DNA from: Streptococcus iniae
GTDB taxonomy: Bacteria > Bacillota > Bacilli > Lactobacillales > Streptococcaceae
DNA: 64,000 bases
Reading direction: 5' to 3'
Assembly (NCBI RefSeq): GCF_030732225.1
Contig: NZ_CP132230.1
Location: 1,764,001 to 1,828,000, forward strand
Both the position numbers and the translations under genes were made by a program. The notes beneath the pieces are model-generated. The model was not told where the DNA came from, made no database searches, and worked only from the letters and a program-made list of their open reading frames with translations. This document shows positions 1 through 64,000 of this stretch, piece by piece; positions within the stretch are counted from its first letter, which is position 1; each line of letters starts with the position of its first letter.

Positions 1-804
1 AAGTCCTTCAATATAACCTTTAACATGTTGTTTCGGACCAGATAAAACCATCCATCCAACACGAAAACCGGCAATGCGATGTGATTTTGACAAACCATTC
101 ATAGAAACACAAAAAACATCTGGCGCTAAACTGGCAATTGCAATATGCTCACCACCATCCATGACAACACGGTCATAAATTTCATCAGCAAAAAGAATTA
201 GACCATGTTCTCTAGCAAGTTCAACAATAGCTTCAAGGATTTCTTTAGGATAAAGAGCTCCAGTAGGATTATTAGGATTAATAACAACGATAGCTTTTGT
301 TTTCGCAGTTATTTTTGACTTCATATCATCAATATCTGGATACCAATCAGCTTCTTCATCACAGATATAATGAACAGCCTTTCCTCCAGCTAAACTAACA
401 CAAGCTGTCCACAAAGGATAATCCGGCATCGGCACCAAAACCTCATCACCATCATCAAGCAAGGCTTGTAAAGACATGGAAATCAGTTCTGAAACGCCAT
501 TACCTAGATAAATATCATCAATATCAACATCTGGAAACTTCTTTAACTGACAGTACTGCATAATGGCTTTTCGTGCCGAAAAAATCCCCTTACTATCAGA
601 ATACCCCTCACTTTGGCGAGCATTTACAATTAAATCATGGATAACTTCATCTGGTGCTTCAAAACCAAAGGCGGCAGGATTTCCTGTATTCAAACGAAGG
701 ATTCTTTCCCCATTTGCCATCATACGTTCTGCTTCTTCCAAAACTGGTCCACGAATATCGTAGGCAACATCTTCTAACTTTGACGATTTATTAAACGTTT
801 TCAT
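1..804 (-). CDS. Class I/II pyridoxal-phosphate aminotransferase, 3' end outside window
   Basis: I read 268 codons from the ATG at 804 to the window edge, so the C-terminal third (family about 400 residues) is missing. The protein begins MKTFNKSSKLEDVAYDIRGP and carries the fold-type I landmarks in order: an NTGNPAAFGF substrate loop, NPNNPTGALY, ADEIYDRVV (the PLP-pyridine Asp), and GLSKSHRIAGFRVGW, whose Lys at about residue 240 should form the Schiff base with PLP. This resembles the AlaA/YfbQ-type alanine aminotransferase group; substrate is inferred. A GAGGTAAAG Shine-Dalgarno precedes the start. It is divergent from the universal stress gene. Confidence 0.85.
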   Translation of the reverse strand, partial: MKTFNKSSKLEDVAYDIRGPVLEEAERMMANGERILRLNTGNPAAFGFEAPDEVIHDLIVNARQSEGYSDSKGIFSARKAIMQYCQLKKFPDVDIDDIYLGNGVSELISMSLQALLDDGDEVLVPMPDYPLWTACVSLAGGKAVHYICDEEADWYPDIDDMKSKITAKTKAIVVINPNNPTGALYPKEILEAIVELAREHGLILFADEIYDRVVMDGGEHIAIASLAPDVFCVSMNGLSKSHRIAGFRVGWMVLSGPKQHVKGYIEGL

Positions 805-911
805 ATTCTTTACCTCGTAGACTATATTATAAACAAAATCAATCAAATTAGAAAGAATTTTCTATCTCTTTAAAAATGAAACACCGCGAAAAAATGATTT
901 CAGAAAAAAAT

Positions 912-946
912 AAAACGTTTTCAAATCCTCCAAAAAAGGGTATAAT
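912..946 (+). promoter_or_regulatory. Promoter of the universal stress gene with AAAACGTTTT palindrome
   Basis: A TATAAT box at 941-946 lies 17 bp after a weak TTTTCA at 918-923. The -35 overlaps the palindrome AAAACGTTTT (912-921), which resembles a degenerate cre (CcpA) site with about two mismatches. Catabolite control is only a possibility. Confidence 0.45.
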
Positions 947-1001
947 ATAAGTAAGAAATAGATTTAGAGCTTATCTCTAAATTTTCAAGGAGGACTAGGC
1001 T

Positions 1002-1454
1002 ATGATTGAAAAATACGAACACATAATGGTTGCTGTTGACGGCTCTTACGAATCAGAACTAGCATTTAATAAAGGTGTTAATGTTGCTAAACGAAATGAT
1101 GCAGAACTCATTTTAGTACACGTTGTTGACACGCGCGCCCTTCAAAGTGTTGCAACCTTTGACACTTATATCTATGATAAACTCGAACAAGAAGCCAAAG
1201 ATGTGCTCTCAGAATTAGAAAGACAAGCCCGTCACTTGGGTATCACAAATGTAAGGCAAGTTATTGAGTTTGGCAGCCCTAAAAAACTCCTAGCTCACGA
1301 TATTCCTGAACGTGAAAAAGTCGATTTAATCATGGTCGGTGCAACTGGCCTTAACACTTTTGAACGCCTCCTTATTGGCTCTTCATCAGAATACATCATG
1401 CGCCACGCTAAAGTGGATTTATTGGTCGTTCGTGACAATGACAAAACATTGTAA
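1002..1454 (+). CDS. Universal stress protein, UspA family
   Basis: A 150-residue protein, the usual length of a single-domain Usp. It opens with HIMVAVDGS (Asp13) and ends with the nucleotide-binding motif G113-x2-G116-x9-G126-S, so it should be of the ATP-binding class, acting in the cytoplasm in stress or starvation survival; the exact role is unknown for most members. The start is fixed by AAGGAGG at 987-993, nine bases before the ATG. It is monocistronic, with a strong hairpin terminator directly after the stop. Confidence 0.9.
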   Translation: MIEKYEHIMVAVDGSYESELAFNKGVNVAKRNDAELILVHVVDTRALQSVATFDTYIYDKLEQEAKDVLSELERQARHLGITNVRQVIEFGSPKKLLAHDIPEREKVDLIMVGATGLNTFERLLIGSSSEYIMRHAKVDLLVVRDNDKTL

Positions 1455-1460
1455 ACTTTA

Positions 1461-1536
1461 AAAAAGCTTGGATCATTTGATATCGTCCCCTTAAAGTGAA
1501 TAGAGGGGTAATCAAACATCCAAAGCTTTTTTATTT
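1461..1536. terminator. Bidirectional terminator between usp and the HAD gene
   Basis: AAAAAGCTTGGAT at 1461-1473 pairs with ATCCAAAGCTTTTTT at 1517-1532 around a long loop. U-tracts lie on both sides, serving two convergent genes. Confidence 0.75.
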
Positions 1537-2919
1537 TTCTAAGCGTTGCAATGATTTTTGCAATTGCTTATCCAATTCCTTTTTAATTGCTTTTTCTGGA
1601 GCATAATGTTCCTGCCAATTATCTGGTTTTAAAATCTTATGGCTAACAGGGTCAAAATGAGCTACGCCATCAGGGAATAATTTGCCCATATTAGCCTCGT
1701 GCACGGTTTCAAATATGGGTTGAGGATCTACACCCATAAGCACAAAAGAACCATAGGTAAAGTACAACAAATCTGTCAAGGCATCTACCTGCCCTACCAA
1801 TGGTGATTCTTTGTGTTCTTGAGACTGTACTTTATGTGCTGCTCTGTCAATAGCAGCATGCATATCCATCAAGGATTGTGTAAACTTAGTCTTATCCCCT
1901 TGACTAGCTGCATAAAGAAATTCAACCAACTCTTCCACTTTAAAATCAGCACGATGACCTGCCTGCGAAAGCGTGTAGCCTCTAGGAGTCTCAATGGTAT
2001 CACCATCCATCACACGATGGAAATCTTTAACCTTATTAAAGTTTTCATCACGACTCTTGAAGCTCTTATCAACATCCAAATGAATTAAACCGTAATGGGC
2101 CAAAGCCTTTGAAATACCACCATTATTGTTTGAAGCAGTGACAAAATGCGCACCTTCTTTGACAAGATCATCGGCATTCCCCATAGCAACACCGACACCG
2201 ACACCAGACAACATTTCAAGATCATTATCAGAATCGCCAAAAGCCATCACTTCAGACAATTCAAAATCAAAAATCTCTCCCAAACGTTCAATACCTTTGA
2301 TTTTAGACTGCCCCATAGAAATTAAATCAATAGAATAAGGGCTACTTCTTGTTATTTTAACATGAGGAAATTTTTCCTTAATTTCTGTAGCTTCCTCAGC
2401 TGAGGCTACAATAACAATTTGGTAAATCGGCTCTCGCATAATGGTTACTAAATTGTTAAAACTTTGCGGTTTAATACGACGAATTAAATGTTTAAAACTC
2501 CCCTCAACTGTTGTAACCATACTTTTAGGAACAATACTTGAAACCACTTGACCAAACTGGCTCGTGCCCATGTCAATAATCCGGGAACCATCAAGGCCAT
2601 AGGCTGTTCCTAAAGACACTTCTTTTTTGCGGTCACTTGCGTATCTTATAACCTTATAAATGAGTGATTTAGGCAACTGATTCTGATATAAAATCTTGTC
2701 TCTGGTTAAGATATATTGGCCATTATAGGTTACTGCAAAATCCAAGCCAAAATTTTCTAAAAAAGGCTGCACAAAAGCAGGGCCTCGACCTGTGGCTAGA
2801 CCAACCATAATTCCTTGTTTTTTCAAACTTTGAATGGCTTTTTGCGTTGTCTTTTGGACATTTTTTCGATCATTTAGCAAGGTACCATCGATATCAAAAA
2901 AGACTGCTTTTATTGTCAA
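1531..2919 (-). CDS. Cof-type HAD phosphatase fused to a MazG-like NTP pyrophosphohydrolase domain
   Basis: A 462-residue two-domain enzyme. Residues 1-275 are a Cof/HAD-IIB phosphatase: FFDIDGTL (nucleophile Asp9, general acid Asp11), Lys206 in GQSKIKG, and GDSDND at 228-233. After a linker, residues 305-450 form an all-alpha MazG-type domain with EE at 319-320, Glu323, and DALTDLLYF (Asp369, Asp373), the usual Mg-binding E/D set of NTP pyrophosphohydrolases. I infer a nucleotide house-cleaning role in which the released nucleotide is dephosphorylated by the same chain. The start is TTG, forced by the position of the HAD motif; the Shine-Dalgarno is only a purine-rich AAGAGAAA. The shared terminator closes the gene. 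Confidence 0.8.
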   Translation of the reverse strand: MTIKAVFFDIDGTLLNDRKNVQKTTQKAIQSLKKQGIMVGLATGRGPAFVQPFLENFGLDFAVTYNGQYILTRDKILYQNQLPKSLIYKVIRYASDRKKEVSLGTAYGLDGSRIIDMGTSQFGQVVSSIVPKSMVTTVEGSFKHLIRRIKPQSFNNLVTIMREPIYQIVIVASAEEATEIKEKFPHVKITRSSPYSIDLISMGQSKIKGIERLGEIFDFELSEVMAFGDSDNDLEMLSGVGVGVAMGNADDLVKEGAHFVTASNNNGGISKALAHYGLIHLDVDKSFKSRDENFNKVKDFHRVMDGDTIETPRGYTLSQAGHRADFKVEELVEFLYAASQGDKTKFTQSLMDMHAAIDRAAHKVQSQEHKESPLVGQVDALTDLLYFTYGSFVLMGVDPQPIFETVHEANMGKLFPDGVAHFDPVSHKILKPDNWQEHYAPEKAIKKELDKQLQKSLQRLEK

Positions 2920-3363
2920 AATCTTTTTTCTCTTTTCTCTACTAGGATAAAATAGATTATATCATATTCTTCATATAACTTATAGTATCTTGAAAGGACA
3001 AGTAACACCATTTCATTAACACAAGGTTTAATTCTATTCATTTTACTGTAATTTATGATAATATCAATTATTTTAATTCTAATCCAAAACCTTAGAACAC
3101 TCTGAAAATAGAGTGTTTTTTCTTTTGAAATCACTTTTTAAACAAGTGCAAAAAGCATAATTATTTAATAAATGAATAACCCTAAAACGCCTTTTTTAAG
3201 GCGTTTGGAAGACTTTAATTTATCAACTATTTTATCTAAAAATCATGTAAAAATAATTTTATTAAAACTGTGTTTTTTAATCTTAATAGTGTTATACTTA
3301 TCTCGTAAAGTGCAATAAGTGATCCACTCTAAAAGCTAAAATTGGAAAGGTTTAGGTGCTATT
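2920..3363. other. 444-bp intergenic region with two hairpins, no supported protein gene
   Basis: The minus strand carries a TATAAT at 2961-2956 suitable for the HAD gene. On the plus strand a terminator-like hairpin at 3095-3123 has no gene upstream of it, and a second palindrome AAACGCCTT/AAGGCGTTT lies at 3185-3206 without a T-tract. A TATGAT at 3054-3059 could serve a short plus-strand RNA ending at 3123, but its -35 is poor. The 72-codon minus frame over 2916-3134 looks random and lacks a Shine-Dalgarno. Confidence 0.5.
3095..3123 (+). terminator. Orphan intrinsic terminator
   Basis: AACACTCT pairs with AGAGTGTT (3096-3103 with 3110-3117), followed by TTTTTC. No annotated plus-strand gene ends here; see the possible small RNA finding. 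Confidence 0.6.
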
Positions 3364-4134
3364 ATGAGAATGCCTAAAATGAATTCGTCCAAACAGAAGA
3401 CAAGTTTGCTTGCTGTTATTGTTTTGCTACTATCATTTTCTCTGACAACAACCGTTGATGCAGCCCGAATACGAACGTATCCTAATGTAACACACGAAGA
3501 AACGAACTTTCCAATAGCAAGTTCTCCTAAAATACTAGCTTTTACCGGCGACTATCAGTTACAACTTGGTAATTTAGATCATCTAAACCGCGCTACTTCC
3601 TCACACATTCAACTTCAAGATAAACACGAAACAACTGACAATAGAACAAGCATCACTTATAACCCGGTTGGATGGCATAACTACAGATTCCCTTACGGAG
3701 ATGGCACAAAATCCTCTTGGGTAATGAATCGTGGCCATTTAGTTGGTTACCAATTCTGTGGTTTAAATGATGAAGCAAGAAATCTCGTCACTATGACTGC
3801 GTATTTAAACACTGGTGCCTACGCAGGGGCAAATGACAGCAACCCTGAGGGAATGCTCTATTATGAAAACCGTTTAGATTCTTGGCTTGCTCTTCACCCA
3901 AACTTTTGGCTAGATTATAAAGTAACACCAATCTACAATGGTAATGAATTACTTCCTCGTCAAGTTGCATTGCAATATGTTGGAATTGATGCAGCAGGTC
4001 AACTTCTTACTATCAAATTAAACAGCGCCAAGGAATCCGTTGATGAACACGGCGTTACAACCGTTATCTTAGATAATGTCGCAGAAAATATCACTCTCGA
4101 CTACGCAACAGGTACTGCTACTCCTAAAAATTAA
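3364..4134 (+). CDS. Secreted DNA/RNA non-specific endonuclease, streptodornase-like
   Basis: 256 residues with a Sec signal peptide: basic start, a hydrophobic core LLAVIVLLLSFSL, and likely cleavage after VDA at residue 33. The mature part has the beta-beta-alpha metal nuclease signature NRGHLVGYQ, with His125 as general base (Asn replaces the DRGH Asp), followed by the NLVTMTAYLN helix holding the metal-ligand Asn (about 149). Streptococcal family members degrade neutrophil-trap DNA or take part in DNA uptake; which applies here is inferred. GGAAAGG at 3344-3350 is 13 bases from the first ATG; ATG at 3373 is an alternative start. It stands alone, not next to phage genes, between its own hairpins. 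Confidence 0.85.
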   Translation: MRMPKMNSSKQKTSLLAVIVLLLSFSLTTTVDAARIRTYPNVTHEETNFPIASSPKILAFTGDYQLQLGNLDHLNRATSSHIQLQDKHETTDNRTSITYNPVGWHNYRFPYGDGTKSSWVMNRGHLVGYQFCGLNDEARNLVTMTAYLNTGAYAGANDSNPEGMLYYENRLDSWLALHPNFWLDYKVTPIYNGNELLPRQVALQYVGIDAAGQLLTIKLNSAKESVDEHGVTTVILDNVAENITLDYATGTATPKN

Positions 4135-4169
4135 ATAAAGGTACTTAACCTCAAGACAAATAAGTAAAC

Positions 4170-4216
4170 AAAAAGACTAGCTTTCTCTTTTCCCATCAAA
4201 AAGCTAGTCTTTTTCT
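4170..4216 (+). terminator. Terminator of the secreted nuclease gene
   Basis: AAAAAGACTAGCTTT at 4170-4184 pairs with AAAGCTAGTCTTTTT at 4199-4213, followed by T-rich sequence. Confidence 0.85.
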
Positions 4217-4379
4217 TATTAACACCTTCCATTATCCTATTTATCACTGCTTAGTAAAAATACATTTTCAATTCTTTCTATGGAAAGGTCATTAAAAACG
4301 TAGTAAAATAGACCCTAGAAGCAACTAAGCCTATTTTTATAGGCCTAACTAATCTATTTTGAAAGAAGAATGACAACTA

Positions 4380-5342
4380 ATGAAGCAAATCCTTGTCCTA
4401 CATACCGGAGGAACAATATCCATGCAGGCTGATGCAGCCGGTCAGGTAGCACCTAACGCCATCAATCCAATGACAGAACTTGGGATTAACCTTGATAACA
4501 TCCAACTTCATGTTATCGATTTTTTCAACCTACCAAGTCCTCATATCACACCTCATCACATGCTTAAACTCTACCACAAAATCAAAGAGGACGGCGCAGC
4601 TTATGACGGTATTGTTATCACTCACGGAACCGATACTCTGGAAGAAACCGCCTATTTTTTAGACACCATGGCCATTCCCGATGTTCCTCTTGTTATCACA
4701 GGAGCTATGCGTAGTGCCAATGAAATTGGTAGCGATGGTATCTATAACTACTTAACAGCTCTTCGTGTTGCAAGCCATGACAAATCAAAAGGCAAAGGTG
4801 TCCTTGTTGTTATGAACGATGAAATTCACGCTGGTAAATACGTTACTAAAACACATACAACAAATATTTCAACCTTTCAAACACCCACCCATGGTCCTCT
4901 TGGCATTGTCACTAAAGATGATCTTCTGTTCTTTAAAACTGCAGAACCACGTGTTCGCTTTGACCTCAAAGAATTAAGTGGTACAATCCCAATTGTCAAA
5001 GCCTACGCTGGTATGGGAGACGGTAGTATCCTCAGTATCCTTAGTCCAGATAACATCCAAGGTCTAGTTATTGAAGCACTCGGAGCAGGTAACATCCCAC
5101 CATTAGCAGTTCCAGAAGTAGAGACATTAATTGCTCAAGGAATTCCTGTTGTACTTGTTTCGCGTTGTTTCAACGGTATCGCAGAAGCTGTTTACGCCTA
5201 TCAAGGTGGCGGTGCCAAACTCCAAAAATCTGGAGTTATGTTCGTCAAAGAACTCAATGCCCCAAAAGCCAGATTAAAACTCTTGATTGCTCTAAACGCA
5301 GGGCTAAAAGGCCAAGCCTTGAAAGATTATATCGAAGGCTAA
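4380..5342 (+). CDS. L-asparaginase, type I (cytoplasmic)
   Basis: 320 residues with no signal peptide, hydrolysing asparagine to aspartate and ammonia in the cytoplasm. The two catalytic threonine motifs are intact: LHTGGTIS with nucleophile Thr12, and THGTDT at 81-86 holding the second Thr-Asp pair; the partner Lys lies in the DEIHAGKYVTKT segment. The length fits bacterial type I enzymes. The Shine-Dalgarno is weak (GAAAGAAG, about 13 bases upstream). It is monocistronic and followed by a clean hairpin terminator shared with the convergent reductase gene. Confidence 0.9.
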   Translation: MKQILVLHTGGTISMQADAAGQVAPNAINPMTELGINLDNIQLHVIDFFNLPSPHITPHHMLKLYHKIKEDGAAYDGIVITHGTDTLEETAYFLDTMAIPDVPLVITGAMRSANEIGSDGIYNYLTALRVASHDKSKGKGVLVVMNDEIHAGKYVTKTHTTNISTFQTPTHGPLGIVTKDDLLFFKTAEPRVRFDLKELSGTIPIVKAYAGMGDGSILSILSPDNIQGLVIEALGAGNIPPLAVPEVETLIAQGIPVVLVSRCFNGIAEAVYAYQGGGAKLQKSGVMFVKELNAPKARLKLLIALNAGLKGQALKDYIEG

Positions 5343-5347
5343 ACAAT

Positions 5348-5385
5348 AACTACCTAACTCCAAGAGCTAGGTAGTTTCTTTTTAA
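5348..5385. terminator. Terminator between asparaginase and aldo/keto reductase
   Basis: AACTACCTA at 5348-5356 pairs perfectly with TAGGTAGTT at 5368-5376, then TCTTTTT. The genes on either side converge. Confidence 0.85.
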
Positions 5386-6299
5386 GGTAAATTATTCCCA
5401 GCTGCGCGGTATATCTCATACCACTCTGGACGCGTCAGCTTAATCTTAGTGGCTGCCGCAATTTTTTTAATCCTATCAGGATTCATAGAGCCAATAATAG
5501 CTTGCATTTGTGCAGGATGTCTGAGAATCCAGGCAATAATAATTGCCTCATCAGAAACAGCATAGTTTTGAGCTAAAGTGGAAATGACGTGATTCAACTC
5601 GACATAATCAGGATTTCCTGTAAAGAGACCTTTGTCCAAATCAATTTGAAAAGGAGACCATGCTTGAATCGTCACCTTCTTGAGACGACAATAATCTATA
5701 ATCCCATTATCCCTGTCAATTCCTGCTTGATTGCGCATGTTAACATTTAACCCTGCATCAATCATTGGTGTGTGTGCTGGAGATAATTGCATTTGATTAA
5801 CCGCCAAGGGTTGCTCCAGATAAGCCTGCAAAAGCTCCATTTGAAAACGATTGTGATTACTGACGCCAAAATGTTTAACTTTACCAGACTTTCGCAAAGA
5901 GGTAAAAGCTTCTGCAACTTCTTCTGGTTCAACCAAGGCATCCGGGCGATGAAGCACTAGAAAATCAAGATAATCTGTTTGCAAACGGTCTAAAATCCCA
6001 TCAACAGAGGCCAAAATATGCTCTTTAGAAAAATCAAAATAGCCCTTTTGAATGCCACATTTTGATTGCAAAATGAAATCATCTCGCTTTAATCCAAGGT
6101 TTTGAAAAGCCTGACTAAAGCGTACTTCTGATTGACCACCGCCATATATATCAGCATGATCAATAAAATTAATGCCTTCTTCTAAGGCAGTCCCAATTAC
6201 TTTTTGTGCCTCTATCACATCAAGACTGGCCATTCGCATACAGCCTAAGACAAGTCTGGAGGCTTCAAGCCCGGTTTGTCCGATTATTTGATTGGTCAT
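5382..6299 (-). CDS. Aldo/keto reductase, YdhF-like
   Basis: 305 residues, a TIM-barrel NADPH oxidoreductase. The catalytic tetrad can be read directly: Asp47 and Tyr52 (FIDHADIYGGGQSE), Lys80 (FILQSKCG), His117 (FLVLHRPD). The C-terminal segment IIGSMNPDRIKKIAAA is the usual NADP phosphate-binding loop. It is close to the E. coli YdhF subgroup; the substrate is unknown. AAAGGAG eight bases before the ATG supports the start. It is a single gene. Confidence 0.88.
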   Translation of the reverse strand: MTNQIIGQTGLEASRLVLGCMRMASLDVIEAQKVIGTALEEGINFIDHADIYGGGQSEVRFSQAFQNLGLKRDDFILQSKCGIQKGYFDFSKEHILASVDGILDRLQTDYLDFLVLHRPDALVEPEEVAEAFTSLRKSGKVKHFGVSNHNRFQMELLQAYLEQPLAVNQMQLSPAHTPMIDAGLNVNMRNQAGIDRDNGIIDYCRLKKVTIQAWSPFQIDLDKGLFTGNPDYVELNHVISTLAQNYAVSDEAIIIAWILRHPAQMQAIIGSMNPDRIKKIAAATKIKLTRPEWYEIYRAAGNNLP

Positions 6300-6378
6300 C
6301 CTAAAACTCCTTTGAACCTTTATTACTGACAGTATACCATTTCAGTGAGCATTTCACTGTTTTTAACATCATTTGCAC

Positions 6379-8394
6379 CTAATCAAAGTTTCCTTTGTCT
6401 TCTAAATTCTCTGCAATTACTCGCCACTCAGGGTGGCTTTGCCAATCCCTTTGGCCAGCAATCTGATTAGCCACTCGCCTAGCCTCTTCTAAAATATGAA
6501 AATCTTCAACAATATCAGCTGTTTTAAACTCCGGAATACCTGATTGTCTCGTCCCAAAAATTTCACCTGCCCCACGCATCTTCAAGTCGGCTTCAGCTAA
6601 GACAAAACCATCTGTCGTTTCAGTCATAATCGCCATACGTTCTTTACCAGACTCTGTTTTGGGATTAGCAACCAAAATAGCATAGGACTGTTTATGCCCA
6701 CGACCAACACGACCACGCAATTGATGCAACTGACTCAATCCAAATCTGTCTGCGTCCATAATCATCATAATAGTTGCATTTGGCACATTAACACCCACTT
6801 CAATAACAGTTGTTGAAACAAGAATAGCTATTTTTTGTGCTTTAAAGTCTTGCATAATGCTATCTTTCATGTCATTTTTCATTTTACCGTGCATCAGTGC
6901 AATGCTAACAGTATCCCCAAAGTAGTCTTTGAGTTCTTCTTCTAAAGCGACAGCATTCTTCAAATCAAGTGCCTCAGATTCCTCAATCAAGGGTGAAATA
7001 ACATAGACTTGGGCGCCTTTGGCAATTTCCTTAGAAACCCAGGCCAGTACACTCTCTAATTGTTGATGTTTAACCCAACGTGTCACAATAGGTTTTCGAC
7101 CTGCTGGCAACTCATCAATAATAGAAACATCCATCTCTCCGTAAGCCGTGATAGCCAAAGTCCTTGGAATAGGGGTTGCCGTCATCATAAGCACATCAGG
7201 ATTTTCCCCTTTTTCTCTAAAAATACGTCTTTGTTTGACCCCAAATCGGTGCTGCTCATCTGTGATGACCAAGCCCAACTTGTGGTATTGCACAGCATCT
7301 TGAATCAAAGCATGGGTCCCTACAATCATGTCAACAGACCCATCAGCAATTGCCGCCAGAGCTGTCCGCTTCTGTGCAGCTTTCATTCCAGATTTCAAAA
7401 TAGCAATGGACAAATCCGGGAAGAGTTCTAAAAGGCTCTGGTAATGTTGCTCTGCCAAAATTTCTGTAGGAACCATCAAAGCTGATTGATAACCTGCTGT
7501 ATAAGCCGCAAACATAGCTAAGCTGGCAAGGACTGTTTTACCAGAACCAACATCCCCTTGTAAGAGCCGATTCATATGCTGACCAGACTGCATATCTGAT
7601 AAAATATCTGCCAAACTCTTTTCTTGAGCTCTAGTCAGCGAAAAAGGCAATTGCGCTACTTTAGCTTCAACTTCATCTTCCTTGTAGGCGATGGCTAAGC
7701 CAGAACTTTCTGATTTACTGGCAAATCTAAGCACCTGCAAGTGCATTTGAAAGTAAAAAAGTTCTTCAAACTTAATGCGTCTCAGAGCCGCCTTATATTC
7801 CTGTAAATCACTTGGAAAATGCATGGCTTTAATAGCAGCTTGACGCCCCATCAGTTTATAGCGGGTAATTAATGTTTCTGGTAAATTTTCTTGAACCTGA
7901 CTTAATAAACCACTATCAAAGGCTGATTTAATAGCTTTAATCAAGGCAGTTTGACTTACTCCTTGCACCAAATGATAAACCGGCTGCAATTCATCTTCAA
8001 GCGTCATCACAAATTTCATTCCCGTTAGGCTAGCTTTCTTTTGGTCCCACTTGCCAAAAATAGCCACCTCCTTATCAAGTTCCACCTTATCTGCAAGATA
8101 GGGCTGATTAAAGAAATTAACAGCAATCACAAGCTCCCCTTGTTTCACTTTAAAACTTAAACGATTGCGCTTAAAACCATAATACTGGACATTGGCAGGT
8201 GTCACAACAAGACCCGTCACAAGGGCTTTTTCACCATCTTGAAGCTCAAAAACAGATTTACTCTTAAAATCCTCATAACGAAAAGGATAGTACAACAATA
8301 AATCTTCAACACTATAAATCTCCAATTTATGAAACTTTTCAGCTGATTTAGGTCCTAAACCCTTCAATTCTGAAATGGGCGACTGTAACTTCAT
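6379..8394 (-). CDS. recG: ATP-dependent DNA helicase RecG
   Basis: RecG remodels stalled forks and Holliday junctions. From the ATG at 8394 the protein is 671 residues, normal for streptococci. It has an N-terminal OB wedge domain, LLQGDVGSGKTVLAS (Walker A), DEQHRFGV (DExH box), MMTATPIPRTL (motif III), and the late helicase motifs LRGRVGRG and the RecG C-terminus. I chose 8394 over an upstream frame opening at 8436 because AAGGAGG lies just before this ATG and the upstream start would fall inside a terminator hairpin. It lies downstream of the haem operon and is probably transcribed separately. Confidence 0.95.
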   Translation of the reverse strand: MKLQSPISELKGLGPKSAEKFHKLEIYSVEDLLLYYPFRYEDFKSKSVFELQDGEKALVTGLVVTPANVQYYGFKRNRLSFKVKQGELVIAVNFFNQPYLADKVELDKEVAIFGKWDQKKASLTGMKFVMTLEDELQPVYHLVQGVSQTALIKAIKSAFDSGLLSQVQENLPETLITRYKLMGRQAAIKAMHFPSDLQEYKAALRRIKFEELFYFQMHLQVLRFASKSESSGLAIAYKEDEVEAKVAQLPFSLTRAQEKSLADILSDMQSGQHMNRLLQGDVGSGKTVLASLAMFAAYTAGYQSALMVPTEILAEQHYQSLLELFPDLSIAILKSGMKAAQKRTALAAIADGSVDMIVGTHALIQDAVQYHKLGLVITDEQHRFGVKQRRIFREKGENPDVLMMTATPIPRTLAITAYGEMDVSIIDELPAGRKPIVTRWVKHQQLESVLAWVSKEIAKGAQVYVISPLIEESEALDLKNAVALEEELKDYFGDTVSIALMHGKMKNDMKDSIMQDFKAQKIAILVSTTVIEVGVNVPNATIMMIMDADRFGLSQLHQLRGRVGRGHKQSYAILVANPKTESGKERMAIMTETTDGFVLAEADLKMRGAGEIFGTRQSGIPEFKTADIVEDFHILEEARRVANQIAGQRDWQSHPEWRVIAENLEDKGNFD

Positions 8395-8422
8395 AGGCCT
8401 CCTTCCACCATATCTCGACATA

Positions 8423-8453
8423 AAAACTCTTGTCACTATTATACAAGAGTTTT
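8423..8453 (-). terminator. Terminator after the haem operon; loop contains a recG -10 box
   Basis: AAAACTCTTGT pairs with ACAAGAGTTTT (11 bp), then a short T-run on the minus strand. The loop holds TATAAT (8441-8436), with CTGAAA 17 bp upstream, so termination of the sia operon and initiation for recG appear to share this DNA. Confidence 0.65.
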
Positions 8454-8497
8454 CAAATATTTTCAGTTAATTTGTTGGTGAATCAACAATTTCTCCT

Positions 8498-9982
8498 TTA
8501 ACAAAACTTATAATCTTCTAACTGGTAGAGGTGATCACAAGTGTTTGCCAATAATTCTTCGTCATGTGAAATAAGGATAACAACTTTTCCTTGTGCTCGC
8601 AGTTTCTTTAATAAAGCGGCCAGAGCTTTCATCTGTACAAAATCCAAACCACTACTTGGTTCATCAAAAATAAAAATGTCTTTTTCTGACAAGAGACTAG
8701 CCGCTATCATTACCCGCTGTTGTTCTCCACCCGAAAGACTAGCAGGGTGACGTGTCATCAAGTCCTTCAATGCTAAAGCATCAAGCACTTGATCTGCATC
8801 TACAGCCTTTCTTTGCCCTAAAGTAATCTCCTTAGAAACAGACTCCGCAAATAACTGTAAGCTAACATCCTGCATCACCAGACTTGTCTTTTCTAGGCGT
8901 TCTTTTGCTGATAACAGCTTGCCTTCAAACCTGATTTCAGATGCTTTGTCTTCTAAGAGACCTGTTAGATAAGTTGCAAGTTGTGATTTTCCAATCCCAT
9001 TGCTTCCCAAAATACCAGTGATACTCCCTTTGTCAAAATGCATTTCAGGCAGGTAAAGTAATTTTTTATCCGAAGCCTTAATGGTTAAATGCTTTAGATA
9101 AAGACCTGTTTTCACATGCTCTTTGGGAGCAACCATAGCCTCTAATTCCTCAAATAAAGGGCTAATGTCAAGACTCCGAAGACCATAAGCTTCTCTTTCT
9201 TCTTGTGGTAAGGACCTGATTTCTTCAGGACTGTAAACCCTGTCAAGATTCCCTTGATTAAAATAAAAGAATTGATCTGCCAAATCCACCAGATAATGAA
9301 GACGATGCTCTGCAATAATAATGGTTTTTCCCGCGTCCTTTAGTTGCTTCAAGTATGACTTGACCATAGCAATGCCTTTATTGTCAAGATGAGCTGTCGG
9401 TTCATCAAAAACCATGATTGGTGTCCCTTGCATTAAGGCAGTAGCAATTGCCACTCTTTGTTTTTGACCGCCCGATAACAAATACATGTCTGAATCTAAG
9501 AGAGTTTCAAACTGAAAATCAGTAGCTAGATGATGAAGCCTGTCTAATATCACCGAGGCTTGAATCCCTTGATTTTCACAAGGAAAAACCAATTCATGCT
9601 TGACTTCACGGTAGAAAAATTGACTTTTAGGGTTTTGAAAAACTGAGGAAACCTGATTCGAGAAAACTTCAACGCTTTCTCTACCCACATGATAATCAGC
9701 GACCCTTAAACTGCCTGTCAATGTCCCAGCATAATAGTCAGGAATCAAACCATTAAGCATTTTTAGAAAGGTTGACTTACCTGACCCTGATTTGCCACAT
9801 AAGACGATAAATTGCCCTTTTGCAATATGACAGTCCGATAATTGGCAAGACAGTTGCTGATTTTGGGCATAGGTAAATTGCAAGTTCTTAGCTACAATGA
9901 TTGCATCATCATGTAAAGAATGGTTATTAAACTCCAAAACTGTATCCCCCAATCTTTCCAAGTTAGCTGTGACACAAAACAT
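8498..9982 (-). CDS. siaH: ECF transporter fused double ATPase of the haem operon (SiaH)
   Basis: Up to 494 residues with two ABC ATPase cassettes in one chain. The first has GKSGSGKSTFLKML and LSGGQKQRVAIATALMQ; the second has GSNGIGKSQLATYL and LSGGEQQRVMIAASLL. This is the fused EcfA1-EcfA2 arrangement that energises the SiaG/SiaF membrane pair; I recall SiaFGH being described as a haem importer in S. pyogenes. The open frame overlaps siaG by 91 bases. A TTG at 9937 preceded by GGGGGA is a realistic alternative start, giving about 479 residues. It is the last gene of the ten-gene operon. Confidence 0.85.
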   Translation of the reverse strand: MFCVTANLERLGDTVLEFNNHSLHDDAIIVAKNLQFTYAQNQQLSCQLSDCHIAKGQFIVLCGKSGSGKSTFLKMLNGLIPDYYAGTLTGSLRVADYHVGRESVEVFSNQVSSVFQNPKSQFFYREVKHELVFPCENQGIQASVILDRLHHLATDFQFETLLDSDMYLLSGGQKQRVAIATALMQGTPIMVFDEPTAHLDNKGIAMVKSYLKQLKDAGKTIIIAEHRLHYLVDLADQFFYFNQGNLDRVYSPEEIRSLPQEEREAYGLRSLDISPLFEELEAMVAPKEHVKTGLYLKHLTIKASDKKLLYLPEMHFDKGSITGILGSNGIGKSQLATYLTGLLEDKASEIRFEGKLLSAKERLEKTSLVMQDVSLQLFAESVSKEITLGQRKAVDADQVLDALALKDLMTRHPASLSGGEQQRVMIAASLLSEKDIFIFDEPSSGLDFVQMKALAALLKKLRAQGKVVILISHDEELLANTCDHLYQLEDYKFC

Positions 9983-10578
9983 TCACTCGTTGCATTTTTG
10001 AGTGCTAATCCCTTCGTTAAGCTGGCAATGGTTAAATGCTGACTATTCCTCACCAAGGACAACAACAATGGCACCAATATATACTCTAAATATCGACTAG
10101 GATAGCGGAAAATTTGCCACTTAGTCAAATAAATGCCACGAATTTTTAAAGCCCTATGGATAACTTTACTTTCTTGTTTAATTGTCGGTAAAAAACGAAC
10201 CATAACTGCAAAGGTCAATAAAACAAGCTCAGGCACCCTACACTTACGTAGCCCATGAACCAACTCATAAACCGTAGTTGTTTTAAGCAGAATAAAAGCT
10301 GCCAATAAGGAAGGAAAAAGCAACTTTCCTGCTAGTGCAAAAAAAGCTAAAAAACGAATCAGCTGATAAGAAACCACATCCACATCAATGACACTAAAAA
10401 CAAGCAAAATAAGATAAACCGTTCCTAAACTAATTGATAGTCTTTTTTGCCCTAATAAAGCCAAAATCCCTAAAAAGCTTCCAATGATAAGGTGGGCTAA
10501 ATACCCCTCAATTCGAAAGAAGAGGCATGCATTTGCTAACAACAACAAACACAATTTGGTACGAACATCTAAGGTCAT
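9892..10578 (-). CDS. siaG: ECF transporter transmembrane T component (SiaG)
   Basis: 228 residues with several hydrophobic segments, and a cytoplasmic coupling region matching the EcfT/CbiQ family, including ALKIRGIYL (the A-R-G type coupling helix that docks to the ATPases). It should bridge the substrate-binding SiaF to the double ATPase SiaH. The start overlaps the siaF stop by four bases (ATGA), a sign of translational coupling. Confidence 0.82.
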   Translation of the reverse strand: MTLDVRTKLCLLLLANACLFFRIEGYLAHLIIGSFLGILALLGQKRLSISLGTVYLILLVFSVIDVDVVSYQLIRFLAFFALAGKLLFPSLLAAFILLKTTTVYELVHGLRKCRVPELVLLTFAVMVRFLPTIKQESKVIHRALKIRGIYLTKWQIFRYPSRYLEYILVPLLLSLVRNSQHLTIASLTKGLALKNATSECFVSQLTWKDWGIQFWSLITILYMMMQSL

Positions 10579-11168
10579 GCAAGTATTCCCGACTTAGAAA
10601 AATGTTTTCTTAATAGGTATTGACCAAATAAACCACCAATCAATGCACCTACAATAACAGTAGCGATAAACCAACTGGCATGTTCAAACGTAAAGTCATA
10701 CATAACACGATTAACATAATCCATGTCTTTTCCTCTTGCCAATAGGCTTTTTACGTAAGCATCTTTCAAAAACCACATCATTAAAATGGGTCCACTATTA
10801 ACAAAGGCAAAAATAAGATAAGACAAAAGATTCAATAAGCGTGATTTGTAATGGCCAATAGCCGCAACTAAATCAGCTACAAAAGCAAAAATAAGAGCTG
10901 GAAACAGAGCTGCTATAAAATGACCTGTTAAAAAGAAGAAAATCCCCATCATCACCCCCAACAAACTAATCGGTCCAAAAGTTTGTAATTTGGCAATCAG
11001 AAGAAAATAAACTGTGCCAGCTAGTAAAGCCGCAAAGGCTGGTGCATAAAGCATATTACCTGATTTATCAAATAAAATACCAATCGCCGTTCCTAAACCA
11101 ACACAAATAAAATACAGAGCTGCAAAAGCACCTGTTGTCATTAAATCTTTAATCTTTAAGTGTTTCAT
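10575..11168 (-). CDS. siaF: ECF transporter S component, MptD-like (SiaF)
   Basis: 197 residues, about five to six membrane helices, starting with an amphipathic KIKDLMTTGAFAALYF segment typical of S components (docking to EcfT). The composition and order fit the MptD family of putative substrate-binding ECF subunits. In this operon the substrate is inferred to be haem or a derivative. It overlaps siaE by 20 bases and siaG by four bases. Confidence 0.75.
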   Translation of the reverse strand: MKHLKIKDLMTTGAFAALYFICVGLGTAIGILFDKSGNMLYAPAFAALLAGTVYFLLIAKLQTFGPISLLGVMMGIFFFLTGHFIAALFPALIFAFVADLVAAIGHYKSRLLNLLSYLIFAFVNSGPILMMWFLKDAYVKSLLARGKDMDYVNRVMYDFTFEHASWFIATVIVGALIGGLFGQYLLRKHFSKSGILA

Positions 11169-12834
11169 ATGGGGTTACCTCTTTTAATATACCATTTTCT
11201 AACTCAAACACTTGATCAGCACAAGCTAAGGTTGATGCTCGATGTGAGATGAGAAAAACAAAACCGTTACAATGTTTCCGGATTAAATCAAGGAGTATAG
11301 CTTCATTCAAAGAATCCAAATGCGATGTTGGCTCGTCAAAAATATAAGCATCTGCTTCTTTTAACAAAGCACGCATTAATTCCAAACGTTGCTTTTCGCC
11401 TGCTGAGAAAAAATCAACCTGTCCAATAAGTGTGTCTAATCCCTTTTCACAAGCTAAGATGCGCTCTTTCATCCCACAAGATTCTGCCAATTCCAATAAG
11501 GTTTCATCTGAAATATCTGTCCGTCCAAAGGTCAAATTTTCCCGCAACGTTTGTTGAAAAAGTTGTGGATTTTGAGGAACATAAGCAAAACGTGATTGCA
11601 AGTGAGCCGCATTCAAGTCCAGGCTATTTTGCCCGCTTAAAAAAATATCTCCGGAACTCCAATTATACCATTTCATGAGCAATTTCGCCAAAGTTGACTT
11701 CCCTGCACCCGACTGCCCTTTTATACCAATAATGCCTTTATCATTTAAATGTAAAGATAGATTTTGATAAACAAGCTCCTGACTATTGGGATAAGAAAAG
11801 GCCAAATGGTCAACGCTAATAGAGTCAAGGGAACTCAGTGATTTTTCCCCCTTATCTTGCATAACTTCTTCATCTAACAATGAAAAAATATTACTTGCAG
11901 CATTCATTGAGCGTTTGAAGGCAAGCGGCAAACGGCCTAATTCTAAAAATGGAGAGAAAGAAGCTGTAAAAGCCACAAAGGCCATTAGTGCCTGAGTGTA
12001 GCTTAGGGCCTCATGTTTAAGTTCGAAAAGTGCCACAAGAGCAAAAGCTAAAATAGCAAGCCCCAAGGTCAAGAAAGTTGCCGCAGTATGCAACCATTGA
12101 ACTTGTCCAACGCGACGATCTAAGGCATTGACAGTTTTACTCTTCTTAGCTAACCCCTTTAATTCCTGAGGCATTTGATGGCACTGCAAGAGATCTCTGA
12201 CTGTTCTGAGATTTTCTAGAAAATGCGACATATAACTTAGCCGGCTCTGATTCTGCTGACTAAGTAACGGTTCAAGTCCTTTAGCAAAAAGCATAGGTAT
12301 AACTAAAGCCAATAAGGCATAGGTAAAAGCCGCAAGCAATGATAAAAACCAGCTCATTGTTCCAAAATAGCTAAGAATGCAAATAGCTGATAAGAGAGCT
12401 GTGATAACAGGAGCAATGGTATGAGCAAAGAATATCTCCAGTGCCTCAATATCTTCTCCAATCATTTTTAACAAACGTCCACTGTCTTGTCTATCCAAAT
12501 GCCCAGGTGATAAAGCCCGTAATTTGCTAAAAATGATGCGGCGAAATGCTGCTAAACTGTGAAAAGCAACAAAATGCCCAAAATAATGTTCCCCGTACCG
12601 GAAGATCCCTCTTAAAAATGCCAAAACAACAAAACCATACAGGTAATTAAAAGGAATCTCCTTGCCTTTATAAGCCTCTAAAGCAAGGTAAGCTAAGGAA
12701 CTTGGAACTGCTATGGTTACCAAAAAACCAAGCAAGGCGCAGATAACAGCTAAACTTATCCAAGGCAAAAGTTTCGCCATCATCCTAAGCAATCGCCAAA
12801 CGAGCGCTGGTGTCTTATCTTTTTTCTTTAACAT
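11149..12834 (-). CDS. siaE: ABC transporter, fused membrane-ATPase half (SiaE)
   Basis: 561 residues: six-helix exporter-type domain (residues 1-320), then an ATPase with GIKGQSGAGKSTLAKLL (Walker A), a Q-loop (FAYVPQNPQLFQQ), a signature degenerated to FSAGEKQR, and DEPTSHLD. It forms the likely heterodimer partner of SiaD. The exporter fold is shared with importers of the YbtPQ type; transport direction is not decided by sequence. It overlaps siaD by 20 bases and siaF by 20 bases, showing tight coupling. Confidence 0.82.
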   Translation of the reverse strand: MLKKKDKTPALVWRLLRMMAKLLPWISLAVICALLGFLVTIAVPSSLAYLALEAYKGKEIPFNYLYGFVVLAFLRGIFRYGEHYFGHFVAFHSLAAFRRIIFSKLRALSPGHLDRQDSGRLLKMIGEDIEALEIFFAHTIAPVITALLSAICILSYFGTMSWFLSLLAAFTYALLALVIPMLFAKGLEPLLSQQNQSRLSYMSHFLENLRTVRDLLQCHQMPQELKGLAKKSKTVNALDRRVGQVQWLHTAATFLTLGLAILAFALVALFELKHEALSYTQALMAFVAFTASFSPFLELGRLPLAFKRSMNAASNIFSLLDEEVMQDKGEKSLSSLDSISVDHLAFSYPNSQELVYQNLSLHLNDKGIIGIKGQSGAGKSTLAKLLMKWYNWSSGDIFLSGQNSLDLNAAHLQSRFAYVPQNPQLFQQTLRENLTFGRTDISDETLLELAESCGMKERILACEKGLDTLIGQVDFFSAGEKQRLELMRALLKEADAYIFDEPTSHLDSLNEAILLDLIRKHCNGFVFLISHRASTLACADQVFELENGILKEVTPYETLKD

Positions 12835-14590
12835 TTAAACTCGCCTCCAATCTGTCTTGTGTATCTGCTAATTGTCCAAAAGCTCCATTATTAACATATA
12901 ACTCTTCATAAGTTCCAACAAGCGCAGCTTGATTTGGGCTTAAAAAGAGAATGGTGTCCACCTTTTTTAAACATTTCATTTTATGTGTAATAACAAGAAC
13001 AATTGAGGTCTTTGCTAAGGATTCAATCATCCGGTAAATGATAGCCTCATTCTCAGCATCTAAACTTGCTGTAACTTCATCAAAAATATAAAGCGAGCGT
13101 TGGCACAATATGGCTCTGGCGCAAATAACTTGTTGCTGTTGCCCAGGTGATAAACGATTCCCATTTTCCCCAACAATCGTGTCAATCCCTTCTGATAAAT
13201 CATGAATAAAAGTTAATAATTGGTGCTTCTCAAGCCATGCTAGCATTTCTTGTTTTGACAAGGCCTTTGCCATGACTAAATTATCGTAGATAGAACGGTT
13301 CAAAAGACTGGATTGATCGGATATGTAAAGGACTTCATGACGAATGGCTTCTTTTGATAATTCCTCAATAGCCACATCTCCTAATTGAATACTCCCTGCA
13401 TCAGCTTGATAAGTCTTAAGTAAAAGATTCGCTAAACTTGTTTTTCCAAGTCCAGATACGCCCGCAAAAGCTGTTATTTTTCCTTTTTCCAAAGATAAGG
13501 AAATATTTTCCAACATGGCTTTATCATGATGAGAATAAGTCACATCTTGAATAATCACCTGATCAAAAGGCATTAAAGCCACTTCTTTGTCACTAGTATG
13601 CCCGTCAACACTATCTAAAAAACTAAAAATCCGATCTGCCATTTTAGTATTCATCATGACTAGATGCATACCATAACCCTTTTCTCTAATCGGTGTAAAA
13701 AACTCTGTCGCAATCAAGATGAAAAAAAGCACATTAAAATAACTCAAGTGACCAGCTAGCAAGGACTGGATGGCAAAAAATCCAGACAAGCCAATCCCCA
13801 AATACATGACCGCATCCATATATCCAACAGCTTGTAATTGAAAGCCCAATAAAGTCATTGTGGCTTTACGAAATTCTTCTGCTTTAGCCACAAAATTACT
13901 TTCATAGTTGTGATCAACCTGATAAGCATATAAAGTATTCAATCCCTTCAAATCATCCATGAAAAGATTACCAACATCCATATAACTATCCCAATAATAG
14001 GTCATAATTTTCTCAGAACGTTTTTGCATGGCTATAATAGATAATGGAATTAAGGGCAACACCAAAAGAAAAATCAAGGCTCCCGTTGGATAAATCAGTA
14101 AAACCAAGAAAAGCACGGTACTGCAGTTAAATAAGGTTCGCATAGCTAAGGGGAGATAGTAAGAATAATAAGTATCAAGACTATCAATCCCCTGAGAAGC
14201 CAAAGTAAGAATATCAGCTTCACTAGTTTGCTGGTCCAATTGACCATCCATGGCCACAAAAGCTTCAAAAAAAGATTCTTTCAAGGAATCACGAGCATGT
14301 TGTGACGCAAGTCCCTGTAATGGTTTGGCCAATAAGGCAAAGCCATAACCCAAAAGCGTTAAGACAACCAAAGTCGTAAAAGTCGACCAAAGTTCAAGCT
14401 GGCCTGTCAGCAAAACTGTTGAAAACTGTTTGGCAATAATATAAAAACTGCATAATCGCATTAAAAATTGTAACCAAGCTAGAAATGCCGCTAAATAAAG
14501 ATATTTTTTCTTAGTAGCCATTCTTTCTTTCAAGCGTTTTAAGAGTTGTTTTTTCTTTTTTCGGGATATTTTTTTCTTTATTTCTGCCAT
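12815..14590 (-). CDS. siaD: ABC transporter, fused membrane-ATPase half (SiaD)
   Basis: 591 residues: a very basic N-terminus (KKKISRKKKKQLLKRLKER), a six-helix exporter-type membrane domain, then an ATPase with GVSGLGKTSLANLLL, an LSPGQQQQ signature (Pro replaces a Gly) and DEVTASLD, where Val replaces the usual Pro. Signatures deviate in both halves (FSAGE in SiaE, LSPGQ here), so catalytic asymmetry is plausible but unproven. A 62-base gap separates it from siaC. Confidence 0.82.
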   Translation of the reverse strand: MAEIKKKISRKKKKQLLKRLKERMATKKKYLYLAAFLAWLQFLMRLCSFYIIAKQFSTVLLTGQLELWSTFTTLVVLTLLGYGFALLAKPLQGLASQHARDSLKESFFEAFVAMDGQLDQQTSEADILTLASQGIDSLDTYYSYYLPLAMRTLFNCSTVLFLVLLIYPTGALIFLLVLPLIPLSIIAMQKRSEKIMTYYWDSYMDVGNLFMDDLKGLNTLYAYQVDHNYESNFVAKAEEFRKATMTLLGFQLQAVGYMDAVMYLGIGLSGFFAIQSLLAGHLSYFNVLFFILIATEFFTPIREKGYGMHLVMMNTKMADRIFSFLDSVDGHTSDKEVALMPFDQVIIQDVTYSHHDKAMLENISLSLEKGKITAFAGVSGLGKTSLANLLLKTYQADAGSIQLGDVAIEELSKEAIRHEVLYISDQSSLLNRSIYDNLVMAKALSKQEMLAWLEKHQLLTFIHDLSEGIDTIVGENGNRLSPGQQQQVICARAILCQRSLYIFDEVTASLDAENEAIIYRMIESLAKTSIVLVITHKMKCLKKVDTILFLSPNQAALVGTYEELYVNNGAFGQLADTQDRLEASLNVKEKR

Positions 14591-14652
14591 CTCTGAATAA
14601 TCTTGTCCCTTCTTTCTACACTAATAAACATAAATACTATCACTTTCTAATC

Positions 14653-15444
14653 TCATTTTGCTCTTAAAGAGTGTACCACATAAGGTTTCCCATCAACAGT
14701 TATCATTGGCAAAGAAAGACCAAAAACCGCTTCTATAAAAGCCTCATCAACCACTTGGTCAACAGTGCCTTGTGCATACAGTTTGCCATCTTTTAGACCA
14801 ACAATCTTATCTGAAACCGCCAAAGCATGGTTAATATCATGTAAGACCATGATGATGGTTATTCCTAGCTCCTGATTAATTTTTTGAATTAATCTTAGGA
14901 CATCAATCTGATATTTAATATCAAGATAAGTCGTCGGCTCGTCTAAAAGCAAAACAGGTGTTTTTTGAGCCAAAGCCATGGCAATAAAAACCCTTTGCCT
15001 CTCACCCCCAGAAAGCTCTTGTAATTCACGATAGGCCAAATCTTCTAAATCTGTGAGCTTTAAAGCCCAAGCTATCGTTTCATGGTCCAAAGACTTGTCT
15101 CTTTGAAAAAAACCTTGATGGGGTAAACGTCCTAATGCTACCATATCATAAACAATCATATCATCAATGAACTGATGCTTTTGATAAACCACTGCAACTT
15201 GCTTAGCAAACTTTTTAAAATGGATTTGCTTTAAGGCTGTTTCTTGTAAAAAAATCTGCCCTTTTTGAGGTGACAACTGCCTACTTAATAAGGCTAGCAA
15301 AGTAGACTTGCCACACCCATTTGCTCCCAATATTGTTGTGATTTGTCCCTGTTGAAACTCTACATTAATGTTCTCTAAAACACAAAGGTCATCATAAGAG
15401 AAACTAACATTTTCAAGTGACAAACACATTTTTCCCTTGGTCAT
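14653..15444 (-). CDS. siaC: Haem ABC importer ATPase (SiaC / HtsC)
   Basis: 263 residues, FepC-type ATPase: LGANGCGKSTLLALL (Walker A), LSGGERQRVFIAMAL (signature), LLLDEPTTYLD (Walker B) and a VLHDINHAL switch His. It drives the permease SiaB to bring haem handed over by the lipoprotein SiaA across the membrane. The start overlaps the siaB stop by four bases. Confidence 0.92.
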   Translation of the reverse strand: MTKGKMCLSLENVSFSYDDLCVLENINVEFQQGQITTILGANGCGKSTLLALLSRQLSPQKGQIFLQETALKQIHFKKFAKQVAVVYQKHQFIDDMIVYDMVALGRLPHQGFFQRDKSLDHETIAWALKLTDLEDLAYRELQELSGGERQRVFIAMALAQKTPVLLLDEPTTYLDIKYQIDVLRLIQKINQELGITIIMVLHDINHALAVSDKIVGLKDGKLYAQGTVDQVVDEAFIEAVFGLSLPMITVDGKPYVVHSLRAK

Positions 15445-16466
15445 ATCAGCTTTGCCTTTCGTAATAAATAGATAAAATAAGGGCCACCTAAAATGTTCAT
15501 CACTACTGAAGGATTAATTTCCAGTGGGTAAAAAAGACTTCTTCCCAAGGTATCTGCTAACAGGAACAAAAAAGCACCAAAAATCGCTGAAAAAGGGATT
15601 AAAAAACAGTGTTTGTTCCCAACTAAAAGTCGCCCAATATGTGGCACAATCAAACCTAAAAAGGAAACCAAGCCGACAATTGACGTTGCTACAGACGCTA
15701 ATAAAACAGCTACCAAAGAAACCATCAGACGAAGAAACTGCCCGTCAATACCTAAATTTTTGATAATCTTATCATCAATCAAAAGAAGATCGCAACACCT
15801 GGATAAAAGGAAGGCTAAAGCCAGACCTACAAGGGTATAGGGCATGAGCAAACCAACGTCTGACCATGTTTTTTGGCTAATATTTCCTGAGATTAAGGCG
15901 TTAATATAGGGTGTGTTAGCCCCGCCAGCTAAACCAGCAAGAGCATTAGCTAAGCCGATAAAAAGGGCATTAATGGCAATGCCTGTCAAAATAAGACGAA
16001 CAGGATGCAACCCCTGTTTCCAAGACAGCAAGTAAATCAGCAAAAATGACAAGCATCCTCCAAAAAATGAGAGGATTTGCCCATACAAAAGGAGTTGCGG
16101 CAAGACTGTTCCAGACAAAAGCACCATCACATTAGCACCGCTACAAACCCCAATAATAGCAGGATCAGCAAGAGCATTTTTCAAAACAGATTGAAATAAC
16201 AAACCCGAAACAGAAATTGCTGCACCAGCTAAAAGTGTGATAACAATTCTTGGAAATCTCAAATCATAAATCAACGCAACCTTAGGATTATAGGAGACAA
16301 AAAGCCCCTTAAAAAGGGTTTGATAGGACAGAGAAAGCCCACCAACTGAAATAGCATGCAAGCAAAGAGCAAAAAGACAAAGCCCCAGAACTAAAAATGC
16401 CAGTAACCGTTTCTTTTTTTTGAGTCTAAGCTTTTGCTGATCAAAACAAAGGTGTGAAATCCTCAT
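15441..16466 (-). CDS. siaB: Haem ABC importer permease, FecCD family (SiaB / HtsB)
   Basis: 341 residues, about ten membrane helices, with the BtuC/FecCD landmarks LRFPRIVITLLAGAAISVSG near residue 70 and the cytoplasmic GxVxFxGLIVPHIGR segment that contacts the ATPase. It pairs with SiaC and SiaA as the type II importer for haem. Its ATG abuts the siaA stop codon directly. Confidence 0.92.
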   Translation of the reverse strand: MRISHLCFDQQKLRLKKKKRLLAFLVLGLCLFALCLHAISVGGLSLSYQTLFKGLFVSYNPKVALIYDLRFPRIVITLLAGAAISVSGLLFQSVLKNALADPAIIGVCSGANVMVLLSGTVLPQLLLYGQILSFFGGCLSFLLIYLLSWKQGLHPVRLILTGIAINALFIGLANALAGLAGGANTPYINALISGNISQKTWSDVGLLMPYTLVGLALAFLLSRCCDLLLIDDKIIKNLGIDGQFLRLMVSLVAVLLASVATSIVGLVSFLGLIVPHIGRLLVGNKHCFLIPFSAIFGAFLFLLADTLGRSLFYPLEINPSVVMNILGGPYFIYLLRKAKLI

Positions 16467-17351
16467 CTAAACTCCTTTCTCATCTGCAAATAAGAGCTTG
16501 TCAAGTTGTTCCAAAGCTTCCTTATAATTCAATTTTGCACTCATACCAAAAAGTTGGTTATCCAAATCATAAACGTTGTTAGTTTGAACTGCTTCAAAAT
16601 GTTTCCAAATGTCATTATCATGAAATTCTTTTGCAAACATGTCTTTAACCTGATCAGGAAGGGCATGTGCTGTTCTTAAAATGATGTCTGGCTTATGTTG
16701 AAGCATGTCCTCAGGATTAAGTGTCATAAATTCCTTATCCTCAGAATGGTAACAATTATCACCTCCAGCTAAATGAACTAGATTCCCAACATAAGACTGA
16801 TCTGTGGCAACCAAGTAACTTCCGGGTAGCCCCATCAAAACAAGAACTTTGGGTTTTTGAGTGTGCTTATTTTTAGCCTGAAAATGTTTGAAAAACTGAT
16901 GGTAATCTTTTTGTAAAGCCCTAGCTTCATTTTCTTTGTGGAATAAACGTCCTAAATCATCAATCGATTGGTACATCCCTTCAACACTTCTCAAATCCAA
17001 AAAGCCATACTCCGATTTTAACTTTTGATACTTCGGCTCTAAATCATTTTGTAAAGAATTAGGACTCAAAATCCAAGTGGGTTTCAAAGAGGCAATCACT
17101 TCAATATCAGGATTCATCGGAAGACCTACTCTTTTAACGTCATCGTAACGTTCAGGCAATTGATAAAGCTTACTGTCACTAACCCCAACTAAATCCAAAT
17201 TTAAGTGAGAGCAAATTTCTGCCACTGCAACTGAAGTTGCTACAATTCGGTCTTTCTTCTTGCTTTGCTCTTCTTTTGGGTGTTGATTAACACATGCTGC
17301 CAAACTACAAAGTGACAAGAAGAGAAGACATAATTTATATATTTGTTTCAT
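16467..17351 (-). CDS. siaA: Haem-binding lipoprotein (SiaA / HtsA)
   Basis: 294 residues. A type II signal ends in SLAAC (Cys20), so the mature protein is lipid-anchored outside the membrane. It is a class III solute-binding protein. The two axial haem ligands known for S. pyogenes HtsA are present at identical numbering: Met79 in RVGLPMNPD and His229 in RTAHALPD. It accepts haem from Shp and delivers it to SiaBC. It overlaps shp by 17 bases. Confidence 0.94.
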   Translation of the reverse strand: MKQIYKLCLLFLSLCSLAACVNQHPKEEQSKKKDRIVATSVAVAEICSHLNLDLVGVSDSKLYQLPERYDDVKRVGLPMNPDIEVIASLKPTWILSPNSLQNDLEPKYQKLKSEYGFLDLRSVEGMYQSIDDLGRLFHKENEARALQKDYHQFFKHFQAKNKHTQKPKVLVLMGLPGSYLVATDQSYVGNLVHLAGGDNCYHSEDKEFMTLNPEDMLQHKPDIILRTAHALPDQVKDMFAKEFHDNDIWKHFEAVQTNNVYDLDNQLFGMSAKLNYKEALEQLDKLLFADEKGV

Positions 17352-18228
17352 TGCATTTTCTTTTCTTTTTGATGATTAAACCTAAAGCAATAGCTACTAC
17401 TAAGAGGGTGGGAAGATAGTAAACAAAAACAGGCACAGAGGATTTTTTCCTTACACTTCTCTCTTTTTTATGGTCTAAAGAAGTCTGCAACCCTTTTTTA
17501 GAAGACGTTTTTAGGATTGACTGGCCTTTGCTTTCATTTGCATCAGCAGTTTTATTAGCTGTCTTCGTCTTTGGTTTTTCAGACTTGCTAGTAGTCCCCG
17601 AATTCTCTGTCACCTTATCGGACTTATCCTTCTGGCTTTCATTTTTGGCTAGTGGACTTGTTTCAAGTGCCTTTTCATCTTGCTTAGAATTCTCAAAAGT
17701 TCCTTGATTAGCTCCTGAATCTATTTCCTGAAAACCACTTGGTTTAAGATAGAAAAAGACCTGTCTCCCCATTGGTTCCACAAACATACTAGCTTTAACA
17801 ATAGACTGGCTACTAGAAAGAGGGATGAGAATAGTCTTGGTTGAACCATTTGTGTCTGACCCTGTTCCAGTAACTTGATAGTCTACCGCTTGAAAAGGCC
17901 CTACTCCTCCTTCTTGAACCCAAAACTGATAATTCCCAGAAAAGTCCGCCAAGCTCATTGTGACTGTTAGAAAAAGCTGTCCAGAGGAAGCTTCCTCAAT
18001 AAGACCACTGTTATAGACGGTCCCTTCAACCATCCCTTGACCAATGTCAAAGGATTTTTCACCACCACTATCTTCAATTTGCCCCGAAATAGGATGTCTG
18101 TAATACCTTTCAATCGTGCAACTATAGCTTTTGGTTTGATTGGCATAGACACCAGTTGAAACCATGCTTAACAAGCTTATCAAGATAAGCATAGTCCACG
18201 TGATTTTTTGATATTTCTTTCTTATCAC
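17335..18228 (-). CDS. shp: Streptococcal haem-binding surface protein Shp
   Basis: 297 residues: signal peptide (to about residue 29), a single haem-binding NEAT-like domain, a low-complexity Lys/Ser/Thr-rich stalk (residues 180-255), then a membrane helix and a short KKKRK tail. Both known haem ligands fall at the expected numbers, Met66 (IGQGMVEG) and Met153 (FVEPMGRQ). Shp takes haem from Shr and passes it to SiaA. The start is GTG, with AAAGGAG nine bases upstream. A large hairpin separates it from shr. Confidence 0.94.
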   Translation of the reverse strand: MIRKKYQKITWTMLILISLLSMVSTGVYANQTKSYSCTIERYYRHPISGQIEDSGGEKSFDIGQGMVEGTVYNSGLIEEASSGQLFLTVTMSLADFSGNYQFWVQEGGVGPFQAVDYQVTGTGSDTNGSTKTILIPLSSSQSIVKASMFVEPMGRQVFFYLKPSGFQEIDSGANQGTFENSKQDEKALETSPLAKNESQKDKSDKVTENSGTTSKSEKPKTKTANKTADANESKGQSILKTSSKKGLQTSLDHKKERSVRKKSSVPVFVYYLPTLLVVAIALGLIIKKKRKCNETNI

Positions 18229-18279
18229 TTGATCAAACTCCTTTATTTTTAATATTTTGACTTCTTATAAAAAGGAAAA

Positions 18280-18339
18280 ACATGCCTATTTCCTGCACTT
18301 ACCAGCCTTAAGCATTTCAGTGTTTGGAAATAGGCATGT
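18280..18339 (-). terminator. Strong hairpin between shr and shp, likely partial terminator
   Basis: A perfect 14-bp stem, ACATGCCTATTTCC with GGAAATAGGCATGT (18280-18293 and 18326-18339), with a 32-base loop and TTTTTCC on the minus-strand 3' side. It lies inside the 148-base shr-shp gap, so it could attenuate transcription into the transporter genes or protect the shr 3' end. Confidence 0.75.
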
Positions 18340-18376
18340 CTTCGTCATGATTGTTAGTTATCAGTTGTCAAATGGT

Positions 18377-21300
18377 TTAAAATAATTTTTTCCTAGCTAG
18401 GAAAGCTCCTAAAAGAGCTACCACAAAGGTTGAAACCCCAATAACCTTGTGATAAGAAGGACGACTTTTTTTGACTGTTGACAATTTGTGTGAACTCTGA
18501 CTTGGTGCTTTTTCCTCTTCTGAAGTTGACTTGATTTTAGATTTGGAAGACTGGTGGTCTGAAAGCAATTCCTTCAACTTATCAGTATTCCCTTTCTTTT
18601 CTTCTTTATCTTTTGAAGCAGGAGCCTGTCCATTTGCTTTTTTAGCAAGAAATGCTCCTATTCCATTACCAAAGCCACCAAAAGGAGAAAATTGCCTCTC
18701 AAACGCCTGATTTGAAGCTTGATTGTGGAATTCTTTAGCAGTATCACTTGTCTGTTCAGAAAGGTCAGATTCTTCACTTGTTAAACTTCGCAAATCCAAT
18801 TTCATAAAGACTGTTTGGTGCCCTGCTCCTTTTGAGATTGAATCCATAACAGGCACAAAGACTTGTAATGGCACCAATCCATCTATTTTAGCTTGGTCTA
18901 ATAGCTTGATTTTTAAGAGTTGGGGATAATCCTTACCATAAGTGTCTGCTAAAGGATTTCCTGTGGCATCTTTGAAATAAGATATAACTTCTGCTAGTTC
19001 CTTATGACCTGTAGGCTTACCTGAACGGTCCCTTTGATAGCCATCTGTGAAATAATACAATTGACCTAAATAGCCCATCATATGGCCAACTTTCATGCCT
19101 TTGAAAGCGACCTCTAAGAAATAATTCCCATTTTCAACAATTAACTTGACCTGAGGATTAATAGCTTTATTTGCCATTGATTCAGAAACTAAATCGTTTT
19201 TAAGCATTTCAGCTTTTAGATAGTAAACACCATCCTTAAGTGATTTGATGTCCAAGTTCTGATTTTTAGTAGACTGATAACTTCTCACCTTGTCTTCGTT
19301 AATGGTAATGTCATTTGAGACCAGAGTAAAATGCTCGCGTTTCTTAGCCATTTTTTTAACCATCAACACCTTACGCAGACGATAAGTTCCTTTATCTGAA
19401 ACATCAAAAGTCCCTGTCATCTGGTCATCTGGATCTTCACTAAGTGCTTTTTCATCAATGGTTACATAGTGCCCATTTGAGTTTTTCTTTTGTAACTGAA
19501 TCAGGATATTCCAATCCGTATCAAGCTGATTCAGCAACTCTTTGATATCTGTAGAATCCGTTTTTAATACCTTTTGGTATTGATCAAGGCTTGTAATTTC
19601 ATCAACCGTGCTAGAAATAGTCTTTTGCTCCCAATAGTAAAGATCAAGCAAACTCACCGTTTGTTTGTAATCAATTTTATGACCACTTTGAGCAATTGAC
19701 AAGCTAGCAAGATTCTTTTGAGGTTGCCATTTGTTTGAACCTAGAAGTTTTTTGACATTTTCTGGTATCTGATGCAAACAGTTCATTCGAATATCTAAGT
19801 TCAGTTTGTTAAACCCGTCAAAATCCTCAGCCTTAAGCTCCGTCAAGAGGTTATTAAATAAGTCTAAGTTAGCCAAATTTTTATTGGCCTTAAATCCTGA
19901 AGTTTTCAAGCGTGTCAATTCATTTGACGATAGGTTTAAAGTTGTCAATTGTGAAAATTGCTCAAAATCAAGGTCATCCAGTGAGGTCAAATGATTATGG
20001 TCAGCAACAATTTGGGTTAACCTTTTTAAGCGATTAAAGGATTTCGGTAATTGGTTCAACTTATTTTCTGACAAGTCAATAAAGGTCAAGTTTTCCAAAT
20101 CAGCCAAGGCTTGCTCTGAAATCATCTCCAATTGATTTTCAGGAAGTGCTAATGATTTCAATTGTCTCAAACCTACAAATGCTTTGTCATCAATGCTACT
20201 GAGTCGGTTTTTAGAAAGATCTAATTCTTCCAAATGACTAAGATTTTTAAACATTTCCGGCTCTATCGTGGCTATATAATTACTTGCCAGTTGAATTTTC
20301 TTTAATTGCTTGTTATGAGCAAAAACAGACTTATCTAACTGCGTTAACTGATTGTTCTGCAATTCCAATACTTTTAATTCTGTCATTTGGCTAAAAGTAT
20401 CTTTTGAAATCTCACTAATTTGGTTACCAACTAGATACAATTCTGTGATATGTGTGGCGTGTTTAAGAAGGGAAATGTCGGTTAAGTCATAATGATCTAA
20501 ACGAAGTTCACCAGTCATTTTAGCTAATTCATCTGGTGACATTTTCCCATCATGGTTTAAATCTTTCCCCAAACGAATCAAGGCTCTTTCAAGACGTTCA
20601 GAGCCAACGCCTTTTTCCTTGTCATCAATCTCAACCTGATAGCCTTCAAAACCTTTGCTGACCATTTGATCAAAGGTCATATCAAGTTTGGTGTATTTAT
20701 CATAATGGTGTTTATCACTTTCTTGACCACCCATAGCAGAAACCAAAACAGCCCCTTTATGCAATTTATCTAACTGGTCAATGGAGAACGTAAACTCACT
20801 TCTAACATAGGCACCATTAATATCTCTTTTACCAACTTGTTTTCGGACTGCTGTTGGAAATTCTCCATTTGTTTCAACAGAAAAGTCAATGAGAAAGGCA
20901 CCTAAGGCTGTATTTAACAGGCTTATTTCTTTAGAACCATCTTTTTTAACCACTAATTTAGCCTTCTTATCAAAAGCTCCTTGCAGCATTGATGATTCGT
21001 CTGTATGTTCTTTGTTAGCTTTAAAGGTAAGGGTATAGGTGCCTTCTTTTAAGGTATCTATTGAGACTTTCTCAGACTTGTCAGGCGTCAACAAATCTCT
21101 CAATAGTGCTTCTGTCTTTCTTAACAAGTCTACACTATCAATATTTTGATAAGAATCCTTAATAACCTGTAGTTTATCAGCTAACCCTTTATCCCCAGAC
21201 TTTTCAACAACAGCTTGCACTTTTGCAATCAGTGCTTCCAAAGTTGTAAAATCCAACTCCTTAGATTTTATTCCCTTAACTAAGTGGGAATTTTTTTGAC

Positions 21301-22135
21301 GAGATGATAGAATGCTATAATCATCACCTGATTTACGAATCACGATTTCAAGTGGTTCAAAACCTTGTGACGAAATAAGAAGCGTATTGTCCCCTTCTTC
21401 AAAAGCCTTAGTTCCAATGTGAAGACCTTTCAAATCTGACAACCAAGCGTCCATACCTTTAAGCTTACTGCCATATTCTGCTTCCTTGTAATCCACTTGA
21501 TTAAGCTTAAGACCACTAATCTTATGAACAAATTCCTTTACACTTTCATCACTAGAGTAACGGTCAAATTCTTGAAAAAGTAAAGCACCATCTTCTTTTT
21601 CAAGTTTACTTACTTTAATGAGGACAGCATTTTCAGACAAGGACCAATCACTAACTTGGTTATCATCCTGATTTAACTGACTAGACTTAGCTGGAAGGTC
21701 TTGCGAAGAGCTCTTTTCAGAAGTAACTTGTTGAGCTGATATAAACGTGACTTCTTTACCAGATTTTTTAAAGGTGACTAAAATATCACCAGCTACTGGA
21801 TTAGAAATCAAAAGCTTATGCTCTCCATTAGAAATATCATTAGATTTAATCTTAATCCCTTTGTAATTAATGTCAAAGGTATAAGCACCATCCATCTTGT
21901 GGTCATATACTTTATTGTCAATCACAAGCTTATCAATAGTCTTATAATATTCTTTACCTATCTGCTTATCCGCATAAGGACCGATATCTTCTAAAAGGAG
22001 GATATCACCATCCACTTTCAGTGAGCTCACCAAGTCAGAAACTTTAAGAGAAACATCAGACTTGACAGAAAGAGGTGCTTGAGTGAGTGCCAATACTGAC
22101 AAAGTCAGCAAGGCATATTTGTTGATTTTTTTCAT
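18377..22135 (-). CDS. shr: Haemoprotein receptor Shr
   Basis: 1252 residues from the ATG at 22135 (an in-frame TTG at 22147 has no room for a ribosome site). Numbering below counts from that TTG. Order: signal peptide to about 30; two DUF1533-like N-terminal repeats (40-280) that take haem from haemoglobin; NEAT1 (about 362-505); an EF-hand-like loop (529-540); leucine-rich repeats (563-795); NEAT2 (about 968-1120); Lys/Ser-rich stalk; C-terminal membrane helix and RKKLF tail, with no LPXTG. It binds haemoproteins and host matrix and passes haem to Shp. It is first in the operon behind a consensus promoter. Confidence 0.94.
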
Positions 22136-22183
22136 ATTGCCAATCAACTTTCTAACTTATTTTTAAATTTATAACTTTTTTTG

Positions 22184-22226
22184 TTAACTGCACTTAATTT
22201 ATCACTTTAAAGACACCTTGTCAAGG
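22184..22226 (-). promoter_or_regulatory. shr operon promoter with overlapping inverted repeats
   Basis: TTGACA (22224-22219), 17 bp, TAAATT (22201-22196). The near-palindrome TTAACTGCACTTAA (22184-22197) overlaps the -10 and start point and has the look of a DtxR/MtsR-class operator; MtsR is the known iron/haem repressor of shr in S. pyogenes. A second repeat CCTTGTCAAGG (22216-22226) covers the -35. Confidence 0.7.
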
Positions 22227-22313
22227 TATATATAGGAAGTTATTCACATGATTTTTGGTAAGATATTTGCACTCAACCGGTTTACACCTCTGTATATTAG
22301 CTCTAATTAAGAC

Positions 22314-22360
22314 AAAAAAACAAGACTATTTTCTATTTCATAGACATATAATCTTGTTTA
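22314..22360 (-). terminator. Terminator after alr
   Basis: AAACAAGA (22318-22325) pairs with TCTTGTTT (22352-22359). On the minus strand it is followed by a seven-T tract, closing the secA-acpS-alr direction before the shr promoter. The rest of 22148-22437 holds only the shr promoter; the plus-strand frame there is not convincing. Confidence 0.7.
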
Positions 22361-22437
22361 CTGTTTATAATAATTCTTGTGCAAATAGCAACTACTTTGG
22401 CCGCAAACCTCTCAAAAAGCATGCTCAGTCATCCTGC

Positions 22438-23544
22438 TTAATCCCGATAAAGCCTTGGAACACGATCACTCAATAAACAGGTTACCTCATAATTAATGGT
22501 CCCACGTTTTTCAGCAACCTCAGTAGCTGTAATCTCATGCTTCCCATTTCTGCCAATTAGGGTTACCTTCGTACCAATTGGATAAGTTTTAGGCAGTCTA
22601 ACGGTCAATTGATCCATCGACACACGGCCAATAACTGGACAAAATTGCCCATCAATCAACACCTTAAAGTTTTGCATATCCCTTGTCCATCCATCAGCAT
22701 AGCCAATGGGAATAGTACCAACAAATTGTGTCTCCAAAGCTTCATAAGTAGCTCCATAACCAACCGTAGCCCCTGCCTCAATGCACTTAACATGAACCAA
22801 AGCCGACTCCAAAGAAAGAGCCGCGGTCAAAGGATAAGGCAGAGCCAAATCACGTCCACTCGGGTTGAGACCATAGATCACAATTCCTAAACGAACAGCG
22901 TTGAAAATGCTGTCGCTATGCCAAAGACTAGTTGCGGAATTGCTAGCATGAACCAAAGCTGGTTTGTCATTCAAAGCATCAACCAAATCTGTAAAGAAAG
23001 CCAACTGTTGATTGAATTTATCAGTCTTTGCTTCATCAGCAGTGGCAAAATGAGTAAAGATACCATCCACTGACGCACCAAGCTCCTTCAAACCAGCAAT
23101 TAATTGATTAGCTTCTGTCAGGGTACGCACACCAATGCGCCCCATACCAGAATCAACCTTAACATGAACATGTAGCCCCCTAACATCAACCGCCTGATCT
23201 CTAAGACAATCTAGCCACTCTAAACTAGCTGCTGTCACGACAAGGTTATAGCTAATTGCTAAAGCAAGCTGATCAGCTAAAATAATACCTAAAATCAAGA
23301 TTTCTTTAGCAATGCCAGCCTCACGCAACTCAATTGCCTCATCAAGATTGGAAACACAGTAAGCATCCACTCGCTGCTCAATAGCTTTAGCAACAGCTAC
23401 AGCCCCGTGACCATAAGCATTTGCCTTAACAACTGCATAGGTTTTTGTCCCCTGAGGAATATGTGTTTGAACAGCCTTTAAATTACCTCTAATTGCCTCT
23501 AAATGAACTGTCGCTAGAGTTGGTCTATGCAAACTTGAAATCAT
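22438..23544 (-). CDS. alr: Alanine racemase
   Basis: 368 residues, PLP enzyme making D-alanine for peptidoglycan. Lys40 in [10 protein letters not shown] binds PLP; the second catalytic base Tyr lies in the [10 protein letters not shown] segment. Two-domain length is normal. It overlaps the acpS stop by one base, so the pair is co-translated, the common streptococcal acpS-alr arrangement. Confidence 0.95.
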
Positions 23545-23897
23545 TACATTTCCTCCAAAATCACACTTGCTTGAACAAAATTACCGCTATGTGAAATACT
23601 AACAAAGGCCTTGCCTAAAAAGGGAGATTGGCTAATATAAGGTCTACCAACCTCATCATTTAAAACTTCAACATCATGAAAACTTAATTTCCCGATTCCT
23701 GTCCCCATGGCTTTAGAAAAAGCTTCCTTAGCAGACCAACGTCCTGCCAAATACGTGATCTGTCGTTTTCCTCTTAAATTGTCAAAAACACTTCTTTCAC
23801 TTGGGGTTAACACTTTTTCAGCAAAGCGATGATGACGGTCATAAGCCTGCTCAACTGCAGAAATTTCTTGAATATCTATACCATGTCCAAATATCAT
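23544..23897 (-). CDS. acpS: Holo-[acyl-carrier-protein] synthase
   Basis: 117 residues from the ATG at 23897; transfers phosphopantetheine from CoA to apo-[13 protein letters not shown] holds the Mg-binding Asp and [16 protein letters not shown] holds the catalytic Glu. A GTG ten codons upstream extends the frame, but family length favours the internal ATG; no good Shine-Dalgarno decides it. Confidence 0.93.
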
Positions 23898-23938
23898 ACG
23901 ACTACCGCTATATTTCCTCTTATTCACTCTAAAAATCC

Positions 23939-23968
23939 AGAAGCTGAGATAAGATCTCAGCTTCTTTT
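23939..23968 (-). terminator. Hairpin between secA and acpS
   Basis: A perfect 12-bp stem AGAAGCTGAGAT / ATCTCAGCTTCT with a 3-base loop. The T-run on the minus strand is displaced by GGA, so termination may be partial and allow read-through into acpS-alr. Confidence 0.6.
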
Positions 23969-23983
23969 ATCTGTTAAAACTGC

Positions 23984-26518
23984 CTAAAATGCTTTTTTAC
24001 CACAACAGTTTTTAAATTTCTTACCTGAACCACATGGGCACAAATCATTACGTTTTACATTTGAAAAATCAATACCAGCATCAGCTGCTTCAGTTTGACT
24101 AATCGTCTTAGCAGAAATATTTTGTGCAGCTGTTGTTGTCGCGTGATGGCTAGCGCGTTCACGTTCTTGTTCATGAATCTCAGCTTTCATCATGGTACGT
24201 GTCACATCAAACTCAATAGCCCCAATCATATCTTGGAACATCTTGAATCCTTCTGCTTGGTATTCCACAACTGGGTTATTCTGGGCGTAACCACGAAGAC
24301 CAACTGAATTACGTAATTGGTCTAAAGCATCAATATGCTCTGTCCACTTGTTATCAACAATCATCAATAGAAGTACTTTTTGGAATTCCAAGATTGCTTC
24401 ATGGTCATGCAATTTAGCTATTTGTTTCTCATAAATAGCTAAAGCTTTTTCATAAAGGAAATCTTTGATGTGATCATCTTTCAAATCACGGATATCTTTT
24501 ACTGTTATCGAATCCTCTGGCACAATATTGGTTCTTGCAAAGGCTAAGATAGCTTCCAGCGCATCCTTACGGTTACTTCTAGCATGGGCCTCTACCGTAC
24601 GTTTAATGGTACGTTTAATCATGGCTTTGATTTCAGGGCCAAGGTCACGATTTGCAGTAATCACATCACGACGGTTGGCATAAATGATTTCACGTTGCTC
24701 ACGCATAACATCGTCATATTGAAGGACTTGTTTACGAGTATCATAGTTATTGCCCTCGACACGTTTTTGAGCTGATTCAACCTGACGAGCAAGCATGCCT
24801 GATTTGATAACGGCATCTTCTTCGTCCAAACGCATTTTATCCAAGAAAGCTTTGATACGGTCTGAACCAAAACGTCTCATCAAATCATCTTCCAATGACA
24901 GGTAGAATTGAGATTCTCCTGGATCACCTTGACGACCTGAACGACCACGAAGCTGATTATCAATACGACGACTTTCATGACGCTCTGTACCAATAACACA
25001 AAGGCCACCAAGTTCACGAACACCTTCACCAAGTTTAATGTCAGTACCACGACCAGCCATGTTGGTTGCGATAGTAACAGCACCACGCTGTCCGGCATTC
25101 ATGATAATTTGAGCTTCTTTAAAGTGGTTTTTAGCATTCAAGACTTCATGAGGAACACCAGCAGCCACTAATTGTTTTGAGATGTAATCACTGGTTTCAA
25201 CAGCAACAGTACCAACCAAGACTGGTTGCCCTTTTTGGTGTCTGTCTTTAACATCTGCAATAACCGCTCTAAACTTAGACTCTAATGTTGGGTAAAGCAA
25301 GTCCGTATGGTCAATACGCGCAACTGGTCGATTGGTTGGAATTGGAATAATACGCATGTTATAAACTTCGCGGAATTCCTCTTCTTCTGTTTTAGCTGTC
25401 CCTGTCATACCTGCCAATTTTTTGTACATACGGAACATATTTTGGTAGGTAATAGAAGCACTTGTTTTAGATTCTTCTTGAATACGAACAGATTCTTTTG
25501 CTTCAATAGCTTGGTGCAAACCATCTGAGAAGCGACGACCTTCCATTGTACGACCTGTAAACTGGTCAACAATAAGAATTTCGCCTTCTTCACTAACCAC
25601 ATAATCAATGTCAAGTAACATGATATAGTTAGCACGAAGAGCATTATCAACAAAGTGAGTCAAAGCAACATTATCAATATCGTAGAGATTATTTAGGTTG
25701 AAATAACTTTCTGCTTTATCAATCCCTGAATCACTCAAACCAATTGTTTTTGTTGGAACATCAATAATATAGTCGTCTTCTTTTAAGGTTTTCACAAACA
25801 TGTCCGCACGAACATAAAGCTGATTAGTTTCTGAACTCACAGCTCCAGAAACAATCAAAGGTGTTCTTGCTTCGTCAATTAAAACAGAGTCAACCTCATC
25901 GACCAATGCATAACTCAAAGGTCTTTGAACCATGTCTTCTTGACGAACAACCATATTATCACGAAGGTAGTCAAAGCCTACTTCTGAGTTTGTTGAATAA
26001 GTGATATCACAAAGATAGGCCTCGCGTTTTTCAGCAGGTGACTTAGCTGCCAAGTTAATCCCAACAGAGAGACCTAACCAACTATAAACCTCACCCATCT
26101 CAGTCGCATCACGGGTTGATAAGTATTCATTTACAGTGATAACATGAACACCTTCACCTGCAAGAGCATTTAAGTAAACAGGCATTGTCGCTGTTAAAGT
26201 TTTACCCTCACCAGTACGCATCTCAGGAACATCGCCATTATGAAGAACAATCCCCCCCATAATTTGCACACGGTATGGGTAGAGTCCTAGGACACGTTTT
26301 GCTGCTTCGCGTACAACCGCAAAAGCTTCTGGTAGCAACTGATCCAGGCTTTCTCCATTTTGATAACGTTCTTTAAATTCTGGTGTTTTTGCTTGTAAAT
26401 CTTGATCAGACAACGCTTCCATCTGATTTGCATAAGATTCAACTTTCTTTGCAAGTTTTTCTAACTTTTTGATTTCGCCTTTGTCATTTTCAATGACTTT
26501 GCGTAGAATATTTGCCAT
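23984..26518 (-). CDS. secA: Preprotein translocase ATPase SecA
   Basis: 844 residues, the main SecA. It drives Sec-dependent export through Sec[17 protein letters not shown] is Walker [17 protein letters not shown] contains the DEAD region, and GRGTDIKLG and [11 protein letters not shown] are helicase motifs V and VI. The C-terminus ends in the zinc-binding [14 protein letters not shown]ecB/ribosome tail. GAAAGGATAGAG precedes the ATG. Confidence 0.97.
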
Positions 26519-26600
26519 TCTCTATCCTTTCGAGTCTCTTATCATTTCATTCTAACATAATTGAGCAGTCAGTTCAACAATTCCAGACAAATGAAGACAG

Positions 26601-26626
26601 AAAAGAAGGCCTTACAACCTCCTTTT
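26601..26626 (-). terminator. Probable terminator after manA
   Basis: AAAAGGAGG pairs with CCTTCTTTT on the minus strand with one mismatch, then T-rich sequence. It lies between the manA stop and secA start. Confidence 0.45.
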
Positions 26627-26662
26627 ATCTATATTCTAACTTTTCAACTTTAGACAGATTTT

Positions 26663-27610
26663 TTAAGCATTTGGATGACTCACAATCATCTCCAACTCCC
26701 CATCAAATGACCAAGCCTTAACATCATTAGGGAGGATAAAATGCATTCCCTTTTCAAGGGCATAGGCTTCGCTACCAACAAAGAGTTGACCTGAACCATC
26801 TAGAACACTAACTAACAAGTAAGGAGAGGCTTGACGCATGTCAACCAATTGATTTGTAGACCACTTAAATACTGTAAAGAATGGATTTGAGACCAAGGTG
26901 GTTGACACCAAACGATCTGTTACAACACTTGCAGGGACACTGTTTTCAGGAGTTCCAAGGTTCAAAACAGCAATAGATTGTTGCAAGTGTAACTCACGAA
27001 GATGACCAGCAGCATCTTTTCGGTCAAAATCATAAACACGGTAAGTGGTATCACTAGATTGTTGGGTTTCCAAAATCATAATCCCTTTACCAATAGCATG
27101 CATGGTCCCACTTGGCACATAGAAAAAATCACCTGCTTTAACAGGGCGTCTCGTTAGGAGATTATCCCAATCACCAGCTTCAATCATGGCTTGTAGTTCT
27201 TCTTTAGACTTGGCTTCATGGCCATAAATAATTTCTGAACCCGGATCTGCTGAAATCACATACCAACATTCTGTTTTTCCAAGTTCCCCTTCATGCTCCA
27301 TAGCATAGCTATCATCTGGGTGTACCTGAACACTTAACCAGTCATTGGCATCTAAAATTTTAGTGAGTAATGGAAAGACCTTTTCTTTTGGATTCCCAAA
27401 CAGTTCAGGTTTTTCGGCATACAGTTTGTCTAAGGCTATTCCTTTATAACGACCATTTGAAACAGTTGACACACCATTAGGATGAGCTGAAATAGCCCAA
27501 TATTCACCAGTGGTTTCACTAGGAATAGTGTAGTTAAAAACATCCCGTAATTTGGTCCCACCCCAAATTTTATCATGCATTACAGAGTTTAGAAATAATG
27601 GTTCAGACAT
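26663..27610 (-). CDS. manA: Mannose-6-phosphate isomerase, class I
   Basis: 315 residues from the ATG at 27610. The first ATG of the open frame (27622) lies inside the Shine-Dalgarno sequence GAGGAG, so the second is used. It interconverts mannose-6-phosphate and fructose-6-phosphate. A cupin-type zinc enzyme: QVHPDDSYA, GKTECWYV and PSGTMHAIGKG carry the metal ligands. It follows the fructokinase gene, matching the usual streptococcal scrK-manA order; a hairpin separates the two. Confidence 0.92.
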   Translation of the reverse strand: MSEPLFLNSVMHDKIWGGTKLRDVFNYTIPSETTGEYWAISAHPNGVSTVSNGRYKGIALDKLYAEKPELFGNPKEKVFPLLTKILDANDWLSVQVHPDDSYAMEHEGELGKTECWYVISADPGSEIIYGHEAKSKEELQAMIEAGDWDNLLTRRPVKAGDFFYVPSGTMHAIGKGIMILETQQSSDTTYRVYDFDRKDAAGHLRELHLQQSIAVLNLGTPENSVPASVVTDRLVSTTLVSNPFFTVFKWSTNQLVDMRQASPYLLVSVLDGSGQLFVGSEAYALEKGMHFILPNDVKAWSFDGELEMIVSHPNA

Positions 27611-27688
27611 AATACTCCTCATTTCTTATCATTAAATAATGTCTTTATTATAGCACTTTCTAAAATAATGTGAACTATTTCCTTAATC

Positions 27689-27714
27689 TAAAAGCACCAA
27701 CTTTTGTTAGTGCT
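27689..27714 (-). terminator. Terminator after fructokinase gene
   Basis: AGCACTAAC pairs with GTTGGTGCT (wobble allowed) on the minus strand, loop AAAA, then TTTTAG. Confidence 0.65.
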
Positions 27715-27721
27715 CATTAAT

Positions 27722-28603
27722 TTATTTTTCTGACACCATTTTTGCTAGCGCAAAATTTCCAATGGTCGCTGAAGCATTATCTTGAATAGCTGGTCTGACA
27801 ATGTAGTCATTTAAAGGTGGTACTGGTAGATAACCATTCATCAAACTTTCAAATTGCTCGTGAACCCGTTTAACCATATGATCTTGCGCCATAACACCAC
27901 CACCAAATACAATAACTTGTGGTCGGTAAAGCATGGTTGCTTGTAAAGCCGCTTGCGCAATATAGTAAGCCTGGATATCCCAAACACTTGACTCTTTAGG
28001 AATCAATTCACCTTTAATCCCTGTTCTCGCTTCAAGACTTGGTCCTGCTGCCATCCCTTCTAAACACCCCTTATGGAAAGGACAAACTCCCATGAAACCA
28101 TTTTTTTGATCTTCAGGATGGGGCATCACATAAGTATGACCTGCTTCTGTATGCCCTAAGCCACCAATAAATTGACCATTTTGAATGGCACCTGCTCCAA
28201 TCCCAGTTCCAATGGTATAGTAAACCAAACTGTCCGTATTTTCTCTGAGCATCATTTCCCCGTAAGCTGAACTGTTAACATCTGTTGTGAAGTATAAAGG
28301 GACTTGTAATGCGTCAGCAATTGGCCCAAGCAAATCAACATTTGCCCAATTGGGTTTTGGTGTACTTGTGATATAACCATAGGTAGCTGAACTTGGGTCA
28401 ATATCAATGGGCCCAAAAGAACCCACTGAAATCGCCACTAAGTCTTCTTCAAATGTTTTGAAATAGTCAATGGTTTTTTGGATGGTTTCTTCTGGACTGG
28501 TGGTTGGAAACTGAATCTTGTCGTAAGGGGTAAACGTTTCATCTCCTACAGCACAAACAAACTTTGTCCCACCTGCTTCTACACTTCCATATAAAGTTGT
28601 CAT
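27722..28603 (-). CDS. scrK: Fructokinase, ROK family
   Basis: 293 residues starting at ATG 28603, placed by AAAGGAG seven bases upstream; an earlier in-frame ATG adds 18 residues without ribosome site. It phosphorylates fructose released from sucrose-6-phosphate. GSVEAGGTKFVCAV is the ATP phosphate loop; GIGAGAI and GHTEAGHTYV plus CPFHKGCLEG provide the ROK zinc-binding His/Cys set. It is next to the sucrose PTS gene. Confidence 0.92.
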   Translation of the reverse strand: MTTLYGSVEAGGTKFVCAVGDETFTPYDKIQFPTTSPEETIQKTIDYFKTFEEDLVAISVGSFGPIDIDPSSATYGYITSTPKPNWANVDLLGPIADALQVPLYFTTDVNSSAYGEMMLRENTDSLVYYTIGTGIGAGAIQNGQFIGGLGHTEAGHTYVMPHPEDQKNGFMGVCPFHKGCLEGMAAGPSLEARTGIKGELIPKESSVWDIQAYYIAQAALQATMLYRPQVIVFGGGVMAQDHMVKRVHEQFESLMNGYLPVPPLNDYIVRPAIQDNASATIGNFALAKMVSEK

Positions 28604-28691
28604 TTTTTCTCCTTTTGAAAACGCCTTCTTATTATCTATTATAGGCAAAAAAATCATTTATCGCAAGCTTTCACAAGCTTCTCTTTAAGCA

Positions 28692-28719
28692 TTCAAAAAG
28701 GCTAGTTAGACTAGCCTTT
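28692..28719 (-). terminator. Terminator after scrA
   Basis: AAAGGCTAGT pairs perfectly with ACTAGCCTTT, three-base loop, then TTTTTGAA on the minus strand. Confidence 0.85.
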
Positions 28720-28723
28720 GACC

Positions 28724-30592
28724 TTATTTTACACGTAAAATCTCTTGGCCTTGTGAGATTATGCCATCAGCTAAAAGGGTTATTTCTGAGTAATCAATAC
28801 TATTTGTTACAATAACCATTGTTGTATCATCTAAGCCAGCTGCAGCAATCTTTGCAGAGTCAAAATAACCTAACAGGTCCCCTTTTTTCACTTCTTGATT
28901 AACAGTGACTTTAGATTCAAAACCATCGCCAGCCATAGAAACCGTGTCAATTCCGACATGAATTAAGACTTCTGCTCCACTAACTGATTTAATCGCAAAT
29001 GCGTGACCAGTTTCAAAAGCGACTTCAACACTACCATCAACTGGTGAATAAACTGCATTAGAACTTGGTTTAAGAGCAAGACCTCTCCCCATAGCACCTG
29101 ATGAGAATACGGGATCACTAACATTTTCAAGTGCCATGACCTGACCAGCAAGTGGCGATACTAGTACTTCTTCAGAAGCTTCTGCAGGGCTTACTGAAAC
29201 AAGCGGAGATTTAGGCTTTTTTTCAGCGAAGTCTCCCTCTTCATCTTCAAAACCAAACATATAAGTTAGTGCGAAACCTGCCGCAAATGAGACCGCAACC
29301 ATGATGAGGTATGAAAGAAGTTGACCGTTAAGATAAAGAAGTGTTCCTGGGATAATAGTGATACCAAATCCTGTACCAGCTAAACCTAAGATTGAAGCAA
29401 CCGCACCACCAATAGCACCACCAATCAATGATAAGAAGAATGGTTTACGGTAACGTAAGTTCACCCCAAAGATAGCAGGCTCTGTAATCCCCAAGAATGC
29501 AGAGAGTGCTGCTGGGAAAGCAAGGGCTTTTAGTTTTGGATTTTTGGTTTTAACACCAACTGCAACTGTTGCTGCACCTTGGGCAGTCATAGCAGCCGTG
29601 ATAATTGCATTAAAGGGATTTGCGCCAGTGTGGGCAATTAATTGTGATTCAAGTAAGTTAAAGATATGGTGAACACCAGATACAACGATAACTTGATGAA
29701 CCCCACCAATGAGTAGACCAGGAAGACCAAATGGTAAAGCAAGAATTGCTTCTGTTCCCACTAAAATAGCATTTTCAACCACATGGAATACAGGACCGAT
29801 AATGAAAAGTCCAAGAATTGACATCACAAACAAGGTCACAAACGGCGTTACCAGCAAGTCAAGTACTTCAGGAACAACCTTACGGACAGCTTTTTCAAAC
29901 TTAGCACCTAAAATACCGATGATAAAGGCAGGTAGAACTGAACCTTGCAAACCAACAACTGGAATAAAACCAAAGAAAATCGTTGGTTTAACATCACCAC
30001 CTGATGCAACTGCCCAAGCATTTGGAAGAGAACCTGAAATCAACATGAAACCAAGAACTATACCAATGACTGGATTACCACCAAATACTCTGAAAGTTGA
30101 CCAAACAACTAAAGCAGGTAGAGCAATAAAAGCAGTGTCCGTTAAGATTTGTGAGTAAACATTTAAATCCTCAGGCAAAGTAACACCAAATGCTCCAAGT
30201 AGGCCACGAAGTCCCATAAATAAACCAGTTGCTACGATTGCTGGAATAATTGGAACAAAGACATCACCAAAGGTACGAACCGAACGTTGGAACCAATTCC
30301 CCTGCTTAGCCGCTTCTGCTTTTTGTTCAGAAGTTGTAGAGGTTGGCAATCCTAAAGCAACCACTTCATCATAAATCTTGTTAACAGTACCAGTTCCAAA
30401 AATCATTTGGTATTGCCCTGCATTAAAGAAAGCTCCTTTTACTTTTTCAATATTTTCAGCTTTTTCTTTATCAATTTTACTTTCATCAACAACCATGACA
30501 CGAAGTCTCGTTGCACAGTGTGCTACACTTTTAACATTTTCACGACCACCGAGTGCCTCGATAACCTTTTTTGCAATCTGATTATTATCCAT
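28724..30592 (-). CDS. scrA: Sucrose-specific PTS enzyme IIBCA
   Basis: 622 residues in the order IIB-IIC-IIA. IIB has the phospho-Cys26 in SVAHCATRLRV; the central region (about 100-450) is the multi-helix IIC channel; the C-terminal IIA (about 475-622) has the phospho-His in EVLIHVGIDTVSM. It imports sucrose as sucrose-6-phosphate for ScrB. It is divergent from scrB-scrR with palindromic operators between. AAGGAG lies about ten bases before the ATG. Sucrose rather than another disaccharide is inferred from the neighbours scrB, scrR and scrK. Confidence 0.92.
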   Translation of the reverse strand: MDNNQIAKKVIEALGGRENVKSVAHCATRLRVMVVDESKIDKEKAENIEKVKGAFFNAGQYQMIFGTGTVNKIYDEVVALGLPTSTTSEQKAEAAKQGNWFQRSVRTFGDVFVPIIPAIVATGLFMGLRGLLGAFGVTLPEDLNVYSQILTDTAFIALPALVVWSTFRVFGGNPVIGIVLGFMLISGSLPNAWAVASGGDVKPTIFFGFIPVVGLQGSVLPAFIIGILGAKFEKAVRKVVPEVLDLLVTPFVTLFVMSILGLFIIGPVFHVVENAILVGTEAILALPFGLPGLLIGGVHQVIVVSGVHHIFNLLESQLIAHTGANPFNAIITAAMTAQGAATVAVGVKTKNPKLKALAFPAALSAFLGITEPAIFGVNLRYRKPFFLSLIGGAIGGAVASILGLAGTGFGITIIPGTLLYLNGQLLSYLIMVAVSFAAGFALTYMFGFEDEEGDFAEKKPKSPLVSVSPAEASEEVLVSPLAGQVMALENVSDPVFSSGAMGRGLALKPSSNAVYSPVDGSVEVAFETGHAFAIKSVSGAEVLIHVGIDTVSMAGDGFESKVTVNQEVKKGDLLGYFDSAKIAAAGLDDTTMVIVTNSIDYSEITLLADGIISQGQEILRVK

Positions 30593-30620
30593 ACTTGCAA
30601 AATCTCCTTATTTAAATAGT

Positions 30621-30639
30621 AAGTGAAACGGTTTCACTT
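30621..30639. promoter_or_regulatory. Palindromic operator O1, probable ScrR site
   Basis: AAGTGAAACGGTTTCACTT: perfect nine-base arms around one base, a typical LacI-family operator, just downstream of the scrA promoter and before the scrA ribosome site. Repression by the neighbouring ScrR is inferred. Confidence 0.75.
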
Positions 30640-30649
30640 CTTGATTCTT

Positions 30650-30743
30650 ATTTTAGCACGAAAAAATTTTATGTCAAGCGTTTGACATATTTTTTTATTA
30701 TTTTAGTTTTATTGTTGATTTTTAAAGAGAAAACGTTTAGTAT
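30650..30743. promoter_or_regulatory. Divergent scrA / scrB promoters with second operator
   Basis: ATGTCAAGCGTTTGACAT (30671-30688) is an almost perfect palindrome whose arms are TTGACA on each strand. On the minus strand TTGACA (30677-30672) is 16 bp from TAAAAT (30655-30650), serving scrA. For scrB, TTGATT (30715-30720), 17 bp, TAGTAT (30738-30743) is the better promoter, with an AAAACGTTT cre/LacI-like site in its spacer. Confidence 0.65.
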
Positions 30744-30774
30744 ATTTCTTAAGAATACTTAAAGGAGTTCCCAA

Positions 30775-32214
30775 ATGGATTTACCACAAAAAGTGCGCTA
30801 CCGTCCTTATTGCGAGTGGAGCAAAGAGGAAATTGAAGAAATCAAGGTAAACATGCAAAAATCTCCTTGGCATACGCACTACCATATTGAGCCAGAAAGC
30901 GGTCTACTAAACGACCCTAATGGTTTTTCTTATTTCAATGGAAAATACCATCTTTTTTATCAAAACTGGCCATACGGTCCAGCCCATGGTTTGAAACAGT
31001 GGGTGCACATGACATCAGAAGACCTTGTTCATTTTACAAGGTCCAAAACAAGACTCTTACCCGATCACAAAAACGACAGCCACGGTGCCTATTCTGGATC
31101 TGCCTATGCCGTAGAGGATAAACTCTTTCTTTTTTACACTGGAAATGTGCGTGATCACAATTGGGTCAGAGACCCTCTTCAAATCGGAGCTTGGATGGAT
31201 AAAGATGGGAAAATTGAAAAATTCGACCAGGTTTTAATCCAACAACCAAGTGACGTCACTGAACATTTCAGAGACCCACAAATATTTGATTATAAAGATA
31301 ACTTCTATGCCATTGTTGGTGGTCAAAACCATGACAAAAAAGGTCTCATCAAACTCTACAAAGCCGTAGAAAATGATGTTCAAAACTGGCAATTCCTTGC
31401 AGACCTAGACTTCGATGATCCTGCTTCTGAGTATATGATTGAATGCCCAAATTTGGTTTTTGTTGATGGGCACCCTGTCTTAATCTATAGCCCACAAGGT
31501 CTAGCCCAAGAAGACCTCAACTATGATAACATCTACCCAAATACCTACAAGATTTACCAAAACTTCGACCCTGATCAGGGAAAACTAAGTGGTGGTGGAC
31601 CTCTTCAAAATCTAGATTTTGGTTTTGAAGCCTATGCCACACAAGCATTCAATAGCCCTGACGGTCGTGCCCTTGCCGTCTCTTGGATTGGACTTCCTGA
31701 TATCAACTACCCGACAGATGCCTACGACTATCAAGGCGCACTTAGCCTGGTCAAAGAACTTAGCATTATTGACGGAAAACTCCACCAAAGCCCAGTCGCA
31801 GCCATCAATAGCTTGCGCTGTCAAAAAGAAGACTTCCAAAACAAGGTTCAATCCAGCAATTGTTACGAACTTGAGCTTTGCTTTAAAGCCAATCAAATCG
31901 CTGAACTCCTACTCTTTGCTGATGAATCCTCACAAACTGGGCTTGGCCTCACAGTTGATACTAAAACTGGGCAATTACACTTAGACCGTAGCCAAATTGG
32001 TCAGCAATACGCAAGAGAATTTGGGACCAAACGCTCTTGCCAAATTCCGCAAGAAGATGTTACACTTAATATCTATGTGGACAAATCCATTGTTGAAATT
32101 TTCGTCAACAAAGGCCAAGCTGTCCTAACAAGTAGAGTCTTCCCTGAACACGGTGAAAGTGGACTTCAATTATTGACTGGAGAAGTTCAAGGATATTTTT
32201 ATGAAATGAGGTAG
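30775..32214 (+). CDS. scrB: Sucrose-6-phosphate hydrolase, GH32
   Basis: 479 residues. Five-bladed propeller hydrolase splitting sucrose-6-phosphate into glucose-6-phosphate and fructose. GLLNDPNGF holds nucleophile Asp47, FRDPQ the transition-state Asp, and MIECPNLV the acid/base Glu; a C-terminal beta-sandwich follows. There is no signal peptide, fitting an intracellular PTS pathway. AAAGGAG precedes the ATG. The scrR GTG follows its stop by five bases. Confidence 0.94.
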   Translation: MDLPQKVRYRPYCEWSKEEIEEIKVNMQKSPWHTHYHIEPESGLLNDPNGFSYFNGKYHLFYQNWPYGPAHGLKQWVHMTSEDLVHFTRSKTRLLPDHKNDSHGAYSGSAYAVEDKLFLFYTGNVRDHNWVRDPLQIGAWMDKDGKIEKFDQVLIQQPSDVTEHFRDPQIFDYKDNFYAIVGGQNHDKKGLIKLYKAVENDVQNWQFLADLDFDDPASEYMIECPNLVFVDGHPVLIYSPQGLAQEDLNYDNIYPNTYKIYQNFDPDQGKLSGGGPLQNLDFGFEAYATQAFNSPDGRALAVSWIGLPDINYPTDAYDYQGALSLVKELSIIDGKLHQSPVAAINSLRCQKEDFQNKVQSSNCYELELCFKANQIAELLLFADESSQTGLGLTVDTKTGQLHLDRSQIGQQYAREFGTKRSCQIPQEDVTLNIYVDKSIVEIFVNKGQAVLTSRVFPEHGESGLQLLTGEVQGYFYEMR

Positions 32215-32219
32215 TTATT

Positions 32220-33185
32220 GTGGTCGCAAAATTGACTGATGTCGCGGAATTAGCAGGCGTTAGCCCAACAACAGTATCACGGGTCATTAATAAAAAAGGA
32301 TACCTGTCACAAAAAACTGTTGACAAGGTTCAAACAGCAATGAGGCAATTGGGTTACCAACCCAACAACCTGGCTAGAAGCTTACAAGGAAAATCAGCCC
32401 AGTTAATTGGACTCATTTTCCCAAACATCAGTAATATCTTTTACGCAGAACTGATTGAATACTTGGAAATTGAACTTTTCAAAGAAGGTTACAAAACCAT
32501 TATCTGCAATAGTGAACGCGACCCTAAAAAAGAAAAAGAATATTTAGAGATGCTTGCTGCTAATCAGGTTGATGGCATTATTTCATCTAGTCACAACCTT
32601 GGCATTGAAGATTATGAACGGGTCGAAGCCCCCATTGTTGCCTTTGACCGAAACTTAGCTCCAAACATCCCTATCATTTCCTCTGATAATTTCCAAGGAG
32701 GAAAATTAGCTGCTCAGACCTTGCAAAAATACAAGTGCCAAAAAATCATCATGATTACAGGTAATGATAACTCCGATTCGCCAACAGGACTTCGTCAATT
32801 GGGCTTTTCTTACCAATTGAAAAAAACGGCTGAAATTATCAAATTGCCAAACAACCTATCAACCATTCGCCGTGAAATGGAAATCAGATCTATCCTCTCA
32901 AGCCGAAAACCCGATGGTATTTTTGTTTCAGATGATTTAACTGCTATTTTAATTATGAAAGTAGCAAATCAACTCGGCTTAGACGTTCCTAGTGATCTTA
33001 AAGTTATTGGTTATGATGGGACACATTTTATTGAAAACTTTTTCCCTCAATTAACGACAATTAAGCAACCTATTGAAGAAATTGCGAAATTAACCGTTGA
33101 AGTCCTCCTAAAAAAAATCCGAAAAGAAAAAACCAGCAAGGACTATATTTTGCCAATTACACTCCTGCCTGGTTCAAGCATCTAA
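32220..33185 (+). CDS. scrR: Sucrose operon repressor, LacI family
   Basis: 321 residues beginning with GTG. The N-terminal helix-turn-helix TDVAELAGVSPTTVSRVIN and hinge LARSLQGK are classic LacI/GalR; the rest is a periplasmic-binding-protein-like effector domain. GAGGTAG overlapping the scrB end is the ribosome site, so it is coupled to scrB. It should bind the palindromes at 30621-30688. A terminator follows directly. Confidence 0.93.
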   Translation: MVAKLTDVAELAGVSPTTVSRVINKKGYLSQKTVDKVQTAMRQLGYQPNNLARSLQGKSAQLIGLIFPNISNIFYAELIEYLEIELFKEGYKTIICNSERDPKKEKEYLEMLAANQVDGIISSSHNLGIEDYERVEAPIVAFDRNLAPNIPIISSDNFQGGKLAAQTLQKYKCQKIIMITGNDNSDSPTGLRQLGFSYQLKKTAEIIKLPNNLSTIRREMEIRSILSSRKPDGIFVSDDLTAILIMKVANQLGLDVPSDLKVIGYDGTHFIENFFPQLTTIKQPIEEIAKLTVEVLLKKIRKEKTSKDYILPITLLPGSSI

Positions 33186-33217
33186 AAAAAACAATCCTCC
33201 AGCGAGAATTGTTTTTT
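33186..33217. terminator. Bidirectional terminator between scrR and nusB
   Basis: AAAAAACAAT-CTC pairs with GAG-ATTGTTTTTT (one mismatch), T-tracts on both strands; the genes converge. Confidence 0.85.
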
Positions 33218-33218
33218 C

Positions 33219-33656
33219 TTATTCTGATTCTTCTGAAACAAACTGACTTAATAAGCCATTAATAAACTTAGCTGAAGTGTCATCAGAATATTTTTTTGCA
33301 ATTTCAATAATTTCATTAAGGGCAACACGGTCTGGCGTTTCATCAAAGTATTTAATTTCAAACAAACCAAGACGAAGCATTGTTTTATCCGTTAACGTTA
33401 ATCGTTCGATAGACCAACCTTTTTTGAGGTTTTCCTTAATGATAGCATCCAGCTCGTCCTTATGATCTACCACTCCATTGACTAAATTCAATAAGAATGT
33501 TGGCAGTTCTGAAACCTGATCTTCTTCAGTAACTTTGTCATAATCATAGGCAAATTGAGAAGCCTCAAGAAAATCCCCACCTAGCTCCACATTAAAGAGG
33601 GCTTGAAAAGCACGTTCACGAAGGTCTCTTCTTGAATTTTGAAAACTATTAGTCAT
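33219..33656 (-). CDS. nusB: Transcription antitermination factor NusB
   Basis: 145 residues from the ATG at 33656 (six codons inside the open frame, with GAGGATT upstream). An all-helical RNA-binding protein that joins NusE on boxA of rRNA operons. Its [16 protein letters not shown] start and the C-terminal [28 protein letters not shown] are family hallmarks. The start overlaps the asp23 stop by eight bases. Confidence 0.93.
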
Positions 33657-34038
33657 CCAAGAAATCCTCTTCAAACAATGATTTCAAATCAGGTTTTGGT
33701 GTCTTTTCAGGAACAATGCCTTCAACATGAATGTTAACAGCTGAAATGGTCACTTCTGCCATATCATAGACAGCTGTTTTAACAGCTTTTTGAATAGCAA
33801 CTGAAACAGATGGTACTTTTACACCATATTGTAAGTAAACATAAATATCTGCTGTAACAGAACCGTCTTCTTCTGTATGAAGGTAGACACCTTTGCCAAG
33901 ACTCGCTTTGTTGAAGCTGTCTGACATTTTTTTGTTATGAAGCGAGTAGACACCCTCAACTTGTGTTGTAGCAATCCCTGTAATGACTTCAAGAACACGC
34001 GGTGAAATAACGATTTCACCAATATTTTCACTCATCAT
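33649..34038 (-). CDS. Asp23/Gls24 (DUF322) envelope stress protein
   Basis: 129 residues, Asp23/YloU family: [24 protein letters not shown] is the conserved N-terminal block. Cytoplasmic protein often at the membrane and linked to envelope stress. Tandem ATGATG start with AAAGGA upstream. It lies between efp and nusB as in many streptococci, forming an efp-asp23-nusB operon. Confidence 0.9.
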
Positions 34039-34080
34039 AGCTTTTCCTTTCTTTTCTCAACCCATTGGCTGACAAAACTA

Positions 34081-34638
34081 TTAGGCACGTGAAACGTAAG
34101 TACCTTCAGCAGTGTTGATCACCAATTTTTGACCAGCTTCAATGAAGTCTGGAACGTTGACAACAAGACCTGTTTCCAATGTTGCTGGTTTACCAGAACC
34201 TGTTACAGTAGCACCTTTAATTGATGGCTGTGTTTCAGCGACTGTTAATTCAACAGTTGTTGGAACTTGAACCCCGATTACTTCTGATCCGTAGAATTGG
34301 ATTTTCACATCTGAATTTTCAAGAATGTAAAGCAATTCTTGCTCAACGTTAGCTACAGGAATTTCATATTGATCATATGTATCTGTATTCATGAAGTAAG
34401 CAGTGTCATCCATTTTGTACAAGTATTGAGCTGGAACTGTTTCAATAATCGCTTGCTCAAATTTTTCATCTGGACGATAAGTTGTGTCAAATGTAGAACC
34501 AGTACGAACATCACGTAATTTCATACGCATGATTGTGTTCCCCTTACCTGGTTTATGGTGACTTGCATCAAGAACGCGGATTAATTTCCCTTCTGATTCA
34601 AAAGTCATACCTGCTCTAAGCTTACTTGCTTCAATCAT
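34081..34638 (-). CDS. efp: Translation elongation factor P
   Basis: 185 residues, three beta-barrel domains. It rescues ribosomes stalled on polyproline. [17 protein letters not shown] carries the tip lysine Lys32 that reaches the peptidyl-transferase centre (modified differently among bacteria). Domain III ends with the conserved [10 protein letters not shown]. It leads the efp-asp23-nusB operon from a consensus promoter. Confidence 0.96.
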
Positions 34639-34673
34639 TTATAATTACCTCTTACTAAAATATTTATCATCTC

Positions 34674-34702
34674 ATTTTACCACAATTTAGGCACTCTCTC
34701 AA
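34674..34702 (-). promoter_or_regulatory. efp promoter
   Basis: TTGAGA (34702-34697), 17 bp, TAAAAT (34679-34674) on the minus strand, about 36 bases before the efp ATG. Confidence 0.7.
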
Positions 34703-34779
34703 ATACTTTTATTCTTTTTCAGCTAAAAGCAGTGCTAGCACTTGCATTACGAGCCACTTATCATATATCACGCAAACAT

Positions 34780-34812
34780 AAAATCACTTAGGCAATCTAA
34801 GCGATTTTATTT
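34780..34812 (-). terminator. Terminator after the CPBP gene
   Basis: AAAATCACTTAG (34780-34791) pairs with CTAAGCGATTTT (34797-34808), one mismatch; T-rich on both sides. Confidence 0.75.
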
Positions 34813-34821
34813 CTATTAGTG

Positions 34822-35562
34822 TTAAGTTAGGAATTTAAAATATACCACAATAAGAACGTTACAAATAAAATGCACTAGCATGGGCACTTCCAAACGCCCT
34901 GATTTGTAATAAACATAACCAAATACACCACCATTTAAGATATATAAAAGAGAATGTATAGGACTGGTAGCATAGTGCATATTTCCAAAAATCAAAGCTT
35001 GGACAATAATCCCTACAATCGGCCATTTGGCAAAGCCAAACCTTTGAATAAGGCCACGCACAACCAATTCTTCCTCTAAAGACGGAATAACACCTAATGT
35101 AATAACCAAACGCCAGAAATCCGCATTTTTTATGGCCTCATTATGAGCTTGTTGGTTTTCAGAAAGACCAATCTGCGGGCCAAAATGATTTAGTAAATAA
35201 TCACCAAACTGTAAAGCTAAGACCAGTGCAATACCAATAAAAACCCATTTCATAATAGGACGATTATCTTTTTTGGGACCAAAAAAACGAGCCCCAAATA
35301 CATAAAAACTGCCAAATAACAGAAAAACACTAAACAATCCCATCATTATATTAGATAAGGGCTCTGTGTTTAAAAGGTCGATAAAGGCCTGACTATCTCT
35401 AGGAATATCTGGATTAAACCAAGAGGTAACTTGAAGTCCAAATTTCTCCATAAACATTGCAAGTCCTACAAACAGAATATACAACACAAGTACCTTCCAA
35501 ATTGGAAGAAAACCATTTTGGTCATTGATCCAGTCGATGTTCTTTTTAAAAATCGATTTCAT
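34822..35562 (-). CDS. CPBP-family intramembrane metalloprotease
   Basis: 246 residues, about six to seven membrane helices. The Abi/CAAX motifs are in order: SLEEELVVRGLIQR (EExxxR), then FGNMHYATSPIHSLL and HFICNVLIV supplying the catalytic His and Asn. Members cleave or bind membrane substrates and include bacteriocin self-immunity proteins; no substrate can be assigned here. GAGAGGAT lies before the ATG. An unusual hairpin sits just upstream. Confidence 0.82.
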   Translation of the reverse strand: MKSIFKKNIDWINDQNGFLPIWKVLVLYILFVGLAMFMEKFGLQVTSWFNPDIPRDSQAFIDLLNTEPLSNIMMGLFSVFLLFGSFYVFGARFFGPKKDNRPIMKWVFIGIALVLALQFGDYLLNHFGPQIGLSENQQAHNEAIKNADFWRLVITLGVIPSLEEELVVRGLIQRFGFAKWPIVGIIVQALIFGNMHYATSPIHSLLYILNGGVFGYVYYKSGRLEVPMLVHFICNVLIVVYFKFLT

Positions 35563-35958
35563 AAAATCCTCTCTTTCACGATAAAATCACTTAAGCATGA
35601 CAGTTTAAGTGATACTAATTTTAATTATTCAATATTATTATAAGCTATTACGCACCTTTGTATTAGCTCATTAGAACAATTATAACATAACTTTTGATTT
35701 TATTCAGCAAAGAGTTCTTAAAAAGCACCTTTATCACAAAAGATGCTTTTTGACCACTTACTTGTCGCCTTTAATTATTAGTCATTTCCCCTTAGTAGCA
35801 ACACACTCTAACCAATAGGGGGTAACGTCATTTAGACCATTTAAACGCCATTTCTACACAAAGATAAAACACCACCACTTGACTAAGTCAAGAACGACCT
35901 GAGTTAATTTGTCACAACTCACACCGAAATAAGAGCACTAGCCAAGCTTTAAAGCCCA
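35563..35958. other. 396-bp intergenic region between comEB and the CPBP gene
   Basis: It contains two hairpins on the minus strand: one at 35586-35612 directly before the CPBP gene (ATCACTTAA / TTAAGTGAT, then TTTTATC), and a terminator at 35720-35751. The rest (35760-35958) shows no ORF with a ribosome site. Confidence 0.6.
35720..35751. terminator. Terminator after comEB
   Basis: AAAAAGCACCTTT pairs with AAAGATGCTTTTT with one mismatch; poly-T on both strands. Confidence 0.75.
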
Positions 35959-36411
35959 TTATTTTTCACCTAGAAGAATAACTGGAACATCATGTTGAAC
36001 ATAAGCAACCCCTTTTTTCTCCATTAGTTCAATAGCAAATGGGTGTGGGTTATAATTTGCTTTATAAGTGATTTTGGTTATCCCTGCTTGAAGTAAAGCC
36101 TTGGTACAATTAATACAAGGAAAATGCGTCACGTAAATTTCAGTTCCATCTGTTGAAATGCCTTCTTTTGCACATTGAATAAGTGCATTCATTTCCGCAT
36201 GAACCGTTCTAATACAATGGCCGTCTTCCATATAATGGCCTGCTTGATCACAATTATCCGTTGCTGACACACCACCATTATAACCTGTTGCGATAATACG
36301 GTTATCCTTGACTAATACAGCACCAACATAAGCTCTATCACAAGTTGAGCGTTTGGAAATCAGCTCTGCGTTAGCCATAAAATAATCTTGCCAAGATAAT
36401 CTCTGTTCCAT
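35959..36411 (-). CDS. comEB: Deoxycytidylate (dCMP) deaminase, ComEB-like
   Basis: 150 residues. Converts dCMP to dUMP for thymidylate synthesis. Zinc site: HAEMNALIQ (His and catalytic Glu) and PCINCTKAL (two Cys). It is often named ComEB from the Bacillus com operon, although here it follows a proline peptidase by 22 bases and not comEC. Start ATG with AAGGAGCAAGAG upstream. Confidence 0.92.
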
Positions 36412-36433
36412 CTCTTGCTCCTTATTTACCTTA

Positions 36434-37510
36434 TTAGCTTAAAACAATTAATTCTTTTGGGGCAAGTGTTAGTACTTGGCAACCCTCTTGTGTAATCACT
36501 AAATCATCCTCAATACGAACACCATAGAGATGATCTAGATAAATACCTGGTTCATCCGTCACAACCATTCCTGCTTGTAATTGGTCTTGCGTTTTAAGAA
36601 AAAATGGATTCTCGTGAATGTCTAGTCCAATGCCATGCCCAATACCATGTGTGAAGCACTCGCCATAACCTGCTTGACTAATAATATCTCTAGGAATCTT
36701 GTCAAAGTCGCTATATGTCATGCCAGCGCAGGCTTTTTCAATCAAAGCCTTATTGGCCTTTAAGACAATCTCATAAATCTCACCTTCTTGTTCTGTGACA
36801 TGTCCGATGTGAATGGTTCTGGTCATATCACTAACATAATGATTGTAATAGCAACCAAAATCCAAGGTTAAACTGTCTCCATTTTTAATGACTTTTTGGC
36901 TCGCTACTCCATGAGGCATAGCTGAGCGTTTGCCAGAAGCTGCAATGGTTTCAAAGGACACACCACTTGCACCATAGTGCCTCATTCTAAAATCTAAGAA
37001 ATTAGCAACATCAATTTCCCTTGTCTTTTCTGCTTTAATAAACTCCAAAACATCTATAAAGGCTTTATCTGAGATTTCACAGGCTTTTGAAATGGTCTCA
37101 ATTTCACTAGCGTCTTTAAGAAGTCGTAAGTCTTCTACAAAGCTATTTTGAACGTGCAAATCAACCCCCTCAAAGCTTTGTTCTAAACGTTGAAAGAAGG
37201 CATAGGTCATGTCATTTTCAAACCCAATAACGGACAGTTTGTCTGCTTTGGCGATTTTTGACACTTCTACAAGTGCTGTACGGCTTTCAATGATGTCAAA
37301 ATCAGTGATTGTTTCCTTAGCAATCAGCGTGTAACGCGAATCTGTGACAAAAACGCGTCTCGTCTTGCTAATAAAAAGTGTGGCTGCCGTTCCTGAAAAA
37401 CCTGTTAGATAATAAATATTGGTGAGATTGGTGATTAACATACCATCTAAATTGCGCTCATCTAACTGACGCAAAGCTTTTCTTAAGCGTTCTTGCAAGT
37501 AAACCGTCAT
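36434..37510 (-). CDS. Xaa-Pro aminopeptidase, M24B family
   Basis: 358 residues from ATG 37510, with AAGGAG seven bases upstream; the frame opens 18 bases earlier without one. N-terminal creatinase-like domain, then the pita-bread metallopeptidase fold with the five metal ligands spread over [35 protein letters not shown] and RIEDDLVI. It releases residues preceding proline in the cytoplasm. First gene of a two-gene unit with comEB, after the uvrA terminator. Confidence 0.92.
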
Positions 37511-37570
37511 AACATTCTCCTTGGTCATTAACTGTCTTTAGTTTACCATTATTTACAGCCTTTTAAAAGA

Positions 37571-37595
37571 TAAAAAAGGAACTCAGATGAGTTCC
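37571..37595 (-). terminator. Terminator after uvrA
   Basis: GGAACTCA (37578-37585) pairs perfectly with TGAGTTCC (37588-37595); TTTTTTATC follows on the minus strand. Confidence 0.9.
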
Positions 37596-37601
37596 AATTG
37601 C

Positions 37602-40424
37602 TTATAATTTTTCTTTTAGGTATTGTCCGGTATAACTTTCTGGGACCGCTGCGATTTCTTCTGGTGTGCCGGTGGCAATGATTTGTCCGCCGCCGATTCC
37701 CCCTTCTGGTCCTAAATCAATGATGTGGTCAGCTGATTTAATCACATCTAAGTTATGTTCAATAACTAAAACAGTGTTGCCATCATCAACAAAACGCTCT
37801 AAGACAGTAAGCAGCCGCGCAATGTCATCTGTATGTAAGCCAGTAGTTGGTTCATCAAGAATATAAAGGCTCTTACCAGTTGAACGTTTATGCAGTTCAC
37901 TGGCTAACTTCATCCGTTGTGCTTCTCCACCAGATAAAGTCGTTGCAGGTTGTCCAAGGGTGACATAACCTAGACCAACATCTTTAATGGTTTGAATCTT
38001 ACGTGCAATCTTAGGAATTGCCGCAAAGAACTCAACTGCATCATCAACTGTCATGTCTAAAATTTGAGCAATGTTTTTTTCCTTATAGTGAACTTCAAGT
38101 GTCTCAGAATTATACCTGTGACCATGACAGACTTCACATGGAACATAAACGTCTGGTAAAAAGTGCATCTCAATTTTGATAATACCATCACCAGAGCAAG
38201 CTTCACAACGCCCCCCTTTGACATTAAAGGAGAAGCGCCCTTTTTTATAACCACGAATTTTGGCTTCATTGGTCTGAGCAAACAGGTCCCTAATATCATC
38301 AAAAACACCCGTATAGGTTGCTGGGTTTGACCTTGGTGTGCGTCCTATCGGGCTTTGATCAATGTCAATAAGACGTTCAATATGCTCAATACCGGTTACT
38401 GTCTTGTGTTTACCTGGCTTTTCAGAATTACGATTTAGCTTTTGAGCTACTGCTTTTTTCAAAATGCTATTAATCAAGGTGGATTTCCCTGAACCAGATA
38501 CACCGGTAACGGCAATGAATTTTCCCAGTGGGAAACGAACATCTAGATTCTGTAAGTTGTTTTCACGGGCACCCTGTATTTCAATAAAACGACCATTTCC
38601 CACGCGACGTTCCAGCGGTAAGGGGATTGATTTTTTGCCAGACAAATACTGTCCTGTAATGGACTTTTTATTTTTAGCCACTTGTTTAGGAGTCCCCGAT
38701 GCAATGATCTGGCCACCAAATGCGCCTGCGCCCGGACCAACATCAATCAGCCAATCCGCCTGCATCATAGTATCTTCATCATGTTCAACAACAATCAAGG
38801 TATTGCCCAAATCTCGCATCTTTTTAAGGCTTTCAATGAGCCTGTCATTATCCCTTTGGTGCAAACCAATTGAAGGTTCATCAAGAATGTAGAGTACACC
38901 CGATAAATTAGAGCCAATTTGCGTTGCTAGTCGAATCCGTTGGCTCTCACCACCAGAAAGAGTCCCCGAAGAACGAGAGAGGGTCAAATAGTTGAGTCCA
39001 ACATTATTCAAGAATGTCAAGCGATCATGAATTTCTTTAAGAATGGGTTTAGCAATGGTTGCTTCATTTGGACTCAATGTTAAGTTTTCCAAATGGTTTA
39101 AATGATCAGAAATTGATAACTCTGATAATTGACCAATATGAGGCGCCTGTTCACCTCCTACATGAACACATAAAGCTTGGTCATTAAGGCGATAGCCATG
39201 ACAAGTGTTACATGTTAGCTCATTCATGTAGGTGCGCATAACATTTCGTGTGTAATCACTATTAGTTTCATGGTAGCGACGATTGATATTTGTAACAACA
39301 CCTTCAAAGACAATATCAATATTGCGTTCGCCGCCAAAATCATTGACATAATGAAAATGGAATTCTCGATCACCAGAACCATACAAGACCAACTGCTTCT
39401 CATCTTCTGACAAATCTTCATAAGGTTTATCCATATCCACACCAAAGGCCTCCATGGCCTGTTCTAACATGGATGGGTAATAATTAGATGAAATAGGATT
39501 CCAAGGTGCCAACGCCCCTTCTCTCAAACTTTTACTTGGATCTGGAATAACCAAGTCCATATCAACTTCCAACTTAATCCCTAAACCATCACAAGTTGAG
39601 CAAGACCCAAAAGGAGCATTAAATGAAAAAAGACGGGGTTCTAATTCCGGCACAGTAAAGCCACAAACCGGACAAGAATAATGTTCCGAAAAGAGCAACT
39701 CATTGCCATCCATAGTGTCAATGATTAAATAACCATCACCTAACCTTAAAGCAGCTTCAATGGAGTCAAAAAGACGACTTCTGATGCCATCTTTATTGAC
39801 CAAACGGTCAATTACCACTTCAATATCATGCATCTTGCTTTTTGATAATTCTGGGACTTCTGACACATCATAAATCTCACCGTCAACGCGAACACGAACA
39901 TAACCATCTTTTTGAATTTTTTCAAAAATGGTTTTTTGTTGCCCTTTTTTTCGGCGAACAATAGGAGCTAAAATTTGCATGCGACTACGTTCTGGCAAAT
40001 CCAAAACCTGCTCCACAATCTGCTCAACCGATGAGGCCGTAATAGCCCCATGACCATTAATACAGTAAGGCGTCCCAACACGAGCATAAAGCAACCTCAA
40101 ATAGTCGTTGATTTCTGTAACTGTCCCAACGGTCGAACGTGGATTTTTACTGGTTGTTTTTTGGTCTATAGAAATTGCTGGGCTAAGGCCATCAATAGAA
40201 TCCACATCAGGTTTTTCCATGTTCCCTAAAAATTGCCTTGCATAAGCAGAAAGACTCTCTACATAGCGCCGTTGCCCTTCGGCATAAATCGTATCGAAGG
40301 CCAGACTTGATTTTCCTGATCCTGACAACCCTGTCACAACAACTAACTTGTCGCGAGGAATCTCAACATCAATATTTTTTAAATTGTGAGCACGCGCTCC
40401 ACGAATAATAAGTTTATCTTGCAT
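37602..40424 (-). CDS. uvrA: Excinuclease ABC subunit A
   Basis: 940 residues, damage-recognition ATPase of nucleotide excision repair. Two ABC modules: [14 protein letters not shown] near residue 31 and [13 protein letters not shown] near 640. Zinc fingers: CPVCGF...CSTCDG in the first half and CEACSGDG...CEVCHG in the second. Two signatures, [12 protein letters not shown] and [12 protein letters not shown]. It is divergent from corA. Confidence 0.97.
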
Positions 40425-40662
40425 AATCTCTTTAAGTGTCTGTTTCCCTTTCGAATGACATTTCTTTTATTATAGCAAATTTTCTAATAATCAGTTGTCC
40501 CAAAGTTCGCCATTTTATAGTATAATAGTCTAGTATGTAATGAGACAGATAAGTGAATAATCTCAAAAGGGTTGAAAATAGCCATTTCACCCTTTTACAA
40601 TGCGATTTAAATACTTTCTTTTCATCCAACACACGCAAATAAGGTCAAAAGGAGGGCTTGTC

Positions 40663-41607
40663 ATGAAACAAATGTTTCTTTCATCAGCAATTGAATTCAA
40701 AGAAATTGAAAGATTCGAGCCAGGGGCTTGGATAAAACTGGTAAACCCTTCCCAGGAAGAGTCAATGGAAGTTGCTGATCAGTTTAACATTGACGTCTCT
40801 GACTTACGCGCCCCTTTGGATATTGAAGAAACATCCCGTGTCGCTGTTGAAGATGACTACACACTCATTATTGTCGACGTTCCAACCTACGAGGAAAGAA
40901 ATAACAAAAGCTATTATGTGACGGTACCTTTGGGTATTATCGTGACCGAAAATGCCGTTATTACAACTTCCTTACACGATTTAACACTTTTTAATCATTT
41001 TCATGACCGCAGGGTTAAGAACTTCTTCACCTTTATGAAGACCCGTTTTGTCTTTCAACTGCTTTATCGTAACGCGGAGCTTTTTCTAACAGCCTTAAGA
41101 ACTATTGACCGTCAAAGCAATCGTTTGGAAGCGCAACTTGAAGCAGCAACTCGAAATGAAGAGCTAATTGACATGATGGAACTGGAAAAATCTATTGTCT
41201 ACCTGAAAGCCTCTTTGAAATTCAATGAACGCATTGTTAAAAAATTATCTAGCAGTACAAGTTCTCTTAAGAAATATATTGAAGACGAAGACTTACTGGA
41301 AGACACTCTGATTGAAACCCAACAGGCCATTGAGATGGCTGGCATTTATGAAAATGTCTTGAATGCCATGACAGAAACAACTGCCTCAATCATTAACAAC
41401 AATCAGAATACAATCATGAAAACCTTGGCCTTAATGACCATGGCTCTAGATATTCCTACTGTTATCTTTTCTGCCTATGGCATGAACTTTAAAAATAACA
41501 CCATGCCTTTCAATGGACACGATAATGCATTTTGGTTGATTGTTGCTTTTGCTGCAATAGGCTCGTCCGCAGTCGTTGTTTATTTCTTTAGAAAGAAATG
41601 GTTTTAA
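40663..41607 (+). CDS. corA: Magnesium transporter CorA family protein
   Basis: 314 residues from the ATG at 40663, fixed by AAAAGGAGG at 40647-40654; the frame runs 63 bases further up without a site. Long cytoplasmic alpha/beta part with a coiled region, then two C-terminal helices; the first ends in YGMNF, the Gly-Met-Asn filter of CorA channels. A TATAAT at 40521-40526 may drive it. No clear terminator follows. Confidence 0.92.
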   Translation: MKQMFLSSAIEFKEIERFEPGAWIKLVNPSQEESMEVADQFNIDVSDLRAPLDIEETSRVAVEDDYTLIIVDVPTYEERNNKSYYVTVPLGIIVTENAVITTSLHDLTLFNHFHDRRVKNFFTFMKTRFVFQLLYRNAELFLTALRTIDRQSNRLEAQLEAATRNEELIDMMELEKSIVYLKASLKFNERIVKKLSSSTSSLKKYIEDEDLLEDTLIETQQAIEMAGIYENVLNAMTETTASIINNNQNTIMKTLALMTMALDIPTVIFSAYGMNFKNNTMPFNGHDNAFWLIVAFAAIGSSAVVVYFFRKKWF

Positions 41608-41785
41608 TGGCGTATTTTTGATGCAACTAAAGCAACAGCGCCAGTACTTGTAACAGGTTGTAATAGTGTCTAAGATACCTGAACCAAGTTGTTTTTGTTT
41701 GACCATACCCATTTATCTGGTGATGTCATCACCCACTAGATAGAGGGACGAAACAATAGTATAATTGAAAAATAAAGGAGATATG

Positions 41786-42454
41786 ATGGATTTTCAAAAT
41801 CTTACTAAGAAAAACCAAGAATTTATTCACATTGCTACTAATCGTTTGATTGAAGACGGTAAATCTGATCAAGAGATTAAAGAGATTTTAGAGGAAACTG
41901 TCCCTACCATTCTTGAAAAACAAAGACAAGGTATTCCTGCTAGGTCTTTTCTTGGGGCTCCTACTGCTTGGGCTGCTTCTTTTTCTCCAAAAACTATTGG
42001 AAAAAACGGTAATAAAGCATTCAAAGAAAAAAATACCAATCCTTGGTTGATGTGGTTAGATACGTCACTACTCTTCATTGGAATGGTTTCTCTTCTTCAA
42101 GGAATGTTACTCTTTTACAATTCTAAAACTGCAGTATCTGGTTTAACAGCACTCTTGGCACTTGGTTTTGGTGGCGGTGCTTCTATGTATGCAACATACT
42201 ACTTTATTTACCGTCATGTCGGTAAAGCCAAAAGCCAACGTCCAAGTTGGTTTAAAATCATTGCTGCCTTAACACTTGTCATGCTTTCTTGGATTGGACT
42301 ATATACTGGTGCAGCTTTGCTACCACAAGCACTAAACCCACAATTACCAGCCTTTGCACTTGTTGTTCTAGGAGCAATTGCTTTTGGTAGTCGCTACCTC
42401 CTTCAACGAAAATACAATATTCAAAGTGCTATGTCTGCACAACAACACTCTTAA
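41786..42454 (+). CDS. DUF1129 family membrane protein
   Basis: 222 residues. A soluble N-terminal helical region of about 90 residues (LTKKNQEFIHIATNRLIEDG) is followed by four membrane helices. The function of DUF1129 is unknown. AAAGGAG at 41774-41780 and the tandem ATGATG place the start at the second ATG. It stands alone, with hairpin terminators after it. Confidence 0.82.
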   Translation: MDFQNLTKKNQEFIHIATNRLIEDGKSDQEIKEILEETVPTILEKQRQGIPARSFLGAPTAWAASFSPKTIGKNGNKAFKEKNTNPWLMWLDTSLLFIGMVSLLQGMLLFYNSKTAVSGLTALLALGFGGGASMYATYYFIYRHVGKAKSQRPSWFKIIAALTLVMLSWIGLYTGAALLPQALNPQLPAFALVVLGAIAFGSRYLLQRKYNIQSAMSAQQHS

Positions 42455-42480
42455 AAAGCTCGATTGTCTTCGAGCTTTTT
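42454..42480 (+). terminator. Terminator after the DUF1129 gene
   Basis: AAAAAGCTCGA pairs with TCGAGCTTTTT, short loop. Confidence 0.85.
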
Positions 42481-42495
42481 CATTAGTCTATTTTC

Positions 42496-42547
42496 AAAAA
42501 GAATCACAGTAGCTTAAAACAAAATGTTTTCTACTGTGATTCTTTTT
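42496..42547. terminator. Very strong terminator after the histidine-triad gene
   Basis: A perfect 17-bp stem: AAAAAGAATCACAGTAG (42496-42512) with CTACTGTGATTCTTTTT (42531-42547). It works in either direction between convergent genes. Confidence 0.88.
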
Positions 42548-42581
42548 CCTTAGGAGGCTTTATTACGGTTTGTAGGCGATG

Positions 42582-44963
42582 CTATACTTCACCTTGATTG
42601 ATAATATCATAGGTAACCGTTTTTCCATTTGAAGTGAAGCTTATAGTTTTCGCTCCAAAGGACATTTGATCCATACCTACTCCATATTTTATTGATAAGT
42701 CTACAATACGCTTTTGAAGAAGGTCCTTAGTAAGCCCATATTGCTTTGCTAAGTTCTCTAATTTCATGTCATAGGGATCTTCTTCATCAACTTCTTCGTC
42801 ATCGACTTCATCAGCGTCTTCTTTGGGCTGTAATGGTTTTTCAGTGGCAGTCTCTGAAGCTTCTTCTGATTCATCCATATCCTCTTCGTCATCACCTTCT
42901 GCATCAATAGGTTTAGGAAGTGCATTACCTGTTCTCAACGTATAAATAATAGCGTCATTAACATTAACTTTACTTAACAAAACAGAAGGTTTATCTGGAA
43001 CACTAACAATATCACCAATAACCATCAGTTTTGTTCTTGGTACTTTATATTGACGTGCAATATAGTCCAGTTTCTCGTCATTTGGATTTTTAACTGCAAG
43101 GTCTTTTGAAAAATCAATCTCTTGATAATCTAAAGGAAGTTTAATACTATTGAGCGCCACTTTCTTAGTAGAACCATCTTTAGCATAAATAATCAAGTCT
43201 GGACCTGAGCGAATGATATCATTTGTTTGATAGTCTTGTTTTGCTTTTCCCATCTTCAACTGCATGATAATCGTCTTATAGTCATCAGCATCTTCAAATT
43301 TATCCACACTTAATTTGCTTGGAATGTCTTTTAATTCTGCTGTATGTGTATGATTGCCATGTGGAATAATCACCTTATCGCCGGTAATTTTAAAGTTATC
43401 CACAGGAACATTGTTTTGAAGAGAAAGGAATTGTAGTTTTTGAGCAATCTCTTCTTTAGTGAAATGGCCTTCATCAACCTTGACAATTTTACTATCTTTG
43501 GCATTAATAGCATCTTGAACTTGTTTGAGTTCACTATCTTCTAATTCACTATAAGGAATATAATGTTCATGCCCTTCATGATCTGCAATAATACCATCTT
43601 CATCGTAAGATTTAATGGAAGCTACTGAAAAAACATAGCCGTCATCTGTCGTATAGGTTTTACCATCATTGCCTTGTTTTGTTTTTTTAATAGAAGCATC
43701 TAAAAGATTGATTTTTTCAGCTGGTTTCTGAGGTTTTGTATCGATTGGCAATGGATTTGCTGGCTTCTCAGGTGTTTTGAGGCCTAATAATTGATCTGCT
43801 GTCGCCTTGTCCAACTGACTTTGACCTGATAAATGCATTCTAGCAAGATAAATCTCAAGTGGAGATAATTGATGTTCAGCTACCACATGCCAGTGATTGC
43901 CATGTGGAATAACATAGCCTCGGCTTGTTAATTTTGTCACTTGATTTGGATCAAAAACAAGACCATCACCTTCACGATGCCTCTTAGAATCTGGTTGCTC
44001 ATAAAGTTTCTTCAAAAGATAGTCATAAGAAACTTTATTTTTATCCAACTGGACATCCGGAATATTGGGGTGACTTGGGTAATCAATCGGATAATAAGGG
44101 GCTGGAAGTGGTGCGTTAGGGAGTGTTGGATAAGTCACCACTTTACCTGGCTGATTGCCATTTTGATTAGACCAAGTTCCACCAGTATTAACATGAATAG
44201 GACTTGTAGCTTTACCTGATTTAGATAACCAAACTGCCTGAGCAGCAGCTAGCTCACCTGCCGACAATTCTGATTTTGGAATATAGTGAAAATGGTTCCC
44301 ATGAGGGACAATATAGGCATCTCCTGTATCTTCAATAACATCATTAGGATTAAAGATATAACCATCATCAGTTGTATACCGCCCTTCTTTTTTGGCAGCA
44401 TTAATTTCTTGAACAGTGGCACCGCCATGAGCAGAGTAAGATTTCCCTTGTCTAGAAGCTTTAGCTTCCTTTGCTCCTTTTGCAGATTGTTCTGCAATTT
44501 GTTTTTTTGTTCTTAGGTTTGTTTTTTTACTACCCTCTTTTAAATAAAGGTAATAGTTCCCATCTACTTTAATAATATGCCCATCTTTGACATCATTAAC
44601 AATATCCGATTTTTTCAAGACATAGTTTGGATCTTTCATTAGCAGTTCTTCGCTAATTAAAGCATCGTATGGCACTTTCCCATTATAATAATGATAATGA
44701 TCACCATGGGAGGTCACATAACCTTTGTCTGAAATTTTAACAACGATTTGTTCAGCAGAAATCCCTTCTTCTCTACTAATATCATCTGGATTTTTTTCTG
44801 ATGATAGTTGTTTTTTATGCACCTTAGAAGGCTTACTAGCATCAATATAAGCAATGCTATTTGCATTAGCTTTTTCTGCTTGGTAACGTCCTAATTCATA
44901 ACCACATGCACTAAAAACCAAAGCAATAGCAGCACCTGCTCCAATAAGTTTTTTGTGTTTCAT
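42582..44963 (-). CDS. Pneumococcal-type histidine triad lipoprotein
   Basis: 793 residues from the ATG at 44963 (AGGAGGAGGAC upstream). A type II signal peptide ends FSAC (Cys20). Five HxxHxH zinc motifs are visible in order: HGDHYHYY, HGNHFHYI, HGNHWHVV, HEGHEHYI, HGNHTHTA. A strongly acidic Glu/Asp segment lies near residues 660-730. Pht/Htp proteins bind zinc, aid zinc delivery to AdcAII-type lipoproteins, and bind complement regulators. Regulation by zinc through AdcR is indicated by the operator in its promoter. No lmb/adcAII partner is adjacent here. Confidence 0.93.
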   Translation of the reverse strand: MKHKKLIGAGAAIALVFSACGYELGRYQAEKANANSIAYIDASKPSKVHKKQLSSEKNPDDISREEGISAEQIVVKISDKGYVTSHGDHYHYYNGKVPYDALISEELLMKDPNYVLKKSDIVNDVKDGHIIKVDGNYYLYLKEGSKKTNLRTKKQIAEQSAKGAKEAKASRQGKSYSAHGGATVQEINAAKKEGRYTTDDGYIFNPNDVIEDTGDAYIVPHGNHFHYIPKSELSAGELAAAQAVWLSKSGKATSPIHVNTGGTWSNQNGNQPGKVVTYPTLPNAPLPAPYYPIDYPSHPNIPDVQLDKNKVSYDYLLKKLYEQPDSKRHREGDGLVFDPNQVTKLTSRGYVIPHGNHWHVVAEHQLSPLEIYLARMHLSGQSQLDKATADQLLGLKTPEKPANPLPIDTKPQKPAEKINLLDASIKKTKQGNDGKTYTTDDGYVFSVASIKSYDEDGIIADHEGHEHYIPYSELEDSELKQVQDAINAKDSKIVKVDEGHFTKEEIAQKLQFLSLQNNVPVDNFKITGDKVIIPHGNHTHTAELKDIPSKLSVDKFEDADDYKTIIMQLKMGKAKQDYQTNDIIRSGPDLIIYAKDGSTKKVALNSIKLPLDYQEIDFSKDLAVKNPNDEKLDYIARQYKVPRTKLMVIGDIVSVPDKPSVLLSKVNVNDAIIYTLRTGNALPKPIDAEGDDEEDMDESEEASETATEKPLQPKEDADEVDDEEVDEEDPYDMKLENLAKQYGLTKDLLQKRIVDLSIKYGVGMDQMSFGAKTISFTSNGKTVTYDIINQGEV

Positions 44964-45135
44964 GTCCTCCTCCTTTTCTTTGCCCAAAGACAAAACAGCT
45001 AAACATTCTTCTTAACACTTGCCACCAATCCGTCACATAAACGAAACAGTAACTGCCCAGTTTAATTCCCTTTCACTGGCTTAAGATTCATTTTTAAGCT
45101 GGCTATCTTTTATTAAATGAAATCACTTTGTTAAA

Positions 45136-45180
45136 TATACTTAACCAGTTAAGTATAAAACTGTGAAAAATTTTTGTCAA
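45136..45180 (-). promoter_or_regulatory. AdcR-type zinc operator overlapping the histidine-triad promoter
   Basis: Consensus TTGACA (45180-45175), 17 bp, TATACT (45157-45152). A perfect inverted repeat with ten-base arms (TATACTTAAC / GTTAAGTATA, centre CA, 45136-45157) contains TTAACCAGTTAA, an exact AdcR-box match, and covers the -10. The untranslated leader is about 180 bases. Confidence 0.85.
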
Positions 45181-45248
45181 GAAAAAAAAGTAAAAAGCTT
45201 TAATGATTTTCTAAAACCACATCAAAATTCTAACAATTCTTATTGTTT

Positions 45249-45539
45249 TTAAAGCAATGCAAGTATGAAAATGATATGAAGTATTCCTCTGAAAACATGA
45301 TGACTCAGATGCACCTTTTCACCACTGCTAACTCTAGCTAAATAAAGCAGAATCGGAATCACAATTAATATGAGGGCTAAAAGTAGCTTAACAAACCTTA
45401 GTTTTGAAAACAAAAAAATAAGTGATAGGAGAAAAAACAGGGCAAAAACAAGCAACTTGGTCTTTTGATAAGGCCCATTTTTTTCAACAAAAGCTGCTAA
45501 ACATAGAATCAAACTGTAAAGACACAAAATATAAACCAT
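45249..45539 (-). CDS. Small hydrophobic membrane protein, unknown
   Basis: 96 residues, mostly hydrophobic, with three to four membrane helices and a short charged loop (RVSSGEKVHLSHH). I do not recognise the family. AGAGGTGAAAAA precedes tandem GTG-ATG starts; either is possible (GTG at 45542). It is divergent from the LTA-synthase-like gene and upstream of the zinc-regulated lipoprotein promoter. Nothing else is seen in 44994-45248 beyond that promoter and leader. Confidence 0.65.
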   Translation of the reverse strand: MVYILCLYSLILCLAAFVEKNGPYQKTKLLVFALFFLLSLIFLFSKLRFVKLLLALILIVIPILLYLARVSSGEKVHLSHHVFRGILHIIFILALL

Positions 45540-45677
45540 CACTTTTTCACCTCTTTAATTTCAATCATTATAGCACAAAAAGCTTGCAAATGTATTCTTT
45601 AAAAAACAGTTCTTCTTTTACAAATCACAATTGATTATGTTATAATCGAAATTCATTATTTTTGAAAGGATACTGTT

Positions 45678-47798
45678 GTGAAGATTAATTTTGCATTAAA
45701 AAACATTACTTTTAACACACGTCTCAAACTCATCAGTCTGCTTGTCGGTTTTTACTGGCTTAAAACAATCACAGCCTACGCTATTGATTTTGATTTAGGG
45801 ACAAAAGGTTTATTACAATATATTTTACTCATTTTAAACCCACTTGCTATTAGCATCTTTTTATTTAGTCTCTCACTTTATTTCAAAAGAAAAACACTTT
45901 TTCTCTCAACTCTCCTTGTCTTTTATCTTTCTCTAAACATGCTTTTAATTGCTAATATTCTTTATTACAGAGAGTTTTCCGATTTTATCACTTTCAGTAC
46001 CATCTTATCTGCTAGTAAAGTTTCTGCGGGGCTTGGTGACTCTGCACTTCACTTACTTAGGTATTGGGATTTTATCTACATTCTCGATGTCATTGCCATC
46101 CCTATTTTTCTCTTCAAAAACAAAAATAATTTGTCGCAGAATCTAGGACAGCTAAGAAGTCATTTAATGGTTTCTGCGTTAGCTATTATCATTTTTATTT
46201 TAAATGTCACTTTAGCTGAAATAGACCGCCCACAATTGTTAAAACGAGGGTTTTCAAACTCATATATTGTAAGAGGGTTGGGCCTTGGTGTCTTTTTTTC
46301 AAACGATGTCAAAGAAACTTATAAAATAAATAAAATTCGTCAAAACGCTAGCGCTGATCAGCTTGATACTGTTGAACAATTCATTAATCAACATCACATT
46401 GCGCCAAATCCAGATTATTTCGGCATTGCCAAGGGCAGAAATGTCATTACCATACATTTAGAGAGTTTTCAGCAATTTCTAATAGATTTCCATTTAGAAG
46501 ATGACAAGGGGCAAAAACATGAAGTATCACCCTTTCTCAATTCCCTATACCATCATCCAGACACCCTGGCCTTTTCAAATGTTTTCCACCAAGTTAAAGC
46601 TGGCAAATCATCAGATTCTGAATTGCTTATGGAAACCTCTTTATTCGGTTTAAACCAGGGAGCCTTCTTCGTTAAATATGGAGCTAGCAATACACAGAAT
46701 GCCTTACCGCATATTCTCTCTAAAAAAGAAGGGTATACAACTGCTGCTTTCCATGGCAATGATGGTGCATTTTGGAATCGCAACAACACTTACAAACAAT
46801 TGGGGTATCAATACTGGTTTGACCAATCTTATCTGTCAAAACCAACAGAAGAAAATTCTTTTCAATATGGCTTAAATGACAAAGTACTATTTGCAGACTC
46901 AATCCAATACCTGGAAAGGCTTCAACAGCCATTTTACACCAAATACATCACTGCAACTAACCACTACCCCTATCAGCATTTAAGTGGTAAGGAATCAGGA
47001 TTCCCTCATGCAAAGACAAAAGATCAAACCATCAATGCCTACTTTAGTACCGTCAACTATTTAGATACTTCCATCAAACTCTTTTTTGATTATCTAAGAG
47101 ATTCAGGACTTCTTGAAAATTCTATTATTGTTTTATACGGCGATCATTATGGCATATCCCATTCACGCAATCCTGAGCTTGCTGAACTTCTAGGCAAGGA
47201 TAAAGAAGAATGGACAAGCTACGATAACGCCATGCTCCAAAGAGTTCCTTACATGGTTCATATCCCAGGAAGTCAAAAAGGGGGAATAATCGATACTTTT
47301 GGAGGTCTCATTGATTCTGCTCCAACAGTGCAACACCTCCTAGGTTTGGACACTCAAACACACATTCAGTTAGGGCAAGACCTGCTGGCTTCTAACAGAA
47401 GTCAGGTAGTCACCTTAAGAACAAATGGCACTTTTATCACACCTCTTGTCACGAGTTATGGCGGAAAACTCTACGAAACAAAAACTGGTCATGACATCAA
47501 TGAATTTGAAAACCCCTACTTCTTGGAGATTGAACAGGCCAAACAGCTAAGTGCTGAACGCCTTAACATAAGTGATCAGATACAAATCAATGACCTTCTT
47601 CGTTTCTATACTAAACATAACTTAGAAGCTCTTGAGCCCGATAAGATTTCTTACCTCAAAGCCTTTGATCGCCTAAAAGAAATTGAGGCAAAGGCCGGTG
47701 ATGCATCAACAAGTTTATACCATCAAAAACAAGGAAGCACTAGAGAACTCTTTAAAGACATAACCTTTCAAGATAAGCTGACAGCTCATTTGCAATAA
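45678..47798 (+). CDS. LTA synthase family glycerol-phosphate transferase (LtaS-like)
   Basis: 706 residues starting at GTG with AAAGGAT upstream. Five membrane helices (to about residue 205), then an extracellular sulfatase-fold domain. Metal and active-site landmarks: HLESFQ (Glu261), AGKSSDSE (position 311 is Ser where S. aureus LtaS has its nucleophile Thr), and VLYGDHYGIS. It should transfer glycerol-phosphate from phosphatidylglycerol to build lipoteichoic acid or a primer. Longer than S. aureus LtaS, with a C-terminal extension after residue 600. Single gene with terminator. Confidence 0.85.
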   Translation: MKINFALKNITFNTRLKLISLLVGFYWLKTITAYAIDFDLGTKGLLQYILLILNPLAISIFLFSLSLYFKRKTLFLSTLLVFYLSLNMLLIANILYYREFSDFITFSTILSASKVSAGLGDSALHLLRYWDFIYILDVIAIPIFLFKNKNNLSQNLGQLRSHLMVSALAIIIFILNVTLAEIDRPQLLKRGFSNSYIVRGLGLGVFFSNDVKETYKINKIRQNASADQLDTVEQFINQHHIAPNPDYFGIAKGRNVITIHLESFQQFLIDFHLEDDKGQKHEVSPFLNSLYHHPDTLAFSNVFHQVKAGKSSDSELLMETSLFGLNQGAFFVKYGASNTQNALPHILSKKEGYTTAAFHGNDGAFWNRNNTYKQLGYQYWFDQSYLSKPTEENSFQYGLNDKVLFADSIQYLERLQQPFYTKYITATNHYPYQHLSGKESGFPHAKTKDQTINAYFSTVNYLDTSIKLFFDYLRDSGLLENSIIVLYGDHYGISHSRNPELAELLGKDKEEWTSYDNAMLQRVPYMVHIPGSQKGGIIDTFGGLIDSAPTVQHLLGLDTQTHIQLGQDLLASNRSQVVTLRTNGTFITPLVTSYGGKLYETKTGHDINEFENPYFLEIEQAKQLSAERLNISDQIQINDLLRFYTKHNLEALEPDKISYLKAFDRLKEIEAKAGDASTSLYHQKQGSTRELFKDITFQDKLTAHLQ

Positions 47799-47828
47799 AG
47801 AAGTTTACCTCATATTATTAGTCTGACT

Positions 47829-47874
47829 AAAAAGACGCTAGCGTCCCAACAAGGATACTGGCGTCTTTTTTTCC
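47829..47874 (+). terminator. Terminator after the LtaS-like gene
   Basis: AAAAAGACGC pairs with GCGTCTTTTT through an interrupted inner stem, followed by TTTTCC. Confidence 0.8.
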
Positions 47875-47930
47875 ATATCATTACCCCAAAAAAGAGTGCT
47901 AGCAACTCTCTCCCACTTCTAGAAGTAACG

Positions 47931-47957
47931 AAAAAACAGCCCCCAGTGGGCTGTTTT
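47931..47957 (-). terminator. Terminator of rpsF-ssb-rpsR
   Basis: AAAACAGCCC pairs with GGGCTGTTTT, short loop, poly-T on the minus strand. Confidence 0.88.
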
Positions 47958-47958
47958 A

Positions 47959-48198
47959 TTAATCTTCGTTTACGTAAGGCATAAGTGCCATAACGCGAGC
48001 ACGTTTAATTGCTGTTGTTACTTTACGTTGGTTTTTAGCTGAAGTTCCTGTTACACGACGTGGAAGAATTTTTCCACGTTCTGAAACGAAACGGCTTAAA
48101 AGTTCAGTATCTTTGTAATCAACATATTCAATTTTATTAGCTGCGATGAAGTCAACTTTTTTACGGCGTTTGAATCCGCCACGACGTTGTTGAGCCAT
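47959..48198 (-). CDS. rpsR: 30S ribosomal protein S18
   Basis: 79 residues, basic, with [23 protein letters not shown] and [24 protein letters not shown], the invariant S18 core that pairs with S6 on 16S rRNA. Last gene of the rpsF-ssb-rpsR operon. AAAGGAG precedes the ATG. Confidence 0.98.
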
Positions 48199-48262
48199 GT
48201 TATTTCTCCTTTATATTATACTCTTGAACTCTAGCAGAGTTCTTTCATTCAAACCCACTCTA

Positions 48263-48754
48263 TTAGAATGGTAAATCGTCATCTGAGATATCCATTGGGT
48301 TAGAGTTTCCAAATGGACTTTCTTCTCGACCAAAATTAGGCGTTTGTTGTGCTGGAGCAGAATAATTATTATTTGATGATGAATTGTTAAAACCGCCACC
48401 ATTATAAGAATTAGATGAGCCACCTTCACGTGTAGCACGGCTTTCCAACATTTGGAAATTATCCGCAACCACTTCAGTTACATAGACACGTTGACCTTGT
48501 TGATTGTCATAATTACGGGTTTGAATACGACCTGTTATTCCAATCAATGCACCTTTTTTAGCCCAGTTTGCTAAATTTTCAGCAGGTTGACGCCAGATGA
48601 CACAGTTAATGAAATCAGCTTCACGCTCACCACTTTGGCTTTTAAATGTACGGTTAACAGCAAGTGTAAAAGTAGCTACAGCCACTTGACTTGGTGTGTA
48701 ACGAAGTTCTGCATCTTTGGTCATACGACCAACTAGTACTACATTATTAATCAT
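48263..48754 (-). CDS. ssb: Single-stranded DNA-binding protein
   Basis: 163 residues. OB-fold in residues 1-110 ([21 protein letters not shown]), then an Asn/Gly/Ser-rich linker and the acidic tip [10 protein letters not shown] that recruits repair proteins. This is the replicative SSB of the ribosomal operon, not the competence paralogue; no ComX box is seen. Short hairpin GAACTC/GAGTTC in the gap before rpsR. Confidence 0.97.
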
Positions 48755-48774
48755 AAACTACCTTCTTACCGGTC

Positions 48775-49065
48775 TTAAGCATCAAGTTTAACGATCATGT
48801 GACGAAGAATGTCACCGTTGATTTTTGAAAGACGGTCAAACTCACTAAGAGCTACAGCGTCAGTCGCTTCAACGTTAACGATGTGGTAAAGTCCTTCACG
48901 GAAATCATTGATTTCGTATGCAAGACGACGTTTTTCCCAATCTTTTGATTCAACAACAGTTGCACCATTGTCAGTTAAGATAGAGTCAAAGCGTGATACC
49001 AAAGCGTTTTTTGCTTCTTCTTCAATGTTTGGACGAATGATATAAAGAATTTCGTATTTAGCCAT
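48775..49065 (-). CDS. rpsF: 30S ribosomal protein S6
   Basis: 96 residues, starts [19 protein letters not shown] and contains [14 protein letters not shown] [19 protein letters not shown]. Forms the S6:S18 pair. First gene of the operon; AGGAGGAAAATATC before the ATG. Confidence 0.98.
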
Positions 49066-49092
49066 TGATATTTTCCTCCTTTTGGTCTAATG

Positions 49093-49168
49093 ACCTATAC
49101 TATTTAGTATAGGTAAGTGAGGTATGCTCACAGAATATCATTATACTTTAAATCAAAAAAAAAAGCAA
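49093..49168 (-). promoter_or_regulatory. rpsF promoter and structured leader
   Basis: TTGCTT (49168-49163), 17 bp, TATAAT (49145-49140). The leader can fold GTGAG/CTCAC and then a perfect nine-base stem ACCTATACT / AGTATAGGT (49093-49114). An autoregulatory S6:S18 site is possible; I do not see the CCG box expected of the known motif. Confidence 0.6.
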
Positions 49169-49303
49169 GAAAAAAATAATTTAACTGGCCTTTTAAAAAG
49201 ACAAGTAATTTCTCAAAGTAAGTTCCGTCTGCCCTCCAAAACCGGAAGTTAGTGTGAAAAGGATTTTTATGGTGGAATTAAGTCTGAGACGTTTGGATTA
49301 GAA

Positions 49304-50485
49304 ATGAGTTTATCCATCATGACAAAACACAAACACCTAACTCTCTCAGACCGTAATGACATCCAATCTGGTTTGGATAGAGGAGAAACCTTTAAAGCCA
49401 TCGGGCTTAATCTACTGAAACACCCTACTACTATCGCAAAAGAAGTCAAACGAAATAAGCAACTAAGAGAATCAACCAAAGACTGCCTAGACTGTCCGCT
49501 ACTAAGAAAAGCTCCCTATGTTTGTAATGGGTGTCCAAAGAGGAGGATCAACTGTGGTTACAAGAAGACCTTCTATCTTGCTAAGCAAGCTCAAAGGAAC
49601 TACGAAAAACTTTTAGTTGAATCTAGAGAAGGAATCCCTTTGAACAAAGAGACCTTCTGGAAAATAGATAGAGTCCTTTCTAATGGGGTCAAGAAGGGCC
49701 AACGTATCTATCATATCCTCAAAACCAACGATCTAGAAGTGAGTTCTTCAACCGTTTATCGACACATCAAGAAAGGCTACCTATCCATCACACCAATCGA
49801 CCTACCTAGAGCTGTGAAGTTCAAAAAAAGGCGAAAGAGCACACTCCCTCCTATTCCAAAAGCGATTAAAGAAGGGCGACGGTACGAGGATTTTATAGAA
49901 CACATGAACCAATCAGAGCTGAACTCCTGGCTTGAAATGGACACGGTTATTGGACGGATTGGTGGAAAGGTCCTTCTCACCTTCAATGTCGCCTTCTGTA
50001 ACTTCATCTTTGCCAAACTGATGGATTCTAAGACAGCTATCGAAACTGCTAAACACATACAGGTCATTAAGAGGACACTCTATGATAACAAGAGAGACTT
50101 CTTCAAACTCTTTCCTGTTATCCTAACGGATAATGGTGGGGAATTCGCTAGAGTGGATGATATTGAGATAGATGTTTGTGGACAGTCTCAACTCTTCTTT
50201 TGTGACCCTAATCGGTCTGACCAGAAAGCAAGAATCGAGAAGAATCATACCCTCGTGAGAGACATACTGCCTAAGGGGACTTCCTTCGACAACTTGACTC
50301 AAGAGGACATTAATCTGGCACTATCTCATATCAACAGCGTTAAGAGACAGGCTCTAAATGGTAAAACGGCTTATGAGCTATTCTCTTTTACTTACGGAAA
50401 AGACATCGCAAGTATACTCGGTATTGAGGAAATTACTGCGGAAGACGTCTGCCAATCTCCCAAACTATTAAAAGACAAAATCTAA
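49304..50485 (+). CDS. IS30-family transposase
   Basis: 393 residues, apparently intact. N-terminal helix-turn-helix (LTLSDRNDIQSGLDRGETFK...HPTTIAKEV), a Cys-rich segment (CLDCPLL...CNGCPKRRINC), and an IS30-type DDE core: WLEMDTVIGR (D), PVILTDNGGEF (D) and KARIEKNHTLVRDILPKGTS (E). ATG at 49319 (MTKHKHLTL) is an alternative start; no strong ribosome site. Usually in IS30 members the DDE residues and length are as here, so mobility is plausible. Confidence 0.9.
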   Translation: MSLSIMTKHKHLTLSDRNDIQSGLDRGETFKAIGLNLLKHPTTIAKEVKRNKQLRESTKDCLDCPLLRKAPYVCNGCPKRRINCGYKKTFYLAKQAQRNYEKLLVESREGIPLNKETFWKIDRVLSNGVKKGQRIYHILKTNDLEVSSSTVYRHIKKGYLSITPIDLPRAVKFKKRRKSTLPPIPKAIKEGRRYEDFIEHMNQSELNSWLEMDTVIGRIGGKVLLTFNVAFCNFIFAKLMDSKTAIETAKHIQVIKRTLYDNKRDFFKLFPVILTDNGGEFARVDDIEIDVCGQSQLFFCDPNRSDQKARIEKNHTLVRDILPKGTSFDNLTQEDINLALSHINSVKRQALNGKTAYELFSFTYGKDIASILGIEEITAEDVCQSPKLLKDKI

Positions 50486-50550
50486 TAAAAGACAAAATCT
50501 AACCTAATCAACTAACTGATACAACCTAAACGTCTCACACTAACTTCAAC

Positions 50551-50752
50551 CATAGCGGAACTTAATCTGAAACGCTTTCAGATGAGGAGGTTTTCTTGTA
50601 CCCTTTTTTTGCGATTTTTAACTCTGAAAACCTATGAAATCAAGTATTATAAAAACCAACGGAACTTAGTCTGAGACGGATTTTCGTTGGTTTTTATTGG
50701 TTTTTATCAGACTAAATTCCATTTCTACTAGAGGTGGAACTTACTTTGAGAA
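50551..50752. repeat. Cluster of IS30-end-like motifs beside the element
   Basis: GGAACTTAATCTGAAACG at 50557-50574, GGAACTTAGTCTGAGACG at 50661-50678, reverse GGAATTTAGTCTG at 50720-50708, GGAACTTACTTTGAGAA at 50736-50752. The second lies inside the loop side of an 11-bp hairpin AAAAACCAACG / CGTTGGTTTTT (50651-50695), itself terminator-like. Confidence 0.65.
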
Positions 50753-50760
50753 TTTAGCTT

Positions 50761-50796
50761 TTAAAAAGACACCCAATGCACACTTTGGATGTCTTC
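50761..50796 (-). terminator. Terminator of the mini-ORF transcript
   Basis: On the minus strand AAGACATCC (50795-50787) pairs with GGGTGTCTT (50774-50766; one G-U pair), followed by TTTTTAAAAG. It closes the transcript that starts near 51447 and touches the IS boundary. Confidence 0.65.
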
Positions 50797-50876
50797 ATTT
50801 CAGTTCTAAATTTGGATATAATCCTCTCTCACCATTTCAGAAGGAAGAAACAGACAACTGTGTTATCCCTTTTTTA

Positions 50877-50925
50877 AAAGGGATTAAGGTTAGCATTTTT
50901 ATAGCTTTAATCTCCTTTCTTTAGT
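50877..50925 (+). terminator. Hairpin, possible plus-strand terminator
   Basis: GGGATTAAGGTTAGC pairs with ATAGCTTTAATCTCC using G-U pairs on the plus strand, then TTTCTTTAG. On the minus strand the same arms would sequester an AGGAG sequence. Confidence 0.4.
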
Positions 50926-50992
50926 GAAATGATTTTTTTAATGATTCTTTTTTTGACATGTGTGAATAGTTACATTGGATTCACCCCTTTAG

Positions 50993-51046
50993 CTATAGTT
51001 TGCAACTCGCTAAAGTGTCTCCATTTTTGTATCTTGCAACGTTCAT
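50993..51046 (-). CDS. Mini-ORF 3: MNVARYKNGDTLASCKL
   Basis: 17 codons, AAAGGAGGA (AGGAGG at 51057-51052) five bases before the ATG. Contains ARYKNGD encoded GCA AGA TAC AAA AAT GGA GAC. Unlike the other two it continues seven residues past GD. Third and last of the tandem set. Not similar to any family I know; no signal peptide. Confidence 0.5.
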   Translation of the reverse strand: MNVARYKNGDTLASCKL

Positions 51047-51170
51047 AAGATCCTCCTTTAATAGAAAAACTCAATCCCTGTGCGACAATAACACTATTTA
51101 ACCTTTATCTTTCACCCTGAGTGCCAATAACAATAACTAACAGATTATGAATAACTAATCTCTGGAAAAA

Positions 51171-51212
51171 TTAGTCTCCATTCTTGTAACGTCCTTTATT
51201 GAATTTAAGCAT
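51171..51212 (-). CDS. Mini-ORF 2: MLKFNKGRYKNGD
   Basis: 13 codons, GAAAGG (51226-51221) eight bases before the ATG. Ends GRYKNGD encoded GGA CGT TAC AAG AAT GGA GAC, then TAA. Arg and Asn use codons different from mini-ORFs 1 and 3, while the amino acids are unchanged. Confidence 0.5.
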   Translation of the reverse strand: MLKFNKGRYKNGD

Positions 51213-51360
51213 ATACTATACCTTTCAATATTGGAGATTTTCCAAAACTTATACTGTAAAGAGCGCTCCTTTGGCCAAATAACGCATACTTCAATAAGTT
51301 CAACAATGTGATCACTTTGTTAGTTGTAAAAGTCAGTTTGCCTACCGTTGTTGGAGCTAC

Positions 51361-51402
51361 TTAGTCTCCGTTCTTGTACCGTGCGACATGTAGTTTCATC
51401 AT
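51361..51402 (-). CDS. Mini-ORF 1: MMKLHVARYKNGD
   Basis: 13 codons, ATAGGAGGAAA (AGGAGG at 51415-51410) seven bases before the first ATG, near-ideal. Ends ARYKNGD encoded GCA CGG TAC AAG AAC GGA GAC, then TAA. The frame after this stop stays open 51 more codons (to about 51208), which may be chance. First of the three in the transcript. Confidence 0.55.
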   Translation of the reverse strand: MMKLHVARYKNGD

Positions 51403-51453
51403 AAGATTTCCTCCTATAAATCTGTGTCATATGTCATCCTTCTTTATAGTTTC

Positions 51454-51482
51454 ATTATAATGTAAGCGTTTGCTTTTGTCAA
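51454..51482 (-). promoter_or_regulatory. Consensus promoter with perfect cre in its spacer
   Basis: TTGACA (51482-51477), exactly 17 bp, TATAAT (51459-51454): fully consensus. The plus-strand sequence ATGTAAGCGTTTGCTT (51460-51475) matches the cre consensus WTGNAANCGNWNNCWW at every position and fills the spacer, so CcpA should repress it in glucose. Confidence 0.85.
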
Positions 51483-51640
51483 GAAAAAATATTTCCCTAT
51501 GACATTTTCCACTTGCCTAATAAAAAGATAAGAAAAAAAAGCTGTTATCATTGTTTTTTGAAAACTCTGATAGAAGCTATTATTTTGACTTTCTAGCCTA
51601 GCCTTTTCGCATATTGAAAAAACTTTGCTACAATAGAGGT

Positions 51641-52798
51641 ATGTTAGATTTAGAAACTTACGGCATCACTATGTGGGACGCCAAAAAAATAGATGATTTT
51701 CGTCGAACACTACTCAACTGGTATGACCAAGAAAAGCGCGACCTCCCTTGGAGACGTAGCAATAACCCCTATCATATCTGGGTCTCAGAAATCATGCTCC
51801 AACAAACTCAAGTTCAAACTGTTATTCCTTATTACTATCGTTTTTTGGAATGGTTTCCAACTGTCGAAGCATTAGCTCATGCAAAAGAGGATAAGCTGCT
51901 TAAAGCATGGGAAGGACTAGGCTATTATTCCCGCGTTCGTAACATGCAAAAAGCTGCCCAACAAATCATGAGTGAGCATAATGGCATTTTCCCATCATCT
52001 TACCAAGCCATTTCCAGTCTAAAGGGAATTGGACCCTATACTGCTGGCGCTATTTCAAGTATTGCTTTTAATCTGCCAGAGCCTGCTGTTGATGGTAATG
52101 TCATGCGTGTTATGGCTCGCTTATTTGAAGTCAATTATGATATTGGCGACCCCAAGAATCGCAAGATTTTTCAAGCTATTATGGAATTGTTAATTGATCC
52201 CATAAGGCCAGGTGATTTCAACCAAGCACTGATGGATTTGGGCACCGATATCGAATCAGCAAAAACTCCAAAACCAGATCAATCACCAATTAAATTTTTC
52301 TGCGCAGCCTATTTAAATGGAACTTATGACAAATACCCCATTAAAGAACCTAAAAAGAAGCCACGCCCCATTCAAATTGAGGCTTTTGTCCTCCATAATA
52401 GCAAGGGAGAATTTTTACTTGAGAAAAATAATCAGGGGAGACTTTTAGGTGGATTTTGGTCTTTTCCAATCATGGAAACCGATCTTGTAGAACAGCAGCT
52501 AGACCTATTTGATAATTCCCCTCAAATGCTTGAAAGGGTATCAAAAAAGGCTGCATTTGAAAGTCATTACCAAATAACTCCCAAATGGAGTGAACAGATT
52601 TTTCCACAAGTCAAACATACCTTTAGCCATCAAAAATGGACCATTACTTTAAGTGAGGGTGTATTAGACAGTTTCACACCACAAACAGAAAGTGAAATGG
52701 CCTGGGTTTCTCCTGAAGATTTGGACAAATACCCTATGGCAACACCACAAAAGAAAATGATGGAAACTTATCTTAGAACCAAGAAGACCTTAATCTAG
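51641..52798 (+). CDS. mutY: A/G-specific adenine glycosylase MutY, cluster-less type
   Basis: 385 residues from ATG 51641 (MLDLETYGITMW, matching streptococcal MutY); the frame opens at 51614. It removes adenine opposite 8-oxoguanine. HhH motif LKGIGPYTAGAIS, catalytic Asp in EPAVDGNVMR, and catalytic Glu in SEIMLQQTQV. After ALMDLGTDIES the four Cys of the 4Fe-4S loop are absent (only one Cys, in KFFCAAYL). The C-terminal half is a NUDIX-like 8-oxoG recognition domain. A TACAAT box ends just before the ATG, so a leaderless or very short leader is possible. Confidence 0.93.
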   Translation: MLDLETYGITMWDAKKIDDFRRTLLNWYDQEKRDLPWRRSNNPYHIWVSEIMLQQTQVQTVIPYYYRFLEWFPTVEALAHAKEDKLLKAWEGLGYYSRVRNMQKAAQQIMSEHNGIFPSSYQAISSLKGIGPYTAGAISSIAFNLPEPAVDGNVMRVMARLFEVNYDIGDPKNRKIFQAIMELLIDPIRPGDFNQALMDLGTDIESAKTPKPDQSPIKFFCAAYLNGTYDKYPIKEPKKKPRPIQIEAFVLHNSKGEFLLEKNNQGRLLGGFWSFPIMETDLVEQQLDLFDNSPQMLERVSKKAAFESHYQITPKWSEQIFPQVKHTFSHQKWTITLSEGVLDSFTPQTESEMAWVSPEDLDKYPMATPQKKMMETYLRTKKTLI

Positions 52799-52893
52799 TA
52801 TTTTATGACATTCAACTCTTTTCTTGTGTAAAATAGTTAACAGTCTTGTCAACTTTCTGTAAAGGTCTCCTAAAAATAGTTGCTGTTAAACTC

Positions 52894-52929
52894 CAAAACC
52901 CTTTAACAACAGGATGTCAAAAGGTTTTG
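52894..52929 (+). terminator. Possible terminator after mutY
   Basis: CAAAACCCTTT pairs with AAAAGGTTTTG through a small mismatch; weak T-tract. It abuts the next promoter. Confidence 0.4.
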
Positions 52930-52954
52930 CTAGACAAAAAAACAAGACTATAAT
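52927..52954 (+). promoter_or_regulatory. Promoter of the frameshifted HTH regulator
   Basis: TTGCTA (52927-52932), 16 bp, TATAAT (52949-52954), followed by AAGGAG and an ATG at 52989. Confidence 0.6.
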
Positions 52955-52988
52955 AGATTTGTTATAAAACAAAAAGGAGTCCTATCTA

Positions 52989-53583
52989 TGAAAATCGGGC
53001 AACAAATACTTTTTTTCGTAAACAATTCCAACTATCACAAGAAGAACTAGTTGAAAAAGTTTATGTCAGCAGACAGAGTATCTCTAATTGGGAAAATAAT
53101 AAAACTTACCCTGATATTCATAGCCTTCTTTTACTATCACATCTATTTCAAACTAGCTTAGACGACCTCATTAAAGAAGATATCGAAGAAATGACGTCTA
53201 TTATTGATAAGAATGATAAAAAATCCTATGAGCGCAATTCGGTTACCATGCTTGGTTTAATGGTCATTATCGCGGTAGCTATTTTCCCTCTTTTATATTT
53301 TTTTGGGTGGTTAGGATTTATTACTTACCTTATTTTGTGGGGAATTTGTCTATTTTATGCCTATCGGGTTGAAGCTTTCAAAAACAAATATCAGATTCAT
53401 ACCTATAAAGAGATCCATTGTCTTGCAAACTCAACCCAGTTAAGTCCAATTGAAAAGTGCCAAGAAAAAGCGAAATATCCCTATCAGAAAGTAGCAATTG
53501 TTTTAGGTTTTACTATTATTTTTGCTGTTGTCTCTTTAATGTCTAGTCTATTCTTTTTGTGGCTATTCCACCTCAAAATATGA
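52989..53583 (+). pseudogene. XRE-type HTH membrane regulator, frameshifted at a poly-T tract
   Basis: AAGGAG and ATG at 52989 begin MKIGQQILFF, then the frame breaks in the run of seven T at 53011-53017. In the next frame the protein resumes RKQFQLSQEELVEKVYVSRQ, SISNWENNKTYPDIHSLL, LSHLFQTSLDDLIKEDIEE and continues through two membrane helices to the stop at 53583. With one extra T the product would be one intact protein of about 198 residues: helix-turn-helix plus two-helix membrane anchor. Either a pseudogene, a slippage-controlled gene or a sequencing error in the homopolymer. The tail from ATG 53191 (130 codons) could still be made alone. Confidence 0.85.
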
Positions 53584-53617
53584 AAAAGGCCAAAGCATCA
53601 GTTGCTGGCCTTTTTTC
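53582..53617. terminator. Bidirectional terminator between HTH gene and trxA
   Basis: GAAAAAGGCCA pairs with TGGCCTTTTTTC, T-tracts on both strands. Confidence 0.88.
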
Positions 53618-53627
53618 ATGTTTTAAA

Positions 53628-53942
53628 TTAGCTTAACTCTGCTACAATAGCTTTGATTTGTTCTTTTGTATGAACACCGGCTACTTGTTTGACCACTTGA
53701 CCATCTTTTTTGAAGAGTAAGGTCGGGATTGACATAATGCCAAATTGTTGGGCTGTGTTTGGATTTTCATCCACATCAAGTTTCACAATTTTTAACTCGT
53801 CTTCGTCAAGTTCAGCAGACAATTGGTCTAAAATTGGTGCCTGCATTAAACATGGACCACACCAAGTTGCCCAAAAGTCAATTAAGACTAAGCCTTCTTT
53901 TGTTTCATTTTCAAATGTTGCATCTGTTACGATTTGTGTCAT
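53628..53942 (-). CDS. trxA: Thioredoxin
   Basis: 104 residues, standard length. FWATWCGPCLMQAP holds the redox CGPC pair; the cis-Pro lies in MSIPTLL. General thiol-disulfide reductase fed by thioredoxin reductase. Just downstream of mutS2 in the same direction (101-base gap). Confidence 0.95.
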   Translation of the reverse strand: MTQIVTDATFENETKEGLVLIDFWATWCGPCLMQAPILDQLSAELDEDELKIVKLDVDENPNTAQQFGIMSIPTLLFKKDGQVVKQVAGVHTKEQIKAIVAELS

Positions 53943-54043
53943 GGTTGACTCCTTTTTCTAGTTTATACCCCTATTTTATGGGAAAAAAAGCAATAAAGCA
54001 ATAATCTGCTACGGCAACTTCTTTTTTAAAAATAGATGCTCTT

Positions 54044-56380
54044 CTAACCTAAGGTAGCAATAGTACAGCCCGACCCACCGGCATTTTGCGGGGCATAGGC
54101 AAAGCTCTTAACATGTTTATGCCCACGGAGATACTTAGTCACTGCATCACGAATAACACCTGTTCCAATACCGTGGATAATGTCTACCTGACTCATGTTG
54201 TTCACCAGAGCCTGGTCAATAAAGGCATCTAATTCTTGCATGGCTTCTTCATAACGTTTGCCACGTAAATCCAGTCGCGCCCTTGGTCCACTGCTTTTAG
54301 TTACCTTTTTGATAACATGATGTCTTTGATTTTTAGGTTTTTGAGTGTCCTCAGAGACCTTAGTCAACGTAAATTCATCTTCTTTTAGGGTCATTTTAAT
54401 CAAACCAACTTGAGCTTCCCACTTATTGCCCTTAACCTGTGCAATCAAGGTTCCACGTTGACCATAAGCTGTAACCACAATATCATCACCAATACGAGCT
54501 GCTCTTGCTTTTTTGGCTTGTTTAAGCACCTTATTCTTAGAAAGATCAACTTCAGGAACCAGTTGTTTCAACTTGGTCTTAGCTTCAATAATTTCATGAG
54601 GTTTCAATTCGGCTTTTTCATGCAAGTGACTTAAGATTTCTTCACTTTCAGCCAAGGCCAAATCAACAATTTCCTTAGCTTCAAGGCTTGCTTTTTCCAT
54701 TTCTTTGTCTTTAGCCAGTGAAAATTCATTGTAAAGCTTCTTAACTGCACGGTTGAATTTAACATTATCTTGCTCAATGTCTTTAATATGTTCTAAACGT
54801 TTACGGCTGTCTAAGGTTTGAGCTTCTAGTTTTTCAATAATACGGTTGACATCACTGTCTGTAGTCGTCATTTCTTGTGCCTGATTGACAATATGTTGAG
54901 CCAGGCCTAATCTGCGAGCTATTTCAAAGGCATTTGAACGCCCAGGAACACCTTGCATAAAACGATAAGTCGGCTTGAGGCTAGTCGTATCAAATTCCAT
55001 ACTGGCATTTTCCACAAATGCTGTCTCAATGCCATAGGCTTTGAGTTCTGGGTAGTGGGTTGTTGCCATGGTTTTAATATTGGTTAAGCGCAGCTGTTCT
55101 AAAATAGCCATAGCTAGGCTAGCCCCTTCTTGTGGGTCTGTACCAGCACCAAGTTCATCAAAGAGGACTAAACTATCTGCGTCAGCTTCATTTAGAATCG
55201 CAACGATGTGAGTCATATGGCTAGAAAAGGTTGAAAGGCTCTGCTCAATTGATTGCTCATCACCAATATCGGCAAAAATGCCATTAAAGACTGCAATGCT
55301 TGAGCCTTTATCAGCTAATATAGGAAGCCCCGATTGTCCCATCAATTGTGCTAAACCTAGAGTTTTGAGCATAATCGTTTTACCACCAGTATTAGGTCCA
55401 GTGATGACTATAACGGCTAAATCTTCTTTAAAATGAAGATCATTTGGCACAGGATTTTCAAGTAGGGGATGTCTTACATTTAACAGTTGAAGGGATTTTC
55501 CTTGTCGGATTTTTGGGACTGTTGCATGCTTATCTTTCATATAAAGGTATTTGGCACGAACAAAATCTAAATGACCTATAAGCCAAGCGTTATTTGCTAA
55601 AACACGACTATAAGGCCTAATCATGCTAGACAATGCTTTTAAGACACGCGCCATTTCATGACGTTCATCAGCACGAAGTTGCGTTATTTCTTCATTGAGT
55701 TGAACTAAGGCACGAGGTTCAATGTAGACCGTACTACCAGATGCTGAAATATCATGAACAACACCGGCCACCTTGTTTCTAAAGGTATTCTTAACAGGCA
55801 ATACACTTCGTCCATTACGACTAGCAATCAATTGCTCTGACAGATAATCTCCTTGCTTTTTGATAACATCTTGTAAAAGATGTCTAGTAGCATTTTCTCT
55901 GTCTGAAATTTGGCGACGTATTTTTTCCAACTCTGGACTTGCAAAACTCTCAATAAAACCACCGTCATTAATAGATTGTAAACTTCCTTGTAAACTTGGA
56001 AATACCTCTATTTTTTCAAAAAGGTTTTTTAAAACGCGCAGTTCTACCTTCTCCAAATCCGCATAAAAACGGCTGATTTCTGCTGAAACCTGCAATACTT
56101 TTTTGATATCTAGAAGTTCCTGAATATTAAGGTCAGCTTCTAAATCTAGACGTTTCATGCTCTGTGTGATGTCTCGCAATTGCCCAATAGCAAACTGATG
56201 ATGCTCCACAAACAGCTCTTCCATCTCAAGAATTTCAGCAAAATAATCCTTGATTTTTTCCATCTTAAGAGATGGCTCTAAGTCTTGCAATTCCTTCTTG
56301 CCTTGTTCTGTTTGCAAGTAGATTTGGAATTGTTCTTTGACTTTAGTAAATTCTAACTGTTCTAAAATCTTATTATTCAT
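54044..56380 (-). CDS. mutS2: Endonuclease MutS2
   Basis: 778 residues. MutS-like core with [16 protein letters not shown] (Walker A) and [16 protein letters not shown] (Walker B), lacking the mismatch-recognition domain. A long coiled coil lies at about 500-630, and a C-terminal Smr nuclease domain with [13 protein letters not shown] and [12 protein letters not shown]. It suppresses recombination, and in Bacillus it also rescues collided ribosomes. Follows cvpA with a 67-base gap. Confidence 0.95.
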
Positions 56381-56447
56381 ATTACTATTATACCTTAATT
56401 CATATGGTTTTTGGCAAAATAAAAGACCCTGCTTTTAAAAACAAGGC

Positions 56448-56993
56448 TTAAATCATTTTGTTTACCCAAAAATGTTTAATTAATTGCGTTATTGGTGGGC
56501 AATGTTCAATTAAAAGACGTGTGATAAGGTGTTGGTGCAATTGTTCTTGAACCATGGGCATTGGAACTGTCGCAAGAATGCTTACTCCCATAGCCAAGAA
56601 AATAATTGTAACACAGACAGCCATAAGCCCCCCTGCAAGATGATAATACCAGTCATCAAAATAATTGATAGGTAAAAAATGCACTAAAACACCAATCAAA
56701 CGAAAGATTGCATAGCTAAGGGAAAAAATAGCAAAAAAAGCAATCCCTGCATAATAAACATGGTCTAAATGAAAGATATTCAAATCTTTAAAAAAGTAGA
56801 TGGAAACCCCTTCAGCAGGATTAGAATAAGGTATCCACAAGGCAATCTTATGAGCCCAATTGTCATAATAACGACTAGCTATCAAAAGGGAAATCAAACT
56901 CCCAATAAAATAGAAAGCTTGTAATAATACCCCTCTATTATAACCAATGTAAAAATGCCACAGTAAAAGCAAGAAAATCAGAATAGAAAGCAT
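56448..56993 (-). CDS. CvpA family membrane protein
   Basis: 181 residues, four membrane helices, starting MLSILIFLLLLWHFYIGYNRG (the last residues being the conserved GYxRG turn of the family). Distant homologue of the colicin V production protein; the role in streptococci is unknown. Stands between the ZapA-like gene (two-base gap) and mutS2, the usual zapA-cvpA-mutS2 order. Confidence 0.85.
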   Translation of the reverse strand: MLSILIFLLLLWHFYIGYNRGVLLQAFYFIGSLISLLIASRYYDNWAHKIALWIPYSNPAEGVSIYFFKDLNIFHLDHVYYAGIAFFAIFSLSYAIFRLIGVLVHFLPINYFDDWYYHLAGGLMAVCVTIIFLAMGVSILATVPMPMVQEQLHQHLITRLLIEHCPPITQLIKHFWVNKMI

Positions 56994-56995
56994 AG

Positions 56996-57304
56996 TTATT
57001 CCTCTTCTAAATCAGCTCTGTGGGCTTTTTCTTGGATGCCTACTAAGGTTTTTTGGCGTAATTCATTCATTTCAGCTTCCATTTTTTCAACTTCAATTTC
57101 ACGACTTAGCTGCGTTGACAAAGAGTTAATAGCCATCAAAATAGCAATCGTTTCATTGTCAGCTTCTGGCAATTTAGCCTTGATTGCTTGGTACTTTTCT
57201 TTTGCCACATGTTCAACTTCTTCCATAAAGAGATTATCTTTATCTGTTGTCAAGGTTAAGGACTTTTCACCAAAGGTAAATTTATAACGATTATTACTTT
57301 TCAT
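56996..57304 (-). CDS. ZapA-like cell division protein
   Basis: 102 residues: a short beta N-terminus (NRYKFTFGEKSLTLTT), then a long helix/coiled coil rich in Glu and Lys. Size, structure and its place before cvpA-mutS2 fit the Gram-positive ZapA family that bundles FtsZ. Divergent from rnhC. Confidence 0.8.
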   Translation of the reverse strand: MKSNNRYKFTFGEKSLTLTTDKDNLFMEEVEHVAKEKYQAIKAKLPEADNETIAILMAINSLSTQLSREIEVEKMEAEMNELRQKTLVGIQEKAHRADLEEE

Positions 57305-57420
57305 AGGGTCACCTCAATTAGCATTATACCTTAATTTCGGGCTTTCGTAAAATAACAAATTCACAGATTTTAAACAGATGGTTTGAGTCAAGGAGCGTTT
57401 TTTATGTTAAAATATTTTTT

Positions 57421-58329
57421 ATGGAAAGTATTGTGATGAAAACAGATGCTGCGCTTGAAAAAAAGCTCAGACAAACCTTAAAGGCATATCAAATCAGCAA
57501 TAATAATCACTACGTGAGCTTTGCTGCCAAATATAAAGGCGTAACCATCCTCCTCTACACATCTGGGAAATTAGTTTTTCAAGGCCAAGAGGCTAAAGAG
57601 GTGGCTAAAACATTTGGTTACCAAGACGATTCCAAACAAGATCACAAAGCTGATTCTAATCAAATGCTAGCCTTAATTGGCAGCGATGAAGTTGGAAACG
57701 GCTCTTATTTTGGAGGAATCGCTGTTGTTGCAAGTTTTGTGACTCCTGCTGATCATGCTTTTCTAAAACAACTAGGTGTAGATGATTCTAAACAACTCAA
57801 CGACATCAAGATTAAACAGATTGCTCCTCTTTTAGAAGAACGAATCAAGCATAAAGCCTTATTACTGTCGCCTAAAAAATACAATGAAATGGTGGGAAAA
57901 GGAAAAGCCTACAATGCCGTTTCAGTAAAGGTAGCACTCCATAATCAGGCAATCTATCTTTTATTACAAGAAGGGCTTCAACCTGAAAAAATTGTCATTG
58001 ATGCTTTCACAAGCACTAGTAATTATCACAAACACCTGCAAAAAGAAAAAAATCATTTTTCTAACCCCATCAGCTTAATTGAAAAAGCTGAAAGTCAATT
58101 TTTAGCTGTAGCCGTCAGTTCAATCATTGCTCGATATCTTTTTTTAGAGAATTTAGACAAGCTTAGTCAAGAACTCGGTTACACCCTACCAAGTGGAGCT
58201 GGCACTCAATCCGATAAAGTCGCTAGTCAATTATTAGCAGCTTATGGCATGTCTGCCTTGGAATACAGTGCTAAATGCCACTTCGCAAACACTCAAAAAG
58301 CGCAAGCTATTTTACATCAAAAACCTTAA
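57421..58329 (+). CDS. rnhC: Ribonuclease HIII
   Basis: 302 residues. N-terminal TBP-like substrate-binding domain (1-85), then the RNase H fold: [13 protein letters not shown] (two catalytic acids), VDDSKQL and IDAFTS. It cleaves RNA in RNA-DNA hybrids. Start ATG 57421 lacks a clear Shine-Dalgarno; ATG 57436 has GGAAAG eight bases before it, but the longer N-terminus aligns with remembered streptococcal proteins. Followed within ten bases by lepB. Confidence 0.94.
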
Positions 58330-58338
58330 AGGAGTCTC

Positions 58339-58929
58339 ATGAAACAGTTTTTCAAAGAATGGGGAGTATTCATTCTATTTTTCACCTTATTTCTTCTCTC
58401 TCGCTTTTTTATTTGGCAACCCGTAAAAGTAGATGGTCACTCTATGGATCCTACCTTGGCTCACGGAGAGCGCCTCATTATTCTCCAGCATACTCAAATC
58501 AACCGCTTTGACATTGTTGTCGCTAAAGAAGATGAAAATGGGCAAAGCAAAGAAATTGTCAAGCGCGTTGTTGGCATGCCCGGAGATGAAATCACCTATA
58601 AAAACGACGCCCTTTATATTAACGGTAAAAAAACAAAAGAACCTTACCTAAAAGAATACCTAGCAGCTTTTAAAGAAGATAAATTAGAAAAAACCTATTC
58701 TTACAATACCCTTTTCCAAGAATTGGCTCAAAATTCAAATGCCTTCACCACATCTATTGATGGCATGACAGAATTTACAACAAAAATCCCAAACGGTGAA
58801 TATTTCCTTCTTGGTGATGACCGCATCGTTTCAAGAGACAGCCGTGAAGTAGGCACTTTCAAAAAAGAAGCCATCAAAGGTGAAGTAAAACTACGCTTTT
58901 GGCCAATTCCAAAATGTCATCTTTTTTAA
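58339..58929 (+). CDS. lepB: Signal peptidase I
   Basis: 196 residues, one N-terminal membrane anchor (FILFFTLFLL). Catalytic Ser35 in GHSMDPTL and general base Lys75 in EIVKRVVGMPGDE; GDDRIVSRDSREVG is box E. It removes Sec signal peptides such as those of the nuclease and Shp above. AAAGGAG before the ATG; operon with rnhC. Confidence 0.95.
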   Translation: MKQFFKEWGVFILFFTLFLLSRFFIWQPVKVDGHSMDPTLAHGERLIILQHTQINRFDIVVAKEDENGQSKEIVKRVVGMPGDEITYKNDALYINGKKTKEPYLKEYLAAFKEDKLEKTYSYNTLFQELAQNSNAFTTSIDGMTEFTTKIPNGEYFLLGDDRIVSRDSREVGTFKKEAIKGEVKLRFWPIPKCHLF

Positions 58930-58943
58930 ATAAATAAATGATG

Positions 58944-58964
58944 ACCTGCCAACGGCAGGTTTTC
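58944..58964 (+). terminator. Weak terminator after lepB
   Basis: ACCTGCC / GGCAGGT, three-base loop, then TTTTC; read-through to recD2 is possible. Confidence 0.55.
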
Positions 58965-58996
58965 AGCTATCTCAAGACAAGAAAGGCTAAAGACCA

Positions 58997-61378
58997 ATGG
59001 AATACTATTTCTCTGGCACAATTGATCGTATCATTTTTGAAAATGCCAGCAATTTCTTTAAAATTCTTTTGCTGACTGTTGAAGACACAGATAGTGACAT
59101 GGATGATTTTGAAATTATCGTAACTGGGACCATGGCCGATGTCATCGAAGGTGAGGATTATACTTTTTGGGGCGAGTTAACACAACACCCAAAATATGGT
59201 CAGCAAGTTAAATTAAACCGCTATGAGCGAGCTAAACCAACTGCATCAGGTCTTATTAAATATTTTTCTAGCGACCATTTTAAAGGGATTGGTAAAAAAA
59301 CTGCCGAAAAAATTGTTTCCATCTATGGTGAACATACCATTGATAAAATCCTAGAAGACCCTAGTAAGTTAGACACAATCTCCGGATTTTCAAAAGCCAA
59401 TCGTGATGCTTTTGTCACCAAATTAAAAGTCAATTATGGCACTGAACAAATTATTGCAGGACTTGTAGAATTAGGCATCTCAAACAACTTTGCCTTTCAA
59501 ATTTTTGACTTGTATAAAGACGATTCTGTCGCCATGGTCAAAGAAAACCCTTACCGTTTGGTTGAGGATATCCAAGGAATTGGCTTTAAAATGGCTGATA
59601 GTTTAGCAGAAGAAATTGGAATTGCTAGCGATTCCCCAAAACGTTTTCGTGCTGCCCTCTTACACTGCCTATTGGAACAATCCATTAGTCAAGGTGATAC
59701 CTATATTGAAGCAAGAGATCTCTTGGAATACGCCATTACCTTACTTGAAGATAGTCGTCAGATCGAATGCAATCCCGAAAGCGTTGCTAAAGAACTAAGC
59801 CAACTGATTGCTGATGGTAAGGTTCATAATGTTGCTACTCGAATTTTTGACGCCAGCCTTTATAAGGCAGAAGAAGGCATTAAAAAACACCTCACTCGTC
59901 TGATGGATCATCCTTTAGATAAAAGCATTGCTGAAACAGATATTGATACGCAAATCAAAAATATTGAAAAAAAACATCAGATTCAGTACGATTCGGTTCA
60001 AAAACAAGCTATCATCCAGGCATTGACCAGTAAAGTCTTCATTCTAACAGGGGGACCTGGAACTGGAAAAACAACTGTTATTAAAGGCATTTTAGAAGCC
60101 TATGCTAGCATCCATGAACTTGACTTACAAGGAAAAGACCTTCCGATTATACTAGCTGCTCCAACAGGGCGTGCTGCAAGACGCATGAATGAATTGACAG
60201 GGCTTCCTAGTGCTACCATTCACAGGCACTTAGGTCTCAATGGGGATAATGATTATCAGTCAATGGAAGATTTTCTTGATTGCAATCTTATCATCGTTGA
60301 TGAATTTTCTATGGTCGACACCTGGTTGGCTAACCACTTATTGGGAGCCTTGTCATCTGATACCCAATTAATTATTGTTGGAGATAGTGACCAATTACCA
60401 TCTGTTGGCCCCGGCCAGGTTTTAGCAGATTTATTGAAAATTTCTAGCATTCCTCAAATTGCTTTACAGAAAATTTTTCGTCAATCCGAGGATTCAACTA
60501 TCGTTGACTTGGCCAACCAAATGCGCCAAGGTCTCCTACCACCTGATTTCAAAGCTAAAAAAGCTGACCGTTCCTATTTTGATGCCCTGCCCCAACACAT
60601 CCCTTCCATGGTAACAAAGATTGTCAGCGCAGCTATCAACAGTGGCATTTCAGAGGATGAAATCCAAATTTTAGCTCCTATGTATAAGGGACAAGCTGGC
60701 ATTACTAATCTCAACCAATTGATGCAAGACTTACTTAATCCTCTTGATGGGCAAAGCGAGTTTGCCTTTAATGACTTGAAATTCCGAAAAAATGACAAAG
60801 TCCTCCATCTGGTTAATGATACCCAACAAAATGTCTTTAATGGTGATATTGGTTACATCACCGATTTAATCCCTGCTAAATACACCGAATCTAAACAAGA
60901 TGAAATTGTGATGGATTTCGAAGGTACTGAAGTCTCCTACCCTCGTAATGAATGGTTAAAAATCACCCTTGCTTATGCTATGAGCATTCATAAATCCCAA
61001 GGAAGTGAATTTCAAGTGGTCATTCTTCCCATCACACGTCAAAGTGGTCGTCTCTTGCAGCGAAACCTCATTTATACTGCTGTAACACGCTCAAAAAGTA
61101 AACTCATTCTTTTGGGAGAATATGCTGCTTTTGACTATGCCATCCAAAATGAAGGGGATAAGCGAAAAACCTATCTGGTTCAACGCTTTACACCAGAGGG
61201 GATTGACAATAACACTGTTGAGGGAACAGATACCACCTCACAAAAGGCAAAAGATCAGCCCCCTTCTCAAGAAGACCTCATAACAACAGATAAAGAATAC
61301 ATCCTAACCAGTGAGAATATGCTAGAGATTGATCCCATGATTGGTTTAAGTCAGGACGACATCGCATCATTTTTTTGA
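58997..61378 (+). CDS. recD2: RecD2-type ATP-dependent DNA helicase
   Basis: 793 residues. N-terminal OB-like and helix-hairpin-helix part (FKGIGKKTAEKIV, IQGIGFKMADSLA), then superfamily 1B helicase motifs: TGGPGTGKTTVIKG, IVDEFSMVDTWL, GDSDQLPSVGPG, and C-terminal AYAMSIHKSQGSEF and TAVTRSKSKLIL. RecBC-independent RecD, 5'-3' helicase in repair. A 75-residue acidic tail is extra. GAAAGG before the ATG. Confidence 0.93.
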   Translation: MEYYFSGTIDRIIFENASNFFKILLLTVEDTDSDMDDFEIIVTGTMADVIEGEDYTFWGELTQHPKYGQQVKLNRYERAKPTASGLIKYFSSDHFKGIGKKTAEKIVSIYGEHTIDKILEDPSKLDTISGFSKANRDAFVTKLKVNYGTEQIIAGLVELGISNNFAFQIFDLYKDDSVAMVKENPYRLVEDIQGIGFKMADSLAEEIGIASDSPKRFRAALLHCLLEQSISQGDTYIEARDLLEYAITLLEDSRQIECNPESVAKELSQLIADGKVHNVATRIFDASLYKAEEGIKKHLTRLMDHPLDKSIAETDIDTQIKNIEKKHQIQYDSVQKQAIIQALTSKVFILTGGPGTGKTTVIKGILEAYASIHELDLQGKDLPIILAAPTGRAARRMNELTGLPSATIHRHLGLNGDNDYQSMEDFLDCNLIIVDEFSMVDTWLANHLLGALSSDTQLIIVGDSDQLPSVGPGQVLADLLKISSIPQIALQKIFRQSEDSTIVDLANQMRQGLLPPDFKAKKADRSYFDALPQHIPSMVTKIVSAAINSGISEDEIQILAPMYKGQAGITNLNQLMQDLLNPLDGQSEFAFNDLKFRKNDKVLHLVNDTQQNVFNGDIGYITDLIPAKYTESKQDEIVMDFEGTEVSYPRNEWLKITLAYAMSIHKSQGSEFQVVILPITRQSGRLLQRNLIYTAVTRSKSKLILLGEYAAFDYAIQNEGDKRKTYLVQRFTPEGIDNNTVEGTDTTSQKAKDQPPSQEDLITTDKEYILTSENMLEIDPMIGLSQDDIASFF

Positions 61379-61468
61379 AAAAAATAAAAAATCTATTTTA
61401 ATTGTCAGTTGATATGTTATAATATGCTTGTATTATCAAATAAACACAAGGGAATTTAGGAGGTTCTT

Positions 61469-61933
61469 ATGATATCATACGAAAAAGTGCGTCAATCACT
61501 TAAAACATTGAACATGACGGTTATCGTCCTCAATATTATTGAACTTGTTTTTTCAGTAATCTTATTTGTGTCACTTTATTTCACTTTGAATAATGAAGAT
61601 ATAAAAGCTACACTTCCACCAGAACAACTGGATGTTTTAAAGCAATCTCTTAGCCCATTTAATATTTTTATGATGGTGATTTCACTAGGCTTAACAATAG
61701 CTATCATTGTATTAGCATTTCAAAACCGTTCAAAGATTGCTCAAGATTTTGAAATTAACTACATGCCTTATTTTCTTGGGCTAGGTTCAATTCTTCTTTC
61801 AATCGTTCAAATGTTTTTAAATCAATTTAGTCTTATTAGTTTTGCTATTAACCTTGCATTAGCTTCACTCTATTTCTTCTCATACCTTAAAGCTAAAACT
61901 TTAAACGGAAAAGAAGACATCATTGACGCTTAA
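61469..61933 (+). CDS. Four-helix membrane protein, unknown
   Basis: 154 residues with helices at about 16-38, 65-87, 98-115 and 120-140 and short charged loops. I do not recognise a family. AGGAGG six bases before the ATG and a clean terminator mark it as a real single gene. Confidence 0.75.
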   Translation: MISYEKVRQSLKTLNMTVIVLNIIELVFSVILFVSLYFTLNNEDIKATLPPEQLDVLKQSLSPFNIFMMVISLGLTIAIIVLAFQNRSKIAQDFEINYMPYFLGLGSILLSIVQMFLNQFSLISFAINLALASLYFFSYLKAKTLNGKEDIIDA

Positions 61934-61942
61934 ATAAATCAC

Positions 61943-61976
61943 AAAACAGTTAGGAAAAATCCTAACTGTTTTTTAG
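61943..61976. terminator. Bidirectional terminator before dinB end
   Basis: AAAACAGTTAGGA pairs with TCCTAACTGTTTT, four-base loop, T-tract. Overlaps the dinB stop region on the other strand. Confidence 0.88.
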
Positions 61977-63067
61977 ATATCAAGTGATACTTCAAAGTTT
62001 TCTTGGTCTAACCCTGTCATGGTAACTCCCAACAGGCGAATGCCTGTATCATTTTCCTTTAAACTATCAAAAATATCAGCAGCTGTTTGATTGATCAAGT
62101 CATAATCTCGACTAAGCTTCGTAAGGCCAACCCTTTTCGTTAGGGTTGTAAAGTCAGCATAACGCACTTTTAAAATAACAATTTTGCCTTTTTTATTGTT
62201 TTTAACCATGATATCAGCAACCCGCCGAGCATTTTTAGCAATTTCAACTTTAACATCTTCTTCTCTATAAAGAAGTTTAGTATAGGTCCTTTCACTGCCA
62301 ATTGATTTTCGGATACGGTCTGGTTTAACAGGTGATAGACTAATCCCACGTGCTTTGCGGTAAAGGTCATAACCAAAGCGACCAAACTGATCAATTAATT
62401 GCATTTCGCTTAGTTCCAGTAAATCTGCCCCTTTGTAAACACCCATCGCATTAAGAGTCTCAACCGACTTTTTACCGACACCGTGAAATTTTTCAATGGG
62501 TAAGGCTGCCAAAAAATTCTGTGCATCCTCTGGTAAAACAAGAGTTAAACCGTGTGGTTTTTCATAATCACTAGCTAATTTTGCTAGGAACTTGTTGTAG
62601 GAAACACCCGCTGAGCAGGTTAGGTGAACTTCCTGCCATATGTCATGTTGAATCAATTTTGCGATTTTCATTGCCGATTTAATGCCTAACTTATTTTCAG
62701 TGACATCCAAGTAAGCCTCATCGATGGACATAGGCTCAACCAAATCTGTATAACGTTTGAAAATCTGACGAATTTCTAGTCCCACCTCTTTATACTTACT
62801 ATAATTTCCAGAGATAAAGACAGCATGTGGACAGCGTTCATAAGCTTCCTTAGAACTCATAGCAGAATGAATCCCAAAACGTCTAGCTTCATAATTGCAG
62901 GTTGACACAACCCCACGTCCACCCGTTTCTCGAGGGTCTTTTGCTATAACAACAGGCTTTCCTTGCAAATCAGGATTATCGCGCTCCTCCACTGCAGCAA
63001 AAAAAGCATCCATATCGATGTGAATGATTTTTCGCGATGTATCATTAATAAGCGGAAAAATTAACAT
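61973..63067 (-). CDS. dinB: DNA polymerase IV
   Basis: 364 residues, Y-family translesion polymerase. [18 protein letters not shown] and [10 protein letters not shown] carry the three metal-binding acids; helix-hairpin-helix in [17 protein letters not shown]; little-finger domain at the end. Promoter TTGCAG (63112-63107), 16 bp, TATAAT (63090-63085); GGAGG before the ATG. Confidence 0.95.
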
Positions 63068-63121
63068 GACAAACCTCCATCTTCATTATACTCTTTACTG
63101 ATAATTCTGCAAAGGCGAGCA

Positions 63122-63164
63122 TTATAATACAGATCTGTAATCTTTTTTTAAAACTGTATTATAA
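63122..63164. repeat. Inverted repeats in the dinB-pflB intergenic region
   Basis: TTATAATACAG (63122-63132) is repeated inverted as CTGTATTATAA (63154-63164). The first arm also belongs to the perfect palindrome TACAGATCTGTA (63128-63139). Possible operator upstream of the dinB promoter; no regulator identified. Confidence 0.5.
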
Positions 63165-63193
63165 AAGAAAATGTCTTTTGTCAAGAAATATGC

Positions 63194-63222
63194 TTGGGAA
63201 ACCGTTTACCATATGTTAAACT
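63194..63222 (+). promoter_or_regulatory. pflB promoter
   Basis: TTGGGA (63194-63199), 17 bp, TAAACT (63217-63222). The spacer holds GGGAAACCGTTTACC, an imperfect palindrome, possibly a regulatory site. Confidence 0.55.
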
Positions 63223-63275
63223 ATTTTTATAAAGCAACAGAATGGCTCTGTTACTAGAATTTTAAGGAGAATATT

Positions 63276-64000
63276 ATGGCAACTGTAAAAACTAATACAG
63301 AAGTTTTCGAAAAAGCTTGGGAAGGCTTTAAAGGAACTGACTGGAAAGAAAAAGCAAGTGTATCACGTTTTGTACAAGCTAACTACACACCTTATGATGG
63401 TGATGAAAGTTTCTTAGCTGGTGCAACTGAACGTTCACTACACATCAAAAAAGTTATCGAAGAAACAAAAGCAGAATACGAAGCAACTCGCTTCCCATTT
63501 GACACTCGCCCTTCTTCAATCGCCGGTATCCCTGCTGGATATATCGACCAAGAAAAAGAGCTGATCTACGGTATCCAAAACGATGAATTATTCAAATTAA
63601 ACTTCATGCCTAAAGGTGGTATCCGCATGGCGGAGACAACCCTTATTGAAAATGGTTATGAGCCAGACCCTGCTGTTCATGAAATCTTTACGAAATATGT
63701 TACAACAGTTAACGATGGTATTTTCCGCGCTTACACTTCTAACATCCGTCGCGCTCGTCATGCACACACAGTAACTGGTCTTCCAGATGCTTACTCACGT
63801 GGCCGTATCATTGGTGTTTACGCACGTCTTGCCCTTTATGGAGCAGACTATTTGATGCAAGAAAAGGTTAACGACTGGAATGCTATCACTGCTATTGATG
63901 AAGAAACAATCCGTCTTCGTGAAGAAATTAACCTTCAATACCAAGCACTTGGTGAAGTTGCAAAACTTGGTGATCTTTATGGACTAGATGTTCGCCGCCC
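63276..64000 (+). CDS. pflB: Formate acetyltransferase (pyruvate formate-lyase), 5' part
   Basis: The first 241 residues (family about 770) are present; the gene runs out of the window. Starts [20 protein letters not shown] with AAGGAG six bases upstream. Segments such as [29 protein letters not shown] and [23 protein letters not shown] are highly conserved in PFL. It splits pyruvate plus CoA into acetyl-CoA and formate in mixed-acid fermentation; the glycyl radical and Cys-Cys site lie beyond the edge. Confidence 0.95.

Follow-up and report, generated by a model that had tools for sequence, protein, structure and literature searches.

A tandem array of mini-ORFs in Streptococcus iniae

The window, a stretch of 64,000 nucleotides from the genome of Streptococcus iniae, carries three tandem mini-ORFs on its minus strand, recovered both by direct reading and by a six-frame scan: mini-ORF 1 (51361..51402, ATG at 51402) encodes MMKLHVARYKNGD, mini-ORF 2 (51171..51212, ATG at 51212) MLKFNKGRYKNGD and mini-ORF 3 (50993..51046, ATG at 51046) MNVARYKNGDTLASCKL, each closed by a stop codon. 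The three ATGs and their peptides are present as the initial annotation had described them, and the Arg, Lys and Asn codons of the shared block, RYKNGD, do differ synonymously among the ORFs. Its claim of a Shine-Dalgarno before every ATG stands for mini-ORF 1 (AGGAGG) and mini-ORF 3 (AAAGGAGG), but mini-ORF 2 has just a weaker GAAAGG. Scanning all six frames of the 64-kb window with [RK][YFW]KNG[DE] returns these three ORFs only, and a degenerate DNA pattern gives 3 matches in the 2.18-Mb genome and 0 in its reversed control.

Upstream lies a promoter, TTGACA-N17-TATAAT (51454..51482, minus), agreeing with the consensus at 12/12 positions, and within it a cre-like sequence, AAGCAAACGCTTACA (51461..51475, minus), that would serve as an operator for CcpA. 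The transcription start expected from this promoter predicts a 5' leader, ATAAAGAAGGATGACA... (51403..51447, minus), which is conserved across species. Past the last ORF, at 50969..50990 (minus), an extended Shine-Dalgarno complementary to 16S rRNA, TAAAGGGGTGAATCC, is followed by ATGTAA at 50974-50969, with a calculated pairing energy of -17.3 kcal/mol with the S. iniae 16S 3' tail. An intrinsic terminator, GACATCC...GGGTGTC-TTTTT (50763..50793, minus), was found by a script scan, while a stricter scan did not report the window's copy. The predicted transcript extends from about 51447 to 50763 (~690 nt). The DNA flanking the shared block had been called unrelated; this is so among the window's three units but fails across species, where promoter, 5' leader, spacers and 3' region share conserved blocks.

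Arrays across the genus Streptococcus

Of 284 genomes of the genus, 47 contain RYKNGD with TAA or TAG directly behind it; the reversed pattern gives single matches in 8/284. All 64 of the stop-ended matches listed fall inside array regions fetched later. We collected 81 regions: 74 ranked by MutY similarity (L034-L107), two distant-clade regions (L108, L109), four picked because the pattern matched there (L110-L113) and the window. Mini-ORFs of the kind predicted for related streptococci were found in 60 of them, which together hold 235 ATG-started copies of [MFLI][NHD][VIL][GAS]RYKNGD; at least one such copy is present in 55/74 ranked regions, in 4/4 of those picked by pattern and in the window. 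The 21 regions lacking a copy include both distant-clade regions and two (L050, L068) where the contig ends within less than 450 bases. Arrays hold 1, 2, 3, 4, 5, 6 or 8 copies in 4, 13, 8, 13, 9, 10 and 3 cases, respectively. The mini-ORF observation is thus bigger than first noted, the arrays extending well beyond the window's three ORFs.

Outside the genus, a looser motif that omits the stop gave one single match and no array in the 51 of 295 family genomes searched, its reversed control matching in 3/51. Single matches of this looser motif outside arrays also occur within the genus, among the matches listed. Among the 80 loci listed for named relatives, the motif is present in those of S. 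ictaluri (L114) and S. uberis (L135).

A comparison of the window's array with phage and plasmid DNA gave no match, nor did a search of viral contigs with a narrow pattern covering some codon variants only; a phage, plasmid or viral origin accordingly has no match in these comparisons, by which distant arrays, given the DNA-level comparison and the narrow viral pattern, could be missed.

Selection acts on the peptide

With at most one mismatch the motif is present in 241 copies, 235 of which have an in-frame ATG, and these specify 174 distinct peptides. For RYKNGD itself pN is 0.040 and pS 0.930 (ratio 0.043, with synonymous sites near saturation) over 234 of the 235 copies, relic L047 being omitted; these copies are related by descent, so the counts are not independent draws. 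With the reading frame shifted by one or two bases, the same stretch gives ratios of 9.8 and 1.6, and the three residues preceding the motif are under weaker constraint (0.55). Non-synonymous changes affect only 28 of 1446 codons, K to R accounting for nine, and the motif Arg is freely encoded by CGC, CGT, CGG, AGG and AGA. A relaxed scan of the array strand yielded 23 relatives with one mismatch and 0 with two; on the opposite strand it yielded one two-mismatch match.

These comparisons clearly point to a peptide sequence protected by natural selection, which bears out what had been proposed from the window's three ORFs. The further statement, which excludes selection on DNA or RNA, goes too far when the entire locus is considered, since RNA-level elements are conserved too. 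One might read the motif as a chance or codon-biased coincidence, the ORFs being very short and the reversed pattern finding occasional matches of its own. The confinement of the true matches to arrays and the pN/pS ratio refute a chance origin, and we regard it as extremely improbable.

Promoter, operator, terminator and neighborhood

A promoter agreeing with the consensus in at least 9 of 12 positions precedes 57/60 arrays, and in 55/60 a cre-like operator lies inside it, as against 0/1069 control windows. The hint of the initial annotation at carbon source was therefore apt. Intrinsic terminators lie no more than 350 nt downstream of 45/60 arrays; ten shuffles give 2.7 on average. A stricter pattern combining promoter and cre matches the S. 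iniae genome once, at this array; it matches 23 of 157 genomes, mostly at arrays and in some cases at other places. On these signals the arrays look like separate transcription units, and the array gene is probably repressed by sugar. In the main text of a CcpA-binding study of group A Streptococcus there is no mention of mutY or rpsF (PMC8359418).

On one side of most arrays lies a divergent mutY; the other side has rpsF-ssb-rpsR in many and variable genes elsewhere, which we take from their sequences to be pilus-like genes, ABC transporter genes and others. Thirteen regions (L046, L054, L055, L056, L058, L060, L061, L062, L064, L076, L085, L092, L096) have a cargo hot spot beside the array, presumably comprising pilus-like operons with a signal peptidase, ABC transporters and an AMP-ligase with an acyltransferase. 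Cargo of some 5-8 kb separates mutY from the array in L054 and L058, and several other regions have a small gene there. With neighbors this variable and cargo intervening, the array gives the impression of an independent gene. A role as leader of the rpsF operon was ruled out by the array's own promoter and, in 45/60 arrays, a terminator; it is also opposed by what we take to be an IS30-like transposase gene between array and rpsF in the window (49304-50485, plus strand) and by the other genes that follow in many genomes.

The neighborhood also bears on whether the arrays form a set of precursors for a secreted peptide signal or a modified peptide (RiPP), as had been suggested initially. Tandem short copies with a constant core do recall multi-copy precursor genes. 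However, streptococcal pheromones of the Rgg/SHP, ComS and Phr types have an export signal or a hydrophobic mature peptide, with the receptor gene adjacent, and RiPP precursors combine leader and core with a modifying enzyme nearby. The array peptides are hydrophilic, those read contain no hydrophobic signal stretch, and most arrays share no neighboring gene for an exporter, regulator or modifying enzyme. Only mutY and, in many, rpsF-ssb-rpsR recur, so within the flanks collected (typically some 4 kb to one side, in places truncated by the contig end, with proteins compared by clustering only) there is no constant exporter or modifying enzyme; a modifying enzyme may be encoded elsewhere. The suggestion finds no support here, and we hold a secreted or modified peptide to be very unlikely.

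Predicted translation starts and the start-stop element

An in-frame ATG behind a Shine-Dalgarno-like string is available to 221/235 copies, and in all 221 of these the motif starts 3-7 residues past that ATG, exactly 7 in 132. When the nearest ATG alone is considered, 160/235 have such a string and 120/235 a strong one. The farthest in-frame ATG stands at most 8 codons from the motif in 206/235. Tails of 0 to 29 codons follow GD, and the first codon behind it starts with A or T in 229/235, versus 69% at the next codon.

Certain sites (window 50902-50837 on the minus strand, and in L066, L072, L074, L075, L083 and L041) have a strong Shine-Dalgarno followed by AUU, AUC or AUA, not AUG. The frames so opened comprise 19-21 codons, several ending in ..YSL or ..SL before the stop on a conserved ACTCCTTATGA block; these are possible non-AUG starts. 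In L069, L073 and L077-L080 (oriented position about 735-760), AUU-started frames end in ..SYKNSE or ..DYENSE before the stop, and these may be diverged copies of the motif.

The extended Shine-Dalgarno and start-stop noted in the window belong to a recurrent element with the consensus GTTGCAnAAAATAGCnnAAGGRGTGAnnCCAATGTAA, which follows the motif at a near-constant distance. We tallied 53 of the 56 such elements, the window's included; the three omitted are one each in L043 and L052 (atypical) and in L099 (no preceding motif). In 50/53 the element lies 36-44 nt from the motif start, i.e. 18-26 nt past GD; in two more it lies 39 nt past a decayed motif, and the L076 element is without such a motif. 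The right half of the block pairs with the 16S rRNA 3' end beyond the usual core. Extended Shine-Dalgarno motifs have been described in Staphylococcus aureus (PMC13009471). Among the 53 elements, 28 have ATG-stop and 2 GTG-stop, making 30/53 with an immediate start-stop; 14 open a two-to-five-residue frame, 7 have no start and 2 a longer frame. Single sequences hinted at a hairpin masking the Shine-Dalgarno, an idea dropped after RNAalifold predicted no pair on 45 distinct copies; judged by its alignment, the element is conserved as sequence, without a hairpin. The start-stop elements make no peptide, which suggests that translation itself matters on the array RNA.

This geometry is what pausing in cis could produce: the ribosome would stall once RYKNGD occupies the upper part of the exit tunnel, Asp then lying in the P site or close to it, and stalled ribosomes on successive ORFs would shape, protect or expose the same RNA while others dock at the start-stop elements. 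We consider this a serious possibility and the main rival of the reading preferred below, though less likely than it. It is favored by the motif's short distance from the Shine-Dalgarno-preceded ATG, by the closeness of the farthest in-frame ATG, by the restricted codon after GD and by the spacing and frequent immediate stop of the start-stop element; a narrow range of motif-to-start distances combined with a variable tail, and a restricted next codon, would accord with an effect of the nascent chain no less well than with a free peptide. It also draws on a loose likeness to ErmBL, a very short ORF with the same order of basic residue, Asn, any residue and Asp. ErmBL arrests at Asp10 after Arg7-Asn8-Val9, its critical residues being Arg7, Val9, Asp10 and Lys11 (PMC4935803). 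By comparison, the arrays have Lys in place of Arg7 and Gly in place of Val9, Lys follows Asp in 31/235, and Asp is codon 10 in 34 of the 221 Shine-Dalgarno-preceded ORFs; of the four critical residues, Asp10 alone is kept as such. Further, 53 tallied start-stop elements stand against 235 ORFs, and the copies seem partly redundant (see below). Unlike arrest leader peptides such as ErmBL, the arrays have no controlled gene following on the transcript: the terminator closes 45/60, read-through being possible in the other 15, and the neighbors vary.

RNA-level signals and database searches

In each of 12 arrays tested out of the 60, strong 16S-complementary sites outnumber the shuffle mean (in L037, 11 versus 1.7), although in 4/12 the highest shuffle reached the count. 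Two non-coding blocks are conserved, CTCCTTATGA in 34/60 arrays and GGTAGGCAAA in 18/60, and the former is a candidate segment for base pairing on other mRNAs. Pairing of the other conserved blocks with rRNA was dropped, exact matches across a 6.5-kb rRNA stretch being at most 10 nt. The whole-transcript fold of the window's array is not unusual (z -1.06). Rfam 15 at gathering score reports no family in window 50400-51800 nor in the arrays of 11 loci, where the sole match above cut-off was a tRNA outside the array. On the strand opposite the array, window 50838-50940 (plus) has a weak match to the Streptococcus sRNA SpF41 (26 bits versus a gathering score of 52; E 0.18).

These signals raise the alternative that the RNA itself is the effector, as a trans-acting sRNA or a ribosome-binding decoy, with the ORFs mainly keeping ribosomes loaded. 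The 16S-complementary sites and the two non-coding blocks speak for it; however, it leaves unexplained six residues held with free codons, and the unremarkable fold, the start-stop element devoid of a conserved hairpin and the lack of an Rfam family count against it. We deem it quite unlikely.

Damaged copies and relics

Damaged copies number 2/106 in arrays of 1-4 and 14/129 in arrays of 5-8 (Fisher p 0.008, K-to-R not scored as damage, and kinship ignored although related genomes are not independent). Removal of the two most decayed arrays gives p 0.10, and scoring K-to-R as damage p 0.09. The copies look partly redundant, as dosage predicts, and the signal is weak.

Three arrays are relics with no recognizable promoter, and two of them (L045, L053) have a damaged motif, the motif Arg codon of L053 being a stop; the third, L047, has retained one undamaged RYKNGD. 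All three relics still show the start-stop element, and L045 and L053 also show ACTCCTTATGA. Elsewhere, the first copy of L046, L048 and L076 (oriented position about 500) has no ATG but a strong Shine-Dalgarno with ATA at start distance, and in L076 the motif of this copy is RYTNGD.

A proposed role in the cell

The reading that we tentatively prefer, at somewhat less than even confidence, is that the arrays are catabolite-repressed mRNAs yielding many copies of a peptide that acts in trans inside the cell when the preferred sugar ends. Its foundations (the ORFs in tandem copies, selection at the peptide level, the promoter with its embedded operator, and the terminator) can be read from the DNA. 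From there we infer that CcpA controls the gene in vivo, that the ORFs are translated, and that free peptide accumulates and acts in trans. The array would be a separate streptococcal gene repressed by CcpA, its product a very short peptide of the form [M/F/L/I]-[N/H/D]-[V/I/L]-[G/A/S]-R-Y-K-N-G-D, translated from one to eight starts on a single RNA. On exhaustion of the preferred sugar CcpA would release the operator and the RNA would be made at a high rate; its several starts would fill the cytoplasm with peptide, which would bind an intracellular target (a protein or the ribosome) and so adjust metabolism or translation. The greater frequency of damaged copies in long arrays and the damaged motif in two of the three promoterless relics (L045, L053) argue for this reading, whereas the intact RYKNGD of L047, retained without a recognizable promoter, and the start-stop elements, which yield no peptide, argue against it.

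A further proposal, which we judge unlikely, joins several of these elements: on sugar exhaustion the cell would make a ribosome-catching RNA with RYKNGD mini-ORFs as arrest sites and extended-Shine-Dalgarno start-stop elements as docks. Their spacing could let two ribosomes stand back to back, and, as part of the same proposal, the RNA would hold ribosomes or 30S subunits in reserve or sense translation.

Relation to known systems and significance

Several known systems resemble the arrays in part. SR1/SR1P and SgrS/SgrT are carbon-regulated RNAs each encoding one small protein, and differ from the arrays in their single ORF and unrelated sequence. RsaI of Staphylococcus aureus is a CcpA-repressed small RNA acting on glucose limitation, in which we know of no tandem mini-ORFs. 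The PSM-alpha operon of Staphylococcus likewise has several related short ORFs on one transcript; its products, some 20 residues long, are secreted and amphipathic, whereas the array peptides are hydrophilic with no export signal seen. A parallel in kind is VcdRP of Vibrio cholerae, an RNA repressed by CRP and encoding a 29-aa protein that binds citrate synthase (PMC8672173). Both would be catabolite-controlled RNAs with a small ORF and a peptide acting inside the cell, the last as proposed for the arrays; VcdRP has one 29-aa ORF, and its target and a base-pairing segment are proven, whereas the arrays have one to eight short ORFs and CcpA-type control. Two of the three features of this type can be read from the array sequences, namely a predicted stand-alone transcript with a catabolite site and a small ORF under peptide-level selection, the third being a base-pairing segment, for which CTCCTTATGA is a candidate; we claim no homology.

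RYKNGD was not found in 5.39 million open-access papers, nor was anything there joining mutY, rpsF and Streptococcus, subscription journals and preprints lying outside this scope. The arrays thus apparently represent an undescribed gene that is widespread and strongly selected in Streptococcus, a genus of medical and agricultural importance, and shorter than the usual gene-calling length. Should the ribosome-catching proposal be true, multi-copy arrest arrays would constitute a new class of regulatory RNA. With more than two hundred naturally occurring versions of a single ten-residue motif whose codons are free, the arrays provide an unusually clean micropeptide case, and they tie the question of whether a micropeptide acts as a free molecule in the cell or while within the ribosome to carbon-catabolite control.
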